Of a stretch of 64,000 nucleotides of DNA, positions 1-64,000 are shown piece after piece. Under the pieces are notes generated by a model. That model saw only the letters and a list, made by a program, of their open reading frames with translations. It was not told the origin of the DNA and did no database searches. A program made the translations under genes and the position numbers. Source of the DNA: Alicyclobacillus herbarius DSM 13609. Its GTDB lineage: Bacteria; Bacillota; Bacilli; Alicyclobacillales; Alicyclobacillaceae. Location of the stretch: assembly GCF_000430585.1 (NCBI RefSeq), contig NZ_AUMH01000011.1, positions 62,001-126,000 of the forward strand, in the 5' to 3' direction. Position 1 is the stretch's first letter, and each line of letters starts with the position of its first letter.

Positions 1-82
1 CCGCTGTAGCCTGTTTCGCAAGCTTGCCGGTCTCCAGAATACACTTTCTGCCCGCAAGCTCGAACGCGTGCTGCTTTACCAT
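1..82 (-). CDS. pnp: Polynucleotide phosphorylase, N-terminal fragment
   Basis: The first 27 codons of a gene that runs off the left edge. The reading begins at ATG (position 82) and contains ELAGRKCILETGKLAKQA, which matches the conserved opening of PNPase (AGR..T-ETG-LAKQA), the phosphorolytic 3'-5' exoribonuclease of the RNA degradosome. It follows rpsO, the usual neighbour in Bacilli and many other bacteria. A stop in the same frame lies a short way upstream, so this start is well bounded. Only the N-terminal edge of the first RNase PH domain is visible. Confidence 0.9.
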   Translation of the reverse strand, partial: MVKQHAFELAGRKCILETGKLAKQATA

Positions 83-286
83 ACCCTTCGAAAATCCCCC
101 TTCATACCTGCATCAGACCAGGCTAATCGGATAAATTCGGCTCTATGTATAGCATTTCCTCCCCCCATAGACCTCAGCCCTGCGAGGACGCACGGACAGC
201 CGCGTACCAGGGGGAGCTTCTATCCAAACCTATGTGCAGGAGGTGATTGGCTGAGCTCTGACCCAACCCGGACACATACTTTCCAT
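83..286 (-). promoter_or_regulatory. Structured leader of pnp
   Basis: A 200-nt stretch between the rpsO terminator and pnp with no convincing gene. On the minus strand it carries ATCACCTCCT (238-247), identical to the anti-Shine-Dalgarno end of 16S rRNA. It also has two complementary segments, CTCAGC/GCTGAG (250-255 with 173-178), extended by CCTGC/GCAGG (236-240 with 179-183). A GGGGGGAGG run at 158-166 precedes a possible 10-codon ORF (123-155) with only 2 nt spacing. Leader autoregulation of pnp is known in other bacteria; its use here is inference. Confidence 0.4.
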
Positions 287-312
287 ATAAACAAGGCGGG
301 CCGAAGCCCGCC
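287..312 (-). terminator. Intrinsic terminator after rpsO
   Basis: Perfect 7-bp GC stem (GGCGGGC/GCCCGCC, 295-301 with 306-312) closed by a TTCG tetraloop on the minus strand and followed by TTGTTTAT. It starts 11 nt after the rpsO stop codon, so it ends the rpsO transcript and separates it, at least partly, from pnp. Confidence 0.85.
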
Positions 313-323
313 TCAATTTCCGC

Positions 324-590
324 TTACTTACGCAGGCCCAACGCCTGAATCAGCTCACGGTAGCGATTGATATCCTTCTTCCGCAGGTAGTTCAACAGAT
401 TTCGGCGGTGGCCAATCATCTTGTACAAGCCACGACGTGAATGGTGGTCTTTCTTATGCACGCGGAAGTGTTCGGTCAAATCATTGATGCGTTCGGTCAA
501 AAGGGCAATCTGCACCTCTGGAGAACCCGTATCCGATTCATGGGTGCGGAATTTCTCCACGATCTCACGTTTACGTTCATTGGTCAACAC
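324..590 (-). CDS. rpsO: 30S ribosomal protein S15
   Basis: Primary 16S-binding protein that nucleates the platform of the 30S subunit. The 88-residue product contains the family core [20 protein letters not shown] and [11 protein letters not shown], and ends [12 protein letters not shown]. The start chosen is GTG at 590, nine nt after GGAGG; this gives the usual family length, whereas upstream starts would add over 30 unconserved residues. It has its own promoter (705-733) and terminator, and lies between ribF and pnp as in B. subtilis. Its leader can fold over the ribosome binding site. Confidence 0.96.
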
Positions 591-700
591 GGATGTATCC
601 CTCCACATGCGGCCGCCAGAACCCTGTACCGAAGAAGGCGCCTGGAGGAAGCGGCAATCCGCGGCACAGTTCGTAGGAGCGGCGTACATTTGTCATACCA
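591..700 (-). promoter_or_regulatory. rpsO leader, possible S15 autoregulation
   Basis: The transcribed leader of rpsO contains CCTCCA (643-648), perfectly complementary to the TGGAGG ribosome binding site (600-605); with a wobble the match extends to 8 bp. The same CCTCCAG can instead pair with CTGGCGG (613-619) with one mismatch. Two exclusive pairings around the start site are the layout expected for feedback control. S15 repressing its own mRNA is known in Geobacillus and E. coli; its action here is inferred from the sequence only. Confidence 0.45.
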
Positions 701-704
701 TTTC

Positions 705-733
705 AGGATAGCATAAATGCGAGTCTCGGGCAA
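705..733 (-). promoter_or_regulatory. Candidate promoter of rpsO
   Basis: TTGCCC (728-733) and TATCCT (705-710) are separated by exactly 17 nt on the minus strand; each hexamer matches the sigma-A consensus at 4 of 6 positions. It sits between ribF and rpsO, where an independent promoter is expected. Confidence 0.5.
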
Positions 734-737
734 ATCG

Positions 738-756
738 TTCGCGAACCCTTCGCGAA
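738..756 (-). terminator. Hairpin between ribF and rpsO promoter
   Basis: Two copies of the self-complementary octamer TTCGCGAA (738-745 and 749-756) separated by 3 nt form a perfect 8-bp hairpin just after ribF and directly before the rpsO -35 box. It lacks a strong T-run (CGATTTGCC follows), so it may be a weak terminator of the ribF operon or a protein-binding site. Confidence 0.45.
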
Positions 757-768
757 TCGTTCGAGGTC

Positions 769-1731
769 TTAGTCAACCCCTACACCCAGCATCTCCTTGA
801 CTTGCTCCACGTCTCTCGCAATCTGCGCGCGCAGTTCGTCCAATCCGGAAAACTTGCGTTCTTCGCGGACGCGGCGTAGGAAAGACACACTCAACGTACG
901 CCCATACAAGTCTTCGTTGACCCCAAACAGATGCACCTCGAGGCGAAACTCACGCCCGCCCACCGTGGGACGGAAACCTGCGTTCAGGACCCCAAACCAA
1001 TTCTGGCTGCTCATCCGGGGATCTTTCGCGTCTGTCGCTTCATCCCATTCAACCGAGACTGCGTAGACCCCTGCGGCCGGCAACACGTAGTCGTCGACGA
1101 GTTGCAGGTTTGCGGTCGGAAAACCAATCGTCCGACCCCGCGCATCCCCGTGTACGACCTCTCCCTGCACGCGGTACGGTCTCCCCAACAGCGCCTCGGC
1201 CGCCTCGACCCGGCCCGCGGCGAGGTGTTCGCGAATGTGGGAACTGCTCACTTTCAATCCATTTTCTTCCACATGATCGATCACGGAAACCGGAATCGCA
1301 AACTGCCCACACAACCTTGCCAGGTCACGAACATCCGCCTTACCGCCCTGGCCGAAGTGGAAGTCCGCCCCTACGACCACCCGCCGTGGCCGCAGCGGAA
1401 CCAAATGGTCCCTAACAAACGCCTCCGCGCTGGTTTGGGCATACGTCTTCGAAAACTCGACCATGTATAGGCTGTCCACCCCGAGGCGAGCCATTTGCCG
1501 CACCTTCTCAGCATACGGGGTCAGCGACGCTCGGTACGCTTCATGGCCGCCAAGCACCCAGGCGGGATGTGGCCAGAGACTATACACAGCCAGTTCTTCA
1601 TCCGGCTCCAATCGACGAGCCGCCTGTAGAATCGCCTGATGACCGATATGCACACCATCGAACTTGCCAATCGCAATCACGCAGGTGCGGTTTCGTACCG
1701 ACGGCCTGTCCTTCACGTCAATTACTTGCAT
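769..1731 (-). CDS. ribF: Bifunctional riboflavin kinase / FAD synthetase
   Basis: Makes FMN from riboflavin and then FAD, using ATP for both steps in the cytoplasm. The N-terminal adenylyltransferase domain shows GKFDGVHIGHQAIL (nucleotidyl-transferase HxGH-type motif), and the C-terminal flavokinase domain shows GRTIGFPTANLQ. The 320-residue length is normal. The start chosen is ATG at 1731, preceded by GAAGG at 7 nt; it overlaps the end of truB by 10 nt, suggesting translational coupling. Last gene of the rimP-to-ribF operon. Confidence 0.96.
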   Translation of the reverse strand: MQVIDVKDRPSVRNRTCVIAIGKFDGVHIGHQAILQAARRLEPDEELAVYSLWPHPAWVLGGHEAYRASLTPYAEKVRQMARLGVDSLYMVEFSKTYAQTSAEAFVRDHLVPLRPRRVVVGADFHFGQGGKADVRDLARLCGQFAIPVSVIDHVEENGLKVSSSHIREHLAAGRVEAAEALLGRPYRVQGEVVHGDARGRTIGFPTANLQLVDDYVLPAAGVYAVSVEWDEATDAKDPRMSSQNWFGVLNAGFRPTVGGREFRLEVHLFGVNEDLYGRTLSVSFLRRVREERKFSGLDELRAQIARDVEQVKEMLGVGVD

Positions 1732-2672
1732 GCATGGCCCTTCTTCCAAAAAACTTTACGAGGTTGCAGCCAGGGTCTCCCTTCACGTTCCGTGAGCCGG
1801 GCCACTGCCGCCAAATCGCCACATGCAGCAAACACGGCCACCTCGTCGTCTTGCCGCAGGTTCAGGCCCCGATTTTCCGCCAATGCATCTACGGCCACCG
1901 TATCGGCCACCGCGATCGCCTGTCCGTGGGCAAGTCGGGTACAGAGTGAAGGAGCCAGACAAACCTGCGGCAACATCGACACGGCGCTTGCCATGGGCTG
2001 TAGCGCATCCGCCGGCTGATCCAGTTCCTCCCACGCCGCCAGCGAGACGGCATCTTGCAGCGAAAAAGAGCCCGAGCGAGTTCTCCGCAAGCTGCCCATG
2101 TGCGCCGGAAAACCCAGACGCTCTCCCCAGTCTCGACACAACGCACGAATGTATGTGCCCTTTGAACAAACGACCCGAAATACGGCCCGGCCCACCGGCC
2201 CTGGAAAAAACGCGAGCACCTGAAACTCTAAAATATCCACGTGACGCACCGGTAGGTCTGGTACCTCCCCGCGGCGCGCCAATTGATACGCCCGCTGGCC
2301 TTCAATATGTACCGCTGAATAGGCGGGCACTCGTTGGTCATAGCCACCGACAAACTCGGCTGCAGCCGCTTCCACCGCCGGCTGTTCCAGACGCGTCGCG
2401 TCCATGACATCTGTCACAGAACCACTGGCATCGTCCGTATCGGTCGCCTGTCCGAACACCACCTCGCCCACATACTCTTTCTCCGCCGCCACGGCGTACT
2501 CAATCAGCCGCGTGGCATCGCCTACGCAGAGCACAAGCACACCCGTGGCGTCCGGATCGAGCGTGCCGGCGTGTCCCACCTTACGCGTATGCAAACGTCG
2601 CCGCACACGACTCACCACATCATGCGACGTCATGCCGGCGGGTTTATCAATGACAAGCACTCCGTCTATCAT
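1722..2672 (-). CDS. truB: tRNA pseudouridine-55 synthase
   Basis: Converts U55 in the T-loop of tRNAs to pseudouridine. The 316-residue protein opens with GVLVIDKPAGMTSHDVV and has the catalytic motif GHAGTLDPDATGVL, whose first Asp is the nucleophile; a C-terminal PUA-like region follows. ATG start at 2672, 16 nt after the nrnA stop. Its place between rbfA/nrnA and ribF is the conserved arrangement in Bacilli. Confidence 0.96.
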   Translation of the reverse strand: MIDGVLVIDKPAGMTSHDVVSRVRRRLHTRKVGHAGTLDPDATGVLVLCVGDATRLIEYAVAAEKEYVGEVVFGQATDTDDASGSVTDVMDATRLEQPAVEAAAAEFVGGYDQRVPAYSAVHIEGQRAYQLARRGEVPDLPVRHVDILEFQVLAFFPGPVGRAVFRVVCSKGTYIRALCRDWGERLGFPAHMGSLRRTRSGSFSLQDAVSLAAWEELDQPADALQPMASAVSMLPQVCLAPSLCTRLAHGQAIAVADTVAVDALAENRGLNLRQDDEVAVFAACGDLAAVARLTEREGRPWLQPRKVFWKKGHACK

Positions 2673-2688
2673 ATCTTCGGTCTCTCCA

Positions 2689-3684
2689 TCACTCTTCGCC
2701 GAGCGCGTGAATGACCGATTCGGTCACCCGTTCCATAGCCTCGGCCAACGGCCCATCTAAGGTACAACCGGCAGCCCGGATGTGCCCACCTCCCCCAAAC
2801 TGCTGGGCAATCGCGGCCACATCCACCCGGCGCTTGGAGCGCAGCGATACTTTCACCCGGCCGTCCGCAGTCTCGCGAAACAAAAGACCGACCTCAACCG
2901 TATCCACGCTGCGCGCAAAACCGACCAGCCCCTCGGCATCGTCGTCATTCGCGCCAGCCTCCGCCAGCATCTTGCGCGTCACATACAGCGTCGCTAGACG
3001 CCCCTGATGAAGCACGCGCAGGTGGGCAAGCGCAGCCTTAAGCAGACACATCTGCGGCCACGTCCGCGACTCGAGCGCCGGTTCCGCGATATCGTAAGGC
3101 TGCACCCCACTGGCCAATAAAACCGCTGCAATCTCGTGCACCTCACGTGTGGTGTTGGGCAGCGAGAAGCCACCGGTATCCGTCAATAAGCCGGTGTACA
3201 AGCAGGTGGCCAATTCGACCGTCAACGGCAGCCCCAACTGACGCGCCACGTGATACAACAACTCACAGGTTGCGGCTGCCAGCGGATCGACATAATTTGC
3301 CACTCCGTAGCGTGGATTCGTCTGATGATGATCGATGTTCACAATCCGCGCGTCCTTGGCCACATACGCGTTTAACGCGTCAAACCGCCCTCGGTCCGCG
3401 CAGTCCACCGCGACAATGTGCGTAAATTGTCGATCCGCCTGGGCCTGCGCCACCTTTGCCCGCGCGAATCCGGGCAGGTAGGAAAAGCGGCGAGGCATCG
3501 GCTCCGCGACCAGCAAGCGCCACGATTTGCCGAGTGTGGACAACATCTGCGCTACCGCGAAGGCACTGCCTAACGCGTCACCATCCGGGCGCTCGTGGGT
3601 AACAATCAGCCAATCGTCACCCTCGCTTAAAACCTTTGCCACTTGCTGCAAATCGGCCGCTTGACGCGGGGCCGGACTCCACAT
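2689..3684 (-). CDS. nrnA: DHH-family nanoRNase / pAp phosphatase
   Basis: Degrades 2-5-nt RNAs and dephosphorylates 3'-phosphoadenosine 5'-phosphate. The 331 residues carry the DHH phosphoesterase signatures THERPDGDALGSA and NIDHHQTN near residues 30 and 120, and a C-terminal DHHA1 domain with FGGGGHIRAAG. Starts at ATG 3684, 9 nt from a GGGGAGG site and 4 nt after rbfA. In B. subtilis nrnA lies elsewhere, but it is found in the rbfA-truB interval in many other Firmicutes. Confidence 0.94.
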   Translation of the reverse strand: MWSPAPRQAADLQQVAKVLSEGDDWLIVTHERPDGDALGSAFAVAQMLSTLGKSWRLLVAEPMPRRFSYLPGFARAKVAQAQADRQFTHIVAVDCADRGRFDALNAYVAKDARIVNIDHHQTNPRYGVANYVDPLAAATCELLYHVARQLGLPLTVELATCLYTGLLTDTGGFSLPNTTREVHEIAAVLLASGVQPYDIAEPALESRTWPQMCLLKAALAHLRVLHQGRLATLYVTRKMLAEAGANDDDAEGLVGFARSVDTVEVGLLFRETADGRVKVSLRSKRRVDVAAIAQQFGGGGHIRAAGCTLDGPLAEAMERVTESVIHALGEE

Positions 3685-3688
3685 ATAC

Positions 3689-4048
3689 TTACGCCTCCCC
3701 TTGCGATTCCTTCCTCAACTCCCGCAGCACACTCTCGATGCGGGCGCTGTATTCCCCTGATTCATCTAAGCGGAAGACCAGTTCCGGGGTGAGCCGTAAG
3801 TGTAGCCGGCGAGCCAACTCACCACGCAAGTAACCGGCCATCCGGGTTAACGCGGACAGCGTATGATTCTTGGCCTCCTCGTCCCCCAAGACACTCACGT
3901 AGGCCTTCACATGCTGCAGGTCCCCCGCCACCTCAACCCGGGTAAGCGTGGCAAAACCCACTCTCGGGTCTTTCACATCGGTGCGCAGCAAGTCTGCCAA
4001 TTCCTTTTTCATCTGCTCCGCAACACGCTCCGCACGCAAACGAGCCAA
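3689..4048 (-). CDS. rbfA: Ribosome-binding factor A
   Basis: KH-domain protein needed for late 30S maturation and processing of the 16S 5' end. The 119 residues include RVAEQMKKELADLLRTDVKDPRVGF-type sequence typical of the family. The start is TTG at 4048, 9 nt after GGAGG. Follows infB after a short gap; B. subtilis has ylxP between the two, which is missing here. Confidence 0.95.
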   Translation of the reverse strand: MARLRAERVAEQMKKELADLLRTDVKDPRVGFATLTRVEVAGDLQHVKAYVSVLGDEEAKNHTLSALTRMAGYLRGELARRLHLRLTPELVFRLDESGEYSARIESVLRELRKESQGEA

Positions 4049-4118
4049 TGTTTTCCGCCTCCTTCATTAGACAGAGGCGGCGGAAACAACTCCCGCCGCC
4101 GGGGGAGTCCAACATCGA

Positions 4119-6809
4119 CTATTGTTTCTTGACGGCTTCCATCTTAAAGGCCTCAATCACGTCACCGACCTTGATGTCGTTGAAGCGCTCGAGCGTCAAG
4201 CCGCATTCAAATCCTTGCAGCACTTCGCGCACATCATCCTTAAACCGCTTCAGGGAGTCGAGGGCGCCTTCGTAGACCACCACGCCATCGCGGATGACAC
4301 GCGCCTCGGCATCCCGCGTCATCTTGCCGTCGGTGACGTAGCAGCCGGCCACCGTGCCGACACGGGAAATCTTGAACACTTCCCGCACCTCGGCGTGGCC
4401 GAGAACCACCTCTTGAAATTCGGGGTCCAGCATGCCCTTCATGGCCGCCTCAAGTTCCTCGGTCACGTTGTAAATCACCCGGTATAGGCGGATGTCGACC
4501 TTCTCCGCTTCAGCGACACGTCGAGCATTCGCATCGGGCCGCACATGGAAACCGATGATGATGGCGTTCGACGCCTTCGCCAAGAGCACGTCGTTCTCGT
4601 TGATGGCCCCTGCCCCTTTGTGAATAACCTTGACGCGTACGCCCTCAACATCAATCTTCTCAATCGCCCCGACGATGGCCTCGACCGAGCCCTGCACATC
4701 CGCCTTGACCACGACATTGAGCTCTTTGATGTCGCCCTCCTGAATCTGCCGATACAAATCATTGAGGGTGACCCGCGACGATTGTTCCATTTGCGCCGCC
4801 CGTTCCCGATTCAGCCGCTTTTGCACCAGGTTTCTCGCCGACCGTTCATCGTCATAGACGACAAACCGATCACCCGCACTCGGGACGTCACCCAATCCCT
4901 GAATCTCTACCGGGGTCGAAGGACCGGCTTCCTTAATCCGTTTGCCCAAATCGTTGACCATGGCTCGGATGCGCCCGTAGGACGTCCCCGCGACCACAAT
5001 TTGTCCGACGCGCAGCGTCCCATTTTGCACTAGGACCGTGGCCACGGGCCCGCGTCCCTTATCCAGCTTCGCTTCAATCACCGTCCCGCGCGGACGCGCG
5101 TCTGGATTGGCCTTCAACTCCTGAATGTCCGCCACCAGGAGCACCATCTCCAGGAGCTGGTCGAGGCCTTCCCGCTTAAGGGCAGAAATCTCGACGAAAA
5201 TGGTATCGCCGCCCCACTCTTCGGGCACCAATTCGTACTGTGTCAATTCTTGCTTGACGCGATCCGGATTAGCCCCTGGCTTATCGATCTTATTCACGGC
5301 GACAATAATCGGCACATTGGCGGCCTTCGCATGGTTAATCGCCTCCACCGTCTGCGGCATGACGCCGTCATCCGCCGCGACGACGAGAATGGTCACATCG
5401 GTGACCTGCGCCCCACGCGCGCGCATTGTGGTGAACGCTTCGTGCCCCGGCGTATCGAGGAAGGTAATCTTCCGTCCATCCACCTCCACCTGATAGGCGC
5501 CGATGTGTTGGGTGATCCCCCCTGACTCCGAAGCCGCGACACGGCTGTGACGAATGGCATCCAGGAGCGTGGTCTTGCCGTGATCGACGTGACCCATAAT
5601 TGTGACAACTGGCGGGCGTGGACGCAGGTCTTCCGGATTATCCTCCGTCACCAGCATATCCATGGCCTCTTCATCCACGGGTTCAACGACTTCTAGTTCG
5701 ACCCCAAACTCGCCGGCAATCAGCTCCATCGCATCCGTGTCAATCTCCTGGTTGATGGTCGCCATAATGCCAAGGAACAAGAGCTTTTTAATAATCTCCG
5801 AGGCCTCGCGGTGCAAAAGCTTCGCGAACTCGCCGACTGACATCGGCCCCTCGACTGTCACCTTACTTGGCAACGGCTGCCGGTTGCCACTGTTTCCGCG
5901 CCGCCGGGATCCACCTTGACGCTGCAAAAGCTTCTCCTCGTTAAACTGTTCCTTGCGGTCAAACTGGTCCTTCTCTGGGCGTTCTTTGTCCTTGCGTCCG
6001 GTTACCGGTTTATTCTGATTGGCCGCGACGGGTGCCGGCGGAATCGCCGTCGGACGGCCAAAGCCACCACCCGGCCGCCCGCCTGGACGCCCTCCAGGCC
6101 GGCCCCCGCGGGCACCTGAGTTTCCGCCTGGGCGTGGGCCGCGACCGCCACTGCGGTCCTGAGGTCGGTCTCCAGAGCGACGATCCGGCCGCCCGCCGAA
6201 ACCGCCGTCGGGACGGCGTCCGCCCCGGTCATCACGCCGCTCCTCGCGCCGTTCTTCACGCCGACCGCCCTCCGTTCGCCCCGGGTATCCACCTGCTGGC
6301 CGGTTTCCGCGTGCGGCTGCAGGCGCTCCTCCCGATGGCCCGCCAGCGGCGGGACCCCGATTTTGCGTCCCGCCATCCCCGGCACCCGTAGGACGAACCG
6401 CCCGCTCTGGTGCAGAGCGGGAATTTTCGTCCCGAGACCGAACCGGCGCACCTTGTGCACGTTGGGCGTGTTCGGTGCCGCGATTGGATGGAACGCTACG
6501 CGACTCGTGCCGATGATGCCCACCAGACGCTTCACTCTCGCGGCGTGCCTCGGCTTGCGCCTGTTGCCGGGCGGCGCGTTCACGATTGCGCTGTTTCTCC
6601 CGCAGTTCCCGCTCCACTTCGCTGGCGTGCCGCTCTGCCGCACGGCGTTTGACGTCGCGGAAGAACTGCTCCACTTTCTCCACCATCTCGTTGTCCATCA
6701 CGCTCATATGATTGGCCACCGGCACATCCAACCGGTTCAAAATGGTGATAATTTCTTTACTCGACATGTTCAGCTGTTTCGCGTATTCATAGACCCTCAG
6801 TTTCGTCAA
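4119..6809 (-). CDS. infB: Translation initiation factor IF-2
   Basis: GTPase that brings initiator tRNA to the 30S subunit and promotes subunit joining. About 896 residues: an IF2_N module at the start, a long Arg/Gly-rich and charged linker (about residues 55-300) with GRPGG repeats and [11 protein letters not shown] runs, a second IF2_N module, then the G domain with [10 protein letters not shown] (about 405), DTPGHE and NKID, and domains II-IV. Start taken as TTG 6809, 8 nt after GGAGG, overlapping the end of ylxQ by 23 nt. The linker is disordered-looking but common in GC-rich Bacilli. Confidence 0.97.
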
Positions 6810-7167
6810 AAGCTTCACCTCCGTAAATTGCACCAACAGACTGTCTAAACCGTTCCGCAAACTCCGCGTCCAGAACAGCCACAACGCCCACCGTCCTGCG
6901 GCCTAGAGCCTGCCCCAACACGGATTTATCCGGGCCCTTACGTAAGGGTACCTGGTAAAACGCACACTTGTCCGCCACTTTCTTCGCCAGGTTGCTGCCC
7001 GCATCCCCAGCCAACACCACCAGCTTTGCCTGACCGGAGCGTATCGCCGAGAAGACTGCATCTGAACCCACCCGTATCCGACCAGCACGCAGAGCCAGCC
7101 CCAACCAGCTGAGCGCCCGAAGTTCGTTCGCAGCAAGGGCCGGCGTATGCACAGTCGGATCATCCAT
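6787..7167 (-). CDS. ylxQ: L7Ae-family ribosomal-like protein YlxQ
   Basis: A 126-residue L7Ae/L30e-fold protein; members bind kink-turn RNA. It shows [14 protein letters not shown] and [18 protein letters not shown], typical of the YlxQ group, plus an unconserved tail after residue 105. It overlaps rnpM by 8 nt and infB by 23 nt, so the three are probably translationally coupled. The exact cellular role of YlxQ is not settled. Confidence 0.9.
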
Positions 7168-7441
7168 CGCCGTTCCCTCCCTGCAAGCGAACTTCCAGTT
7201 CGTCGTAGACGCCGGCCGGTACAGGGGTCTTCAGGGCGCGTTCGAGTGCCTTGCGCTTGCGCGCCTGCCGCAGACACTCCGGACGCCCGCACAGATACGC
7301 ACCACGTCCACTTCGTTTGCCAGTGGCATCGAGCGCAATCTCCCCTTCCGGCGTCAGGACGACGCGGATGAGTTCGCGCTTTGGGAACATCTCTTGACAC
7401 CCCACGCACTTGCGCAGCGGAACCTTGCGTTGTCGTTGCAC
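7160..7441 (-). CDS. rnpM: RNase P modulator RnpM (YlxR)
   Basis: Small basic RNA-binding protein, 93 residues, with the family motif RKCVGCQEMFPKREL and GRGAYLCG. Members of this family bind the RNase P RNA in B. subtilis. The start is taken as GTG 7441, 8 nt after GGAGG; the longer ATG reading would overlap nusA and lacks a site. Lies in the invariant nusA-ylxR-ylxQ-infB order. Confidence 0.92.
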   Translation of the reverse strand: MQRQRKVPLRKCVGCQEMFPKRELIRVVLTPEGEIALDATGKRSGRGAYLCGRPECLRQARKRKALERALKTPVPAGVYDELEVRLQGGNGDG

Positions 7442-7488
7442 CCTGTATCCCTCCCTGGACACCGCCCGGCACGATTCCGGCTGTACGA

Positions 7489-8616
7489 TTACGGCTCGTT
7501 CAGCCAATCCTCCGACAGCGTGCCAATCTCATCGTCATCCTCTTCATCTGCGAACCTGTCGAGGGTACCAAACATGCCTAGCTCTGCCGCCTGCGTCTCG
7601 CTTTTGATATCAATTTTCCAGCCCGTGAGCTTTGCCGCCAGACGCGCGTTCTGCCCCTCCTTGCCAATCGCGAGCGACAGTTGGTGATCCGGCACCACGG
7701 TGCGCGCAATGCGTTCGTCTTCCATCACCTGCACCTCGGTGACCTTCGCTGGCGACAAGGCGTTGGCCACAAACGTGGCGACATCTTCGTCCCACTTGAC
7801 AATGTCCACTTTTTCCCCGTGTAGTTCTCCGACCACCGCCTGCACGCGCATCCCTCGGGAACCGACGCAGGCGCCAATCGGGTCGACCTCAGGGTTGCGG
7901 GAATGGACGGCAATCTTGGAGCGATGCCCTGCCTCGCGGGCCACGGCCTTGATCTCGACCACTCCATCGTAAATCTCCGGCACCTCAAGCTCAAACAAGC
8001 GTTTCAAAAAACCAGGATGGGTACGCGAGAGGACCACCTGCGGCCCTTTTGAGGTTCTTTCCACACGTGCGATGAACGCCTTCACCCGGTCCCCCGGTCG
8101 AAACGCATCCCCAGGCATCTGTTCAGATGCCGGCAGCACAGCCTCCGCCTGGCCCACATCCACGTAGGCCGCCCGCGCATCCAGGCGTTGAATGGTCCCG
8201 GTGACAATCTCCTCTTCCCGGTCCGAGAACTTGCTGTAGACAATCGAGCGCTCTGCTTCGCGAATCCGCTGCGTGACCACCTGTTTGGCGGTTTGCGCAG
8301 CGATGCGGCCAAAGTCACGCGGGGTGACTTCAATTTCCACGACGTCCCCCACCTGATACTTCGGGTCTAAATCCAACGCCGCGTCCAGGGAGATCTCCAG
8401 GCGCGTATCGGTGACCTCTTCGACCACAGTCTTGCGGGCGTAGACATGAACTTCGCCCGTTTCCCGACCGATTTCCACGCGGACGTTAGCGGCGGAGTTG
8501 AAATTCCGCTTGTAACCTGAGATGAGAGCCGCTTCGATGGCTTCCAGGAGTGTGTCTTTGTCAATCCCTTTTTCCTTCTGCAGCTGTTCCAACGCGTCAA
8601 TGAAGTCCACATTCAT
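7489..8616 (-). CDS. nusA: Transcription factor NusA
   Basis: Binds RNA polymerase and RNA to control pausing and termination. The 375 residues comprise an N-terminal polymerase-binding domain, an S1 domain (GTIQRLDARAAYVDVG), and two KH domains (DPIGACVGSRGMRVQAV and LSLAIGKEGQNARLAAKL). There is no C-terminal acidic repeat of the E. coli type, which is normal for Gram-positives. ATG start at 8616. Confidence 0.97.
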   Translation of the reverse strand: MNVDFIDALEQLQKEKGIDKDTLLEAIEAALISGYKRNFNSAANVRVEIGRETGEVHVYARKTVVEEVTDTRLEISLDAALDLDPKYQVGDVVEIEVTPRDFGRIAAQTAKQVVTQRIREAERSIVYSKFSDREEEIVTGTIQRLDARAAYVDVGQAEAVLPASEQMPGDAFRPGDRVKAFIARVERTSKGPQVVLSRTHPGFLKRLFELEVPEIYDGVVEIKAVAREAGHRSKIAVHSRNPEVDPIGACVGSRGMRVQAVVGELHGEKVDIVKWDEDVATFVANALSPAKVTEVQVMEDERIARTVVPDHQLSLAIGKEGQNARLAAKLTGWKIDIKSETQAAELGMFGTLDRFADEEDDDEIGTLSEDWLNEP

Positions 8617-8650
8617 GGGACGTCAATTCCCCCTTTGGCTGTCGCCCCGA

Positions 8651-9124
8651 TTACCACTCAATCGCCAGGCGGGCGGCCGCAACCTTTGAAAAAGGTACTG
8701 GGATACGGCGCTCGACCCCTTTCACCGAACGTGCAATCGTCAAGGTCTCCCCATCAAAATCGACCAGCACACCTTCGACAACCTTGTCACCAGCCAGCGG
8801 CTCGTAAAGCTTTACACGCACCGCGCGGCCCACGGCCCGTTCATAATCCTCCGGCTTCTTGAGAGGACGCTCGGCCCCCGGGGACGATACCTCCAGGATG
8901 TATGCGTTCTGAATCGGGTCGACCTCGTCCAGACGCTCCGACAAAGCCTCGCTCACCCGGCTGCAATCGTCAATATCCACGCCTCCTGGCTTATCGATGA
9001 AGACGCGAAGATACCAGGTCGTACCTTCTTTCACGTACTCCACGTCAACCAGTTCCAGACCGGATGCGCTGACGATGGGTTCAGCCAACTCTTGTACGAT
9101 ATCCGTCACGGACTGCTTGGGCAC
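8651..9124 (-). CDS. rimP: Ribosome maturation factor RimP
   Basis: Needed for maturation of the 30S subunit. The 157 residues show ELVDVEYVKEG, LRVFIDKPGG and ILEVSSPGAERPL, the signatures of the family. Start assigned to GTG 9124, 7 nt after GAGGGAGG; a longer in-frame reading adds 29 unconserved residues. First gene of the rimP-nusA-rnpM-ylxQ-infB-rbfA-nrnA-truB-ribF operon, behind a clear promoter (9275-9303). Confidence 0.95.
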   Translation of the reverse strand: MPKQSVTDIVQELAEPIVSASGLELVDVEYVKEGTTWYLRVFIDKPGGVDIDDCSRVSEALSERLDEVDPIQNAYILEVSSPGAERPLKKPEDYERAVGRAVRVKLYEPLAGDKVVEGVLVDFDGETLTIARSVKGVERRIPVPFSKVAAARLAIEW

Positions 9125-9215
9125 GAGCGTTCCTCCCTCAGACTGCACTGGTTGTTCCCCGTTTCCGAAGGGAAAGCGACCGACTTTGAAAACGGGTGAA
9201 TCGAGTTTCATAAAT

Positions 9216-9243
9216 CGAAGAGTGGGTAGTACCCCACTCTTCG
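9216..9243 (-). promoter_or_regulatory. Perfect hairpin in rimP leader
   Basis: An 11-bp perfect inverted repeat (CGAAGAGTGGG, 9216-9226, with its complement 9233-9243) and 6-nt loop, about 25 nt after the predicted transcription start and 90 nt before rimP. On the minus strand it is followed by ATTTATGAAAC rather than a T-run, so it is not a standard terminator; it may stabilise the mRNA or act as a pause or binding site. Confidence 0.6.
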
Positions 9244-9274
9244 CCGCACAACCTATACGGAGTCTAACAGAGTC

Positions 9275-9303
9275 ATTATAGCATTGTGGGTTGTGACCTG
9301 CAA
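9275..9303 (-). promoter_or_regulatory. Promoter of the rimP-nusA-infB operon
   Basis: A perfect -10 box TATAAT (9275-9280) lies 17 nt from TTGCAG (9298-9303, 3 of 6 matches) on the minus strand. Transcription would start near 9268, giving a leader of about 145 nt. Confidence 0.7.
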
Positions 9304-9386
9304 TCGGAAAACCGGAGTCATAAGGTCACACGATTGCAGTCATCAGTGGTCGATGGTATCGTGGAAAACGCGTTGGTACTGTACCA
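9293..9386. promoter_or_regulatory. Inverted repeats between rimP and typA
   Basis: This gap (9125-9509) holds the divergent start regions of two operons. Two interleaved inverted repeats overlap the minus promoter: GTGACC (9293-9298) with GGTCAC (9324-9329), and CTGCAATCG (9298-9306) with CGATTGCAG (9331-9339). A further perfect palindrome, TGGTAC-T-GTACCA, lies at 9374-9386 toward typA. These look like operator sites, but no regulator is identifiable. No convincing plus-strand promoter for typA was picked out. Confidence 0.4.
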
Positions 9387-9509
9387 CACGGCGACTTTTC
9401 GTAAAACCACGCCCGGAGCGAAAGGACAAGGACTAACGATACGTAAACACGCGGTATTTGACCCCTATAGATACGAATGCTGGATTTTACGGAAGGTGGA
9501 ACTTCGCAC

Positions 9510-11354
9510 ATGGAAACCATGAACAACCTGCGCAACGTCGCCATTGTCGCTCACGTCGACCACGGGAAAACGACACTGGTCGACCAACTGCTCCGCCAAT
9601 CGGGCTTGTTCCGAGAGAATCAGCAAATTGAAGAGCGGGTGCTCGACTCTGGAGAATTGGAACGGGAACGCGGCATCACCATCCTGGCCAAGACCACGGC
9701 CATCCCTTACCAAGGCGTCAAGATTAACATCGTCGACACCCCGGGCCACGCCGACTTTAGTGGGGAAGTGGAACGCATAGTCAAAATGGTCGATGGCGTC
9801 TTGCTGGTCGTCGATGCGTTTGAGGGTGTGATGCCACAGACGCGGTTTGTCCTGGAACGCGCATTGACCGAAGGGCTGCCGGCGATTGTCGTGGTCAATA
9901 AAATCGACCGTGACAACGCCCGTCCTACGGAAGTGGTGGACGAAGTCCTCGACCTGTTCATCGATCTCGGAGCCTCAATGGAACAGTGCGAGTTTCCGGT
10001 GGTGTACGCGTCGGCGCTGCACGGCACCGCCAGCCTGAGCCCAGACCACCCTGGTTCCGACATGCGCCCCTTATTCGAATCGATTCTCCAACACATTCCA
10101 GCGCCGGTGGTTGACCTTGAGGCACCGCTGCAGTGGCAGGTAACGATGCTAGATTACAACGAGTATTTGGGACGTATTGGCATCGGCCGGATTGCCCGTG
10201 GCCGTGTCCGGGTCGGCGACGCCGTCACCATTCTCAAGCGCGATGGCAGCCAAGAAAAGTCACGTGTGGTCAAACTGTACGCGTTTGAGGGCCTGCGCCG
10301 ACGCGAGGTGGAAAGCGCCGGGGCCGGGGACATCGTCGCGATGGCAGGGATGGGCGCGATTACGGTCGGAGAGACCGTGGCCGCAAGCGATCACCCGGAG
10401 GCTCTGCCATTCTTGGCCATTGATGAGCCTACCCTGGAAATGACGTTCATGGTCAACGACAGTCCGTTGGCCGGCCGTGAGGGAACCTACGTGACTTCGC
10501 GCAAACTGCGCGACCGGCTGTTTGCCGAATTGGAATCGGATGTGAGTTTGCGTGTTGAAGAGACTGAGGACGCCGACCAGTTTCGGGTCGCGAGCCGCGG
10601 CGAACTGCACCTGTCCATCCTAATAGAGACAATGCGCCGGGAAGGCTATGAGCTGCAAGTCTCAAAGCCGCGCGTCATCTTGCGGCGAGAGCAAGGCCAG
10701 GTGCTGGAGCCGTTGGAACGACTGGTGGTCGACGTCCCGGACGAGTTCGTCGGAGCTGTTGTCGAGGCTTTGGGCGTTCGGAAAGCGGAGATGCAATCGA
10801 TGACGACCGCCCCGTCGGGGAATACGACGCGTATGGAGTTTCTCGTCCCTGCACGCGGATTGATTGGCTTCCGTGGAGAGTTTCTGACCCTGACCAAAGG
10901 TTATGGAACCATGCACCACACGTTCGCCGAATATGGACCCTGGCGTGGCGATGTGGTCACCCGCAGACAAGGCGTGCTGATTGCCAGCGAAGGCGGAACC
11001 GCGACCGCGTACAGCCTGCAGAGCCTCGAGGACCGCGGCGTCATGTTCATCACACCCGGGACGGTGGTCTACGAGGGCATGATTGTCGGCGAGCATACGC
11101 GGGAGAACGACCTGACCGTCAATGTCACGAAGCAGAAGCACATGACGAATGTCCGTTCTTCAACGAAAGAAGAGACTACGCGTTTAAAAGCGCCGCGCAT
11201 TCTCAGCCTCGAGCAGGCTATCACGTACATCGAAGACGACGAGTTGTGCGAGATTACGCCGAAAAGCATCCGTCTGCGGAAACGATATCTGAACAAGAGC
11301 GAGCGGGAAAAGGCGGCCAAACAAAAACGTCAGGCCTCGGTGACCGAAGCCTGA
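9510..11354 (+). CDS. typA: Ribosome-associated GTPase TypA/BipA
   Basis: Translational GTPase related to EF-G that acts in ribosome assembly and stress adaptation. About 614 residues with [15 protein letters not shown] (P-loop), [10 protein letters not shown] (switch I), DTPGHADF and NKIDR, followed by beta-barrel, alpha-beta domains and the TypA-specific C-terminal domain ending [17 protein letters not shown]. Start at ATG 9510, about 10 nt after GGAAGGTGG. One of two plus-strand genes of the window; it is not part of this locus in B. subtilis. Confidence 0.96.
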
Positions 11355-11475
11355 ACCGAAGGCGCGGCCGGATAGCCAGATGGATCGACCGGTCGGCGAA
11401 ACGGATCGACAAATGAAACGGATCTCCTCATGAAACGAGTTGTGACCCACCTAAAGCGCTGACGGGCGGAAACGG

Positions 11476-12402
11476 TCAGACCTCCGGATACAGGCCGAGG
11501 TGAGCAGCGCGGATGCCCATCTCGGCCAATTCCGCCCGCACCTGGCGCCATGGATTGGAATGGGCCGGGTCCCAGTCGACGTCGACGAAGAAAATGTACG
11601 TCCCCAACCCCGTCCCACTTGGGCGTGACTCGATGCGACTCAGGTTAAACCCCTTGCTCGCGAACACCCGCAGGGTGTCAAACAGGCCCCCAGGTCGATT
11701 CGGCACCCCTTCCAAAACCAAGGAACGCTTGCGACGCCCCTCGTGTCTGCGGACGGACCCCGGCGTCAGCGCCGGGAGCCCCACCAAGCCAAACCGTGTT
11801 TGGTTTCCTTCACTCGCCGGCAGACAGGTATAAGGCGCAGCCAGCCCTTGCACCTCCGCCGCCTGGTAGGAACCAATCGCCGCCCACTGCCGCCGACCTC
11901 CTTCTCGGACGTGGCGCGCTGCCTGTCCGGTGCTCTCCACCGCAGTCAGACGGGCGTGCGGCAAGTGTTGAGATAGCCAGGTCTGACATTGAGCCAGAGC
12001 CTCGGCTTTCGAAAACACCTCTTCAATCTCAGTCAACTGGACGTCTTCGCTGACCGTTAACAAAAAGTGCTCAATGGCCAGGGTATGTGTTGCCAAAATC
12101 TGCAGTTCAGCCCGCCGACCGGAACGCCTGTCCATCGTCTGAAAGGCAATTCTCCCCAACAAGTCCCAACTGGTGGTCACGCCACCGTGAATCGTGTTCT
12201 CCAAAGGAATCGAGGCAAACGGAGCGGAGCCCTCGATTTCGCTCTCCACGGCCTCCGCACACTCCTCTTGCGTTCGTTCGATAACCGCTGCGATGGACGG
12301 CAAGGGCACCAAATTCACGGGCCTGTCCGGCCACAATCCTGCGAAATACGTCGCCGCCTCCTGCGAAAACGTACCCTCGGGTCCAAGATAATATAGACGC
12401 AC
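11476..12402 (-). CDS. pheA: Prephenate dehydratase
   Basis: Converts prephenate to phenylpyruvate in phenylalanine synthesis. The 308-residue protein has the catalytic domain starting YYLGPEGTFSQEAA, the substrate-binding NQTRFGLVG motif near residue 180, and a C-terminal ACT domain (ESRPSGTGLGTYIFFVD) for feedback by phenylalanine. No chorismate mutase is fused. Start at GTG 12402 close behind a GAGGGGGG site. Converges with typA; 120 nt between them hold no obvious terminator. Confidence 0.95.
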   Translation of the reverse strand: MRLYYLGPEGTFSQEAATYFAGLWPDRPVNLVPLPSIAAVIERTQEECAEAVESEIEGSAPFASIPLENTIHGGVTTSWDLLGRIAFQTMDRRSGRRAELQILATHTLAIEHFLLTVSEDVQLTEIEEVFSKAEALAQCQTWLSQHLPHARLTAVESTGQAARHVREGGRRQWAAIGSYQAAEVQGLAAPYTCLPASEGNQTRFGLVGLPALTPGSVRRHEGRRKRSLVLEGVPNRPGGLFDTLRVFASKGFNLSRIESRPSGTGLGTYIFFVDVDWDPAHSNPWRQVRAELAEMGIRAAHLGLYPEV

Positions 12403-12428
12403 GATATCCCCCCTCATTTTATGAGAGA

Positions 12429-12454
12429 TGTCCGGAAAGACTCCTTTCCGGACA
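12429..12454 (-). terminator. Perfect hairpin between polC and pheA
   Basis: An 11-bp perfect stem TGTCCGGAAAG/CTTTCCGGACA with a 4-nt loop, 17 nt after the polC stop. On the minus strand it is followed by TCTCTCATAAAATG, with no T-run, so termination would be partial. Its arm resembles the end of the palindromic element at 57172-57346. Confidence 0.5.
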
Positions 12455-12471
12455 CATACGAAAACAGCCAA

Positions 12472-15400
12472 TTAAAACAGCGAAAGCTGGTTGGTTTCCG
12501 GCAGCGACGCTAAGCACCCCAACCCATCCAAAATGTCCACTACGGCTCGCGATACTTTGCTCCGTGCCTGCAGGTCTTCGATGGACAAGAAGGGACCAGC
12601 TTGGCAGGCTTCGTAGAGACTCTTCGCGGCGCTTTCACCGACCCCTTGGATGGCCGCAAACGGTGGCAGCAAAGCTTTCTCCGCCTCCATAATACGAAAC
12701 TGGGTGGCGTGGGATTGATACAAATCGATAGGAAGGAAGCGAAAGCCACGCACCGTCATTTCAAGCGCAACCTCGAGTACGGTGAGCAGACTTTTCTCCT
12801 TTGCCGAAGCCGCATTGCCTTTGGCCTCCAATTCTTCGATCCGTTTGCGAATGGCGTCTTTCCCGCGCACCATCAGTTCCACGTCAAAGTCATCCGCCCG
12901 GACCGTGAAATAGGTGGCATAAAACGCAAGCGGATGATGCACCTTAAACCAGGCAATACGGACCGCCATCAGGACGTATGCCGCAGCGTGAGCCTTTGGG
13001 AACATGTACTTAATCTTGCGGCCGGATTCAATATACCACTCCGGCACTCCGTGCTCCCGCATATATTCCGCGTCCTCTTCTTTGACACCTTTTCCTTTAC
13101 GTATCGACTCCATGATTTTGAAAGCGCGCGCCGGCTCGAGTCCTTTATAGATGAGATAGACCATGATGTCGTCACGGGCGCAAATCACCTCAGACAGGGT
13201 GGCGGTCCCGGCGCGTATAAGGTCCTGCGCGTTATTCAGCCAGACATCGGTGCCGTGAGACAGACCCGAGATGCGAACGAGTTCGGAAAAGGTGGTCGGC
13301 CGCGTGTCCTCCAGCATCTGCCGGACGAACTTTGTCCCAAACTCAGGAATCGCGTACGTCCCGGTGCTCGAACGAATGTCCTCGGGCCGTACGCCGAGGC
13401 TTTCCGTGCCGCGAAACAACGCCAACACGTCCGGATCGTCCAAGGGGATGGTTTTCGGGTCGACGCCCGTCAGATCCTGCAGCATGCGAATCACCGTCGG
13501 ATCGTCGTGGCCAAGGATATCCAACTTCAGCAGGCAACGTTCCAACCCAGAGTGATAATCAAAATGGGTAGTCAACGTCCCCGCGGACTTATCATCGGCC
13601 GGATACTGAACGGGCGTAAAGTGATAGATGGTTTCGTGACGGGGAACCACTACCTGTCCCCCCGGGTGCTGACCGGTCGTCCGTTTGACGCCCGTGCAGC
13701 CTTCGACCAGGCGCTCGATTTCGGCGTTGCGGAGGTTTAACCCCCGTTCTTCCGCAAACTTGCGTACATAACCATAGGCTGTCTTTTCCGCCACGGCAGA
13801 GATGGTGCCTGCGCGAAAGACATGGTCTTTCCCGAACAGCTCTTCAGTATAGCGATGGGCCCGCGGCTGGTATTCCCCCGAGAAGTTCAGGTCAATATCC
13901 GGGACCTTATCGCCGTTAAAGCCGAGGAACGTTTCAAACGGAATGTCCTGACCGTCCTTCACCATGGCCGTCCCGCAGCGGGGGCAGTCCTTGGCGGGCA
14001 AGTCGAACCCAGACCCTACACTGCCGTCGGTGATAAATTCACTGAATTGGCATTCTGGACACCGGTAATGCGGAGGCAACGGATTCACCTCCGTGATGTC
14101 CGTCATCGTGGCGACAAACGAACTCCCGACGGAACCCCGACTCCCGACCAGATAGCCGTCCGACAGAGACTTCGTGACCAGTTTATGGGCAATCAAATAA
14201 ATGACGGCAAACCCGTTGCTAATGATGGAGTTCAGTTCTTTTTCCAAACGCTTCTCGACAAGCTCCGGCAATGGATCCCCATACCATCTTTTTGCCTTTT
14301 CATAGGCCATATTCCGAATTTCGTCCTCGGCCCCGTCGATGATCGGTGTGAATAGGTCGTCCGGTATCGGCTGGACGACTTCACAGGTATCGGCGATGGC
14401 GCGCGGGTTGTCAATGACCACTCGGCGTCGGTCTTCTTCGTCCAGGTGCGCAAAGTCGCTGAGCATCTCGTCTGTAGTGCGAAAGAACAGCGGCGCGGAC
14501 TTCGCATCGTGGGAGCCGTGCTGGGACTGCAAGAACACCTCGCGAAACACGGCGTCCTTCGGGTTCAAAAAGTGCACGTCGCCAGTAGCCACCACCGGTT
14601 TGTTCAGACGCTTCCCCAACTCCACAATCTGCCTGTGAATGTCACGGATGCTCTGAAGCCCTTGCAGCGTCTCGTCGCGGACCAGATTTTCGTAGTGGCT
14701 GGGCGGCTGAATCTCGAGGAAGTCGTAGAATTCGCAGATCTCTTCGATTTCCTCCAGCGACTTTCCGCGCAGAAACGCTTCAATCAGCTCCCCGCGCTGA
14801 CACGCGGTTCCGACGAGGAGCCCCTCGCGCAATCGAACCAGTTCGCTGCGCGGGATGCGCGGTGTCCGGTATAAATATTTGGTATGGGCCAGCGAGACCA
14901 GCTCATACAGGTTGCGCAATCCCAGCTGGTTGACCACGAGAATGGTCGCGTGAAACGGTCGCACGCGGGTCACATCGATGTCTCCCGATAGCTGATTGAG
15001 CGCCTGCAGGTCAAGGATTTCCCGGCGTCGCAAATCTTCAAGCATATGTAGGAACAGCTTGGCCGTCGCCTCGGAGTCCGCAAGCGCACGGTGGTGATTC
15101 ACCAGTTCAATCCGAAACTTTTGCGTCAGCGTCTTCAGCTTGTAGTTTTTCTCACCCGGATACAACAGGCGTGCCAGGGCAAGGGTATCGACGACCGGCT
15201 GCGACCAGTCTTCCATGTCAATGCGCTTCGCGCACTGATGCAAGAAACCGACATCAAACTCAGCGTTATGGGCAACCAACACGGCATCGCCGACAAAATC
15301 TCGAAATCGGCTCAGCGCCTCAGCCAGCTTCGGCTGTCCTTCCAGCATATCTTGAGAAATCCCGGTCAACTCCGTGATTTTCGCCGACAGACGCCGCTCC

Positions 15401-16890
15401 GGATCGACCAAGGTCGTAAACGTGTCGACGATCTTGCCGCCAGCCACCTTAACACCGGAAATCTCAATGAGCGTGTCTTCACGCGCATTCAGACCCGTGG
15501 TCTCTGTGTCGAAGACCACGTATGTCGTCTCATTGCTCAGTTCCACCGGAGCAGGCCGGTAGACGATGGGCGTACCGTCATCGACCACATACGCCTCAAC
15601 GCCTAAGAGCACTTTGATGCCATGCTTCTTACCAAGTTCAAAGGCTTCCGGGAACGCCTGCACACCGCCGTGATCCGTTACGGCAATGGCCGGATGCCCC
15701 CACTCGGCTGCCTGGGCAATGAGGCGCCCCAGCGGCGTCACCGCGTCCAAGGCAGACATCGGTGTGTGCAGGTGCAGTTCCACCCGCTTCTCGTCTGCTG
15801 TGTCCAACCGTTTTGGCGGGGTTGCCGGCCGCATCCCATGAATCATCAAAACAAGTTCCTTTTGATAGGGATCAAACTGAACCGCTCCGGATACGCGGAC
15901 GTAGCACCCGTCTTTAAGCGGGTCCAAGGCTTCGATTTGCCGCTGCGAATTCGTGAAATACTTGGCGGTAATTGAATCCTCCTCATCCGTCAAGTTGAAT
16001 TGATAGAGTTTTCGGCCGCTGGGCAACATCCTGGTCTCCAGTTTAAACACGCGGCCTTCCACGACCACTCTTCGCATCTCATCGACAATGTCCCGTATCG
16101 AACTGACAGGCCCGTCAGGCTCCGCCTTGCCGATGGTCAGTTCAGGTATCGGCTCTTCATCGCGCCGATTCCGCCAAGACCCGCTCGTCTCCCTACGCGT
16201 CTCCTCTACGACAGGAGGGCGACTTTCCGCGGCTTGCTGCTCTCGCCGCGCAATTTCCACGACTTCCTGCCGCTCCCGCTCCAACAGCTCACGTCGCAGT
16301 TGTTCCGCCCTTTCATCGGCGTCATCGGCCACCTGCATGTGTACTACGACCTTGATCCCAAAGGCCTGCTCCGCCCACTTCTCCATCCAGGCAGACGCCT
16401 TTTTTCGCTGCAGCTGGTCGCGAATCGAGTCACTCTCCAGCAAGAAGGTCGCTGTGATGCAGGAAGGGTCTTCGCTGGACGGTCCCAACTCCTTTTCCGC
16501 GCGTTTGAACAGATTTCCCGCCACCGGCTCGGCCTCGGTATAGGCATCCAATAAGGCTTCTATCATCGCGAAGCATTCTGCCCGGGTGGGCGTGCGTTGC
16601 CATAAGGGGGGTACAAACTGAAACTCCGCTTTTGATCCGAACACCTTCTGACAGACCTGGCGAATCGAGCGATAATTCTGCAGAGACTCGACCGCCTGGC
16701 GATACAGTCCCTCAACGTCATCCGAAGTGTGTGAAGGAGATTCTGGTCCTTGCGGAAAAGGAGGGAGCGGGCGAACGACCAAACGCTTTGCTTTCAGGTG
16801 CAGCTGGACCTGCTCGACCCCCGTAAGAGGGAGTTGGACGCCATCGTCTGGATTGACCGGTTCCGCGAGTGCATATTGCGTTTCGTTCAT
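12472..16890 (-). CDS. polC: DNA polymerase III alpha subunit, Gram-positive type
   Basis: Replicative polymerase of low-GC Gram-positives with built-in proofreading. 1472 residues: N-terminal domain, OB-fold region (about 255-355), PHP domain split around the exonuclease (HLHTPMSALD at 373-382), DnaQ-like 3'-5' exonuclease with FDTETTGLN near 460, polymerase domain with GSRGSVGSSFVATM, a Cys4-type cluster CPEC/CPRC, and PDIDLNFSGEYQ. ATG start at 16890, 7 nt after GGAGG. In B. subtilis proS lies between rseP and polC; it is absent here. Confidence 0.98.
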   Translation of the reverse strand: MNETQYALAEPVNPDDGVQLPLTGVEQVQLHLKAKRLVVRPLPPFPQGPESPSHTSDDVEGLYRQAVESLQNYRSIRQVCQKVFGSKAEFQFVPPLWQRTPTRAECFAMIEALLDAYTEAEPVAGNLFKRAEKELGPSSEDPSCITATFLLESDSIRDQLQRKKASAWMEKWAEQAFGIKVVVHMQVADDADERAEQLRRELLERERQEVVEIARREQQAAESRPPVVEETRRETSGSWRNRRDEEPIPELTIGKAEPDGPVSSIRDIVDEMRRVVVEGRVFKLETRMLPSGRKLYQFNLTDEEDSITAKYFTNSQRQIEALDPLKDGCYVRVSGAVQFDPYQKELVLMIHGMRPATPPKRLDTADEKRVELHLHTPMSALDAVTPLGRLIAQAAEWGHPAIAVTDHGGVQAFPEAFELGKKHGIKVLLGVEAYVVDDGTPIVYRPAPVELSNETTYVVFDTETTGLNAREDTLIEISGVKVAGGKIVDTFTTLVDPERRLSAKITELTGISQDMLEGQPKLAEALSRFRDFVGDAVLVAHNAEFDVGFLHQCAKRIDMEDWSQPVVDTLALARLLYPGEKNYKLKTLTQKFRIELVNHHRALADSEATAKLFLHMLEDLRRREILDLQALNQLSGDIDVTRVRPFHATILVVNQLGLRNLYELVSLAHTKYLYRTPRIPRSELVRLREGLLVGTACQRGELIEAFLRGKSLEEIEEICEFYDFLEIQPPSHYENLVRDETLQGLQSIRDIHRQIVELGKRLNKPVVATGDVHFLNPKDAVFREVFLQSQHGSHDAKSAPLFFRTTDEMLSDFAHLDEEDRRRVVIDNPRAIADTCEVVQPIPDDLFTPIIDGAEDEIRNMAYEKAKRWYGDPLPELVEKRLEKELNSIISNGFAVIYLIAHKLVTKSLSDGYLVGSRGSVGSSFVATMTDITEVNPLPPHYRCPECQFSEFITDGSVGSGFDLPAKDCPRCGTAMVKDGQDIPFETFLGFNGDKVPDIDLNFSGEYQPRAHRYTEELFGKDHVFRAGTISAVAEKTAYGYVRKFAEERGLNLRNAEIERLVEGCTGVKRTTGQHPGGQVVVPRHETIYHFTPVQYPADDKSAGTLTTHFDYHSGLERCLLKLDILGHDDPTVIRMLQDLTGVDPKTIPLDDPDVLALFRGTESLGVRPEDIRSSTGTYAIPEFGTKFVRQMLEDTRPTTFSELVRISGLSHGTDVWLNNAQDLIRAGTATLSEVICARDDIMVYLIYKGLEPARAFKIMESIRKGKGVKEEDAEYMREHGVPEWYIESGRKIKYMFPKAHAAAYVLMAVRIAWFKVHHPLAFYATYFTVRADDFDVELMVRGKDAIRKRIEELEAKGNAASAKEKSLLTVLEVALEMTVRGFRFLPIDLYQSHATQFRIMEAEKALLPPFAAIQGVGESAAKSLYEACQAGPFLSIEDLQARSKVSRAVVDILDGLGCLASLPETNQLSLF

Positions 16891-16997
16891 ATCCGTTCCT
16901 CCAACTTCGCGCTCGCATAAAAGTGCGTGTCCGGCGGGGCGCCTGGTCGCCTTTCAGGTTGGGAGATAGCCCCCAACGCCCCCTCGCCAGACCACCT
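16891..16997 (-). other. rseP-polC intercistronic region
   Basis: About 107 nt in the place where proS is found in B. subtilis. It contains a 6-bp hairpin GTTGGG/CCCAAC (16958-16963 with 16972-16977) soon after the rseP stop, without a T-run, and then GC-rich sequence up to the polC ribosome binding site. No trace of proS coding sequence was seen. Confidence 0.35.
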
Positions 16998-18275
16998 CTA
17001 AAACAATCGAGTGACATCTCGATAGGTAATAACCACCGCAAACAACATCAGTAGAGCAAAACCGACCAAGTGCACCAGACCCTCTTTGTTCGGGTCAATG
17101 GCGCGCCCTCGCACGGCCTCAATCAGCATAAACAACAAACGGCCGCCGTCCAAGGCTGGAATAGGCAACAGGTTAAACAGCCCCAGATTCAAACTGAGCA
17201 GCCCGGCAATCATCACAACCTGCCAAAAACCGTTCTGGGCCTGTTGACTGATGACGTCGGCAATGCCCACCGGCCCAGCCAGGTCTTGAAACTGATGGTG
17301 GACAAACACATTGCCTAACGCGGAGAGCATGTTGACCGAGCCAAAGTAAACGGCGGAGAAGCCGCTGGCCACGGTCTTTATCGGGTTATGCGTGACTGGA
17401 TTATTCACGCCGATTTGCGGCACCCCCGTACTGGATAGTTGAGGGTGCACCACGATGACGTGCGGCTGTCCGTTCCGCACGACCTCCATCCGTATTGGCT
17501 GGGGTGGATGGCCTGGATCGGATTGAATATCCTCGACCATGTCCACCCAAGAAGTCACCGGGTGGCCATTAATCCGTATCACCCGGTCCCCCTGCTTCAA
17601 GCCAGCTGCCTGCGCCGGCGAACCGGCGACAATCGGTCCAAGCGTGGGTTGATTGACCAGAATTCCGGTGTGGGTATAGTACGCGGCAAAGAGCACCCCA
17701 GCCAAGAGAAAGTTCATCACCGGTCCGGCCAAGATGATGGCGGCCCGCTGCCATAACGGCCGGCCAAGCATCTGCTCGTGTTTTTCCACCAAGGGAATGG
17801 AATTGCGAGGACTGGTCTGTAATTCCGCATAGGGACGGACTTGGTAGGTCCGGATGTCTCCGTGCGTCTCAATGGTCATCTGCATGCGGTCCACGAGGTC
17901 GAGTTCACGCAACACACCGACCTGCCCTCCGCGCACGTCTTTTGGGCTTCCCAGCTGCGCGATCCAGCCATAATTGTCCAAGCGAAACGCGATTTCCTCA
18001 CCTTTGCGAAACAAGGCGTCCTGCGGGACCTCTCCCGCCAACTGGACCAACCCACCCAATGGCCATAAACGCACAGAGAACTCCGTGTCTCCCCAGTGCC
18101 ATTTGAACAGTTTGGTTCCAAACCCCACCGCAAATTGCGGAACGGCAACTCCGCACCGTTTCGCGACAATGAAATGACCGAACTCATGCAGGACAATGCA
18201 GACCAGGAAGACCAGGACAATCGCGACCGCCGACTTGAGAAACGTCATCAGCATCGCAGCGCTCAACAGAGTCAT
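16998..18275 (-). CDS. rseP: Site-2 protease RseP/RasP
   Basis: Intramembrane zinc metalloprotease that cleaves anti-sigma factors and leftover signal peptides. 425 residues with the HEFGH active site in the first membrane segment (residues 30-34), a central PDZ domain (about 215-290), and the third-ligand motif LLPIPALDGGR in a late membrane segment. The ATG overlaps the dxr stop by 4 nt (ATGA), so the two are coupled, as in most Bacilli. Confidence 0.96.
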   Translation of the reverse strand: MTLLSAAMLMTFLKSAVAIVLVFLVCIVLHEFGHFIVAKRCGVAVPQFAVGFGTKLFKWHWGDTEFSVRLWPLGGLVQLAGEVPQDALFRKGEEIAFRLDNYGWIAQLGSPKDVRGGQVGVLRELDLVDRMQMTIETHGDIRTYQVRPYAELQTSPRNSIPLVEKHEQMLGRPLWQRAAIILAGPVMNFLLAGVLFAAYYTHTGILVNQPTLGPIVAGSPAQAAGLKQGDRVIRINGHPVTSWVDMVEDIQSDPGHPPQPIRMEVVRNGQPHVIVVHPQLSSTGVPQIGVNNPVTHNPIKTVASGFSAVYFGSVNMLSALGNVFVHHQFQDLAGPVGIADVISQQAQNGFWQVVMIAGLLSLNLGLFNLLPIPALDGGRLLFMLIEAVRGRAIDPNKEGLVHLVGFALLMLFAVVITYRDVTRLF

Positions 18276-19435
18276 TCACTCCTCTCGACCAGCGCGCTCG
18301 CCCTCACCCGCGCACGCGCATCCGCCTCGAGCACCTCCTCCAGGCTGGACGCCGTACCCGCAGGTTCCGCGTCTAGCACCCGTTCCACCAGCTCAGGAAT
18401 CTCCAAAAAGGAGATGCGCCCGGCCAGGAAGGCGGCCACAGCGACTTCGTTCGCCGCGTTCAAAATACAAGGGGCAAGCCCGCCGGAGCGGCCTGCTTCG
18501 TACGCCAACCGCAGACTCGGAAACCGATGCCAATCTGGGCTTTCAAAAGACAGCGGTCCGCACTCCATCAGGTTCAATCGGGGCCAAACGGAGGTCTTTC
18601 GCTCCGGATACGTCAACGCGTACTGGATGGGCATTCGCATATCGGCGGGGCCCATCTGCGCCACCATCGACCCATCACAGAATTCAACCAAAGAATGAAT
18701 GATACTCTGAGGATGTACAACCACCTTAATCTTATCATACGACACGGCGAACAAATGATGCGCTTCAATCACCTCGAGGCCTTTGTTCATCAAGGTCGCC
18801 GAGTCGACGGTGATTTTTTTACCCATCGACCAATTCGGATGTGCAAGCGCGTCCTCTACCCGGACCGTACGCATCCGATCACGCTCCCATGTGCGAAACG
18901 GACCGCCCGACGCGGTCAGCCAAATGTGCGCAAGTTCAGCGTCGCGTCCGGATCGCAAACACTGGTGGACGGCTGCGTGTTCGCTATCGACCGGCACAAT
19001 CGTCGCAGCATGTCGGGCGGCATGCGGGATGACAAGGTCCCCCGCCGCCACCAGCGTCTCCTTGTTCGCCAGCGCCAACTTCGCCCCACGGGCCAGTGCA
19101 ATCCACGTCGGCACAAGACCCTTTGCGCCCACGATAGCGGACACAACCACGTTGGCATCGGCACTCGCCACTTCCTTGAGACCGTCATCTCCCACCACGA
19201 CCGTAGGCAAGGGACTCATCCCGCGTAAGCGACCGATAAGCTCATGCCCCGCCTCATCGTCTGCCACGGATACGATTTCTGGCCGCCACTTTTGCACCTG
19301 TTCAGCTAGTCGATCCACATTTCGTCCGGCTGCCAACGCCCGCACCTGAAACGCGGGCTCCAGGGACTCGAGAACCTCTAGGGTCAGTCGACCGATGACG
19401 CCCGTAGACCCCAAAATGGTGATGTACTCACCCAT
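18272..19435 (-). CDS. dxr: 1-deoxy-D-xylulose 5-phosphate reductoisomerase
   Basis: Second step of the MEP isoprenoid pathway: makes 2-C-methyl-D-erythritol 4-phosphate with NADPH. 387 residues, with the nucleotide-binding ILGSTGVIGRLTLEV at the N-terminus (GSTGSIG in most relatives), ALANKETLVAAGDL, VDSEHAAVHQCL (metal and substrate binding) and LTASGGPFR. Supplies precursors for UppS two genes upstream in the same operon. Confidence 0.97.
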   Translation of the reverse strand: MGEYITILGSTGVIGRLTLEVLESLEPAFQVRALAAGRNVDRLAEQVQKWRPEIVSVADDEAGHELIGRLRGMSPLPTVVVGDDGLKEVASADANVVVSAIVGAKGLVPTWIALARGAKLALANKETLVAAGDLVIPHAARHAATIVPVDSEHAAVHQCLRSGRDAELAHIWLTASGGPFRTWERDRMRTVRVEDALAHPNWSMGKKITVDSATLMNKGLEVIEAHHLFAVSYDKIKVVVHPQSIIHSLVEFCDGSMVAQMGPADMRMPIQYALTYPERKTSVWPRLNLMECGPLSFESPDWHRFPSLRLAYEAGRSGGLAPCILNAANEVAVAAFLAGRISFLEIPELVERVLDAEPAGTASSLEEVLEADARARVRASALVERSE

Positions 19436-19498
19436 CTGTTCTGCCTCCCTATTCGGTCGTTGTGGAAAGCACCTGCCGGGATGTCCGTAAGCCGACGA

Positions 19499-20287
19499 CT
19501 ATTGATACCAATTAGGGAATTGCAAGATCAAAAAAAGCGCAAACGGAGCAGCGAAGATCAGGCTGTCGACCCGATCGAGCAGACCACCATGACCAGGCAA
19601 CAACCGTCCCGAATCTTTCACGCCCGCAGAGCGTTTGTATGCCGATTCGATGAGGTCGCCGAGTTGGCCCGTGACCGAAATCACTGCGCCAAGCAGAATG
19701 GATGCCCAAATGTTGGCGCCCGGCCGGACAATGAGCGTAAAGACGACCACGCCCAGAATAGAGCCAATCACCCCTGCAGCTGCTCCACTGAGCGTCTTGG
19801 CCGGGCTGATAGCCGGCCAAAGCTTAGGCCCGCCGACTCGCCTTCCGACCACGTAGGCCATGGTATCCGTCATCCAAATACCAATCAGCAACAGCCAGAG
19901 CCACAACCACCCGTCCGTTAAACCGCGAAAGGCCGCCAAACTCTGGCCGCCGTATCCTATGTATAAAGCCCCCGCCCACGCGCTCGCAGCCTGGGCAAGG
20001 GTGACCCGGTTCCGAGTCGCCACCGGAAACAACAAGGTGACCGCGAGCATACCTTCAAGCATATATACGCTGTGCCAAACTGGGCTCCATTCGACAAGGC
20101 TCACGAGGACGTAGCCGAATACCGCCAACGGACCGTACCATCGTCCACCCAGCATGCCGGTGAACTCGGCAGCACACAACAGCGTGGCCAACCAGACCGT
20201 GACCCGCCAGGGTAAATACCCCCAGGCGATAAGCGCGATCACGATGAGAATTCCGACCGCTGCAGTCACGACCCGTTGCTTGAACAT
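19499..20287 (-). CDS. cdsA: Phosphatidate cytidylyltransferase
   Basis: Membrane enzyme that makes CDP-diacylglycerol from phosphatidate and CTP. 262 residues with about seven hydrophobic segments and the C-terminal signature SAYKRSAGVKDSG...LPGHGGLLDRVDS, which holds the catalytic acidic residues. ATG at 20287, 8 nt after uppS. Part of the frr-uppS-cdsA-dxr-rseP envelope gene run. Confidence 0.95.
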   Translation of the reverse strand: MFKQRVVTAAVGILIVIALIAWGYLPWRVTVWLATLLCAAEFTGMLGGRWYGPLAVFGYVLVSLVEWSPVWHSVYMLEGMLAVTLLFPVATRNRVTLAQAASAWAGALYIGYGGQSLAAFRGLTDGWLWLWLLLIGIWMTDTMAYVVGRRVGGPKLWPAISPAKTLSGAAAGVIGSILGVVVFTLIVRPGANIWASILLGAVISVTGQLGDLIESAYKRSAGVKDSGRLLPGHGGLLDRVDSLIFAAPFALFLILQFPNWYQ

Positions 20288-20295
20288 TCATTCAC

Positions 20296-21081
20296 CTACT
20301 TCAAACCGCCGAAGCGGCGTTTGCGTCGACCATAGTCCGTCAAGGCCTCAAACAATTCCCGACGGCCAAAATCGGGCCATAATACGTCTGTAAACCAAAA
20401 TTCTGCGTATGCCGCCTGCCAAATCAGAAAATTGCTGAGCCGCTTTTCGCCGCTCGTGCGGATAATCAGGTCTGGATCTGGCAGCCCGGCGGTGTCGAGG
20501 AATTCGGCAAAGGAGGCTTCATCGAGGTCGTCCCATGTCAACTGACCTTGGCGAATGGCGTTCGCCACGCGATGAACCGCCCCTAAAACATCCGCACGCC
20601 CACCGTAGTTGAGCGCAAACGTGACCGTCATTCCCGTACCTTCGCGAGTCCGCGACAAGGTCCGATCTACCGTATCCCGGGTATACGGAGGCAGCTTATC
20701 CACGTCGCCAATAAACCGAACCCGCACGCCGCGCTCGACCAATTCGTCAATCTCAGTACGGAAAAACTCCTCAGGCAGGCGCATTAAATATTCTACTTCA
20801 CTCTCTGGCCGCTTCCAATTCTCGGTCGAGAACGCGTACAATGTCAGACACTCAATGCCAGCGTCGTCACAGGCGCGGATGACCTCACGCATGGCCAACA
20901 TACCCGCGTGGTGGCCTGCAGCCCGGGGAAGTCCGCGCCGTCGTGCCCAACGACCATTGCCATCCATGATGATGGCGACATGCCGCGGTAAGTTTTGGGT
21001 CGGGACGGACCCATCCTGCTGCCCCCGCCTCGCCCCGCGGAACCATCGTCGAATCACGCCGAACACCGCGTCCCCTTTCAT
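20296..21081 (-). CDS. uppS: Undecaprenyl diphosphate synthase
   Basis: cis-Prenyltransferase that builds the C55 carrier lipid for peptidoglycan. 261 residues with HVAIIMDGNGRWA (catalytic Asp), GHHAGM, YAFSTENWKRP and RTSGEKRLSNF. The N-terminus is about 25 residues longer than the conserved core; the ATG at 21081 has a GGGAG site only 1 nt away, so GTG starts 15 or 24 nt further in are possible alternatives. Confidence 0.95.
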   Translation of the reverse strand: MKGDAVFGVIRRWFRGARRGQQDGSVPTQNLPRHVAIIMDGNGRWARRRGLPRAAGHHAGMLAMREVIRACDDAGIECLTLYAFSTENWKRPESEVEYLMRLPEEFFRTEIDELVERGVRVRFIGDVDKLPPYTRDTVDRTLSRTREGTGMTVTFALNYGGRADVLGAVHRVANAIRQGQLTWDDLDEASFAEFLDTAGLPDPDLIIRTSGEKRLSNFLIWQAAYAEFWFTDVLWPDFGRRELFEALTDYGRRKRRFGGLK

Positions 21082-21118
21082 GCTCCCGCCGCTCTCCCGG
21101 ATGCACTCGTCAAAGCGA

Positions 21119-22487
<1,369 letters not shown>

Positions 22488-23141
22488 TCACTTCCGTACT
22501 TGTTCCATAACTTCCTGAACGAAGTCTTTCTCTTCTTTCTCAATCCCCTCGCCGACCACAAACCGAGAGAAACGGCGAATCGAAATGTTTTCGCCGATTT
22601 GCGCAATCTTTTCCTTCACCAGTTGTTCAATCGTTTTATCGGGGTCTTTGACAAACGGCTGTTCCAACAGGCAAATTTCTTTCAAATACTTATCGATCCG
22701 CCCGTCGACAATGCGGTCGACAATGTGCTCGGGCTTGCCTTCATTCAATGTCTGGGCACGGACAATCTCCCGTTCCTTGGCAATGACCTCCTGTGGCACT
22801 TCTTCCCGCCGGACGTATAACGGGTTGCTGGCCGCAATATGCATCGCCACGTCCCGGACAAAGGTGCGGAAATCGGCGTTCTTCGCGACAAAGTCGGTCT
22901 CACAGTTGACTTCGACCAGAACGCCAATCCGTCCGCCGCCGTGTATGTACGCCTCTACCAATCCTTCGGCAGCCACTCGCCCAGCCTTCTTGGCCGCAGA
23001 CGCCAATCCCTTTTCGCGCAAAATCTCAATCGCGCGCTCCATATTGCCGTCCGCTTCGGTCAGGGCCTTCTTGCAGTCCATCATACCCGCACCCGTGCGC
23101 TCGCGCAGCTCCTTGACCATCTGGCTTGTTACAGTTGCCAT
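22488..23141 (-). CDS. tsf: Elongation factor Ts
   Basis: Guanine-nucleotide exchange factor of EF-Tu. 217 residues, a short form compared with about 290 in B. subtilis: it keeps the N-terminal UBA-like domain ([20 protein letters not shown]) with the TDFVAKN core motif, but has a single compact core subdomain as in Thermus. Start at ATG 23141 after GAGGAGGGG; the longer upstream reading is not conserved. Lies 125 nt after rpsB. Confidence 0.96.
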
Positions 23142-23266
23142 CAAAACCCCTCCTCGTATGCTGTCCAGCTGCTTGTATCGAAGGCGCATGCTTGACACAC
23201 CGATGGGGTGACGAGGCAGATAGCACCCGTCACCCCATCCCCTCAGCACCCACATACCAGTTCCAA

Positions 23267-23983
23267 TTAAGCGGTTGTGATTTCTTCCTCTTCTTCCGGT
23301 TCTTGCGGCGTTCCTTCCAAAACGGCGTCGGCAATTTTCGAGGTCAACAACCGCACCGCACGAATGGCGTCGTCATTGCCGGGGATGACGTAGTCAATCT
23401 CGTCCGGATCGCAATTGGTGTCGACAATCGCCACAATCGGAATCCCCAGTTTCCGACCTTCCGACACCGCAATACGCTCTTTCCGTGGATCAATGACGAA
23501 CATGGCCGCAGGCAGTTCGGTCATGCCCTTGATGCCACCCAGAAACTTTTCCAGCCGCTCCTGCTCCTTGCGCAGAAGAATGACTTCCTTCTTCGGTAAA
23601 AGGTCAAACGTTCCCTCGGCTTCCATCCGCTCAATCTCGAGCAGACGCGCAATCCGCTTCTGAATGGTCTTAAAGTTGGTCAGCGTGCCACCCAGCCAAC
23701 GATGGTTGACATAGTACATGCCGCACCGCTCCGCCTCTTCGCGGACCGCTTCCTGAGCCTGCTTTTTCGTACCGACAAACAGGATCTTCTTGCCCTCCGC
23801 GGAGAGGTCACGGACAAAGTGGTACGCCTCTTCCACTTTGCGGACGGTCTTCTGCAGGTCAATAATGTAAATTCCGTTTCGCTCGGTGAAGATGTACTTC
23901 GCCATCTTCGGGTTCCAGCGACGCGTCTGGTGTCCAAAATGGACGCCGGCTTCCAGCAGTTGTTTCATCGAAATAATAGCCAC
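23267..23983 (-). CDS. rpsB: 30S ribosomal protein S2
   Basis: Late-binding 30S protein at the mRNA exit side. 238 residues beginning [18 protein letters not shown], with [23 protein letters not shown] and the [19 protein letters not shown] signature near residue 185; an acidic tail EEPEEEEE-like ends it. GTG start at 23983 gives the B. subtilis-like N-terminus; AGGAGG is 10 nt away. Own promoter at 24115-24144. Confidence 0.97.
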
Positions 23984-24144
23984 GCTCAATAGACCTCCTG
24001 TTTGGTTCATCCTCCGCCTGCTTCGTCCCTAGAGTGAACCGTTGAAAACGGCACCGACCCCAGATCCACAGACGTGTGTACTCCGCCCCTTGGCGGGCCG
24101 TCACACTGAACAGGAATATATCATAAATTCCCGCGTGAAGGCAA
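23984..24144 (-). promoter_or_regulatory. Promoter and structured leader of rpsB
   Basis: TATATT (24115-24120, 5 of 6) and TTGCCT (24139-24144, 4 of 6) are 18 nt apart on the minus strand. The leader of about 130 nt has two small perfect hairpins: CCGCC/GGCGG (24083-24096) and CCGTT/AACGG (24039-24051). S2 leaders with feedback regulation are known in several bacteria; whether this one matches a known class cannot be said from reading alone. Confidence 0.6.
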
Positions 24145-24162
24145 TGTTGTGGATGACCGAAT

Positions 24163-24765
24163 TCAGTTTGTAGGACCCACGGCCGGTGCGAGCAACAGCT
24201 GGCGCACCTGCGCAATCGCTTCCGGGGTGACCCCCAGACGGAGCGCAGCCTCCTCGTCCGAACACCCTGCATAAAGCAGGTCCAGCACGCGGTATGCGGT
24301 CGCTTCATCACACCAAGCAGGTTCACCGCCAAGAGTGGGTTCACCGCACCGAGAGGATTCACCGTCTGACGTTCGAGACACCTGCGCCGGCATACTGCCG
24401 CCAGCCGCCTCACCGGTCTGGACATACGCCAGCACCTCCGCGCGCAGTTCATCCATCTGCTGTTCTACGTAGCGGCGCATTTCAAGCAACTGCTTGGTCA
24501 CGTCGTCATAAATTTCTCCCAAAACCTTCTCCAATTGTTCGACCTCTTCCTCGGCATCCAGACTCGGCGCGACCTCCCGGCTTGTCTGCGGTGCTGGGTC
24601 CAGACCGGCCCTGCTCATGCCACGAGGGTCCAACAACCCCGCCATCCATCCAGCCCCCCCGAGCGGACGATCCATCTTCTTAGCACGTCGGTGTTGGCGG
24701 ACATAGAACCAGCCAAGTCCGGCTAAGAGCAGCAGCATCAGTAAATCCCACAGCAGAGATTGCAC
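24163..24765 (-). CDS. SwrB-like motility membrane protein
   Basis: 200 residues: one N-terminal membrane segment (LLWDLLMLLLLAGLGWFYV), a charged linker, a coiled-coil-prone stretch (EEEVEQLEKVLGEIYDDV to about residue 120), and a C-terminal helix-turn-helix-like end (AALRLGVTPEAIAQVRQLL). This layout and the position between cheD and rpsB match swrB (ylxL) of B. subtilis, which promotes assembly of the flagellar export apparatus. Start taken at GTG 24765, 9 nt after GGGAGG. Sequence similarity itself is weak, so the name is by architecture and context. Confidence 0.6.
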   Translation of the reverse strand: MQSLLWDLLMLLLLAGLGWFYVRQHRRAKKMDRPLGGAGWMAGLLDPRGMSRAGLDPAPQTSREVAPSLDAEEEVEQLEKVLGEIYDDVTKQLLEMRRYVEQQMDELRAEVLAYVQTGEAAGGSMPAQVSRTSDGESSRCGEPTLGGEPAWCDEATAYRVLDLLYAGCSDEEAALRLGVTPEAIAQVRQLLLAPAVGPTN

Positions 24766-24865
24766 TTTCCATCGCCTCCCGACGACAGCCGGCGCTTCAT
24801 CCGGCGATGAAGATTCAATTTCAGATTTTGCGGTGCGGCGCGGGTGGAACACCATCCGCACCACT

Positions 24866-25366
24866 TTATATGAAATACGTCCCCGCCAGCGTTCGAATCC
24901 ACAAGGTGCACGCCACGGTGTCAAATTCGATGGTTCGCCCCACCGTTCCCCCCACATCCTCGCCAACGACTGGGATTCCGGCTTGCGATAACACGGTGAG
25001 AATCGAGGCCACATTCCGTTCCCCGATGCTCAGCGCTTTCGACTGCAGGTGTCCTTTGAACATGTGCGCTCCGCCCGCCAACTTGGCTTTGAGACAAGAT
25101 GCCCGACCGCCGGCAGAGAGGACGGCTTGAATCAGCCACTCCGTCCCCAAATCTGCGTATTTTTGCGGCCGCGCACCTCGCGGCCCGGGCGCGGCCGGCA
25201 GCATCGTGTGCACCATGCCCGCAATCCCAGCCGTTTCATCATAAATCACGACACCGACGCAAGACCCCAGGCCCAGCGTCTGTAAACGGATGGGGCGACG
25301 GACCACCGCGCCTTCGGCGATGCCAATACGCTGGATGAGAGCGTCCTCACTCGTCACCGTTCGCAC
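24866..25366 (-). CDS. cheD: Chemoreceptor glutamine deamidase CheD
   Basis: Deamidates glutamines on chemoreceptors and binds CheC. 166 residues with the catalytic motif LGSCVGVVIYD (Cys about residue 35), the following His in AGMVHTMLP, and GGAHMFKG. The GTG at 25366 overlaps cheC by 20 nt; a second GTG 9 nt further in has better spacing to GGTGGGG and may be the real start. Confidence 0.93.
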   Translation of the reverse strand: MRTVTSEDALIQRIGIAEGAVVRRPIRLQTLGLGSCVGVVIYDETAGIAGMVHTMLPAAPGPRGARPQKYADLGTEWLIQAVLSAGGRASCLKAKLAGGAHMFKGHLQSKALSIGERNVASILTVLSQAGIPVVGEDVGGTVGRTIEFDTVACTLWIRTLAGTYFI

Positions 25367-25970
25367 ACCCCACCGCTTGCAGGAGAACGGACATTGTCCC
25401 TAGATCGGGAACGAGCACCAGGTGCCCTTCGATGTCTTCACTTCCGCGTTGAATTTCGGTTTGCAGCAACACAGCCTCGGTCGCATACGGCGCACTATCC
25501 AGTAAGGCGATGTCCAAAATCGCCCCGGCCATATCCACGGCCATCGCAGGAACCGATGGACGGGCATTCAGATGTGTCAAATTAGTCACCGCAGTGATGT
25601 AAGAAGCGCACAGAATATTGGCCACTTCACCCAGCGTGGACAACTCCAGTTCATCCCATGTCAATTCAGGCTTATCGGCACCGGAAACCAACGTGGACAG
25701 TAATCGGCTGGCGCTTTCAAGGTGCATCAAAAACAGGAAGTTGGCCGCGAAATCTCCATCCACCCGGATATAAACGCCCGCCATCACCGTGTCTTCACCG
25801 CCAACCCGCGCAGGAATTTCATGAAACGCGCGCACCTCGGCCGACGGCATTTTCATCGTGATGGGACTGCCAAGCAGCTTCGACAATGCGGTCGCCGCGT
25901 GGCTGGCCCCGATATTGCCAATTTCCCGCAGCGCGTCTATCTGCTGGGCTGATAGGCGCAAGCAGGTCAT
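25347..25970 (-). CDS. cheC: CheY-P phosphatase CheC
   Basis: Phosphatase of CheY-P, stimulated by CheD. 207 residues with the two active-site helices of the CheC/FliY/CheX family: DALREIGNIGASHAATALS near the N-terminus and STLGEVANILCASYITAV near residue 110, each with the Glu-x-x-Asn pair. Overlaps cheW by 4 nt and cheD by 20 nt. Confidence 0.93.
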   Translation of the reverse strand: MTCLRLSAQQIDALREIGNIGASHAATALSKLLGSPITMKMPSAEVRAFHEIPARVGGEDTVMAGVYIRVDGDFAANFLFLMHLESASRLLSTLVSGADKPELTWDELELSTLGEVANILCASYITAVTNLTHLNARPSVPAMAVDMAGAILDIALLDSAPYATEAVLLQTEIQRGSEDIEGHLVLVPDLGTMSVLLQAVGCANGDE

Positions 25971-26443
25971 CCCCGAACACGCTCCCGCACTGCCTGGAGC
26001 TGTTCCATTTCCGCATCACTGAGCACCTGTTCCAAGTTCATAAGAACGATGGTTTCATCGCGCCCTGGAACCATGCCAGCCAAATACCGGGCTTCCACCC
26101 CACCGACCAGGTCAGGCGGAGGAACCAACGCGTCACCTTCCAGGTTGAGGACATCGAGCACATCGTCGACCGCAAAGGCAACCGTGTGTTTTCCGGTCCG
26201 TACCACAATCAATTTGGATGCCCCTTCCTCCTGTCCACCCTGTCCGTCCGCATAGCCAAAGCGCACCGCTAGGTCGAACACTGGAATTACCTCCCCTCGC
26301 ACAGTCGTGACGCCAAGGAGGAACGGCAGTGTTCCCGGCACCCGCTGCACGCCTTGGTAAGGTTCAACCGAAACCACCTGCCGCGCTTCGACGGCAAAGC
26401 GTTCTTCGCCCAAACGAAACATCACGGCTTGCAACTCACTCAT
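25967..26443 (-). CDS. cheW: Chemotaxis coupling protein CheW
   Basis: Links chemoreceptors to the CheA kinase. 158 residues, single CheW domain: FRLGEERFAVEARQVVSVE, LGVTTVRGEVIPVFDLAVRFG and VAFAVDDVLDVLNL. Start at ATG 26443, 7 nt after AGGGGG. CheA and CheB, which precede cheW in B. subtilis, are not in this operon. Confidence 0.94.
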   Translation of the reverse strand: MSELQAVMFRLGEERFAVEARQVVSVEPYQGVQRVPGTLPFLLGVTTVRGEVIPVFDLAVRFGYADGQGGQEEGASKLIVVRTGKHTVAFAVDDVLDVLNLEGDALVPPPDLVGGVEARYLAGMVPGRDETIVLMNLEQVLSDAEMEQLQAVRERVRG

Positions 26444-26445
26444 CT

Positions 26446-27030
26446 TCATTCCCCCTGACATGACTTTGGATCGACAGATGCCGCGAAGCGTACGTAGTTT
26501 CGGGCCATCTGCTCTACCGAGGCTTGGAACAGCGACATCCCTGGTGTTCCGAACAGGTAGCCCAATACACGGGTGAAACCGTCCCACTCGTTCTGAATAC
26601 AAGATTGCAGACGATGGGCCGCCCACCTTGCCGACAGCAACCCACTCGATGCCTGCACGACCAGCCAACGTTGATTCGCGACGGCCCACGGTCGCCAGTT
26701 GCGCAGCCAAAAAAGCAACAGCCGCTCATCTATCTCAGGCCGAATACAGACCACGGCATCATCCAGCGCGTCTCCCACGCTCGGTGATGGGTTGAGAAGG
26801 GGCAGTCCTTCGTCCTCTTCGACCCATTCCAATTGAGGGACAGACACTGACCATTCTTGTACCAACCGCCGCACCGCAGGGATAAATGCACCCGTAAAAC
26901 TCCGAGATACGTTCACGCCCGGCCCGTCCACACAGACGAAGCGGTGTAAGGAGGGCTGCTGGCGGTCCAAGTGGCGGTGTCTGTCATGTTGCTGCATTAA
27001 GTCGCGCAAACGGTCCGCCTGATCCGTCAT
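26446..27030 (-). CDS. Divergent FlhG-like protein lacking the P-loop
   Basis: 194 residues in the place of flhG (ylxH), directly after flhF (ATGA overlap) and ahead of cheW, with GGAGGG 9 nt before the ATG. It begins MTDQADRLRDLMQQ, the activator helix (DQAxxLR) with which FlhG stimulates FlhF. The segment aligned with the deviant Walker A of FlhG (GKGGVGKS) reads DGPGVNVSRSF, so the two lysines and the GKS are gone, and the protein is about 100 residues shorter than normal FlhG. I infer a FlhF-activating protein that is no longer an ATPase; homology beyond the N-terminus is uncertain. Confidence 0.6.
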   Translation of the reverse strand: MTDQADRLRDLMQQHDRHRHLDRQQPSLHRFVCVDGPGVNVSRSFTGAFIPAVRRLVQEWSVSVPQLEWVEEDEGLPLLNPSPSVGDALDDAVVCIRPEIDERLLLFWLRNWRPWAVANQRWLVVQASSGLLSARWAAHRLQSCIQNEWDGFTRVLGYLFGTPGMSLFQASVEQMARNYVRFAASVDPKSCQGE

Positions 27031-27953
27031 CCGGACAGTCCCTCCGATGTCATCCACCGCAGCCAGTCGGCAATTTTAGCCAGCGAAATGTCATCCGGTA
27101 CATTTTGGCCCGTGGTGACATAAGACGGGGGACGCCCAGACGCCCATAACAGATTGAATACCGATCCGTACGTCTTCGTTTCATCCCACTTGGTGAACAA
27201 AAACTTGTCATAGGCCAACTCATCCAGTTGCCGGGCGACGGCCGCTAAGTCCTCGTCCTTCGCCGTCAGGCTCAGGACCAGGTACGTCTCATCGGGATGG
27301 ACATGCGCCAACAGACGTTTCATCTCCAGGACATACCGCGGCGCCAACAGATTGTGCCCGGCCGTATCAATCAGCACGTGATCATACCCAGCAAAGGCTT
27401 GCAGCTTATCCGGTAGGTCAGATAGATGATCCACCACAGCCAGCGGCGCGTTCATAATCTGCGCGTACGTTTGCAGCTGTTCCACAGCGGCAATGCGAAA
27501 TGTATCTGTGGTCATCAGGGCTACCCGTTTCCCGGCCAGCACGTGTAAAGCGGCCAGTTTGGCAATGGTCGTCGTCTTGCCGACACCGGTGGGGCCAAGG
27601 AACAAGGCCACTCGAGCGTCGCCGGAAAGCGGAGTGGCGTCCTGCCCGCGTAGACGGGTTTGGAGAAGACGCTCAATCTCCGCCCAGGTCAGCCCAGGTC
27701 GCAACAAGTCTGGAATCCGCACGCCATGTCGCTCAAGCCGCCGGACAAGGCCGTCCACCTCTCTATGACTTTGCAGCGGCAGCTCCGCGCCTGCGGCCGC
27801 CAACACCTCAATCTGTGACCGCTTCATCAGGCCCCAAAAGCGGCGGCTGTAAATCCGCCGGCTGCTCAAAATCACCGCGTCTGGACCCAAGTCCTGGCGA
27901 ATTTGTTGCACGGCTTCCGGCATCTCGTTGACCACATAACGCTTTACGATCAT
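27027..27953 (-). CDS. flhF: Flagellar SRP-type GTPase FlhF
   Basis: GTPase of the SRP family that sets flagellar position and number. 308 residues: short N-terminal basic region, then NG domain with [10 protein letters not shown] (residues 120-129), TTDTFRIAAVEQL, DTAGHN and FTKWDET. B. subtilis FlhF is about 60 residues longer, mainly in the linker. GTPase activity needs the FlhG helix, which the next gene still encodes. Confidence 0.95.
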   Translation of the reverse strand: MIVKRYVVNEMPEAVQQIRQDLGPDAVILSSRRIYSRRFWGLMKRSQIEVLAAAGAELPLQSHREVDGLVRRLERHGVRIPDLLRPGLTWAEIERLLQTRLRGQDATPLSGDARVALFLGPTGVGKTTTIAKLAALHVLAGKRVALMTTDTFRIAAVEQLQTYAQIMNAPLAVVDHLSDLPDKLQAFAGYDHVLIDTAGHNLLAPRYVLEMKRLLAHVHPDETYLVLSLTAKDEDLAAVARQLDELAYDKFLFTKWDETKTYGSVFNLLWASGRPPSYVTTGQNVPDDISLAKIADWLRWMTSEGLSG

Positions 27954-29989
27954 CAGAGATTCACCACCCCACCGCTCTCAATTTCCACGGCCGGGTCCAG
28001 TTCGTTGTAAGACAAGACGGTTAAGTCCGGCAAAAAGCGAGCCAGCCAACGCCGAACCGGCAGGCGCAGTTGCGGATGCGTCAGCAAGATCGGCGTCTTC
28101 CCTATCGCCATCAACCGCTGCGATTCCTCATGAAGACGACGGTAAATCTGCTGCGCCAGATTCGGATCGACCGCAATCTGCGAAGCCCCTTCCTGCACGA
28201 CCAAAGACTGCTGCAGACGCTCTTCAATCCCTGGCGCCAAGGTGATGACTGTCAAGGGTTGTCCTGGCGCGCGGAACTGGTGACAAATCTGGCGTGATAA
28301 CGCCTGACGCACCCGCTCCGTAAGGAAGTCTGGGTCCTTCGAGACCAGAGCGGCATCGGCTAGCGTCTCTAAGATCGTCACGAGGTCGCGAATAGACACC
28401 TTTTCTTGCAACAGGTTCACCAGCACCCTGTGAACCTGTCCCAGGGTTAAGACCCCGGGCACCAGCTCGTCGACCAAGGCGGGGGCGCTCTCGCGAACGT
28501 GATCGAGCAGCGCCTTCGCTTCCTGTCTGCCCAAAAGCTCATGGGCGTGGCGACGCAGCACCTCGGTCAAATGGGTGGCGATGACGGTCGGCAAGTCGAC
28601 CACCGTGTAGCCAGCCGCCTCGGCACGAGGCTTCATGTCCTTGTTCACCCACAAGGCTGGCATCCCGAATGCCGGCTCGGTCGTCGCGATACCGTGAACA
28701 TTCGGGTCCTCTGGGCCTGGGCTCATGGCCAACCAGTGTCCCATTTGCAATTCGGAACCGGCAACCTCCAGCCCCCGAATCTTGATGACATACTGAGACG
28801 GTTTTAACTGAACGTTGTCACGCAGGCGTACGGTCGGAATGACAAATCCCAACTCCAACGCCAATTGGCGGCGAATGGCAGTGACACGTTCCAAGAGGTC
28901 ACCGCCCTGTTTGGCATCCACCAAGGGAATTAAACCGTAGCCAAATTCAAACTCGATGGGTTCCACCGTCAACAAAGATAGCACGTTCTCCGGCTTCTTG
29001 GTCTGCTCATGTTGACTGCGCACAGCCTGTTCGGCTCGTTTAGCCTGCGCCCGTGTCTGTTCCTGCTGCCGCCGCCAGCCCAGAAATCCGGCTAAGAGCC
29101 CGACCGGCAACGCACGGAGGATGCCAATCGGCGTGATCAACCCGAGCAGCAGGATGGCCCCGCCCGCCATGTACAGCGTCCGCGGTGTAGAGAAGACCTG
29201 TCCAATCACGTCGGCGCCCAGATTGGCTTCCGAAGCGGCGCGTGTCACCATCAATCCGGTCGCTGTCGAGAGCAATAAGGCAGGAATCTGACTGACCAAT
29301 CCGTCACCGACCGACAGCAGGGTATAGGTCTGGGCAGCCTGCTGCCAATTCATGTGGTTCATCGCCATACCGATGATAAAACCGCCGACGACATTGACCG
29401 CGACAATCAGTAGAGAAGCAATGGCATCCCCTTTGACGAATTTGGATGCGCCATCCATCGCTCCGTAAAAATCCGCCTCGCGCTCGATGGCCTGACGGCG
29501 CTGCCGCGCCTGCTCCTCCGTGATGAGCCCTGCGTTTAAATCGGCGTCAATGGCAATTTGTTTGCCAGGCATGGCATCCAGGGTAAAGCGGGCCGCGACC
29601 TCAGCCACCCGCTCCGCCCCTCGCGTAATCACGATGAATTGGATGATGGCTAAGATCAGGAAAATGATAAAGCCAACGACCAAGTTGCCACGGACGACAA
29701 AATTGCCAAAGGTATGAATCACTTCACCCGCGTCGCCCTGAGTCAGAATCAGTCGCGTGGAGGACACATTCAGCGCCAATCGGTACAGCGTCGTCACCAA
29801 CAAGAGCGACGGAAACACCGAGAAATCCAGTGGCTCACGGGTATTCATCGCCACCAACAATACCGTGATGGAGACGAACAAATTGATGATGAGCAGCAGG
29901 TCAAGCAAGGTCTTGTTGATGGGCAGAACCATCATCGCCACAATGCCGATAATAGCGGCCATCACAAAAACATCCGACCGTTTTTTCAC
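27953..29989 (-). CDS. flhA: Flagellar export gate protein FlhA
   Basis: Main component of the flagellar type III export gate. 678 residues: eight membrane segments in the first half, the FHIPEP-region cytoplasmic loop (ERVAEVAARFTLDAMPGKQIAIDADL), and a C-terminal cytoplasmic chaperone-docking domain. GTG start at 29989 overlaps the end of flhB by 4 nt; ends 1 nt into flhF start. Confidence 0.97.
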   Translation of the reverse strand: MKKRSDVFVMAAIIGIVAMMVLPINKTLLDLLLIINLFVSITVLLVAMNTREPLDFSVFPSLLLVTTLYRLALNVSSTRLILTQGDAGEVIHTFGNFVVRGNLVVGFIIFLILAIIQFIVITRGAERVAEVAARFTLDAMPGKQIAIDADLNAGLITEEQARQRRQAIEREADFYGAMDGASKFVKGDAIASLLIVAVNVVGGFIIGMAMNHMNWQQAAQTYTLLSVGDGLVSQIPALLLSTATGLMVTRAASEANLGADVIGQVFSTPRTLYMAGGAILLLGLITPIGILRALPVGLLAGFLGWRRQQEQTRAQAKRAEQAVRSQHEQTKKPENVLSLLTVEPIEFEFGYGLIPLVDAKQGGDLLERVTAIRRQLALELGFVIPTVRLRDNVQLKPSQYVIKIRGLEVAGSELQMGHWLAMSPGPEDPNVHGIATTEPAFGMPALWVNKDMKPRAEAAGYTVVDLPTVIATHLTEVLRRHAHELLGRQEAKALLDHVRESAPALVDELVPGVLTLGQVHRVLVNLLQEKVSIRDLVTILETLADAALVSKDPDFLTERVRQALSRQICHQFRAPGQPLTVITLAPGIEERLQQSLVVQEGASQIAVDPNLAQQIYRRLHEESQRLMAIGKTPILLTHPQLRLPVRRWLARFLPDLTVLSYNELDPAVEIESGGVVNL

Positions 29990-31077
29990 GACCTGACCGC
30001 CATCCTTTCATCGCGCATCCGATACACTTGGGCCAACACCTTGGCCACCGCTTGATACAGCTCCTCGGGAATGACCTCACCCACGTCAACCGTGCGATAC
30101 AACGCCTGTGCCAACGGTTTTTGTTCTATCACCGGCACTCCGTTGTCTCGTGCCAATTGGCGGATCCGCCACGCAAGTGCATCCGCACCCTTGGCCGTCA
30201 CACATGGGGCCTGCATCGTCGCCGCGTCATAGCGGAGCGCCACGGCGAAATGGGTCGGGTTGGTGATAACGACATCTGCCTTCGGGACCTCCTGCATCAT
30301 CCGCTGCATCGCCAATGCCCGTCCTCGCTTGCGAATGGTCGATTTGATGAGCGGATCGCCCTCTTCGTGCTTCATTTCCTCTCTAATCTCCTGCAGCGAC
30401 ATGCGAATACTGCGTTCAAAATCAAACCGCTGATAAAAATAGTCGAGCGCACCGATGACCAGCATCAAGCCTCCGGTGAGGATGGCCACTCGAAACACCA
30501 TCTGGCCGACTACACCAGGCAAAGCCACCGGATTGATGTTGCTCAGACTCGGGATCCCGGCGATGGTCCCGCGCAGACCGACGTAAGCGGCCAAGGCAAC
30601 TACAGCCAGTTTGAGTAGAGATTTGACGCCGTCCACGACGGCCCGCATACTGAACAATCGCTTCAAGCCCGCGGCTGGATTGACGCGTTTCAGGTCTGGA
30701 AGGAGACGCTTGGGCCAAAATCCAGGTCCTACCTGAGCGAACGCGGCGGCACCGCCCACGGCGAACACCACTCCCAGCCACGGGGCGAGCATCCGGATGA
30801 ACTCCCAAAGCGCCTGCCGACACAACGAAGCGGTATCGGCATCGGCCCAACTCACATCGGCCGCGTGTTGAAAATCGTTCTGCATCAGGGTCAGCCACTG
30901 ATTCCATAAGTTTGGGCCGAATACGCGTAGCGCCGCCAGAGAGGCAATGAGGACCAGGGCCGAAGCGAACTCGGGGCTGCGCACGACGCGCCCTTCGCGG
31001 CGCAGTTTACGCCTTCTTGTAGGCGTCGCCCGCTCGGTTTTTTCGCCGGCAAATCGCTGCAAATTGAGGTCCAGCAC
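29986..31077 (-). CDS. flhB: Flagellar export switch protein FlhB
   Basis: Controls the switch from rod/hook to filament export. 363 residues: basic N-terminus GEKTERATPTRRRKLRREG, four membrane segments, and the autocleaved C-terminal domain with VVITNPTHFAVAL (NPTH site about residue 270). GTG start 31077 after GGGAGGGTAGG. A stand-alone copy of the C-terminal domain is encoded at 59912-60184. Confidence 0.97.
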   Translation of the reverse strand: MLDLNLQRFAGEKTERATPTRRRKLRREGRVVRSPEFASALVLIASLAALRVFGPNLWNQWLTLMQNDFQHAADVSWADADTASLCRQALWEFIRMLAPWLGVVFAVGGAAAFAQVGPGFWPKRLLPDLKRVNPAAGLKRLFSMRAVVDGVKSLLKLAVVALAAYVGLRGTIAGIPSLSNINPVALPGVVGQMVFRVAILTGGLMLVIGALDYFYQRFDFERSIRMSLQEIREEMKHEEGDPLIKSTIRKRGRALAMQRMMQEVPKADVVITNPTHFAVALRYDAATMQAPCVTAKGADALAWRIRQLARDNGVPVIEQKPLAQALYRTVDVGEVIPEELYQAVAKVLAQVYRMRDERMAVRS

Positions 31078-31081
31078 GACC

Positions 31082-31864
31082 CTACCCTCCCAACCACTGA
31101 AGCGTGCCGTTCAACTCCGAAAACAGGGCTTGAAACACGCGGCCAAACAGGTAGACCATGGCGGGCATCACCGCCGCGAGCACGGCTAAGCCGACCAACA
31201 GCTTGACGGGCAGCTCGACCACGAACACGTTCATCTGGGGTACAGCCCGCGTCAACAAAGCGAACGTGATGTCGGTCAGCAACAGAGCCACAAGCAAGGG
31301 AGCCGCTAGCTGCAGCGCCAGCGCCATCGTCATCGACAGCACTTGCACAAGGAAGGTCCAAGCAGAATGAGGCGGAGAGAACGCGCCCAACCTCACATAG
31401 TGATAGCTTTGCATAATGCAGAGAGTGAGCCCGTCCAGCCCGTCCACCGCCACAAAGTAAAGACTGAACAGGACTTGCAAAAACATGGCACTGATGCCCG
31501 TCTGACTCCCGCCGGCGAGGGTCTGGTCAAATAAGGTGGCCATGCTGAAGCCAACCTGGACATCAAACAGCTGGCCAGCCATGGTGATGGCCGAGAAAAT
31601 CAAACTGGCGAGAAAGCCGAGCAGCGTCCCGGTCAGGGTCTCCGCGAGAGCTTGCACGACGTAGCTACCTGGATTAGCCACCGGATTTGCCGAACTCGCC
31701 CCAGCCTCGGGCGCAACCCACAGCGCGACCAGCCCGACCAAGCCGACCTTCCCCAACAGCGGCCAGGCCCGCACCGACATCAACGGCGATGCCGCGACGA
31801 ACGCGGCCACGCGCAGCATCACCAAGAATACGGATGGATAATGCGAGATGGCATAAGTCAACAT
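31082..31864 (-). CDS. fliR: Flagellar export protein FliR
   Basis: Part of the FliPQR core export channel. 260 residues with six hydrophobic segments, VGFSMATLFDQTLAGGSQ-type central loop and a C-terminal LLLTDITFALLTRAVPQMNVF motif typical of FliR. ATG 31864, directly after fliQ. Confidence 0.95.
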   Translation of the reverse strand: MLTYAISHYPSVFLVMLRVAAFVAASPLMSVRAWPLLGKVGLVGLVALWVAPEAGASSANPVANPGSYVVQALAETLTGTLLGFLASLIFSAITMAGQLFDVQVGFSMATLFDQTLAGGSQTGISAMFLQVLFSLYFVAVDGLDGLTLCIMQSYHYVRLGAFSPPHSAWTFLVQVLSMTMALALQLAAPLLVALLLTDITFALLTRAVPQMNVFVVELPVKLLVGLAVLAAVMPAMVYLFGRVFQALFSELNGTLQWLGG

Positions 31865-31865
31865 C

Positions 31866-32135
31866 TTAACTCACAAACGACATCAGATTTCCGAGAATCG
31901 AACGGGTAAACTCAATCACGCTCGTCAACATGAACGGTCCAAACAGAGCCAAGGCCACAATGACCGCCAGGATTTTCGGTATGAATGCCAACGTCTGTTC
32001 CTGAATTTGCGTGGTCGCCTGAAAGAGGCTGACAATCAATCCGATGCCTAAGCCAAACAACAGAATCGGAGCGGTCAACTTGATCACCAGCCAGATGACC
32101 TGCTGGCCCAAGCCCAAAATAAAATTGGCGTCCAT
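31866..32135 (-). CDS. fliQ: Flagellar export protein FliQ
   Basis: 89-residue, two-helix membrane protein of the export channel: LVIKLTAPILLFGLGIGLIV and ALALFGPFMLTSVIEF with the conserved ATTQIQEQTLAFIPK between. Start at the ATG of MDANFILGLGQQ (32135); longer upstream readings are not conserved. Confidence 0.95.
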   Translation of the reverse strand: MDANFILGLGQQVIWLVIKLTAPILLFGLGIGLIVSLFQATTQIQEQTLAFIPKILAVIVALALFGPFMLTSVIEFTRSILGNLMSFVS

Positions 32136-32178
32136 CGCGCACCCCCCTGGGTGGATCACAGCTACAAACCAAGGTCCA

Positions 32179-32958
32179 CTATGAGTATCCGTGCAGCAGC
32201 GAACCGACGATGAGGTCCCAGCCATCCACCATCACGAACAAAAGCACCTTGAACGGCAGAGAAATCATCACCGGCGGCAGCATCATCATCCCCATCGACA
32301 TCAATGTGGTTGCAACCACCAAATCAATCACAAGAAACGGGAGATAAATCATAAAGCCCATTTCAAACGCGGTCTTTAACTCGCTGATGGTATACGCCGG
32401 AACCAAGGCCGACAATGGAATCTTCGCAACTGACTTGGGCTTGTCCATGTGCCGGTATTGCAAAAACAGCTCTAAGTCGGCGTTTCGGGTGTGCTTCGCC
32501 ATAAACTCTTTGAACGGCAGTTCGGCACGGGAAATCGCCGTCGACTGAGAAATTTGACCATGCAGATACGGCTGCAGCGCGTGCTGATTCACGGCCGAAA
32601 ACGTCGGCTCCATCACGAATAGAGTGATGAACAGCGCTAGCCCAACGAGCACCTGATTGGGCGGCGTCTGTTGGAGCGCCAGCGCATTACGCGTAAACGA
32701 CAAAACCACGATGATGCGGGTGAAACACGTCATAAGAATCAAGATGGCCGGTGCCAGTGACAACACAGTCAGCAAAACAACAATCTGCAGCGTCGCCTCG
32801 ACCGACCCGGGCGAACCCCCGGCACCAATGGAGAGGTGAATCCCCGGCAAGGGGGCTGCCGTCGCCGCTTGCGCTGGAGTCGCCCAGCTTATCCCGCCCA
32901 GCATCGCGGCTGCCCACGCAGCGAAGCCAAGACCCAGGAGGCGACCTTTTCGGCTCAT
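32179..32958 (-). CDS. fliP: Flagellar export protein FliP
   Basis: Core export channel subunit. 259 residues: a signal peptide (GLGFAAWAAAMLGGISWATPAQA), then LTVLSLAPAILILMTCFTRI, the TPPNQVLVGLALFLT-type segment and AYTISELKTAFEMGF plus a final LPPVMISLPFKVLLFV. Start ATG 32958, 7 nt after GGAGG, overlapping fliO by 4 nt. Confidence 0.96.
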   Translation of the reverse strand: MSRKGRLLGLGFAAWAAAMLGGISWATPAQAATAAPLPGIHLSIGAGGSPGSVEATLQIVVLLTVLSLAPAILILMTCFTRIIVVLSFTRNALALQQTPPNQVLVGLALFITLFVMEPTFSAVNQHALQPYLHGQISQSTAISRAELPFKEFMAKHTRNADLELFLQYRHMDKPKSVAKIPLSALVPAYTISELKTAFEMGFMIYLPFLVIDLVVATTLMSMGMMMLPPVMISLPFKVLLFVMVDGWDLIVGSLLHGYS

Positions 32959-33572
32959 GTCCCATCCTCCTCGTCCGTCCGGGCTCGCGCTTCCGACAAA
33001 ACCTCCGAGAATGCACTCGGTTTGCTCGCCTCTGCCAGTGTTCCCATAGTCGCCGCATCGCTGTGGCCGCCGTCCTTCTCCTGCCAAACCCGATCCCACG
33101 GCCTCTGCGACCGTATCCTCTGCATCGCCTCGGCCAAGCGTGCGCTTGTCGACCCCACTAACGCAGTCGACTGCAGCTGGGGACGGGTGCCCGTGTGGTC
33201 TGGCTCCCACGCGGGATAGTCTTCGGTCACATCGGCCAACAGGCTAACCTGTTCCCCGACCCCAATCAAATACCGCTTGCTCTCGACTTGAATGACCTGC
33301 ACAAACCTTCCAGGAGCAATCTGGCGGGCGGCCAAGACCTCAATGGCACCCTTGGCCGGCACCCCGCCTTTCTGCCCCAGCCAACGCAGGCTCAACATCA
33401 CGAGCGCGAGAATAACACCCAAGGCCAAAAACATACGGATCCACATCAGCCACGGGTTTGCGGCCAGGCTAGCCGATTCGGACTTTGCCCAGACCACGTG
33501 GCCGCACCCAGTCCCAAGCCATGCGAAGGCACAAGCCCAAAGGACGCGCCGGGCGACTAGCTTCTGGTCCAC
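32955..33572 (-). CDS. fliO: FliO-type export assembly protein (FliZ of Bacillus)
   Basis: Helps assemble the FliP ring. 205 residues: N-terminal signal-like hydrophobic stretch, a short external part, one membrane helix (FLALGVILALVMLSLRWLG), then a small beta-rich cytoplasmic domain (IEVLAARQIAPGRFVQVIQV) and a long unconserved charged tail. GTG start at 33572. The domain order is that of FliO/FliZ in Gram-positives. Confidence 0.88.
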   Translation of the reverse strand: MDQKLVARRVLWACAFAWLGTGCGHVVWAKSESASLAANPWLMWIRMFLALGVILALVMLSLRWLGQKGGVPAKGAIEVLAARQIAPGRFVQVIQVESKRYLIGVGEQVSLLADVTEDYPAWEPDHTGTRPQLQSTALVGSTSARLAEAMQRIRSQRPWDRVWQEKDGGHSDAATMGTLAEASKPSAFSEVLSEARARTDEEDGT

Positions 33573-33588
33573 GGTGTATCCCTCATCC

Positions 33589-33951
33589 TTAGGCCAGCGC
33601 CTTTTTCACGGCCTCAAGCACGCGATCCGCTTGGAACGGCTTGACCACAAAGTCACGCGCCCCCGCCTGAATCGCGTCGATGACCATCGCCTGCTGGCCC
33701 ATGGCCGAACACATGATGACACGCGCGTCCGGATCGAAAGCACGGATTTTCTTCAATGCGCCAATGCCGTCCAGCTCAGGCATAGTGATGTCCAGTGTCA
33801 CCAAATCCGGCCTAAGCTCCTGATACTTTTCCACCGCCTCATGACCATTGGTCGCCTCGCCGACCACCTGGTATCCGTTTTTTGTCAAGATATCCTTGAT
33901 CATCATGCGCATAAATGCGGCGTCGTCTACAACCAGAATCCGTTTCGACAT
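33589..33951 (-). CDS. cheY: Chemotaxis response regulator CheY
   Basis: Single receiver domain, 120 residues, with the acidic pair in ILVVDDAAFMR, the phosphoacceptor Asp in VTLDITMPELDGIG (about residue 54), the Thr/Ser switch position in VIMCSAMGQ, and the Lys in DFVVKPFQ. CheY-P binds the motor switch. Start at ATG 33951 after AGAGGTGG. Confidence 0.96.
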   Translation of the reverse strand: MSKRILVVDDAAFMRMMIKDILTKNGYQVVGEATNGHEAVEKYQELRPDLVTLDITMPELDGIGALKKIRAFDPDARVIMCSAMGQQAMVIDAIQAGARDFVVKPFQADRVLEAVKKALA

Positions 33952-33965
33952 GATGCATCCACCTC

Positions 33966-35183
33966 TCACTGCAGCTTTTTAACCCGATCAGACGGGCTGA
34001 TAATTTCCGTCACCCGAACACCGAAGTTTTCGTCGATCACGACGACTTCGCCGATGGCGACACGCTTGTTATTGACCAGGATGTCCACCGGCTCGCCCGC
34101 CAGTTTATCCAATTCGACAACGGTCCCTTGCGCCCAATTGAGGATTTCACCGACGGTTTTGTTCGTACGCCCGAGTTCCACCGTGACGTGGAGTGGAACG
34201 TCCAAGAGCAAGGACAGATTGTGAATCTCGGTTGCGGACTTAAGCCCAATCGGCTCGGCCGATAGTTCGACAAACTCTGGCCGGAACACGCGTTGTGGTT
34301 CACGAGAGGCTGAGGGGCCGTCCGTCGTCCCGCCGGTCGCACTGTGTGCCACGGCCGCCGCGGCTTCGGACTCGCCGGTTCCGGCTGGGAACGCTGGCGA
34401 GGTCGAGGATGGCTCTGTCCCCGTCGTCCTCTCGACCGGCCCGGACAGCGCGTCCGAATGGACATTCATCTCGCGCTTGGGCGCCTCATCCGGCGCCGGG
34501 GAGCGGATTAGGTTCACCATTGCTTTAGCAAAGGACAACGGGATCCACTGCATGATGGTGGAATCCAGCAAGCTACCCACGCGCATGCGGAAAGAGACGT
34601 TGACAATCTGGCCTTCAAGTCCCAACTTCCACTCGTTCTCGGACAAATCGACAAACTGCACGTCCGGGGGAGAGATGTTGATGGTGCGATGAAAAATCTG
34701 CGACATCGCGGTGGCGGCGCCCCCCATCATCTGGTTCATCGCTTCGGCGACCGCCGACAGGTGCAACTCATTCAATTCGTCCGGGACATTTTCCCCGTTC
34801 CCCCCAAGCATCAGGTCGGCAATGGTCTTGGCGTCCTGCAACTGTACCACCAGCGCGTTGGTACCGGTCAATCCCTCTGTATATTCCACCGAGACCAGGA
34901 CAAACGGCTTCGGGAACTCCGCACGGATGCTATCGGCCTCATAGAGGCTTACCGTCGGCGTCGTGATTTCCACCCTTTGCTGGAGCAGGGTAGAGAGCGA
35001 CGTCGCGGCCGCTCCGAAGCTAATGTTTCCAATCTCTCCAAGAATGTCCATCTCGTCCCCGGAAATCACTGCCGGAGAGGAATCGGACACGCCGCCGGAA
35101 CTGGCGCCATCTCTCGCATCGGAGGACGCCTGTTGAAACAATGCGTCAATCTCCGCCTGCGACAGCCTCTGGTCGTCCGCCAT
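33966..35183 (-). CDS. fliY: Flagellar switch phosphatase FliY
   Basis: Switch protein of Gram-positives that also dephosphorylates CheY-P. 405 residues: N-terminal CheY-P-binding peptide (LSQAEIDALF), CheC-like domain with two active helices (DEMDILGEIGNISFGAAATSL and ELHLSAVAEAMNQMMGG), a low-complexity linker (about 225-300), and a C-terminal FliN (SpoA) domain. Start taken at ATG 35183, 8 nt from GAGGT; the first 38 nt overlap fliM in another frame. Confidence 0.95.
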   Translation of the reverse strand: MADDQRLSQAEIDALFQQASSDARDGASSGGVSDSSPAVISGDEMDILGEIGNISFGAAATSLSTLLQQRVEITTPTVSLYEADSIRAEFPKPFVLVSVEYTEGLTGTNALVVQLQDAKTIADLMLGGNGENVPDELNELHLSAVAEAMNQMMGGAATAMSQIFHRTINISPPDVQFVDLSENEWKLGLEGQIVNVSFRMRVGSLLDSTIMQWIPLSFAKAMVNLIRSPAPDEAPKREMNVHSDALSGPVERTTGTEPSSTSPAFPAGTGESEAAAAVAHSATGGTTDGPSASREPQRVFRPEFVELSAEPIGLKSATEIHNLSLLLDVPLHVTVELGRTNKTVGEILNWAQGTVVELDKLAGEPVDILVNNKRVAIGEVVVIDENFGVRVTEIISPSDRVKKLQ

Positions 35184-36168
35184 CTTCATGCACCTCTTTC
35201 CACAAGCTCAAAACCTGCACTGCCATCTTTTCCCGGGAACGGCCCAACCGGCCGACGAACAGGGGCACCCCGTCGACAAAGACGCGGACCGGCTCATCGA
35301 TCCCGGTGTTCAAGGGGATCATGTCTCCGACGCTCATGTCCAACAGCTCCTGCAGGGTGAGATCGACACTCCCCAACTCAACCGTTACATCCACGTTGAC
35401 TTTTTGTACGTGCCCTGCGAGGCTTGAGTCTGGATTTCTGGGCTCCCGAGCCCTGCCCGCGTCGAACAGGTACTGGGTGGTCAATTTCGGCACAAGCGGT
35501 TCAATCGTCACATACGGAATACAAATATTCAGCAAACCGCTGACCCCGCCGATGCGTGCGCTGAGCGTGACCACCAAGACGGTCTCATTGGGCGTCGCTA
35601 GTTGCAGGAACTGCGGATTACTTTCAAAGTTCACCAGGCGCGGTGACAATTCTGCCACACTGCGCCAAGCCTCCGCGAAAAAGCTCGCCATTCCCGACAA
35701 TCCGCGTTCTAAAAGTCCTTCCTCGATTTCGGTCAACGCGCGTTCCCGATAAGGCCCCTTGGGAATGCCGCCTAACATCCGGTCAAGAATGGCAAAGACA
35801 ATCTGCGGATTCATTTCCACAACCACTTTGCCCTTCAGAGGAGGGAATTCCATGACCTGGATTACCGTCAGAGCCGGAATCGACCGGATGAACTCTTCGT
35901 ATGGCACCTGATCGACCGACTCCACCTGCACATGGACAATGCTCCGCAGCTGGGCGGCCAAGTGCGTGGTCAAAAGGCGGGCAAAGTGTTCATGGACGCG
36001 CGCAATGATGCGGATATGGTCTTTGGAAAAACGCATCGCACGGCGAAAGTCGTAAACCCGAACGGATGGCTCCGCAGAAGCTTCACGAAGCTCCTCCGCC
36101 TTGACTTCACCACTAGTCAACGCGGATAACAGCGCGTCAATCTCACTTTGGGATAAAACCTCGGACAC
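35146..36168 (-). CDS. fliM: Flagellar motor switch protein FliM
   Basis: Receives CheY-P and sets rotation direction. 340 residues: the N-terminal peptide LSQSEIDALLSAL (CheY-P binding), the middle CheC-like domain without phosphatase residues, and the C-terminal SpoA domain (VTVELGSVDLTLQELLDMSVGD). GTG start at 36168, 6 nt after AAGGGGGG. Confidence 0.96.
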   Translation of the reverse strand: MSEVLSQSEIDALLSALTSGEVKAEELREASAEPSVRVYDFRRAMRFSKDHIRIIARVHEHFARLLTTHLAAQLRSIVHVQVESVDQVPYEEFIRSIPALTVIQVMEFPPLKGKVVVEMNPQIVFAILDRMLGGIPKGPYRERALTEIEEGLLERGLSGMASFFAEAWRSVAELSPRLVNFESNPQFLQLATPNETVLVVTLSARIGGVSGLLNICIPYVTIEPLVPKLTTQYLFDAGRAREPRNPDSSLAGHVQKVNVDVTVELGSVDLTLQELLDMSVGDMIPLNTGIDEPVRVFVDGVPLFVGRLGRSREKMAVQVLSLWKEVHEDGGRPEAVAGGD

Positions 36169-36183
36169 AACGCGCCCCCCTTT

Positions 36184-36618
36184 TCACTGCGTCACCAGGC
36201 TCACAATGAGTACCTTATCCACTCTGCCCTGGGGCAGAACCTGATTCACCCTGTCGAGGATCGTCCGCTTCAGCCGATTGACGCCGCCCACCGTGGATAA
36301 ATCAGCAGCCGTGAATTGACGCATGGTCTCATTCAGCACGTCCAAGATGGCTGGCTGCAAGTCGGATAATTCCTTTTTTGTTTCGCCATCCATAGGCAGC
36401 AAGGCGATGGTAAATTGAACGATCCCGTCCCCTTTCAAGTTGGTCGTAGTTTGCGGCAACTGAACCAGTAGTGCGTTCTGCTGAGCCGGCGACAACGACT
36501 TGTTGACCGGCTTTGCTGTGGCCGTCGGCCGCTTGTATTTATACCAGCCGACCGCCACGGCAAGGCATACGGCAAATCCCAGTATGACCGCAGACATGAT
36601 GAGCAACATTCTCTTCAT
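36184..36618 (-). CDS. fliL: Flagellar basal body-associated protein FliL
   Basis: Membrane protein around the stator. 144 residues: one N-terminal helix (MLLIMSAVILGFAVCLAVAVG) and a C-terminal periplasmic-side FliL domain with PAILDVLNETMRQFTAADL and the ending VDKVLIVSLVTQ. ATG 36618 overlaps the flbD stop by 4 nt. Confidence 0.93.
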   Translation of the reverse strand: MKRMLLIMSAVILGFAVCLAVAVGWYKYKRPTATAKPVNKSLSPAQQNALLVQLPQTTTNLKGDGIVQFTIALLPMDGETKKELSDLQPAILDVLNETMRQFTAADLSTVGGVNRLKRTILDRVNQVLPQGRVDKVLIVSLVTQ

Positions 36619-36830
36619 GACACCCCGTCCCCCCTCGGCGTCCCACCCATCCATCCAGTTGCGGACCAAAACTCCACAATGGCGGATCGAATCTGTTCGG
36701 GTGATTCACGGACCACGTATTTATGTGAATTCGATAAGGTCACTACCGAGTCGGGTGTCTGTTCAATCGACTCGACGAGCAGCGGGTTCAACCACACGGC
36801 GCTGCCGTTGATGCGCGTAAGCTGGATCAC
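36615..36830 (-). CDS. flbD: FlbD/SwrD family flagellar protein
   Basis: 71 residues with the family opening IQLTRINGSAVWLNPLLVESIEQTPDSVV. In B. subtilis the homologue SwrD raises flagellar motor power. GTG start at 36830 after a GGGGG site. Sits between hook gene flgE and fliL, as in B. subtilis. Confidence 0.93.
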   Translation of the reverse strand: MIQLTRINGSAVWLNPLLVESIEQTPDSVVTLSNSHKYVVRESPEQIRSAIVEFWSATGWMGGTPRGDGVS

Positions 36831-36935
36831 TGTTGTTTCCCCCTGCTATTGGCTGGCCAGAGGTTCAAGCTGCGCGTCCGGCTCCCTTTCCGAACAACTT
36901 CTCAGCGGACTCTGGCCAAGCCCATGTAAACCCCG

Positions 36936-37766
36936 TTAACTATTTTTCAGGTTGACGATGTCGTTCAGAATGGCATTATCGGTCCCGATGACCTTGGAAT
37001 TCGCGTCGAACCCGCGCTGCGCGATAATCATGTTGCTAAACTCCTGGGTTAGGTCTACGTTGGACATTTCCAACGCCCCCGATTGAATCATTCCGGCTCC
37101 AGACGTTTGCGGCTGTACCGCAGTCGCAGGCCCTGAGTTAGGCGAGACCTGATACATGGTGTTACCGACCTTCTCCAATCCGGCCGGATTGTTGAACATG
37201 GCCAGAGCCACTTTGGCAATGGTCGTACGTGTGTTGTTGTTCTTATCAATGGCAGTGACGGTCCCATCCAGTCCCACGCTGACATCGGTATACTGGGTCG
37301 GCGGTATCTGAATGTCGGTCGGGGTGTTGCTGAATGCCCCGTTCGTGTAGGCATATCCCATCAGCTTCGCCCCGCTCGGGAGAACCAGGTTCCCACTGTC
37401 ATCAAGCGAAAAGTTCCCGGCTCGCGTATAGTATTGATTACCGCCGCCCACATCGACGATGAACAGACCGTTCCCCTGGATCGCCAAATCCGTCGGGTTG
37501 TTCGTCGTTTCCGGGGCACCTTGGGTGAACAGCGTGGCAATCGCACCGACTTGCACACCCAACCCCACTTGTTGCGGATTCGTTCCGCCCAGGCCGTTCC
37601 CCGGGGCATTTCCGGAGTTGATGGTTTGACTCAGGATGTCACTAAAATCAGCCCGGCCAGCCTTAAATCCAGGTGTATCCACATTGGCAATGTTGTTGCT
37701 GATGACATCCAGTTGTGTTTGAAACGCGTGCATCCCAGAAATGGCGGAATACATGGAACGAAGCAT
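36936..37766 (-). CDS. flgE: Flagellar hook protein (FlgE/FlgG type)
   Basis: 276 residues with the axial-protein N-terminus MYSAISGMHAFQTQLDVISN followed by NIANVDTPGFKAGRADFSDI, and the C-terminal helix SNVDLTQEFSNMIIAQRGFD. The short central domain resembles FlgG, but the position after flgD and before flbD is that of the Bacillus hook gene. Between it and flgD is an 83-nt gap; AAGGAGTG lies 7 nt before ATG 37766. Confidence 0.93.
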   Translation of the reverse strand: MLRSMYSAISGMHAFQTQLDVISNNIANVDTPGFKAGRADFSDILSQTINSGNAPGNGLGGTNPQQVGLGVQVGAIATLFTQGAPETTNNPTDLAIQGNGLFIVDVGGGNQYYTRAGNFSLDDSGNLVLPSGAKLMGYAYTNGAFSNTPTDIQIPPTQYTDVSVGLDGTVTAIDKNNNTRTTIAKVALAMFNNPAGLEKVGNTMYQVSPNSGPATAVQPQTSGAGMIQSGALEMSNVDLTQEFSNMIIAQRGFDANSKVIGTDNAILNDIVNLKNS

Positions 37767-37849
37767 ATTTTATCACTCCTTTAGGAATGGATTGCTATTT
37801 CATGGGTGCGGCCGAACGGCGAAAAGAGCCGGGATTTGACCGCCTCAAT

Positions 37850-38254
37850 TTACGTTCCGTTCGCACCCGTTACTTCCTGCAGGTCACTCAACGAGTAGGA
37901 ATTTCCGTTTATAACTAGCTGCGGGGTGCCGTCCACGTAGCGCACGGCGGTCACCACGCCCGACACGGGCGCTCCATCCTTCCCCTGCACTTGGACCTGG
38001 GAACCCAACAACTGATAGGCGTATGAGGATTGATAGATGCCTACCAGAGATTGCACCGCACTGAGTACGGAGTTATCCGTTTGAGCCACATTGGTCATCT
38101 GCTCCAGCGCCGAAAATTGAGCAAGTTGAGCGAGAAACTGCGAGTTATCCATCGGCTGAAGCGGGTCTTGATACTGCATCTGCGTGACCATCATTTGCAA
38201 AAACGCATCCTTGCCCAAGTCCCCGCCGGGTGCGGGTACAGAACTTGTTGTCAT
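37850..38254 (-). CDS. flgD: Flagellar hook assembly protein FlgD
   Basis: Hook-capping protein. 134 residues with LGKDAFLQMMVTQMQYQDPL and NSQFLAQLAQFSALEQM, the conserved N-terminal part, and a short beta-rich C-terminus; it lacks the larger Fn3/tudor part seen in proteobacteria, as usual in Bacilli. ATG 38254 is 6 nt from GGGAGG. Confidence 0.95.
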   Translation of the reverse strand: MTTSSVPAPGGDLGKDAFLQMMVTQMQYQDPLQPMDNSQFLAQLAQFSALEQMTNVAQTDNSVLSAVQSLVGIYQSSYAYQLLGSQVQVQGKDGAPVSGVVTAVRYVDGTPQLVINGNSYSLSDLQEVTGANGT

Positions 38255-38290
38255 ACGCATCCTCCCGCTTTACGAACATAGCTCGCTTTT

Positions 38291-39742
38291 CTAGGCACGC
38301 GCCGTAAAACCCACAGACGTTTCAGACAGTGCCACAGGATGCTTCGGTCTTTGGATCGGATTCACCGCTCGTACGCTACTCATGCGCATCTTGTCCTCCT
38401 TGGCGCGCGGGCGGTCGCCCCCGGTGCCTCCAGCTTTTGACTCCCCCGATCCACCACTGCCCAGACTGAGGCCGACTTGCAGCCCCGACACATTCACGCC
38501 AGATTCAGACAACGCCTGCACCAAGGCCGCGGACTGGTGATGGAGCCAATTCGCCGTCGCCGGGTGGACTGCCGTAATCTGAACGTTCACGCTCCCCTGG
38601 TCGGTCTGCGACACCTTGACCGTAAGAGGTCCCAGGCCTTGCGGATGCACCGTCACTTGCATAGTCGCCACACCATTCTCAACCTGGGCCCGAACTGTCT
38701 GTGCAAGGTGCCGCGATGCCAACGGATGAGTCATATCCCAAACGGGTGTCAGAACCTGTGGCGGCATGGACTCGGCATCCTCTATCCCACGCATCACTTG
38801 CAGCCATCCGGCATTGACCGCATTCCTTTCGTCCGTTGGTTTTTGTGGTTCTGCCACGCGACGGGCGAGAACGGCCGGATCCGGAGAAGCCATTTGTTTC
38901 TCTGTACGGATCGTACCCGTACGATCCGCCTGCATCTCGGCGATACGGTCTCGAGCGGATACCAAACTGAACTTAGACGACGGGGCAAGCGGATGCAAGA
39001 GCGTTTGCCGCAGCTCAGAAGCCGCCGTATTCATCGAACTCAGTCTGGTGACCGTAGGGTCGATTTTCTTCTCGGTCCTATTTGTCACCCCTATGCCCTT
39101 TATCGTTTTTATCTGTTCTGTCGCCTTTGTCGCCGCAGGCCCACCTGTGGGCAGAGTCTTTAGTGCGTTTGCAGAAGAACGTGCTGTGGCGCTCAGCGAT
39201 GGGTTCTTCCCATCCCCAGTGACTCGGATTGCCCCCGCCGGGACTTCACCGGCATGCATCGGACGAACATCGCCTTTCCCACCCGGTATCGGGGTACCGG
39301 GTACGGTACCGCCAACACGCTTCTCCAGCAAATTGATCTCGACATGCTGTGAAGACTTGTCCACATGACGCTTTGGCATGATTTCTGACGGGGACGATGC
39401 AACACGGCCCGATTCGACATCGGCTTTCGTCGACTCGAGAGCAGGTACTTCTGATGGTTGAATCCCCTGCTCGGATTCGATGAACAAGTCGGCCCCCTGA
39501 AGCGACGGAGCAAGCTGCATACACATACTCAGCCATGTTGAAAAGCCATCACGACCCGACGCAAGTGTCGATTCGCGCAGACCCTTGGTTGGCGTTGGGG
39601 CTACTTCCTTTCGTACCGTCTTACCCGACAATGACCGCGGATGGCTGAGACCGCCCGTTCTGTTGACGACAGTCCTCTCCCCTAAGGGAAACGCTCGGCT
39701 AACAACCGGTTCCGAGCGCGTATGCCACCCAGTCTGGTGCAT
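38291..39742 (-). CDS. fliK: Flagellar hook-length control protein FliK
   Basis: Molecular ruler that signals FlhB to switch substrates. 483 residues: a long, low-conservation N-terminal ruler region and the C-terminal Flg_hook domain (LAQTVRAQVENGVATMQVTV, HPQGLGPLTVKVSQTDQGSV, VQALSESGVNVSGLQVGL). Start at ATG 39742 after GGGGGTG. N-terminal divergence is normal for the family. Confidence 0.9.
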   Translation of the reverse strand: MHQTGWHTRSEPVVSRAFPLGERTVVNRTGGLSHPRSLSGKTVRKEVAPTPTKGLRESTLASGRDGFSTWLSMCMQLAPSLQGADLFIESEQGIQPSEVPALESTKADVESGRVASSPSEIMPKRHVDKSSQHVEINLLEKRVGGTVPGTPIPGGKGDVRPMHAGEVPAGAIRVTGDGKNPSLSATARSSANALKTLPTGGPAATKATEQIKTIKGIGVTNRTEKKIDPTVTRLSSMNTAASELRQTLLHPLAPSSKFSLVSARDRIAEMQADRTGTIRTEKQMASPDPAVLARRVAEPQKPTDERNAVNAGWLQVMRGIEDAESMPPQVLTPVWDMTHPLASRHLAQTVRAQVENGVATMQVTVHPQGLGPLTVKVSQTDQGSVNVQITAVHPATANWLHHQSAALVQALSESGVNVSGLQVGLSLGSGGSGESKAGGTGGDRPRAKEDKMRMSSVRAVNPIQRPKHPVALSETSVGFTARA

Positions 39743-39768
39743 AACGATACACCCCCTTTCTCGAAGGT

Positions 39769-40473
39769 TCACCAAGTAGTCGCCGACTGTCCTCCTCCAG
39801 CCGACTGTCCTCCTCCAACCGACTGACTTCCCCCAGCAGTGGTCGACTGCGCAGCACCCGCAGAATCACTCGCAGACTTCGCAAGGATTTTGCTGGCCTT
39901 TGCAGGGTCTATCTGGGCCAGGATGGGTCCGGAATCCGCAGCCGACATCTCCGCCACCACCTGTGCGGCTTCATCGATCGACATTTGCGCCAGAACCTTT
40001 GACGCCGCGTCCGGTCCCATTCCTTTCAATACCTTTGCCTCTGCTTGGGCTTTGGCCCTGACATCCTGCGCCTTGGCTATCTTCTGTTCAGTCGCGTGGA
40101 GTTGTGTTTCCAATCGCCGCTCCTTTTGCTTCTCGGACTGCAACGAGGTTTGCAGAGCCGCGTTTTGCCGTGTGAGCTTCTTCACTTGCTGCTGGCTTTG
40201 CGTAAGAGCGGTATGCAGCTGTTGAACCCGCATCTCGACTGTAGAACTCTGCTGAGAACCCCAGTGCACGCGAGTTTTTACAGTTTGCCAAACCGGAAAC
40301 CCAAGGAATTGCAGCGCGGCACCGACCATGACCACCGCGGCCAATAAGGGAATGACCACGACCATCACAAACCATACGAATTTGCGCGCCAGCCCGCTAT
40401 CCTTCCGGGACATGTCCTTTCTTGGCTCCGATGTCGTCGGACGGGATACGCGTTTTGGACTACCAGCTTGCAT
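39769..40473 (-). CDS. MotE/YlxF-like flagellar protein
   Basis: 234 residues: cytoplasmic basic N-terminus, one membrane helix (VWFVMVVVIPLLAAVVMVGAA), a long coiled coil (about 90-150), a MgtE-N-like domain (LKGMGPDAASKVLAQMSIDEA) and a Gly/Ser/Gln-rich tail with GGGQS repeats. YlxF/MotE proteins act as chaperone or scaffold for the stator in this operon position between fliJ and fliK. ATG 40473 is 8 nt from GGGAGG and overlaps fliJ. Confidence 0.85.
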   Translation of the reverse strand: MQAGSPKRVSRPTTSEPRKDMSRKDSGLARKFVWFVMVVVIPLLAAVVMVGAALQFLGFPVWQTVKTRVHWGSQQSSTVEMRVQQLHTALTQSQQQVKKLTRQNAALQTSLQSEKQKERRLETQLHATEQKIAKAQDVRAKAQAEAKVLKGMGPDAASKVLAQMSIDEAAQVVAEMSAADSGPILAQIDPAKASKILAKSASDSAGAAQSTTAGGSQSVGGGQSAGGGQSATTW

Positions 40474-40912
40474 CGCCATCGCCTCCCATCCGCACCCGCA
40501 TCTGCATCCCCGTTTCATCCAGTTCCCGCTGTTCGGCCTTCACCGCCGCCTGCCGCAGACGCGTCTTCCGTTCACGCAGGAGCACTTCCCAGCGCAGCTG
40601 CTCCCGATGCGCCTGATGAAGATTGCGCCGCTGCACCTCGGCCTCGTGCCGCAATCCGGCAAGGCGTCCTTCGACTTGCCCTTGAGCAATCCGCAACGCA
40701 TCTGCGTACAACTGCCACAGCCACCACTCGCGCCCGGACCGACACTGATTCCGAGCACCGACCGCCCGCTCGTACTCCTGCTCAAGCCGCAGCCGTTCTG
40801 TGTCCACCTCTACCTGCTGCCGCTGAACCTTGACCAGGCGCAGCTGAACCACATCTTCAAGCTGTGCTTTTAAGTGATGCATGCGTTCCGGGACGCGTAC
40901 ATCGGACCTCAT
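40460..40912 (-). CDS. fliJ: Flagellar export chaperone FliJ
   Basis: 150-residue, almost wholly helical coiled-coil protein rich in Gln, Glu and Arg (LEDVVQLRLVKVQRQQVEV), which links the FliI ATPase to FlhA. Starts by ATGA overlap with fliI and overlaps the next gene by 14 nt. Confidence 0.88.
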   Translation of the reverse strand: MRSDVRVPERMHHLKAQLEDVVQLRLVKVQRQQVEVDTERLRLEQEYERAVGARNQCRSGREWWLWQLYADALRIAQGQVEGRLAGLRHEAEVQRRNLHQAHREQLRWEVLLRERKTRLRQAAVKAEQRELDETGMQMRVRMGGDGDASW

Positions 40913-42222
40913 TCTTTCATCCCTGCCAGTTCAAACAGTTTCATCCGCGTCTCAGCCAGACTGGCAGCCTCCTCCGCAGGCTGCTCCAGGAATGCACGGA
41001 CGTCCGGCATGCGCGCGATGGCCATGTCCGTCTCCGCGTCAAGGCCCGATTGGTAGGCACCAATTCGGAGTAAATCCTCCACATCCTTGTACCGTTGGAG
41101 CCAGCTTCGGACTTGGAGCGCAGCCTGACGGTGCTTCGGATCGACCAGTGCGGAAAACAGACGACTCACACTGGCCAAAACATCGACGGCGGGAAAACGG
41201 CCCGCGTTGGCCAGGTCACGGGACAAGACGATATGTCCGTCGAGAATTCCTCGCACCGCATCGGCAATCGGGTCGTTTAAGTCGTCGCCGTCCACGAGCA
41301 CTGTGTAAAAGGCCGTGATGCTGCCTTGGTCGCTGTTGCCTGCCCGCTCCAAGAGCCGCGGGAGGAGCGCAAACACAGAAGGGGTATAACCCCGACTGGT
41401 CGGTGGCTCGCCCACCGCCAACCCAACTTCGCGCTGCGCCATGGCAAACCGGGTGACCGAATCCATCATCAAGTTCACAACCATGCCTTCATCGCGGAAA
41501 AACTCCGCAATGGCCGTGGCCACAAACGCAGCTTTCAGGCGCACCAAGGCAGGCTGGTCGGAGGTGGCGACCACCACCACGCTGCGGGTTCGGCCCTCAT
41601 CCCCGAGGTCGTGTTCCAGAAACTCGCGCACCTCGCGGCCGCGCTCCCCCACAAGCGCAATGACATTGACATCGGCTGAGGTGTTACGGGCAATCATCCC
41701 GAGCAGCGTACTCTTGCCCACGCCGCTGCCAGCGAAAATTCCCATGCGTTGACCTTGACCGACCGGCAGCATCCCATCGATGACCCGTACCCCTGTCTGT
41801 ACCTGCCGCTCAATCGGCAATCGCGCCAACGGACTGGGGGGGCCACCGTCGATGGGACGCAAGACCGCCGGGTGGACTGGCCCGCCACCATCCATGGGAT
41901 ACCCGAGACCGTCTAGGACCCTCCCCATCAGGCCGGACCCACACGGGACCGTAAGGCGCCTGCCCAACGCCAAGACATCGGCGCCAGGCGCGATGGCGGA
42001 CAGCTCTCCCAGTGGCATGAGCACCAGACGCTCATCCCGAAATCCGACCACCTCCGCCAAACACTCCGTTCCGTCCTGCGAGGAAATGGAACAGATGTCG
42101 CCGATACGGGCGTACGGACCCTGCGACTCGACAGTCATGCCCACCACTTTCGCTACACGCCCATAGAGGCGAAACCAGCGCATGTTCCGCATGAGACTTA
42201 CATTGGCTCGCAGTTCAGTCAT
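40909..42222 (-). CDS. fliI: Flagellum-specific ATPase FliI
   Basis: ATPase of the flagellar export apparatus, related to F1-beta. 437 residues with GIFAGSGVGKSTLLGMIA (Walker A), NLMMDSVTRFAMAQRE and a C-terminal export domain. Start at ATG 42222 (or 42225), 5-8 nt after GGAGG, overlapping fliH by 8-11 nt; longer readings into fliH are not conserved. Confidence 0.97.
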   Translation of the reverse strand: MTELRANVSLMRNMRWFRLYGRVAKVVGMTVESQGPYARIGDICSISSQDGTECLAEVVGFRDERLVLMPLGELSAIAPGADVLALGRRLTVPCGSGLMGRVLDGLGYPMDGGGPVHPAVLRPIDGGPPSPLARLPIERQVQTGVRVIDGMLPVGQGQRMGIFAGSGVGKSTLLGMIARNTSADVNVIALVGERGREVREFLEHDLGDEGRTRSVVVVATSDQPALVRLKAAFVATAIAEFFRDEGMVVNLMMDSVTRFAMAQREVGLAVGEPPTSRGYTPSVFALLPRLLERAGNSDQGSITAFYTVLVDGDDLNDPIADAVRGILDGHIVLSRDLANAGRFPAVDVLASVSRLFSALVDPKHRQAALQVRSWLQRYKDVEDLLRIGAYQSGLDAETDMAIARMPDVRAFLEQPAEEAASLAETRMKLFELAGMKE

Positions 42223-43000
42223 CATTTCGCCCTCCGTCAAACACCTGGGGCAACACCTGTTCCAGGAGTTCCAGTTTTGTCTCCATGCGCGCGTCCATGC
42301 GTCCGGATGTACAGCGTACCTCACAACCCCCAAGAGAAATGGACGCATCTGGCAGGACAACGATCTCCCACTCCATCGGCTTCCCGAGACGCCACCTCGG
42401 CTGTGCCTCGCTGGCCTGCAAGAAATCGTCGGGATGGACGCGTACCTCCACGTGACGGCCATCCACCACGTAATCGAGAAGTTCCTGCACCATCTTCTCC
42501 ACATCCGCCGGCTTCTGCGCGAGCTCCCGCTTCAACAAACCTCGGACTGCCTCCATCGCTACCTCAATGAGGAGCGGTCGGGCCGACGCAAGCAAACGTC
42601 GTCGCTCTCTTTCCGCCCCCAAGATCACCGCCTGCGCTTGCTCTAAGCGTTCCAGCCAAGCTTGGCGGGCTTCGGCCTCCCCTTTCTCCATGCCGTGCTG
42701 ATAGCCTTTGGAGAAGCCTTGCGCCTCCGCTTCAGCGCGAATCTGGTCCGCCTCCTGCTCAGCCTCCGCGGTGAGCTGGCGGGCTTGCTCCCGAGCGGCG
42801 GCAAGCAGGGCTTCTGCCTCGGCCCGTGCCTGTTCGAGCGCCGTCTCTGCGGCAGGTGTATCGGGCTCAGTCACACTGACTTGATTCGCCGACGCCTCCT
42901 GAGACCTATGAACAAATTGATGGAGCGAGGGGCCCTCAATGGTGACCGAATCGACAACACGCCACGTTGCGCCAACCCGTGACTTGAGCACCCTAGACAA
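42215..43000 (-). CDS. fliH: Flagellar export regulator FliH
   Basis: Negative regulator and peripheral stalk of FliI. 261 residues: a long Ala/Glu/Gln-rich helical region (about 40-130, e.g. ALEQARAEAEALLAAAREQA) and a C-terminal FliH/V-ATPase-E-like domain with VRVHPDDFLQASEAQ and SISLGGCEVRCTSGRMDAR. TTG start about 9 nt after GGGAGG, overlapping fliG by 8 nt. Confidence 0.92.
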   Translation of the reverse strand: MSRVLKSRVGATWRVVDSVTIEGPSLHQFVHRSQEASANQVSVTEPDTPAAETALEQARAEAEALLAAAREQARQLTAEAEQEADQIRAEAEAQGFSKGYQHGMEKGEAEARQAWLERLEQAQAVILGAERERRRLLASARPLLIEVAMEAVRGLLKRELAQKPADVEKMVQELLDYVVDGRHVEVRVHPDDFLQASEAQPRWRLGKPMEWEIVVLPDASISLGGCEVRCTSGRMDARMETKLELLEQVLPQVFDGGRNDD

Positions 43001-44009
43001 TGACGTCGTCTCCTCCCGCCCGAGTTACGATGATTTCACCCGCTTCCTCCAACCTGCGAATCAGCCCAACAATACGCTGCTGGGCGTCTTCCACATCCCG
43101 TAAGCGGACAGGGCCCATATATTCCATGTCTTCCCGGAAAGACTCTGCCATCCGTTTCGACATGTTGCGGAAAATCACTTCCTGCACCTGTTCACCCGCC
43201 ACCTTCAAAGCCAACTGCAGGTCTTTCGGATCGACATCGCGGATGATCCGCTGGATAGAGCGTGCATCCAGCAGCACGATGTCATCAAACGTGAACATGC
43301 GCTGTTTGATGTTGTCGACCAGCTCGGGGTCTTCTTGACCTAAGGTTTCCAGAATGGACTTTTCCGTCCCGCGGTCCACGTTGTTCAGAATTTTGACGAC
43401 CGTGTCCACCCCACCCGTGTGTTGCGTATCCACGTTGGTCATCATCGCCAGCTTGTTTTCGAGCACCTGTTCGACCTCCGCCACCACGTCCGGTGAGGTG
43501 CTGTTCATCAAGGCAATCCGTCGCGCCACATCTGCCTGAAGAGCAGGCGGCAGAGCGGATAGGACCAATGCCGCTTGATCCGCATCCAGGTACGACAACA
43601 CCAACGCCATGGTTTGCGGATGCTCGTCCTGGAGAAACGTGGCCAGCTGCTGGGGGTCTGCCCTGCGAATCTGGTGAAACGGTCGCACCTGAAGGGACGA
43701 GGTCAACTTCTGAAACACGCGTTCCGCCTGTTCTCGCCCCAAGGCGCGCTCCAAAACCTCCTGGGCGTATTCAATGCCACCGGTTAATATGTAATCTTTC
43801 GCCACCGCTATGTCGTGGAACTCCTTCAAGACTTGTTGCTCTTGGTCGGTATCCACCTTTTGCAGGTTGGAGATCTCGTAAGTCAACTGCTCGATTTCAT
43901 CCTCGGACAGGTGTTGGTAAACCCGCGCTGCGATCTCTGGACCCAGGCTGATGAGCAGGACGGCGGCCTTTTGTTTGCCGGTCAATTCTCGTCTACGCCG
44001 AGGCACCAT
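42993..44009 (-). CDS. fliG: Flagellar motor switch protein FliG
   Basis: Rotor protein that contacts the stators. 338 residues in three armadillo-like domains: LTGKQKAAVLLISLGPEIAA, the middle EHPQTMALVLSYLDADQAALVL (EHPQ motif), and the C-terminal torque helix with MFTFDDIVLLDARSIQRIIR. ATG 44009 follows GGGGGTGAGG; a TTG 12 nt upstream is less likely. Confidence 0.96.
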   Translation of the reverse strand: MVPRRRRELTGKQKAAVLLISLGPEIAARVYQHLSEDEIEQLTYEISNLQKVDTDQEQQVLKEFHDIAVAKDYILTGGIEYAQEVLERALGREQAERVFQKLTSSLQVRPFHQIRRADPQQLATFLQDEHPQTMALVLSYLDADQAALVLSALPPALQADVARRIALMNSTSPDVVAEVEQVLENKLAMMTNVDTQHTGGVDTVVKILNNVDRGTEKSILETLGQEDPELVDNIKQRMFTFDDIVLLDARSIQRIIRDVDPKDLQLALKVAGEQVQEVIFRNMSKRMAESFREDMEYMGPVRLRDVEDAQQRIVGLIRRLEEAGEIIVTRAGGDDVIV

Positions 44010-44024
44010 CCTCACCCCCAAACC

Positions 44025-45542
44025 TTAATCACTGACAAGCCACGTCCGGATGAGGTTTGCAAATTCCTCCGGCCGCTGTTCAGCTAATCGCGACAGTTGA
44101 CGCTTCATCTGTTCTTCTTCCGTCAACTCCGTCTCCGGCAAAGGATTCTCCACAACCGGCATCCGGAACGGTTCAGGCTCAACGGCTTCGGACCGGTTGC
44201 GCCGGCGAAGCCACAGCCACACCCCGGCCCCGGCCAAGAGCGCACCAAGCGCCGCCGCAAACCACCACACCCGCAACGGGGAATTGACCGTTGCCTGTAC
44301 GGGAGTTTGGAACGGAACCTGCATCACCGAGACCGAGTTACGGGCGCCAGCCCCCGCTGTCGTACCCACGGCATTCTGGACAAACTGCTGAACCCGGCGC
44401 AGTACGGCCGGAGATAATTTCGTGTTGCCGGAGTTCAGCATGACCCCCACATCGTATCCATTAATTTGGATTGGGTCATGAACCGTGGTTGTATCAGTAT
44501 AGCTATTGTCGTACGTCGTCGTCGTTTCATCGTCTGTAGACTGCGACGAGGAACCCGTACTGCTGTTTCCGGCGTAGGTGGGCAAACCCGGATTGGTCGA
44601 AGACTGTCCAGCTGGTCCGCCGACGCCTGTCCCCTGAGTGTTGGTCGAATTACGAATCACCTGCTGACTCTTCGGTAGTCCGGTGTCTTGCCCGGGCACC
44701 GGCTGGACCACATGCGATTTACTCTTTACCCGGTCAAACGTCACATTCGCGTGAACGACTACCACCGCATTGCCTGGACCCACAATCTGATCCAAGCCGG
44801 CTGTCAACTTCTGCTCCAAGTTCTGTTCCATTTGCTGCCGCTCGGCTAACTCCGTCCCGCCCGTGGTAGCCCCTTGCGCCGATGAACTCGACAAGTTCAC
44901 CCCGTTCTGGTCGACCACCGTCACATTGTCTGCCGTGAGGCCCTTGACCGCATGGGCAACCAATTGTTGGATACCAGCTACCTGTGCGGAAGAGAGCTGT
45001 ACCCCCGTACCGAGTTGAACGAATACGGAGGCCTTAGCCGTATCCTGCGGCTGCGACACAAAGACCTGTTCCTGCGGCATCACAATATGGACTTGCGCAT
45101 TCTCAATGCCGTCAATGCTTTCAATGGTATGATCGAGACTTTGCTGGAGGGCGTCCAAGACTTGTATGTTAAACTGGTCTTCCGTCATCCCAAATGAACT
45201 GGAGACAGATCCATATCCAACATATCCAGAATCCGGAAGCCCAGCCATAGCTAACTGGATGCGGGCTTCATCCGCATCACGCTGCGGCACCAAGACGGAC
45301 GTGCCGTTGATCTCGGAAGGAATTTTGAGGTCTTCTAGCTTCGATTGGACTTCTCCCAATGACTTGGCGTCCAACCCACTCATGATGGTGACATAGTGGG
45401 GTCTCGACAAGATCCAAACGGAAGCGGCGATGGAAGCAGCCAACGCTGCGGCAGCAATGGCTAAATTTCGTTTTTGCCGACCAGACAAGCTGCTAAAGCG
45501 TGAGTTCCACTGTTGCCACCAACTGCGCACCGTTGCATTCAA
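44025..45542 (-). CDS. fliF: Flagellar MS-ring protein FliF
   Basis: Forms the membrane ring on which the basal body is built. 505 residues: N-terminal membrane helix (about 27-46), ring-building motifs (VTIMSGLDAKSLGEVQSKL; NIQVLDALQQSLDHTIESID), a Ser/Thr/Gly-rich periplasmic insert (about 290-345), second helix near residue 425, and a C-terminal FliG-binding tail. TTG start at 45542 after AAGGGTGA. Confidence 0.96.
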   Translation of the reverse strand: MNATVRSWWQQWNSRFSSLSGRQKRNLAIAAAALAASIAASVWILSRPHYVTIMSGLDAKSLGEVQSKLEDLKIPSEINGTSVLVPQRDADEARIQLAMAGLPDSGYVGYGSVSSSFGMTEDQFNIQVLDALQQSLDHTIESIDGIENAQVHIVMPQEQVFVSQPQDTAKASVFVQLGTGVQLSSAQVAGIQQLVAHAVKGLTADNVTVVDQNGVNLSSSSAQGATTGGTELAERQQMEQNLEQKLTAGLDQIVGPGNAVVVVHANVTFDRVKSKSHVVQPVPGQDTGLPKSQQVIRNSTNTQGTGVGGPAGQSSTNPGLPTYAGNSSTGSSSQSTDDETTTTYDNSYTDTTTVHDPIQINGYDVGVMLNSGNTKLSPAVLRRVQQFVQNAVGTTAGAGARNSVSVMQVPFQTPVQATVNSPLRVWWFAAALGALLAGAGVWLWLRRRNRSEAVEPEPFRMPVVENPLPETELTEEEQMKRQLSRLAEQRPEEFANLIRTWLVSD

Positions 45543-45752
45543 ACTGGTTCACCCTTACTCGCATTCTTGAAAGAAACCCCTTTTCCCCTATATCCTCAAC
45601 GCAGGGTGGGCGTCTCCCCATATCCAGGTTGTCAGCCGCCCGGATTTTGCATAGATGCAGCATGAAACGAAGCATCTCAGTCCCTATGTACAATTCTTTT
45701 CTCTCTAATCTTCTGGTTCTCTATGTCTGCCTGAGTATGTTTACAAAATAGG
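45543..45752 (-). other. 210-nt gap between fliE and fliF
   Basis: Unusually long gap in an otherwise tightly packed operon. On the minus strand it contains two possible stems: GATGC/GCATC (45656-45678) and GGGCG/CGCCC further along, plus a purine-rich run (GGGGAAAAGGGG) near fliF. A 66-codon minus-strand reading that crosses into fliF shows no recognisable protein. It may hold an internal promoter or processing site; I cannot assign one. Confidence 0.3.
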
Positions 45753-46058
45753 TTAAATCTGCATGTTCATCAAAGACTGATACGCACTCACGATTCGATC
45801 CCGAGTTTGCACGGTTAGGTCGAGAGCCAGGGATGCCTGTTGTTCTGCCACCATCAATTGGTCAATCGTCGTGGGGCCTCCGGCAGCATAGGAAGCCGCC
45901 AGTTGATCCGCCTGCTGCAAGACGCCGTTCACCTCATCGAGCGCCTCCCCCAACACGTCGCTAAAGCTGCTGGTGGGGTGCCCCTGGGAGCCCATTCCGG
46001 TGACCGTGCCCACCGTTGCTGAACTGGGCACGACGTTAGTGATGTTTGAGATGGCCAC
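45753..46058 (-). CDS. fliE: Flagellar hook-basal body protein FliE
   Basis: Joins the MS ring to the rod. 101 residues with SFSDVLGEALDEVN and the C-terminal family signature TIDQLMVAEQQASLALDLTV ending IVSAYQSLMNMQI. GTG start at 46058, 7 nt after GGAGG. Confidence 0.95.
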   Translation of the reverse strand: MAISNITNVVPSSATVGTVTGMGSQGHPTSSFSDVLGEALDEVNGVLQQADQLAASYAAGGPTTIDQLMVAEQQASLALDLTVQTRDRIVSAYQSLMNMQI

Positions 46059-46127
46059 GGTTGTTCCTCCTCGCCAAAGAAGTCACTGCTCGCACCGTCC
46101 TGCCATCAAGATGTCATCCAGTAAACG

Positions 46128-46562
46128 CTACTTCCCTAAGGAAATCGCTGCGGATTCCATCTGCTTGGTGGCGTCGAACGCGGTCGCATTGGCCTCATAA
46201 GCTCTCGCGGCCGAAACCATGTCGACCATTTCCGTAGCGATATCGACGTTGGGCATTTGTACATACCCATTGACCGCGTCCGGGTTGCTCGGGTCGTAGA
46301 CCAGCCGGAACGGACTTGGATCCTGTACGATGCCGACTACCTGTACACCGGCTGTGCCACTCGCGGTCGACTGCTCCGCCGCCAATGCGTCCTGAAAAGT
46401 ATTCGTACGAGGCGCCAACACAACCATTTCCCGGCGATAGGGTCCGCCCGACGGCGTGCGGGTGGTGTTGGCATTCGCGATATTATTGGCGATGACATCC
46501 ATACGCAGCCGCTCCGCAGTTAACCCGGACGCACTGATGCCTAAATCGCCCCACCATGACAT
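46128..46562 (-). CDS. flgC: Flagellar rod protein FlgC
   Basis: Proximal rod protein. 144 residues with LGISASGLTAERLRMDVIAN plus NIANANTTRT at the N-terminus and the conserved end VDIATEMVDMVSAARAYEAN. Start at ATG 46562, 9 nt after GGGAGG; a TTG 9 nt upstream is too close to that site. Confidence 0.95.
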   Translation of the reverse strand: MSWWGDLGISASGLTAERLRMDVIANNIANANTTRTPSGGPYRREMVVLAPRTNTFQDALAAEQSTASGTAGVQVVGIVQDPSPFRLVYDPSNPDAVNGYVQMPNVDIATEMVDMVSAARAYEANATAFDATKQMESAAISLGK

Positions 46563-46567
46563 GTGCG

Positions 46568-46954
46568 TCAACCTCCCTGAATCGCTTCGCGGAACCGAGT
46601 AATGCGGGAATTCACATCCTGCAAGAGCGCGTTATAGCGAATCTGATTCGCAGCCAGCTCACTCATCTCGGCATCAATGTCGACATCGTTGCCGTTGTTT
46701 TGAATTTGCGCGGCCGTATCGGTCACGACCTGGGGTTGAACCGCGGCCAGGTTGGCAACCTGCGAAGCCGAGATGGAAGAAGAGCCTGGGAGTCCAGCGA
46801 GCTCCTTTTGCAACAGCGCCTCAAAGGAAACGTCCTGCCGCTGGTATCCAGGTGTATCCACATTGGCAATATTATTCGCAATGACGCGTTGACGAAGGTT
46901 TGAAGCGGTCAGCGCGTTTTGCAATAGTTGAAACGTCGCAATATCGAAACTCAT
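46568..46954 (-). CDS. flgB: Flagellar rod protein FlgB
   Basis: Proximal rod protein and first gene of the flagellar operon. 128 residues with LLQNALTASNLRQRVIANNI and ANVDTPGYQRQDVSFEALL, ending with a conserved helix VDIDAEMSELAANQIRYNAL. ATG 46954 after AAGGGGTG. In B. subtilis codY precedes flgB; here hslU does. Confidence 0.95.
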   Translation of the reverse strand: MSFDIATFQLLQNALTASNLRQRVIANNIANVDTPGYQRQDVSFEALLQKELAGLPGSSSISASQVANLAAVQPQVVTDTAAQIQNNGNDVDIDAEMSELAANQIRYNALLQDVNSRITRFREAIQGG

Positions 46955-47063
46955 CCTGTCACCCCTTGACGCGGCTCCCTCAAGACTGGGGTGTGATGCC
47001 AGTGTAAAGACCACTAGCTCTGAAGACTACTAATTCGTCACGCCACCGCAGATTCCTGCACGA

Positions 47064-47070
47064 TTCGACA
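47064..47070 (-). promoter_or_regulatory. Possible Spo0A box upstream of flgB
   Basis: TGTCGAA on the minus strand, the core 0A-box heptamer, about 110 nt before flgB. A 7-base match can occur by chance, and no clear sigma-A or sigma-D promoter was recognised in this gap, so this is only a candidate. Confidence 0.2.
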
Positions 47071-47094
47071 TAATTTCCTATGAAAGAAATAGGA

Positions 47095-47113
47095 CCGCAC
47101 TTTTTCCGTGCGG
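47095..47113 (-). terminator. Terminator-like hairpin after hslU
   Basis: CCGCAC/GTGCGG stem (47095-47100 with 47108-47113) with a 7-nt loop, 35 nt past the hslU stop, followed on the minus strand by TCCTATTTCTTTC. It would end the topA-xerC-hslVU transcript before the flagellar operon. Confidence 0.65.
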
Positions 47114-47148
47114 CCCCAAGTCCGTGGATAGGCAAGGTTAATAAGGAA

Positions 47149-48537
47149 TTACAGGATGAACTGGCTCAAATCGCGGTTGACAACAATCTTTTGCAGTTTT
47201 TCTTGTACATACTCGGGTGTGATGACAACTTCCTCTAAATGAACATCCGGGGCTTCGAACGACAGGTCTTCCAACAGTTTCTCGACTAAAGTATGAAGTC
47301 TGCGGGCACCAATGTTTTCGGTCTCTTTATTCACCTGCACAGCCAGTTCCGCAATCCGGCGAATCGCGTCATCCGTAAATCGGACACGGACACCCTCGGT
47401 CTCTAGGAGCGCCGTGTACTGTTTGAGCAAGGCGTGTTGAGGTTCTTTGAGAATCTTTTCAAAGTCGTCAGCTGTGAGGCTCTCCAATTCCACACGAATC
47501 GGGAATCGCCCTTGTAATTCAGGAATTAAATCGGACGGCTTGGAAATGTGGAACGCCCCTGCCGCGATGAACAGGATATGGTCGGTGGACACGGGACCGT
47601 ATTTCGTCACCACAGTAGACCCCTCAACGATAGGAAGGATATCTCGCTGCACCCCTTCCCTCGACACATCCCGGGTGTTTTGCTCACGGCCAGCGATTTT
47701 ATCCATTTCGTCGATAAAGATGATGCCATGGTTCTCGACGCGGTGAATCGCCTCAGCCGTAACGGAGTCCATGTCAATCAGTTTCTGCGCCTCTTCCTGT
47801 TCCAACACCCGCCTAGCCTCATGAACCGCCATTCGGCGCTTGCGCATCCGCTTGGGCAACAGGTTTCCCAGCATCTCCTGCAGGTTTCCCATGCCTTCCG
47901 GTCCCATGCCGGGCATAAAGCCCATCATTGGGGCGGCCTGTTCTTCCACTTCAATTTCAATCACCCGGTCCTCCAACTGACCGCTCTGCAACTGTTGGCG
48001 CACGCGCCGCCGCTCGTTGCGGACACTTTCCGAAGGCGTCTCCGTCTCCGTTTGCCCGCCGGGACCCGCGCCAAACAACATCTCAAACGGGTTTTTCATG
48101 CCACGCTTTGCACTGGGGTCTGGGACGAGCGCCTGCACAATCCGTTCATCAGCGTGTTCACGCGCCTGATCTTTGACGCGCTCCATATGCTCCGCCTTCA
48201 CCATGCGAATTGCGGTTTCCACCAAGTCGCGGACCATAGATTCCACATCCCGGCCCACGTACCCAACCTCCGTAAACTTGGTGGCTTCGACCTTGATGAA
48301 CGGAGCCCCGACCAACCGGCTCAGACGTCGTGCAATCTCCGTTTTTCCCACGCCCGTCGGACCAATCATGAGAATGTTCTTCGGCGTCACCTCTGCCTGC
48401 AAGTCCGGCGGCAGCTTCGCTCGCCGCATACGATTGCGTAGCGCCACCGCCACAGCGCGCTTGGCAGCCCGCTGACCGACGATATAGCGGTCTAACTCTT
48501 CCACAATCTGCTTTGGAGTCAATTCCCGATAGGCCAT
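47149..48537 (-). CDS. hslU: ATP-dependent protease ATPase subunit HslU (ClpY)
   Basis: AAA+ unfoldase that feeds HslV. 462 residues with [36 protein letters not shown] (Walker A), an intermediate domain (about 110-235), [13 protein letters not shown] (Walker B) and the C-terminal docking tail DLSQFIL. Start at ATG 48537 after GGAGGG. Confidence 0.97.
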
Positions 48538-48563
48538 TTTCCGCCCTCCAAACCATGCACGTA

Positions 48564-49106
48564 CTAAACGCCCAGTTCTTCCACGATGATATGCTCGTTC
48601 GTGTAGACACAAATCTCTGCAGCAATTTTCAAAGCCTCGCGCGCGACATCCCCTACATCGAGCGACGTGTGGCGAACCAGTGCTCGCCCTGCGGAGAGGG
48701 CGTACGCCCCACCGGATCCAATCGCGCACAACCCATCGTCCGGCTCAATCACCTCACCGCTCCCAGACAGGATAAACAGGTGTTGCTCGTTCATAACGAT
48801 GAGCATAGCTTCGAGTTTGTGCAAAACCTTGTCAGAACGCCACTCCCGGGCCAGCTCGACCGCGGCTCGCTGCAGGTTTCCGTCAAACTCCTCCAGCCGA
48901 GATTCGAACTTCTCGAACAGCGTAAAAGCATCTGCGACCGACCCGGCGAAACCGGCAATCACACGTCCTTGATACAAACGCCGAACCTTTCGCGCATTCT
49001 GCTTCATAATCATGGTGTTCCCGAGTGTGACCTGACCATCGCCAGCCATCGCGCCGCGTCCATTTCGGAGCACCGCAAATATCGTGGTCGCGTGCATGTC
49101 CGACAT
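48564..49106 (-). CDS. hslV: ATP-dependent protease peptidase subunit HslV (ClpQ/CodW)
   Basis: Proteasome-like protease. 180 residues beginning [12 protein letters not shown], with [31 protein letters not shown] and [16 protein letters not shown]. The ATG at 49106 has a GGGGG site 8 nt away and places Ser at position 2, as in B. subtilis CodW, where that serine is reported to be the nucleophile instead of the usual threonine of TTI. The threonines are also present, so cleavage after MSDMHA remains possible. Confidence 0.95.
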
Positions 49107-49109
49107 CCT

Positions 49110-50042
49110 TTATTCCCCCTTCATCGCGTCTTCCAACTGTGTTGCCTCGGCACGGCGCGCCCGCGGATGGGCTCGGTCATAAACGCGAGCCAACCGATCA
49201 CGAGTGGTATGCGTGTAAATCTGGGTTGAAGACAAACTGGCGTGCCCCAACAGTTCCTGAACCGCCCGCAAATCCGCGCCTCCATCCAACATATGCGTGG
49301 CAAAACTGTGCCGAAGGGCATGCGGACTGATGTGATGCAGACGCCCGACGCGCACAATGTGACGGTCGAGAATGCGGCGCACACTGCGGTCTGACAACCT
49401 CGTTCCGCGTTGGTTGATAAATACCGGTGAATCCGCAGCCAGCGCCGGTTCACGGTGAGATAGATACGTTTGCATCGCCTGTATCGCATAGGACCCCATG
49501 ATCACATACCGTTCTTTATTGCCCTTGCCGAGAACCCGCACCACGCCCGAGGTCAAATCCAAATCCCCCATGTTGAGCCCAACACATTCGCTAACCCGCA
49601 CACCGGTCGCGTAGAGCAATTCCAGCAGTGCGCGATCCCGGGCGGACCAGAGGTCATCTTGGGAAATCGATTCGAGGAGCACTTTCACTTCTTCTTGATA
49701 GTAAAAGTCTGGAATCGGTTTGGACAGCTTAGGCAGCTGCACCGCTCGCGCGGGATTCTCTGCCATCACCCCTTCACCGCAAAGAAAATCGAAGAACCTC
49801 CGGTAACACGATAAACGCCGAGCAAGCGTCCGCTTGGCCTGTCCTCGTCGTACTTCATGGGCCAACAAGGCGCGAATATCCGTCATCGTCACTTGGGTCG
49901 GACTCACTTTTCCTCGTTCCGACAGGAACCGACAGAGAACCGTCAAGTCCTGATTGTACGCGGTCACCGTGTGGGGTGAGGCCCCCCGCTCATCTCGCAG
50001 CCGCTGTAAAAACGCGGTGACATGCGCAGACACGACAGACAT
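49110..50042 (-). CDS. xerC: Tyrosine recombinase XerC
   Basis: Resolves chromosome dimers at dif with XerD. 310 residues: N-terminal SAM-like core-binding domain, then the catalytic domain with Arg in LLYATGVRVSE, Lys in VLGKGNKERYV, HALRHSFATH, LGHASLSSTQIYTH (His and the Tyr nucleophile). Start at ATG 50042; upstream codons overlap trmFO. Position after trmFO is that of codV in B. subtilis. Confidence 0.95.
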   Translation of the reverse strand: MSVVSAHVTAFLQRLRDERGASPHTVTAYNQDLTVLCRFLSERGKVSPTQVTMTDIRALLAHEVRRGQAKRTLARRLSCYRRFFDFLCGEGVMAENPARAVQLPKLSKPIPDFYYQEEVKVLLESISQDDLWSARDRALLELLYATGVRVSECVGLNMGDLDLTSGVVRVLGKGNKERYVIMGSYAIQAMQTYLSHREPALAADSPVFINQRGTRLSDRSVRRILDRHIVRVGRLHHISPHALRHSFATHMLDGGADLRAVQELLGHASLSSTQIYTHTTRDRLARVYDRAHPRARRAEATQLEDAMKGE

Positions 50043-50046
50043 CCGC

Positions 50047-51354
50047 TCACACCTCGATTCCGCGCAGCACTTGGTCCCATTCAGACAAAGCCCGTTCCGC
50101 CATCTTCTGATACCGCTCCCGTTTGTCACGGATCCGCTCCGACAGCGGAGGAAAGAGCCCAAACGTAGCGTTCATCGGTTGGAAATTATCGGGCGCTGCT
50201 TCGGTAATGTAATGAGCCAAGCTGCCAATGGCGGTGGCTCTGGGCGGGACAATCAAGTCTTTGTTCATCGCCATGCGCCCCGCATTAAGGCCAGCCACCA
50301 AGCCGGCGGCTGCCGATTCCACATACCCTTCCACACCCGTCATTTGCCCAGCAAAGAAGAGGTCCGGGCGCGTGCGGGTCTGATAGGTGGGCAACAAAAT
50401 GCTCGGGCTGTTGATGTACGTGTTGCGGTGCATTACCCCATAGCGGACGAACTCCGCGTTTTCCAGACCTGGAATCATACGGAACACCCGTTTTTGTTCG
50501 CCCCATTTCAGGTGCGTTTGAAAGCCTACGATGTTGTATAGGCTGCCGGCCGCATTGTCCTGCCGGAGCTGCACCACCGCATACGGGCGCCGACCCGTCC
50601 TTGGGTCTTCCAAGCCCACCGGCTTCATCGGTCCGAACAACAGGGTTTTCCAACCACGGCGCGCCATCACCTCAATCGGCATGCACCCTTCAAAATACTT
50701 CTCTTCTTCAAAATCGTGCAAAGGGGCCGTTTCCGCGTTCACCAACGCTTCGTAAAAGGCGTGGAACTCCGTCTCCGTAAACGGGCAGTTGAGATACGCC
50801 GCTTCCCCTTTGCCATAGCGGGACGCAGCGTATACCTTCTCCATGTTGATGGACTCTGTCGTCACGATAGGCGAGGCGGCGTCATAAAAATAGAGATACC
50901 GTCTGCCGACAAACCGCTCGATAGACTGAGACAAATCGGGCGAAGTTAGAGGGCCGGTCGCCACGATGACAATCCCCTCTGCGGGAATCTCCTTGACTTC
51001 TTCCCGACGCACGGTAATGCGCGGATGACGTTCCAGCGCCTCCGTCACGGCCTGGGAAAACCCTTCGCGGTCCACAGCCAACGCACTGCCGGCTGGTACG
51101 GCGTGGGCATCCGCGCAGCGCAAAATCAAGGAGTCCAAACGCCGCATTTCCTCCTTGAGGAGTCCTACAGCATTGGTCAACACGTTCGAACGCAGCGAGT
51201 TCGTGCATACCAATTCCGCAAACCAAGAGGTGTGATGGGCCGGCGTCTTAACCGTTGGCCGCATTTCGTAAAGGGTCACCGATGCCCCCTGGCGTGCCGC
51301 TTGCCATGCGGCCTCCGAACCTGCCAAGCCGGCTCCGATTACCGTTACATCCAT
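50047..51354 (-). CDS. trmFO: Folate/FAD-dependent tRNA U54 methyltransferase
   Basis: Makes 5-methyluridine at tRNA position 54 from methylenetetrahydrofolate. 435 residues, with the FAD-binding [18 protein letters not shown] at the start, [13 protein letters not shown] (catalytic Cys region) and [11 protein letters not shown]-like ALNCPFTE core. Start at ATG 51354, 9 nt after GGGAGG; ATG 51360 is too close. Confidence 0.96.
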
Positions 51355-51368
51355 TGCCATCAACCTCC

Positions 51369-53498
51369 CTATCTTCGAGCCCCCGGCGAGGTTTCAAGCG
51401 GATTGGGCCGTTCTTCTGCCACCAACTCACCCGCATCCGGGTGTGCCGCTTCGTTGCTGCAAACAACCACCGCTTCGCCCTTCACCCGCTTTTCCACCAT
51501 TGGATGAGAACAGACCGGACACATGGCCCCGGTAGGGCGGTTCCATAACACATATTCGCATTCTGGATACCCACTGCAGCCGTAGAACACACGGCGCTTG
51601 CCCCGACGTTCCACCAGCGGCTTACCGCACTGTGGACAATTCACGCCCACTTCCTTGACAATCGGCTTGGTGTTTCTGCACTCGGGAAAGCCTGGACAAG
51701 CCAGAAACTTCCCATATCGCCCATGCTTGTAGACCATCTTACGCCCGCACTTTTCACAGACGACATCGGACTCTTCGTCGGTAAGTTCCACTTGCCCCAA
51801 AAGGTCTTCTGCTTGCTTCAAATGCGCCTCAAACGAGGCGTAAAATTCGCTGAGCAGTTTGACCCAATCAATTTTTCCTTCTTCCACCAAGTCCAGTTCC
51901 TTCTCTAAATTGGCCGTAAAGTCCACGTCAATCAGCTCATGGAAGTACTGGAGCAAAAGGTCCACCACAATTTCCCCAAGCTCCGTGGGGTAAAACCGTT
52001 TCTGGTCGAGAACGACGTACCCCCGCTTGAGAATGGTGTCGATGGTCGGGGCATAGGTGCTCGGCCTGCCAATGCCCAGTTCCTCCATCGCCTTTACGAG
52101 GCTCGACTCAGAGTAACGCGGCGGCGGCTGTGTGAAGTGCTGTTCCGGCTGCAACCGCGGCGCATCCAGTCGCTGGTTCGCTTCCAGCGGCGGCAGCAGA
52201 CGGGTCTGTTCTTCATCTCCACCCCCGTCATCGCGGCTTTCGGTGTACACCGCCATAAACCCGGGAAAGCGCAGAATGGAGCCGGTGGCACGGAAGTGCG
52301 CCTTTCCGGCCCGAATCTCCACAGTCGTCGTGTCGAGCAGCGCGGAGGCCATTTGACTGGCCATAAAACGCTCCCAGATCAACTTGTATAGTCGATACTG
52401 GTCTCGCGAGAGAAATGGTTTCAGCGAATCCGGTTCTCGCAAGGCGGAGGTGGGGCGAATCGCCTCATGGGCGTCTTGCGCGCCTCCTTTTGTCGCGTAC
52501 TGGCGCGGCGTGTCTGGGACATATTCAGCACCAAACCGCTGCCGCAGGTATTCACGCGCTTCAGCCTGAGCGGACTCCGCAATGCGGGTAGAATCGGTTC
52601 GCATGTACGTGATTAGACCCACCGTACCCCCGTCCCCGATATCCAGGCCTTCGTACAGCTGCTGGGCCACGGACATCGTCTTATAAGCACGAAACCCCAA
52701 TTTCCGCGCCGCCTCTTGCTGGAGACTGCTAGTTGTAAACGGCGGACTGGGGTTCCGACGCCGCTCCGCCTTCTTCACCGACTGAACGACAAACGTCTCG
52801 TCTTCAACCGCCCGCAGCAACTCATCGACTGCCTCACGGTTCGGGAGGGGCGTCTTCTCCTCTTCATAGCCATAAAAACGCGCCGTGAACGTCCCTTTAT
52901 CAGTTGTGAACGTGGCGTCCACAGTCCAATACTCTTCCGGCTGGAAGGCGCGAATTTCCCGCTCTCGATCCACAATCAATCGGACCGCGACCGACTGCAC
53001 GCGTCCGGCGGACAGCCCTTTTTTGACCTTTTTCCACAGCAGTGGACTCAGCCGGTAGCCCACCAGGCGATCGAGGATTCGCCGTGCCTGCTGCGCCTTT
53101 ACCAAATCCAAATCCAACGGACGCGGGTGCTGGAAAGCCGCCTTCACCGCATCCTTCGTAATCTCGTGAAACACAACCCGGCAGGCATCCGACGGATCGA
53201 CATTTAACAAGTGAGCCAAATGCCACGCGATGGCTTCCCCTTCGCGGTCCGGGTCGGCCGCGAGAAAGATGCGCTTGGCCTTCTTTCCAGCCTCACGCAG
53301 TCCTTTGATGACATCACCCTTGCCGCGAATCGTAATGTATTTCGGCTCGAACTCATGCTCGACATCGACCCCGAGCTGACTTTTCGGCAGGTCGCGTACA
53401 TGGCCCATCGATGCCTTGACCGTGTACCGCTTTCCTAAATATTTCCCAATGGTCTTCGCCTTTGCTGGCGATTCAACAATGACCAGATAATCTGCCAA
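51369..53498 (-). CDS. topA: DNA topoisomerase I
   Basis: Relaxes negative supercoils. 709 residues: TOPRIM domain ([31 protein letters not shown]), active-site Tyr in [13 protein letters not shown] near residue 310, and three C-terminal zinc modules (CEKCGRK..CPGFPEC; CPQCGKP..CSGYPEC; CPVCSHP..C). TTG start at 53498, 7 nt after GAGGGGG. A TTGACA hexamer lies at 53638-53643, but no matching -10 was clear. Confidence 0.97.
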
Positions 53499-53655
53499 TC
53501 TGTTTCCCCCTCAATCCCGGCCAGCAACGCACGTTTCAAGGCCTCCGCTCGGCAAATCCGTCTCTCCCAATACGCTCCCCGGGTCGGGTAGAGGCTTACC
53601 TTATACCTATTCCAATCCATTCATTCTCAGAAACCTGTGTCAACCCATGATAGCA

Positions 53656-54756
53656 TCACCGCTTTTTTGATTGCAAACCGGCGCCGGGTCGATACCCACC
53701 ACCAGGTCTGCGTTCCAGCCACCCACCCAGTTCCAGCTCCAGTAATCCGGTATAAACTTTACCGATAGGCCACCCGAGCTGGGCGGCCAATTGGTCGGCC
53801 GATGCGGCGACAAGGGATGACTCATACAGGGGGAGCCAGCGCTCTGGCAGACCCGACCGCGACGTCCCAGACGAGGGTGCCAGGCCGCCCAGGTCTACGA
53901 CTAAATCGTGCGGATCGAGCATTAAGCGCGCACCTTCCTGCAGCAACCGATTCGAACCACGGCAGTGCAAGGAAGTGATGGGGCCGGGTGCGGCGTAGAC
54001 CTCCCGCCCCAATTCGAGCGCCATATCGGCGGTTCCGAGCGCCCCACTTTTGTCTCCGGCTTGAATGACAACCAACGCTTTGGAGAGCGCGGCCAGAATC
54101 CGGTTGCGTTCTGGAAAACGATGGCGAGCGATGGGAGTGCCCAGGGGATACTCGCTCAAGAGGAGTCCGTTTTTGCGAATCTGGGCGTAGAGGGCGCGGT
54201 GGGAGGGAGGATAACAGATATCATTGCCACAGGCTTGTACGGCGACGGTCCAGCCCCCGGCTGCCAAGGCGGCTTCCTGAGCCGCACCATCAATGCCAAG
54301 GGCCATGCCCGACAACACGGTGAAACCGGCTTCTGCAACCACCTGGCCCACCCAGCGGGCCGCCTCCAGCCCATAGGTGGAGGCACGGCGCGTGCCCACA
54401 ACCCCGATGACCGGTTTCTCCAGCGCCTCCAGGTTGCCACAAGCAAACAAGACCAGAGGTGGGGTAGGCAAATCGAGCAGCGCCGGTGGATAGTCAGAGG
54501 CGCCGCGCACGAGACATGCCACTCCTTGCTCGCGCAGCCACGCCTCCAGCTGGACGGGGTTAGCCTTTTGCCGCCACCTATCCAGCCTCGCCATCGTCTC
54601 CGGCCGTAACCGAGCGACCTTAAGCCACTCCTCGCGATCCGCATGCCAAACGCATGCAGCGCCGTGCATCCCCTCCACTAGGCGAATGAGGGTGCCCCGC
54701 TCCACCCCCGGGCACATCGCAAGCGCGATGGTCAAGGCCCGTTGTTCATCGTGCAT
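53656..54756 (-). CDS. dprA: DNA-processing protein DprA
   Basis: Loads RecA on incoming single-stranded DNA in natural transformation. 366 residues: N-terminal SAM-like region, Rossmann-like core with GVVGTRRASTYG, VLSGMALGIDGAAQEAAL, ALGNDICYPP-type loop and FPERNRILAALSKALVVI, and a C-terminal winged-helix (AAQLGWPIGKVYTGLLELEL). Start at ATG 54756 after GTGGGG. comM lies nearby. Confidence 0.93.
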   Translation of the reverse strand: MHDEQRALTIALAMCPGVERGTLIRLVEGMHGAACVWHADREEWLKVARLRPETMARLDRWRQKANPVQLEAWLREQGVACLVRGASDYPPALLDLPTPPLVLFACGNLEALEKPVIGVVGTRRASTYGLEAARWVGQVVAEAGFTVLSGMALGIDGAAQEAALAAGGWTVAVQACGNDICYPPSHRALYAQIRKNGLLLSEYPLGTPIARHRFPERNRILAALSKALVVIQAGDKSGALGTADMALELGREVYAAPGPITSLHCRGSNRLLQEGARLMLDPHDLVVDLGGLAPSSGTSRSGLPERWLPLYESSLVAASADQLAAQLGWPIGKVYTGLLELELGGWLERRPGGGYRPGAGLQSKKR

Positions 54757-54929
54757 CGTATCGCCCCACTTATATCGGGAAAGTCTGTGCCTACCATTCT
54801 CCCGAATCGGAATCTGGCTGTCGATAAACGTTGAAAGAAAACGGTAACCACGTGGAGAGAACGGACGCGCCCAGGCGTTTGCACAGCGAAAAGGAACATG
54901 CACGAAAAGAACCCATCTGCACAAGCGAA

Positions 54930-54956
54930 GCGGCTCTGGTATCACACCAGAGCCGC
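54930..54956 (-). terminator. Hairpin after sucD
   Basis: A perfect 11-bp stem GCGGCTCTGGT/ACCAGAGCCGC with a 5-nt loop, 80 nt past sucD. The minus-strand tail TTCGCTTGTGC is poor in T, so termination may be inefficient or Rho-assisted. The rest of the 280-nt gap to dprA (54757-55035) shows nothing else clear. Confidence 0.65.
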
Positions 54957-55035
54957 AATCAGACTGGGACCTCAGTCATGCTTGATAATTTTCTGTTTCG
55001 TCCTGCACTGGCCTTCAGGTCTAAGGACCAACGCG

Positions 55036-55941
55036 TTATTTGGCCGTCTGGCAAACCTCCAAGAGGCCCCGTTCCTTCAGGTACTGTTCCATCGTTGCCC
55101 CCATATCGGACGGGGTCGGCGCCACACGGATGCCGCACTCCTCCAACTTCTTTATTTTCGAGGCCGCCGTACCGCTGCCACCGGAAATGATGGCCCCCGC
55201 ATGGCCCATGCGGCGTCCCGGAGGCGCGGTGGCACCGGCGATAAAGCCGACGACCGGTTTCGTCATGTTATCGCGAATCCATTCGGCTGCCTGTTCCTCG
55301 GCCGTACCCCCGATTTCACCAATCATGATGACCGCTTCGGTATCCGGGTCTTCGTTGAACATCTTCAACACGTCGATAAACTCGGTCCCCTTGACCGGAT
55401 CGCCACCGATGCCAACGGCCGTCGACTGCCCAATGCCGCGAACCGTCAACTGGTAAACCGCCTCGTACGTCAAGGTACCGCTGCGCGACACGACGCCCAC
55501 TTTACCGGGAGTATGAATATAGCCGGGCATGATACCGATTTTGCAAGCCCCTGGCGTAATCACGCCGGGACAGTTAGGTCCAATCAGGCGCGTATGACGG
55601 CCCTCCATGAACCGTTTCACCTTCACCATGTCCAGGACCGGAATGCCCTCCGTGATGCAGATGACCAAGTCGAGTTCCGCGTCCACCGCTTCCATGATGG
55701 CGTCCGCCGCAAACGCCGGCGGCACGTAGATGACCGACGCGTTGGCGCCCGTCTTTTCCACAGCCTCCCGGACGGTGTTGAACACCGGGACGCCTTCCAC
55801 GGTCGTGCCGCCTTTGCCGGGCGTCGTACCCCCGACAATCTTCGTTCCATATTCAATCGCTTGTTTGGTATGGAAAAGGCCCTGTCTCCCCGTGATGCCC
55901 TGGGTGATGACCCGCGTTTCTTTGCCGACCAAAATGCTCAT
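55036..55941 (-). CDS. sucD: Succinyl-CoA synthetase alpha subunit
   Basis: TCA-cycle enzyme subunit that binds CoA and carries the phosphohistidine. 301 residues with [36 protein letters not shown] and [17 protein letters not shown] (active His about residue 246). ATG 55941, 11 nt after sucC, so an operon. Confidence 0.97.
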
Positions 55942-55952
55942 CGTAAATCCCC

Positions 55953-57107
55953 CTATACCAAGGCGACGATGCGCTGGGCGGCGTCCGCCAGCGAATCGGC
56001 CGCGACGATATTCAATCCGGACTGGTTCAGGATTTCCTTGCCTTTTTCAACATTGGTGCCCTCCAGTCGCACGACCAACGGCTTGTCCAAGCCAATCTGG
56101 CGTGCCGCCGCGACCACGCCGTTGGCAACCACGTCACACTGCTGGATGCCCCCAAAAATGTTAACCAGGATTCCTTTGACCTTCGGATCGGACAGAATGA
56201 TCTTGAACGCCTCGGTGACCTTCTGTTCGTTCGCACCACCGCCGATATCCAAGAAGTTGGCTGGCTCCCCGCCGTAGTACTTGATGGTATCCATCGTCGC
56301 CATGGCCAGGCCGGCCCCGTTTACCATGCAGCCGATGTTGCCATCTAGGGCGATGTAGTTGAGTCCGAACTTCGAAGCCTCAATCTCTTTCGGGTCTTCT
56401 TCATCGAGATCACGCAGTTCAAGGATTTCAGGATGGCGATACAGCGCGTTGTCATCGAAGTTTAATTTGGCGTCTAGGGCCATCACATCCCCTTCCGCCG
56501 TCACCACAAGCGGATTGATTTCCGCGACGGAGCAGTCCTTGTCGACGAAACACGCGTACAGCCCAGTCATGAATTTGACCGCCTTATTGACCAGGGCGTC
56601 CGGGATTTGAATCGCAAAGGCCAGATTGCGGGCCTGGAACGGCAAAAGACCCACGGCCGGATCGATGGTTTCCTTGAAGATCCTTTCCGGCGTCTTCGCC
56701 GCCACTTCTTCAATCTCCATGCCACCTTCGGCCGAGGCCATCATCACAACTCTGCCACTGGCGCGGTCCACGACCAAACCTATGTAGTATTCCTTTTGGA
56801 TGTTAGAGAGCTGTTCAATCAACAGGCGCTTGACGACTTTCCCTTGGGGTCCGGTTTGATGAGTCACCAGCGTTTTTCCGAGCAGTTCGCGAGCGTTGGC
56901 TTCGACTTCCGCCAGGGATTTCGAAACCTTGACCCCGCCGGCCTTACCGCGGCCACCTGCGTGAATCTGCGCCTTAACAACCGCTTTCCCACCAAGTGTT
57001 TCGGCGTGCTTTACCGCTTCCTCCACGGTAAATGCCACATAGCCTTGCGGCACCGCGACGCCGTACTGCGCGAGCACAGACTTCGCCTGGTATTCGTGAA
57101 TGTTCAT
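55953..57107 (-). CDS. sucC: Succinyl-CoA synthetase beta subunit
   Basis: Nucleotide-binding ATP-grasp subunit of the same enzyme. 384 residues beginning [20 protein letters not shown], with [42 protein letters not shown] and [15 protein letters not shown]. Start at ATG 57107, 7 nt after AAGGAG. Its upstream region contains the palindromic element at 57172-57346. Confidence 0.97.
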
Positions 57108-57171
57108 GCGCCGACTCCTTTCCTCCCACGCCGAGATGACGTGGACCTCCATACTCCCCTTTGGCCATTAG

Positions 57172-57346
57172 GGACAACCTCTTATAAGAGATGTTCGAAA
57201 AGGGGTCAGGTAAGACCCAAGCAGTGCGAGGAAGCAAGCCCAAAATGCGAACCGAGCGTACATGGGTTGGTACGTGAGGGAGCATTTTGGGCGCCGACGA
57301 AGCAATGCGCAGGGGAGTTCTGACCCCCTTTTCGGACAACCTCTTA
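57172..57346. repeat. MITE-like palindromic element upstream of sucC
   Basis: A 175-bp imperfect palindrome in the 349-nt gap before sucC. Outer arms TAAGAGATGTTCGAAAAGG (from 57185) and the complement of TAAGAGGTTGTCCGAAAAGG (ending 57346) continue into GGGGTCAG/GGGGGTCAG; inner arms GCCCAAAATGC (57238-57248) and GCATTTTGGGC (57282-57292) are perfect, around a CGTAC/GTACG core. The 13-mer GGACAACCTCTTA is repeated directly at 57172-57184 and 57334-57346. No protein is encoded. It could be a non-autonomous mobile element, or a large RNA hairpin in the sucCD leader. Confidence 0.6.
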
Positions 57347-57382
57347 CTAGGATAAATCAGTCGTACTCCATTTACAAATCAA

Positions 57383-57409
57383 CCAGCCCAGGACAAGCCC
57401 CTGGGCTGG
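57383..57409 (-). terminator. Terminator after the small membrane protein gene
   Basis: Perfect 10-bp stem CCAGCCCAGG/CCTGGGCTGG with a 7-nt loop, followed on the minus strand by TTGATTTGT. It lies 48 nt past the stop at 57457. Confidence 0.8.
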
Positions 57410-57456
57410 CGATATACGATAACAATAAGTCCTGTTGACAAACGGTTTGTGAATCT

Positions 57457-57843
57457 TCACGATGAACGAACTAAAAAGATTGCCGAGGCAAACGATACCG
57501 CCATACATACCACAAAACCTAAGAGCAATCGTTGCGCCTGGCGATCGCGTAGAACGTGCAGCGCTAGACCACATCCTGCGCCAATGATGGCCAAAAGCCA
57601 GGTGCAGGCAATCATCTGCGGGCGAGCCGCCAACGGCAAGCACGAAGCAATGGCAAAGGCCACGGCAGCCGCCAAGAGGACTTTCACTAATCCAGACAGG
57701 ATGTATCGCCGCCAGGTCAACGGCCCGCATAAGCTGCGCAGGCGTTTTCTCCGGCGAAAGGCGCGTAAGTCCACTACGCGTCCTCTTTCTGACGGTCCAC
57801 GTTTCTGGCTCGCCCGCTGCGTCTTTTCGTTGAAGTTCTGCAC
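57457..57843 (-). CDS. Small three-helix membrane protein, unknown function
   Basis: 128 residues: a basic cytoplasmic N-terminus (RGRVVDLRAFRRRKRLRSL) and three hydrophobic segments (KVLLAAAVAFAIASCLPLA, CTWLLAIIGAGCGLALHVL, LLLGFVVCMAVSFASAIFLV). No family recognised. The start is GTG 57843, about 7 nt after GGGGGA; an ATG at 57867 is a poorer choice. It is divergent from comM and has its own terminator, which supports expression as a single gene. Confidence 0.6.
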   Translation of the reverse strand: MQNFNEKTQRASQKRGPSERGRVVDLRAFRRRKRLRSLCGPLTWRRYILSGLVKVLLAAAVAFAIASCLPLAARPQMIACTWLLAIIGAGCGLALHVLRDRQAQRLLLGFVVCMAVSFASAIFLVRSS

Positions 57844-58035
57844 GTTGTCTTCCCCCGCTCCCCGCATTCACTCTTGTTCTGATCGTACATGGAAGACCGC
57901 AATTCTGCAATATTAAGACAACATCTCCAAGACATTATCGCCAAACCTTTCAATGCGCGGTATAAAAGACTATGCGCTGAACCCCTTGATCCTGAACTGA
58001 GAGGATACAGGAAACGAACGAGGGAGGAAATAACG

Positions 58036-59499
58036 TTGCTTGGATTGGCAGTTGGAGCGGTCTTGGACGGGCTGGAAGCCAACGTGGTGCGCGTAGAGGT
58101 GGATGTTGGACGGGGGCTGCCGCAGTTTTCCATTGTCGGTCTCCCCGACTCGGCCGTACGTGAATCGAAACTGCGCATCCGCTCAGCCCTGCGCAACTCT
58201 GGATTTGAAGTCCCGAATCAACGCATCACCGTCAACCTGTCGCCGGCCAGTGTAAAAAAACGCGGGGCTGGTCTGGACCTGGCCATCGCCATCGGGATTT
58301 TGCGGGCGAGCGGGCAAATCCCCGGGTTCCATCGACCGCTCGGGTTTTGTGCCGAGATGGGGTTGTCCGGTGACCTGCTGGCCGTGCCGGGTATCGTGAA
58401 CCTGGCGCTTGGGTTGCGTGCATCCGGCATCCGCGACATTGTCGTGGCGGCCGAGGCGACGCGCGATTGTATTCCCGTTCCAGGCATCCAGTGGTTCTCC
58501 TATCCAACCCTCTCCCAACTTTGTGCAGATCTCCGTCAGGGCAGCCTGCACGCACGCGTGACCCAAAACGCCTCTCCGTTCGTGGACGCGGTATCCCTGC
58601 CATCCATGGCGGACGTCCACGGTTTGGCCAGTGTGAAGCGCGCGCTGACCGTGGCCGCTATCGGTAGGCACCACACCCTGCTGGTCGGGCCGCCTGGCAG
58701 TGGAAAGACCATGCTGGCCGAACGGTTTGTCACTTTGCTGCCGGCTCTACCCGACGACCTGGCTCTTGAGGTGTTCGCCATCCAACAGGCCGCTGGGCTG
58801 CAGACCCGTCCATCCCACGTGCCGCCGGTGCGGATGCCGCACCATACCGTAACCGGGGCCGGGTTAATCGGAGGTGGGCATCCACTCACCCCAGGCGAGG
58901 TCACACTCGCGCATCACGGAGTACTCATTTTGGACGAGTTGTTAGAGTTCCGTCGATCCGTTCTCGACACCTTGCGGGAACCGCTCGTCCACCACCGTGT
59001 TCGCCTTGTCCGAGCCGGGCAGACCCGTGACCTGCCGGCCAACTTTCAGCTACTCGGGACACTGAACCCTTGTCCCTGCGGACAACGCGGATTTTCGGAG
59101 TGTCGCTGTACCGATATGGAAGTCAAACGCTACTGGTCGCGGCTGAGCGGCCCATTGTTGGACCGGATCGACCTCATTGTGCCGGTGGCGCCCTCCCACT
59201 CGCTCGCGGCTAGCGACACATTTGTCTTCCCACCCCGAGACCGACTCGCCGAGATGAGAGAGCAGCTTCTGCAGCGCAAGCCGTCACCGTCTTCAACGGG
59301 CCACCCGCAGGATTTTTCTCAAGCCGCGGCGCAGTTTCTGCAGCACGCGTCCAACCGACTACAATTGTCGATGCGCGCTGAACAGGCGGTCATTCGCGTG
59401 GCCCGCAGCATCAGTCTTCTGGAAGGGAGGCAAACGGTAGAACGCGTCCACATCGAAGAAGCGCTCCTGTTGCATGGAAATGTGGACCACTGGCTGTAG
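58036..59499 (+). CDS. comM: YifB/ComM family AAA ATPase
   Basis: Mg-chelatase-like AAA+ helicase; ComM promotes branch migration in natural transformation in Gram-negatives. 487 residues: N-terminal Lon-protease-like fold domain (VEVDVGRGLPQFSIVGLPD, LSPASVKKRGAGLDLAIA), ATPase with LLVGPPGSGKTMLAERF, ILDELLEF, an arginine-finger region, NPCPCGQRGFSECRC, and a C-terminal lid. Start at TTG 58036, 8 nt after GGAGG; longer readings add an unconserved 49 residues. Second plus-strand gene of the window. Confidence 0.94.
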   Translation: MLGLAVGAVLDGLEANVVRVEVDVGRGLPQFSIVGLPDSAVRESKLRIRSALRNSGFEVPNQRITVNLSPASVKKRGAGLDLAIAIGILRASGQIPGFHRPLGFCAEMGLSGDLLAVPGIVNLALGLRASGIRDIVVAAEATRDCIPVPGIQWFSYPTLSQLCADLRQGSLHARVTQNASPFVDAVSLPSMADVHGLASVKRALTVAAIGRHHTLLVGPPGSGKTMLAERFVTLLPALPDDLALEVFAIQQAAGLQTRPSHVPPVRMPHHTVTGAGLIGGGHPLTPGEVTLAHHGVLILDELLEFRRSVLDTLREPLVHHRVRLVRAGQTRDLPANFQLLGTLNPCPCGQRGFSECRCTDMEVKRYWSRLSGPLLDRIDLIVPVAPSHSLAASDTFVFPPRDRLAEMREQLLQRKPSPSSTGHPQDFSQAAAQFLQHASNRLQLSMRAEQAVIRVARSISLLEGRQTVERVHIEEALLLHGNVDHWL

Positions 59500-59516
59500 G
59501 CGCGCCTGGAGTATAG

Positions 59517-59532
59517 AGGGGCACACGCCCCT
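59517..59532 (+). terminator. Hairpin between convergent comM and yraN
   Basis: AGGGGC/GCCCCT stem (59517-59522 with 59527-59532) with an ACAC loop, 18 nt past the comM stop and followed by TTAGACG. Small and with a weak tail; it could serve either strand. Confidence 0.45.
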
Positions 59533-59568
59533 TTAGACGCCCCCCTTGCGGTTTATGGGGAACCTTGT

Positions 59569-59958
59569 TTACATCGCATCTATCCCCACCGACCGGATGT
59601 GTTCAATCCGCGTGAAACGACCTCCATCATATTGAAGTCCAATCACATCGATCCGGACGCTGTCGCGAAATCGTGCATACGCGGGCGTACTCACCAACCA
59701 ACGGGCCAGGAGGTATAAACGTCGTTGTTTGCGGATGCCAACTGAATCGACGGCCGTGCCGAAACCGGGGCTACGGCGAGTGCGCACTTCAACCAGGACG
59801 AGCTCCCCTCTAGACTCCGCGATAATGTCAATCTCCCCGATGGGAGCGCGCCAGTTTTGTTCCAGCACGGCCCAGCCCAAGGACCGAGTTAAGTATTCGA
59901 CGGCGAATTGTTCACCCCATCTCCCGGTCTGACGCCGGTTGTCGAGTCTGATAAACAA
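59569..59958 (-). CDS. yraN: YraN/UPF0102 family endonuclease-like protein
   Basis: 129 residues with a PD-(D/E)XK-type core: GRWGEQFAVEYLTR, GEIDIIAESRGELVLVEVRTRR (Asp and Glu-x-Arg/Lys positions) and ARFRDSVRIDVIGL. The cellular role of the family is unsettled; a nuclease or Holliday-junction function is predicted. The start is TTG 59958, 9 nt after GGAGG, overlapping the ylqH-like gene by 47 nt. Confidence 0.88.
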   Translation of the reverse strand: MFIRLDNRRQTGRWGEQFAVEYLTRSLGWAVLEQNWRAPIGEIDIIAESRGELVLVEVRTRRSPGFGTAVDSVGIRKQRRLYLLARWLVSTPAYARFRDSVRIDVIGLQYDGGRFTRIEHIRSVGIDAM

Positions 59959-60184
59959 AGGCCAGCACCTCCGCCACCGCCTGATAAAGCGATTCCGGAA
60001 TGACCTCGTCGACCTCCAACTGCAGCAATGCATCGACCAACTCCGGCTGTTCGACGACCGAAACACGGTGTTCCTGCGCCGTGCGAATGATGGCTTCTGC
60101 CACCGCCTCGCGGCCTTTGGCCACCACACGTGGAGCCAGGTCACGCGCTCGATCATAACGGAGCGCAACCGCCTTGCGCTTCAC
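59912..60184 (-). CDS. ylqH: Stand-alone FlhB C-terminal domain protein (YlqH type)
   Basis: About 90 residues matching the cytoplasmic domain of FlhB after the NPTH cleavage site: KAVALRYDRARDLAPRVVAK, AIIRTAQEHRVSVVEQPELV and EVIPESLYQAVAEVLAFVY. It has no membrane part. The start is taken as GTG 60184, 6 nt from AAGGGGAG; ATG 60190 touches that site. Neighbour of the FliK-like gene, as ylqG-ylqH in B. subtilis; function unknown. Confidence 0.88.
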   Translation of the reverse strand: MKRKAVALRYDRARDLAPRVVAKGREAVAEAIIRTAQEHRVSVVEQPELVDALLQLEVDEVIPESLYQAVAEVLAFVYQTRQPASDREMG

Positions 60185-60202
60185 GTCCATCTCCCCTTTC
60201 CG

Positions 60203-61156
60203 TTATGGGGCATCAGACAATTCCACCACGGTCAGACGGTCGACGCCCCACCCCAGACGCCCCAATCCGTCTTTCAATCGGTCCAGATTGGCTTTCAGGC
60301 GCTCACAAGTGGCAGTCCGCTCGCAGCCAATGTGGACGGACAGGTTGGACGCGGATGCTAACAGGACGACTTCATACCCCTCACCGAACAGTGTGAAGGT
60401 AATCCGCAAGCGGTGCACCGGCTCACCGTTCGTAGCGGTCTGCGTCCACCTTTCCGCTTGCCAACGAATCGCCACCCCAGCATCTCGGTCGCCTGGGAAG
60501 TGGCATAATCCACTGCCGACAATCGGACCGAGTGGCGTTTGCACGCTCGCCTGCAGGCGGTCGAGCAGAATAGCTGCCTGCAGCTCGGTTGGCAAACGGG
60601 CCATGCCTAGAGCGGAGTGAATGCGCTCAAATGGGAGCAGGTGTGCGGATGTCCCTTGACCTGGCGACGCTTGGCCGGAAGAAGCCGCTGAGGTGGGCGT
60701 GGCGTCGGTCAAAGCGCGCGTCGGGTCGATTCCCACCCCCAGGCGCAGCTTGGACGCGGCGGTCGCCAATCCCTCAAGCATCCGCCACCACTGTTGAATG
60801 ATTCCGTGCATGTCTGGGTCATCACGGCCAGCCACCGGGTTCCCGGCCTCTGGAGGCGACATCGAGCCGGTTGGCAGACGCTCCACCCATTGTTCAGCCA
60901 GCAGTCGCCGCCATCCCCATTCGGCCGTCCGCAGGCGCGGGTGTTCGAGTATCGACAGCGGCAGCAAGAGCTCCAATCCGTCGGCCGGGCGCTCGTTCAG
61001 GATGACCTCGTCCGCGGTTACTCGTGCAGCGTGGTTGAGGGTGGCGGGGGCTCCTTGTCGCAGGTCTTTGCTCGAGCCGACCGCTTGTCCCCCACTGGAT
61101 GGTACAGGGGCGGCTGGCGCAGGCAACGAGGACGAGGAGATGCGGAGGTCATCCAT
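60203..61156 (-). CDS. ylqG: FliK-like protein (YlqG type)
   Basis: 317 residues. The N-terminal two thirds are low in recognisable motifs (Pro/Ala/Ser-rich about 1-40 and 145-165); the C-terminal third (about 230-315) resembles the end of FliK, with HIGCERTATCERLKANLDRL and a final LGWGVDRLTVVEL strand. It overlaps rnhB by 8 nt and precedes the FlhB-like gene by 18 nt, so the pair mirrors the FliK-FlhB partnership. The assignment rests mainly on context. Confidence 0.65.
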   Translation of the reverse strand: MDDLRISSSSLPAPAAPVPSSGGQAVGSSKDLRQGAPATLNHAARVTADEVILNERPADGLELLLPLSILEHPRLRTAEWGWRRLLAEQWVERLPTGSMSPPEAGNPVAGRDDPDMHGIIQQWWRMLEGLATAASKLRLGVGIDPTRALTDATPTSAASSGQASPGQGTSAHLLPFERIHSALGMARLPTELQAAILLDRLQASVQTPLGPIVGSGLCHFPGDRDAGVAIRWQAERWTQTATNGEPVHRLRITFTLFGEGYEVVLLASASNLSVHIGCERTATCERLKANLDRLKDGLGRLGWGVDRLTVVELSDAP

Positions 61157-61841
61157 CCAGCGCCAACCTCATTTGCAGGTGCCGGGCAACCGGGGCAAAG
61201 GACCGGCGATGATATGGCGTCGGGCCAAATCGTGCCAGTGCCTGCCGATGTTCGCGCGTCCCATAGCCCGCGTTGCGGTCAAAACCAAACTCCGGATATG
61301 TATTCGCCAACTCGGCCATAAACCGATCCCGAACCACCTTCGCGACGATGGAAGCGGCTGCAATCGAAAGGCATTGCGCGTCTCCATCGATGACGGGCTG
61401 ACAGTGCCACTCTGGCGGCGCCTCCAACGGCGCATACGGGCCATCGACGAGAGTGACATCGGGTTGAACCGGCAGGCACTGCACCGCCCGCGTCATCGCC
61501 AGCCGCGACGCGTGCAGGATGTTCAAGTTGTCGATTTCTTCGACGCTGGCCCACCCCACGCCGACCGCTCGTGCCTGCTCACGAATCCAGTCACAGAGTT
61601 GCTCGCGGCGCCGGCGAGTGAGGCATTTCGAATCATCAATCCCTACCCAGGTGTGGACGGGCTTTCCGAGCACCACCGCCGCTGCGACGACCGGTCCCGC
61701 CAAACACCCTCGACCAGCCTCATCCACGCCCACTATCGTCATTCCGTCGTGCCAGGCGTCGCCAACATACCGTCGTTCCATCTCCCAAAGGCGCCGACAG
61801 CGTGCCGATCCGTCCGATTCGACGCGGCAGGATTGCGTCAA
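61149..61841 (-). CDS. rnhB: Ribonuclease HII
   Basis: Removes ribonucleotides and RNA primers from DNA. 230 residues with IVGVDEAGRGCLAGPVVAAA (catalytic Asp-Glu), DDSKCLTRRRRE, LVDGPYAPL, SIAAASIVAKVVRDR and YGTREHRQAL. TTG start at 61841, 9 nt after GGAGG. About 30 residues precede the conserved core. Confidence 0.96.
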   Translation of the reverse strand: MTQSCRVESDGSARCRRLWEMERRYVGDAWHDGMTIVGVDEAGRGCLAGPVVAAAVVLGKPVHTWVGIDDSKCLTRRRREQLCDWIREQARAVGVGWASVEEIDNLNILHASRLAMTRAVQCLPVQPDVTLVDGPYAPLEAPPEWHCQPVIDGDAQCLSIAAASIVAKVVRDRFMAELANTYPEFGFDRNAGYGTREHRQALARFGPTPYHRRSFAPVARHLQMRLALDG

Positions 61842-61992
61842 CGTCGACCACCTCCATCCTTAGCTCTAGTGTAACGGGAAGAGACGGTTCTGACGAGACC
61901 AAAGTGGAGAATCGTGCATTCGATGGAAACGCACAGCCGCTCGACTCGCACACCCTGGTTTCGCACGGGCCATCCTTCTGTGCGGACGCCTT

Positions 61993-62877
61993 TCATGTAT
62001 CGGGCCACTCGAGACTGATGCGTCCCAATTTCCCGGTCTGCAACTCGCGCAGCACCAGCTCAGACGCCCGCTCCGTGTCGGGAATCCCACCACGCCGAAT
62101 CAATCCCCGCTTTACGGCAATCTGCTCCAGCCACCCTCCAGCAAGGGCCATATCCTCCAACGGATTCGCTTCTTTCAGGGCGCCTGGGTCCAACTCGAGA
62201 CCGTAGCGCTCACGGAGTTGCGCTGGATAGTGCGCGCCGGCCCAGATGAGAAAGTAGGCGGCCAGTTCCTGGACGTCCAAAACCTGCGCTTTGATGGCCC
62301 CACTTAACGCCAAACGCGCGGCCGCGTGCGGATCGTCCAGCTTCGGCCAGAGCACGCCGGGGGTGTCGAGCAACTCCAACCCTGACAGACGGATCCACTG
62401 TTGAATCTTGGTGATGCCCGGTCGGTCCCCAATCGCCGTGGCGGCCTTGCCAGCCAATCGATTGATAAGCGAAGATTTTCCCACATTCGGAATCCCGACC
62501 ACCATCGCCTTCACCGCGCGTGGCCGGATCCCTCTACGCAAGTCGCGTGCCCGCTTCGCCGCCACAGCCTGCTCCAAGGCAGGCTGAATTTGGTCAATCC
62601 CGCGTCCGCTCCGCGCGTCTACACCGAGGACCTCACGCCCTGTACGGTGGAAGTGGCGAATCCAGGCTGTCGTCACAGATTCGTCCGCCAAGTCGGTGCG
62701 GGTCATCACCAGCACACGTGGTTTGACGCCCGCCATTTCCGCCAGCATCGGGTTCGCGCTGGACACCGGGAGGCGGGCGTCGACCAGTTCGATGACCGCG
62801 TCCACCCGCCGCAAACTCTCCGTCATCTCGCGGCGGGCCTTCGCCATATGACCGGGAAACCAGTTGATCGACCGCAT
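61993..62877 (-). CDS. rbgA: Ribosome biogenesis GTPase RbgA (YlqF)
   Basis: Essential GTPase for 50S assembly in Bacilli. 294 residues starting MRSINWFPGHMAKARREM, with circularly permuted G motifs: TRTDLAD (G4), GIPNVGKSSLINRL (G1) and DTPGVLWPK (G3). ATG 62877 after AGGAGG. Between rplS and rnhB, as in B. subtilis. Confidence 0.97.
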   Translation of the reverse strand: MRSINWFPGHMAKARREMTESLRRVDAVIELVDARLPVSSANPMLAEMAGVKPRVLVMTRTDLADESVTTAWIRHFHRTGREVLGVDARSGRGIDQIQPALEQAVAAKRARDLRRGIRPRAVKAMVVGIPNVGKSSLINRLAGKAATAIGDRPGITKIQQWIRLSGLELLDTPGVLWPKLDDPHAAARLALSGAIKAQVLDVQELAAYFLIWAGAHYPAQLRERYGLELDPGALKEANPLEDMALAGGWLEQIAVKRGLIRRGGIPDTERASELVLRELQTGKLGRISLEWPDT

Positions 62878-62942
62878 AATATCCTCCTGTAGCCCTCCCT
62901 TTCGAGGTAATCCGTATCGTCAGGAGGGGCTGCGAAATGAAA

Positions 62943-62970
62943 AGCGGGAGACGCAACGGTCCCCCGCTTC
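62943..62970 (-). terminator. Intrinsic terminator after rplS
   Basis: An 11-bp stem (62943-62953 with 62960-62970, one G-U pair) with a 6-nt loop, followed on the minus strand by TTTCATTTC. It lies 43 nt past rplS and separates it from rbgA. Confidence 0.8.
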
Positions 62971-63012
62971 CGTAGGTTTGGTGCAAGTCGCTGCCTGCGA
63001 CTCGAATGGCCG

Positions 63013-63363
63013 TTATGCGTTGGTGCGAATCTCTTTGATTCGCGCCGCCTTGCCCGAACGCCCGCGTAAATAGTACAGCTTGGCACGGCGCACGCGACCT
63101 CGCCGCATAACCTCAATCTTCTCGATGTTCGGCGAATGCAAAGGAAACGTCCGCTCTACGCCGACTCCGTATGAAATCTTCCGGACCGTGTACGTTTCAC
63201 TAATGCCCCCGCCCCGACGCCGGATGACAACGCCTTCGAACACCTGAATCCGTTCACGTTGTCCTTCACGAACACGGACATGAACCCGCAGTGTATCGCC
63301 AGGACGAAAATCCGGAATATCGGAACGCAGCTGCTCCTGCGTAATGGCACGCACCAAATCCAT
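63013..63363 (-). CDS. rplS: 50S ribosomal protein L19
   Basis: 116 residues at the 30S-50S interface: [54 protein letters not shown] and [18 protein letters not shown]. Start at ATG 63363, 8 nt after AAGGAGG; the upstream reading is not conserved. Own promoter at 63433-63462. Confidence 0.97.
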
Positions 63364-63432
63364 CGACACGGCCTCCTTCCCATCAGTGTTCGTACCAGAA
63401 TGCTGGCAGAGGACCACGTAGTCACGCGCACC

Positions 63433-63462
63433 AGTTTAACATAAACGATCTCAATTGTGCAA
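63433..63462 (-). promoter_or_regulatory. Candidate promoter of rplS
   Basis: TTGCAC (63457-63462) and TAAACT (63433-63438) are 18 nt apart on the minus strand, each with 4 matches to consensus. The leader would be about 65 nt. Confidence 0.5.
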
Positions 63463-63533
63463 TCACAGTGAGCGGCCATCATCCACTCGTACAAGCCCGC
63501 TGGCCCTAGACGACACCGGGCATACTACAAACA

Positions 63534-63555
63534 ACGGCGCCCAAGTGGGCGCCGT
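63534..63555 (-). terminator. Terminator after the riboswitch-controlled ORF
   Basis: Perfect 9-bp stem ACGGCGCCC/GGGCGCCGT with a 4-nt loop, 33 nt past the ORF stop, then TGTTTGTAG on the minus strand. It makes the riboswitch unit a monocistronic transcript that ends before the rplS promoter. Confidence 0.8.
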
Positions 63556-63587
63556 CCGCAACATGTGTATGGTCATCTTTACCTGTC

Positions 63588-63737
63588 TTAGGATAACGAC
63601 AGCGGACCCTCGTCCTCCATCGCATCCACCGATTCCGCATCGACACCTTCGTCCAACGGAGGCATGGAAATCCGGTTGAGCGATTTCACAATCTCGAGAT
63701 CACGAATCATCTCTGGCAATTCCGGCTGTTTCATCAT
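63588..63737 (-). CDS. 49-residue acidic ORF under c-di-AMP riboswitch
   Basis: A short ORF starting at ATG 63737, 7 nt after a strong GGGAGGG site, followed at once by a second ATG. Residues 1-25 look amphipathic and helical (PELPEMIRDLEIVKSLNRIS); residues 29-43 are strongly acidic (DEGVDAESVDAMEDE); overall 12 acidic against 4 basic residues, with no membrane segment or signal peptide. No known family recognised. It is the only gene between the riboswitch and a terminator, so it is the best candidate for the controlled product; a non-coding role for the transcript is not excluded. Confidence 0.6.
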   Translation of the reverse strand: MMKQPELPEMIRDLEIVKSLNRISMPPLDEGVDAESVDAMEDEGPLSLS

Positions 63738-63744
63738 GACAAGT

Positions 63745-63772
63745 CCCTCCCGATTTCACGGAAATGAAATCG
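63745..63772 (-). promoter_or_regulatory. Hairpin abutting the ribosome binding site
   Basis: A perfect 8-bp stem CGATTTCA/TGAAATCG (63751-63758 with 63765-63772) with a 6-nt loop ends exactly at the first base of the GGGAGGG site (63745-63751) of the 49-residue ORF. It may limit or set ribosome access after read-through of the upstream terminator. Confidence 0.55.
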
Positions 63773-63783
63773 CGAGTTCCGAT

Positions 63784-63817
63784 GAAAAGGAATGCTCGCC
63801 TGCCCACTCGGGCCGGC
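63784..63817 (-). terminator. Expression-platform terminator of the riboswitch
   Basis: GCC-GGCCC-GAGT-GGGC-AGGC-type stem (63798-63817, one internal mismatch) directly after the riboswitch core, followed on the minus strand by GAGCATTCCTTTTC. This is the position of the ligand-controlled terminator in ydaO-class RNAs, where c-di-AMP favours termination. Confidence 0.65.
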
Positions 63818-63819
63818 AC

Positions 63820-63934
63820 CCTACACGCTTACGGAGTTAGCTGACGGGTTAGGGAGTAGGTTTCCCCTCGCATACGCGATTCACCCCAAACGATTGGGTC
63901 CTCCGCTTCCGAGATGGAACTCAGCGATTTGAAG
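63820..63934 (-). promoter_or_regulatory. c-di-AMP riboswitch (ydaO-yuaA class)
   Basis: The minus strand carries the conserved blocks of this class in order: TCGCTGAG, GGAGGACCCA, TTTGGGGTGAATCG, an AGGGGAAACC/CTCCCT variable arm, and CCCGTCAGCTAACTCCGT followed by AAGCG, which closes P1 with CGCT. Members sense cyclic di-AMP and in Bacilli mostly control potassium transport and cell-wall hydrolase genes. Here it has its own promoter and precedes a 49-residue ORF. Confidence 0.93.
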
Positions 63935-63947
63935 TTAACGTAAGACT

Positions 63948-63976
63948 ATTATACGTCATTCCCTGACGTCTCGCAA
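63948..63976 (-). promoter_or_regulatory. Promoter of the riboswitch unit
   Basis: Perfect TATAAT (63948-63953) with TTGCGA (63971-63976) exactly 17 nt upstream on the minus strand. Transcription would begin near 63941, just before the riboswitch core. Confidence 0.85.
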
Positions 63977-64000
63977 ATCCCCCATGGCTGCATCTGTTCG

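Follow-up and report, generated by a model that had tools for sequence, protein, structure and literature searches.

On the minus strand of a 64,000-nucleotide stretch of the Alicyclobacillus herbarius DSM 13609 genome (the window; bases 62001-126000 of a contig with 134,658 bases), a c-di-AMP riboswitch stands before a gene for a small protein, and we consider it likely that the two form a single-gene c-di-AMP OFF switch in which the aptamer controls translation of a 43-54-residue protein of the Alicyclobacillus family. A translational OFF switch is the most likely arrangement because no terminator lies before the open reading frame (ORF) and a conserved strand can pair with either the 5' strand of the aptamer or the edge of the Shine-Dalgarno (SD) sequence. 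That the leader responds to the ligand, does so in the OFF direction and acts on translation is what we infer.

The ydaO-class riboswitch that an earlier note had recognized from the letters of the window is strongly matched by the covariance model of the c-di-AMP (ydaO/yuaA) aptamer (RF00379) at 63936-63812 on the minus strand (91.6 bits, where the gathering score is 38; E 3.4e-20; model positions 1-134 of 134), and this is the sole match above the gathering score in the whole window. A response of the leader RNA to c-di-AMP would follow from the aptamer class. At the level of domain presence, the same genome (G000) encodes two PF02457 diadenylate cyclase domains, and 40 of the 41 genomes of the family carry one. 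Six RF00379 copies occur in this genome; three of the others are followed by genes for an MFS transporter, a Na/H-exchanger-family protein and an ABC ATPase bearing a CBS domain (assigned by Pfam from fragments), and two more precede LysM proteins that resemble, by eye, NlpC/P60 and 3D-type wall enzymes. Transporter and wall genes of this kind are the usual targets of c-di-AMP riboswitches in the available text of PMC7266159. The two aptamers before the LysM-protein genes (L144 and L145) score lower, at 71.9 and 69 bits. Copy number varies among relatives, with 20 copies in G009 and 18 in G024 compared with 3-15 in the other genomes of the family listed, and neighboring pairs of c-di-AMP riboswitches, in tandem and in opposite orientation, were seen at G035:C118:39532-39661 with 39884-40014 and at G057:C1:597226-597390 with 597810-597999.

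The remaining features of the locus are all on the same strand. The sigma-A promoter proposed earlier is found as a promoter-like site, TTGCGA-17-TATAAT at 63976-63948 (10/12 match), and is statistically weak, as one such site was found against a shuffle mean of 0.6; many relatives have, by eye, a -10-like box 5' of the aptamer. Downstream of the aptamer, the ribosome binding site is present as described, with the SD GGGAGGG at 63751-63745, followed by the 49-codon ORF (63737-63588), which starts with ATG and encodes the conserved N-terminal motif PELP-x3-RD-x-EI-x3-L. The proposed terminator after the ORF corresponds to a terminator-like hairpin of ten pairs at 63556-63533, which taken alone is also statistically weak (one found against a shuffle mean of 1.1; neither this count nor that of the promoter goes much beyond shuffles) and gains weight from comparison, with a terminator-like site within 140 nt of the ORF stop in 26 of 34 genomes vs 46 of 340 shuffles. 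This recurrence indicates that the transcription unit is probably monocistronic, and, given a true promoter and a true terminator, its RNA would be about 400 nt long with the aptamer at its start. The span 63588-63976 given to the unit in the earlier note thus begins at the end of the ORF, not at its start, and leaves the terminator just outside.

The next gene in the window is rplS (from 63363; Ribosomal_L19 in Pfam). A conserved leader precedes it at about 63425-63365 and reads, by eye, GTGAxTACGGxGGTCCTCTGCCAG...GAACAC...GGGAAGGAGG, with counterparts at the same place in L093-L095, L098 and L100, including genomes without the small ORF. In the window this leader has no Rfam match, a laxer Rfam search of 63000-64000 returning nothing beyond the aptamer; the L19_leader model (RF00556) falls just under its cut-off in L084 and scores more weakly in L100.

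In the order and class samples searched by profile, the small gene was found in one family. A search with the single protein found a homologue in 14 of 61 genomes (own included), a profile built from those 14 rows reached 33 of the 41 genomes of the GTDB family (own included) in 10 of 16 genera, and a 32-row profile returned 33 members among 59 genomes of the order, all in the same family, with none in the 18 other genomes of the order. In 398 genomes sampled evenly from the class, 27 carry the gene, all 27 in this family and none elsewhere. G009 has an extra member at the same place, with a TTG start and N in place of the D in the RD motif (by eye), bringing the total to 34 members of 43-54 residues with 26 ATG, seven GTG and one TTG start. 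In the 32-row alignment (GTG starts written as M), M1, E6, L7, D13, E15, I16 and L20 are invariant and P5 and R12 nearly so. The pN/pS ratio is 0.10 in codons 2-24 (13 close pairs) and 0.48 in the tail (12 equal-length pairs), some genomes being used twice; codons 2-24 are under purifying selection, and the ORF is a real gene.

The protein itself resembles no family that we could name. Searches of Pfam, NCBIfam, PHROGs and the PDB gave no significant match: among 14 members the best Pfam E-value was 0.045 in one member and NCBIfam gave none, and for 32 members the best E-value was 0.035. A designed helical repeat in the PDB with a whole-sequence E-value of 0.0002 was rejected, as this value sums six 15-residue matches, none significant alone. 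A profile search for paralogues in five genomes (E up to 10) returned two weak matches beyond the gene itself (E 0.28 and 0.56). AlphaFold2 models contain little beyond one helix, which spans residues 7-20 when the single sequence is used (means of 10-residue blocks 78, 84, 62, 61 and 62; pTM 0.28) and residues 9-24 with 17 sequences (block means 78, 88, 62, 44 and 46; pTM 0.32). The protein had been called acidic, which holds for the window protein (net charge -8); since the tail carries no conserved charge and whole-protein net charge ranges from -11 to +8 across the 34 members, with 15 positive and two at zero, acidity is a trait of the species and not of the family. The small proteins of G001 and G002, from the same genus as the window, are identical to those of A. 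shizuokensis and A. kakegawensis (L139, L134).

Gene and aptamer occur together well beyond the window. A DNA pattern for the protein motif only, run over one genome per species in 84,980 species (a scan that may omit records close to the window's own genome), found 16 loci, of which one belongs to a Bacillota MAG and the other 15 to Alicyclobacillus. In each of the 16 the aptamer core lies 89-138 nt upstream. As the pattern accepts exact motif codons only and so misses members with changed motif residues, 16 is a lower bound. Within the family, the aptamer 5' strand and core both lie within 330 nt upstream in 32 of 34 members. The 40 readable genomes among the family's 41 divide into 32 with aptamer and ORF, two with the ORF and an aptamer remnant, and six with neither, the latter having no aptamer within 1.5 kb before rplS; of the seven family genomes that lack the ORF, G014 has a contig that begins too near rplS for an aptamer call. 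A complete aptamer without the ORF was thus found in none of the 40, which bears out the claim that the visible output of the riboswitch is one small protein. Of the two outcomes that the earlier note named as refutations, neither occurred: the covariance model matches strongly, and a relative with the riboswitch kept and the ORF frameshifted before a larger gene was not encountered in these genomes.

The two genomes with a remnant, G011 and G022, belong to one genus (g10) and retain the 5' strand, the switching strand and the ORF; covariance searches of 15-kb and 16-kb stretches found no aptamer in them. Their leaders (L078, L084) amount to a natural deletion of the core, about 75 nt upstream of the ORF, and loss of the core indicates that regulation is dispensable there. 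These leaders may be locked in the ON state, a reading that equilibrium folding does not favor, since it predicts a largely paired SD in both (P unpaired 0.19 and 0.18).

The surroundings of the gene are also conserved. Across 21 loci including our own, rplS lies downstream in 20, starting within about 1.3 kb (the contig ends in the other), and the upstream genes encode a 556-aa protein in 20 and a 251-aa protein in 18. The adjoining rplS described earlier is therefore conserved in its nearness; strict adjacency does not extend to seven of 20 loci (G004, G006, G008, G011, G019, G021 and G022), in which another gene stands between ORF and rplS, identified as HlyD-type by Pfam in the G004 copy only and similar by eye in the others. 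This HlyD-type membrane-fusion gene comes and goes at the junction and is also seen, by eye, before rplS in G028, G003, G018 and G007. Upstream, a trio of genes for a Wzy_C-type ligase and the 556-aa and 251-aa proteins (L045:6006-9755, window position 64005 onward) recurs in most of the 21 loci, and the latter two proteins have no Pfam match. The trio was considered as a partner of the small protein and rejected: it is missing in G017, which has the ORF, and the end of a protein of the 251-aa type stands before rplS in the ORF-less G010 and G012 (by eye), so that the trio is not required. The pairing of aptamer and small gene is kept in most of the Alicyclobacillus family and points to an undescribed c-di-AMP output.

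Between aptamer and ORF, the leaders share a strand that can take part in two competing pairings. In the window this switching strand (anti-aptamer/anti-SD; GGAACTCGCGATTTC, 63780-63766) can form a duplex of -20.0 kcal/mol with the aptamer 5' strand (AAATCGCTGAGTTCC, 63930-63916), a strength reached by none of 200 shuffles. On its other side, it can form a hairpin with the sequence running into the SD (63776-63747; -13.0 kcal/mol, z -3.5, for a fragment without the first C), which also appears in the local fold. Based on sequence, the aptamer-side and SD-side pairings are mutually exclusive. The conserved strand comes in two versions: 19 leaders have GGAAC(C/T)CGCGAT or a sequence close to it, and the 15 leaders of genus g4 have GGRACTTGGCTGA (TTAGC in one); it is complementary to the aptamer 5' strand (ATCGCTGAGTTCC), and the conserved element ends at the SD. 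An anchored pattern finds a counterpart in 34/34 leaders, and all 34 can form the SD-side hairpin from the same strand with at least six pairs (z at or below -1.64 in 30). In the region from aptamer to start codon, the aptamer 5' strand has the switching strand as its best partner in 32/32 anchored leaders, with a mean duplex energy of -18.2 kcal/mol and a mean z of -2.5; for 25 of these duplexes no more than 10 of 200 dinucleotide shuffles do as well, and for seven more than 10 do.

What would be expected of a translational riboswitch, one strand able to pair with the aptamer or with the ribosome-binding side and kept in relatives, is thus present, together with one compensatory change, two platform versions and many constant pairs. 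The first platform type has nine core pairs in 19/19 leaders and the second (genus g4) ten in 15/15, with flanking positions pairing less often (e.g., 13/19, 11/19 and 4/19). These constant pairs weigh little, because the aptamer strand is near-invariant and the platform was found by an anchored pattern. What weighs more is that G013 and G023 combine ATTCC in the aptamer with GGAAT in the platform, a compensatory change from G-C to A-T, that G016 combines GTCGC with GCGAC, and that the two platform versions, with little in common beyond GGRAC, each allow both pairings. As a control, we examined 26 of the 32 other RF00379 loci (leaving out L018, L025, L027, L028, L144 and L145); 24 were usable, two having no recognizable core, and their mean z was +0.3, with the aptamer strand poorly anchored in a few (L008, L143). 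L026 and L029 belong to the small-gene family. Four controls pair well (L030, z -2.7; L013 and L143, -1.9; L001, -1.5).

Equilibrium folding shows gating of the SD weakly. The mean probability that the SD is unpaired was 0.37 with the aptamer forced and 0.51 with the anti-aptamer forced, and was higher in the latter state in 27 of 32 leaders; these are equilibrium values, and real switching would be co-transcriptional. Genus g4 leaders were not clean in this model, and much of the SD remains accessible in the SD-side hairpin (mean P unpaired 0.61 for 19 leaders and 0.88 for 15). The window's own leader is among five that go the opposite way (0.21 with the aptamer forced and 0.18 with the anti-aptamer forced); modeled gating is thus absent for it, and this reduces our certainty in a translational OFF switch.

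The alternative that bears most directly on this point is transcriptional OFF control, with c-di-AMP inducing termination before the ORF and so controlling readthrough, as in kimA/ydaO and kdpFABC. The class prototype works in this way according to the available text of PMC6488665, the window leader can fold an additional GC-rich hairpin 5' of the switching strand, and the ungated SD of this leader would fit. The earlier note likewise placed an expression-platform terminator before the ORF. None lies between aptamer and ORF in the window, where the sole terminator-like site of 63000-64000 comes after the ORF, and the 32 leaders with a complete aptamer include just four with a terminator-like site before the ORF. 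Moreover, a T-run is present in 5/32 small-gene leaders vs 15/24 other c-di-AMP riboswitches, and the conserved element stops at the SD. The comparison points to translation instead of the terminator-based control proposed earlier, and we regard termination as unlikely.

Two further explanations would leave the protein without a function of its own. The ORF could be a leader peptide or entry point controlling rplS or the HlyD-type gene, its product being inert, as the conserved downstream order, with rplS close by in 20/21 loci, might suggest. We find this improbable, given that the protein is under purifying selection, that a terminator-like site follows the ORF in 26/34 genomes, that the next gene differs in 7/20 loci and that rplS retains its own leader in ORF-less genomes (by eye). 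Alternatively, the transcript could be mainly a small regulatory RNA or a c-di-AMP sponge with an incidental ORF, and its predicted shortness, with the aptamer at its very start, is consistent with such a role. The earlier note had offered a small RNA as a possible output; purifying selection on the first codons (pN/pS 0.10) makes this unlikely, and G011 and G022, which lost the core and kept the ORF, are the opposite of what a sponge predicts, so that we give this explanation very little probability. A translational OFF switch for a functional protein remains our preferred reading.

Under a translational OFF switch, the aptamer with bound c-di-AMP would hold its own 5' strand in the P1/P2 region, and the downstream strand, GGAAC(C/T)CGCGAT or the g4 version, would fold toward the SD and hinder initiation. 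A drop in c-di-AMP, which by analogy with other c-di-AMP regulons might accompany K+ shortage or osmotic upshift, would trigger the switch: the switching strand would pair with the aptamer 5' strand, the aptamer would be undone and the ribosome binding site freed. The OFF direction is expected from the aptamer class, as portrayed in the available parts of PMC6488665 and PMC9960051.

The targets of the other riboswitches in this genome lead us to expect that the small protein is made at low c-di-AMP and aids K+ or turgor recovery. We propose that it is an amphipathic-helix regulator, whose conserved N-terminal helix would bind a partner (as a conjecture, most probably a transporter, ion channel or c-di-AMP enzyme) and so help to restore turgor, with the C-terminal part serving as a variable tail. 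TrkH was considered as this partner; it occurs in 20 of 41 genomes, and many carriers of the gene lack it, so that it is not a general partner. More tentatively, the protein could be a lineage-specific second-tier effector, produced at low c-di-AMP through the translational switch, with a transporter or the c-di-AMP machinery itself as the target of its conserved 20-residue helix; we hold this possible and somewhat short of probable, and if true it would be a new kind of c-di-AMP output. A model for such an effector is MntS of Escherichia coli, a small protein of the MntR miniregulon that acts in ion homeostasis under transcription-factor control. Both proteins are small and would belong to an ion-homeostasis regulon, a likeness of role alone, whereas MntS answers a different signal through a transcription factor and the Alicyclobacillus protein is placed behind a riboswitch.

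The locus thus combines a known aptamer class with a new target family and an uncommon platform. Among the literature matches listed (titles and beginnings of abstracts) we found no record of the small gene, which may stand as a hypothetical protein in the gene lists of Nelson 2013 or Block 2010. In the literature compared, as far as the available texts describe the targets, and for the other five switches of this genome, the controlled genes encode transporters and wall enzymes, and the small protein stands apart from these. A protein without a known family that is kept beside the switch (32/34 members, with two remnants, and 16/16 pattern loci) represents a c-di-AMP output still to be characterized, and the locus supplies comparative evidence for a translational c-di-AMP platform. 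Both claims lend themselves to quick testing, since this is a small, free-standing gene, and the two genomes of genus g10 that lack the core and keep the gene provide a ready comparison.

Known c-di-AMP switches resemble this one in part. In Bacillus subtilis (ydaO/kimA) and B. thuringiensis (kdpFABC), riboswitches act on K+ importers by way of an intrinsic terminator (PMC6488665, available text). They share the RF00379 aptamer class with the Alicyclobacillus switch, and OFF logic is expected here as well; in contrast, the target here is a small orphan protein, and the hairpin terminator with its U-run, which in the prototype separates aptamer and gene, is not found before the ORF in the window and has a candidate in 4/32 leaders. 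A review, in the portion available, places ydaO among riboswitches grouped with ribosome-binding-site docking (PMC10907184). The one experimental precedent that we found for a translational c-di-AMP switch is that of Corynebacterium glutamicum nlpC, which is described in the available text of PMC9960051 as being without a canonical terminator and, by reporter data, most likely translational, an action that its authors state was previously unshown for c-di-AMP riboswitches. By that account the nlpC and Alicyclobacillus switches are alike in having no canonical terminator and in their probable level of action, supported by reporters for nlpC and by sequence comparison here, and they differ in that nlpC has a proposed pseudoknot between CTCC and the ribosome binding site and a cell-wall peptidase as its target, whereas the Alicyclobacillus switch would use a different pairing to control a small protein.
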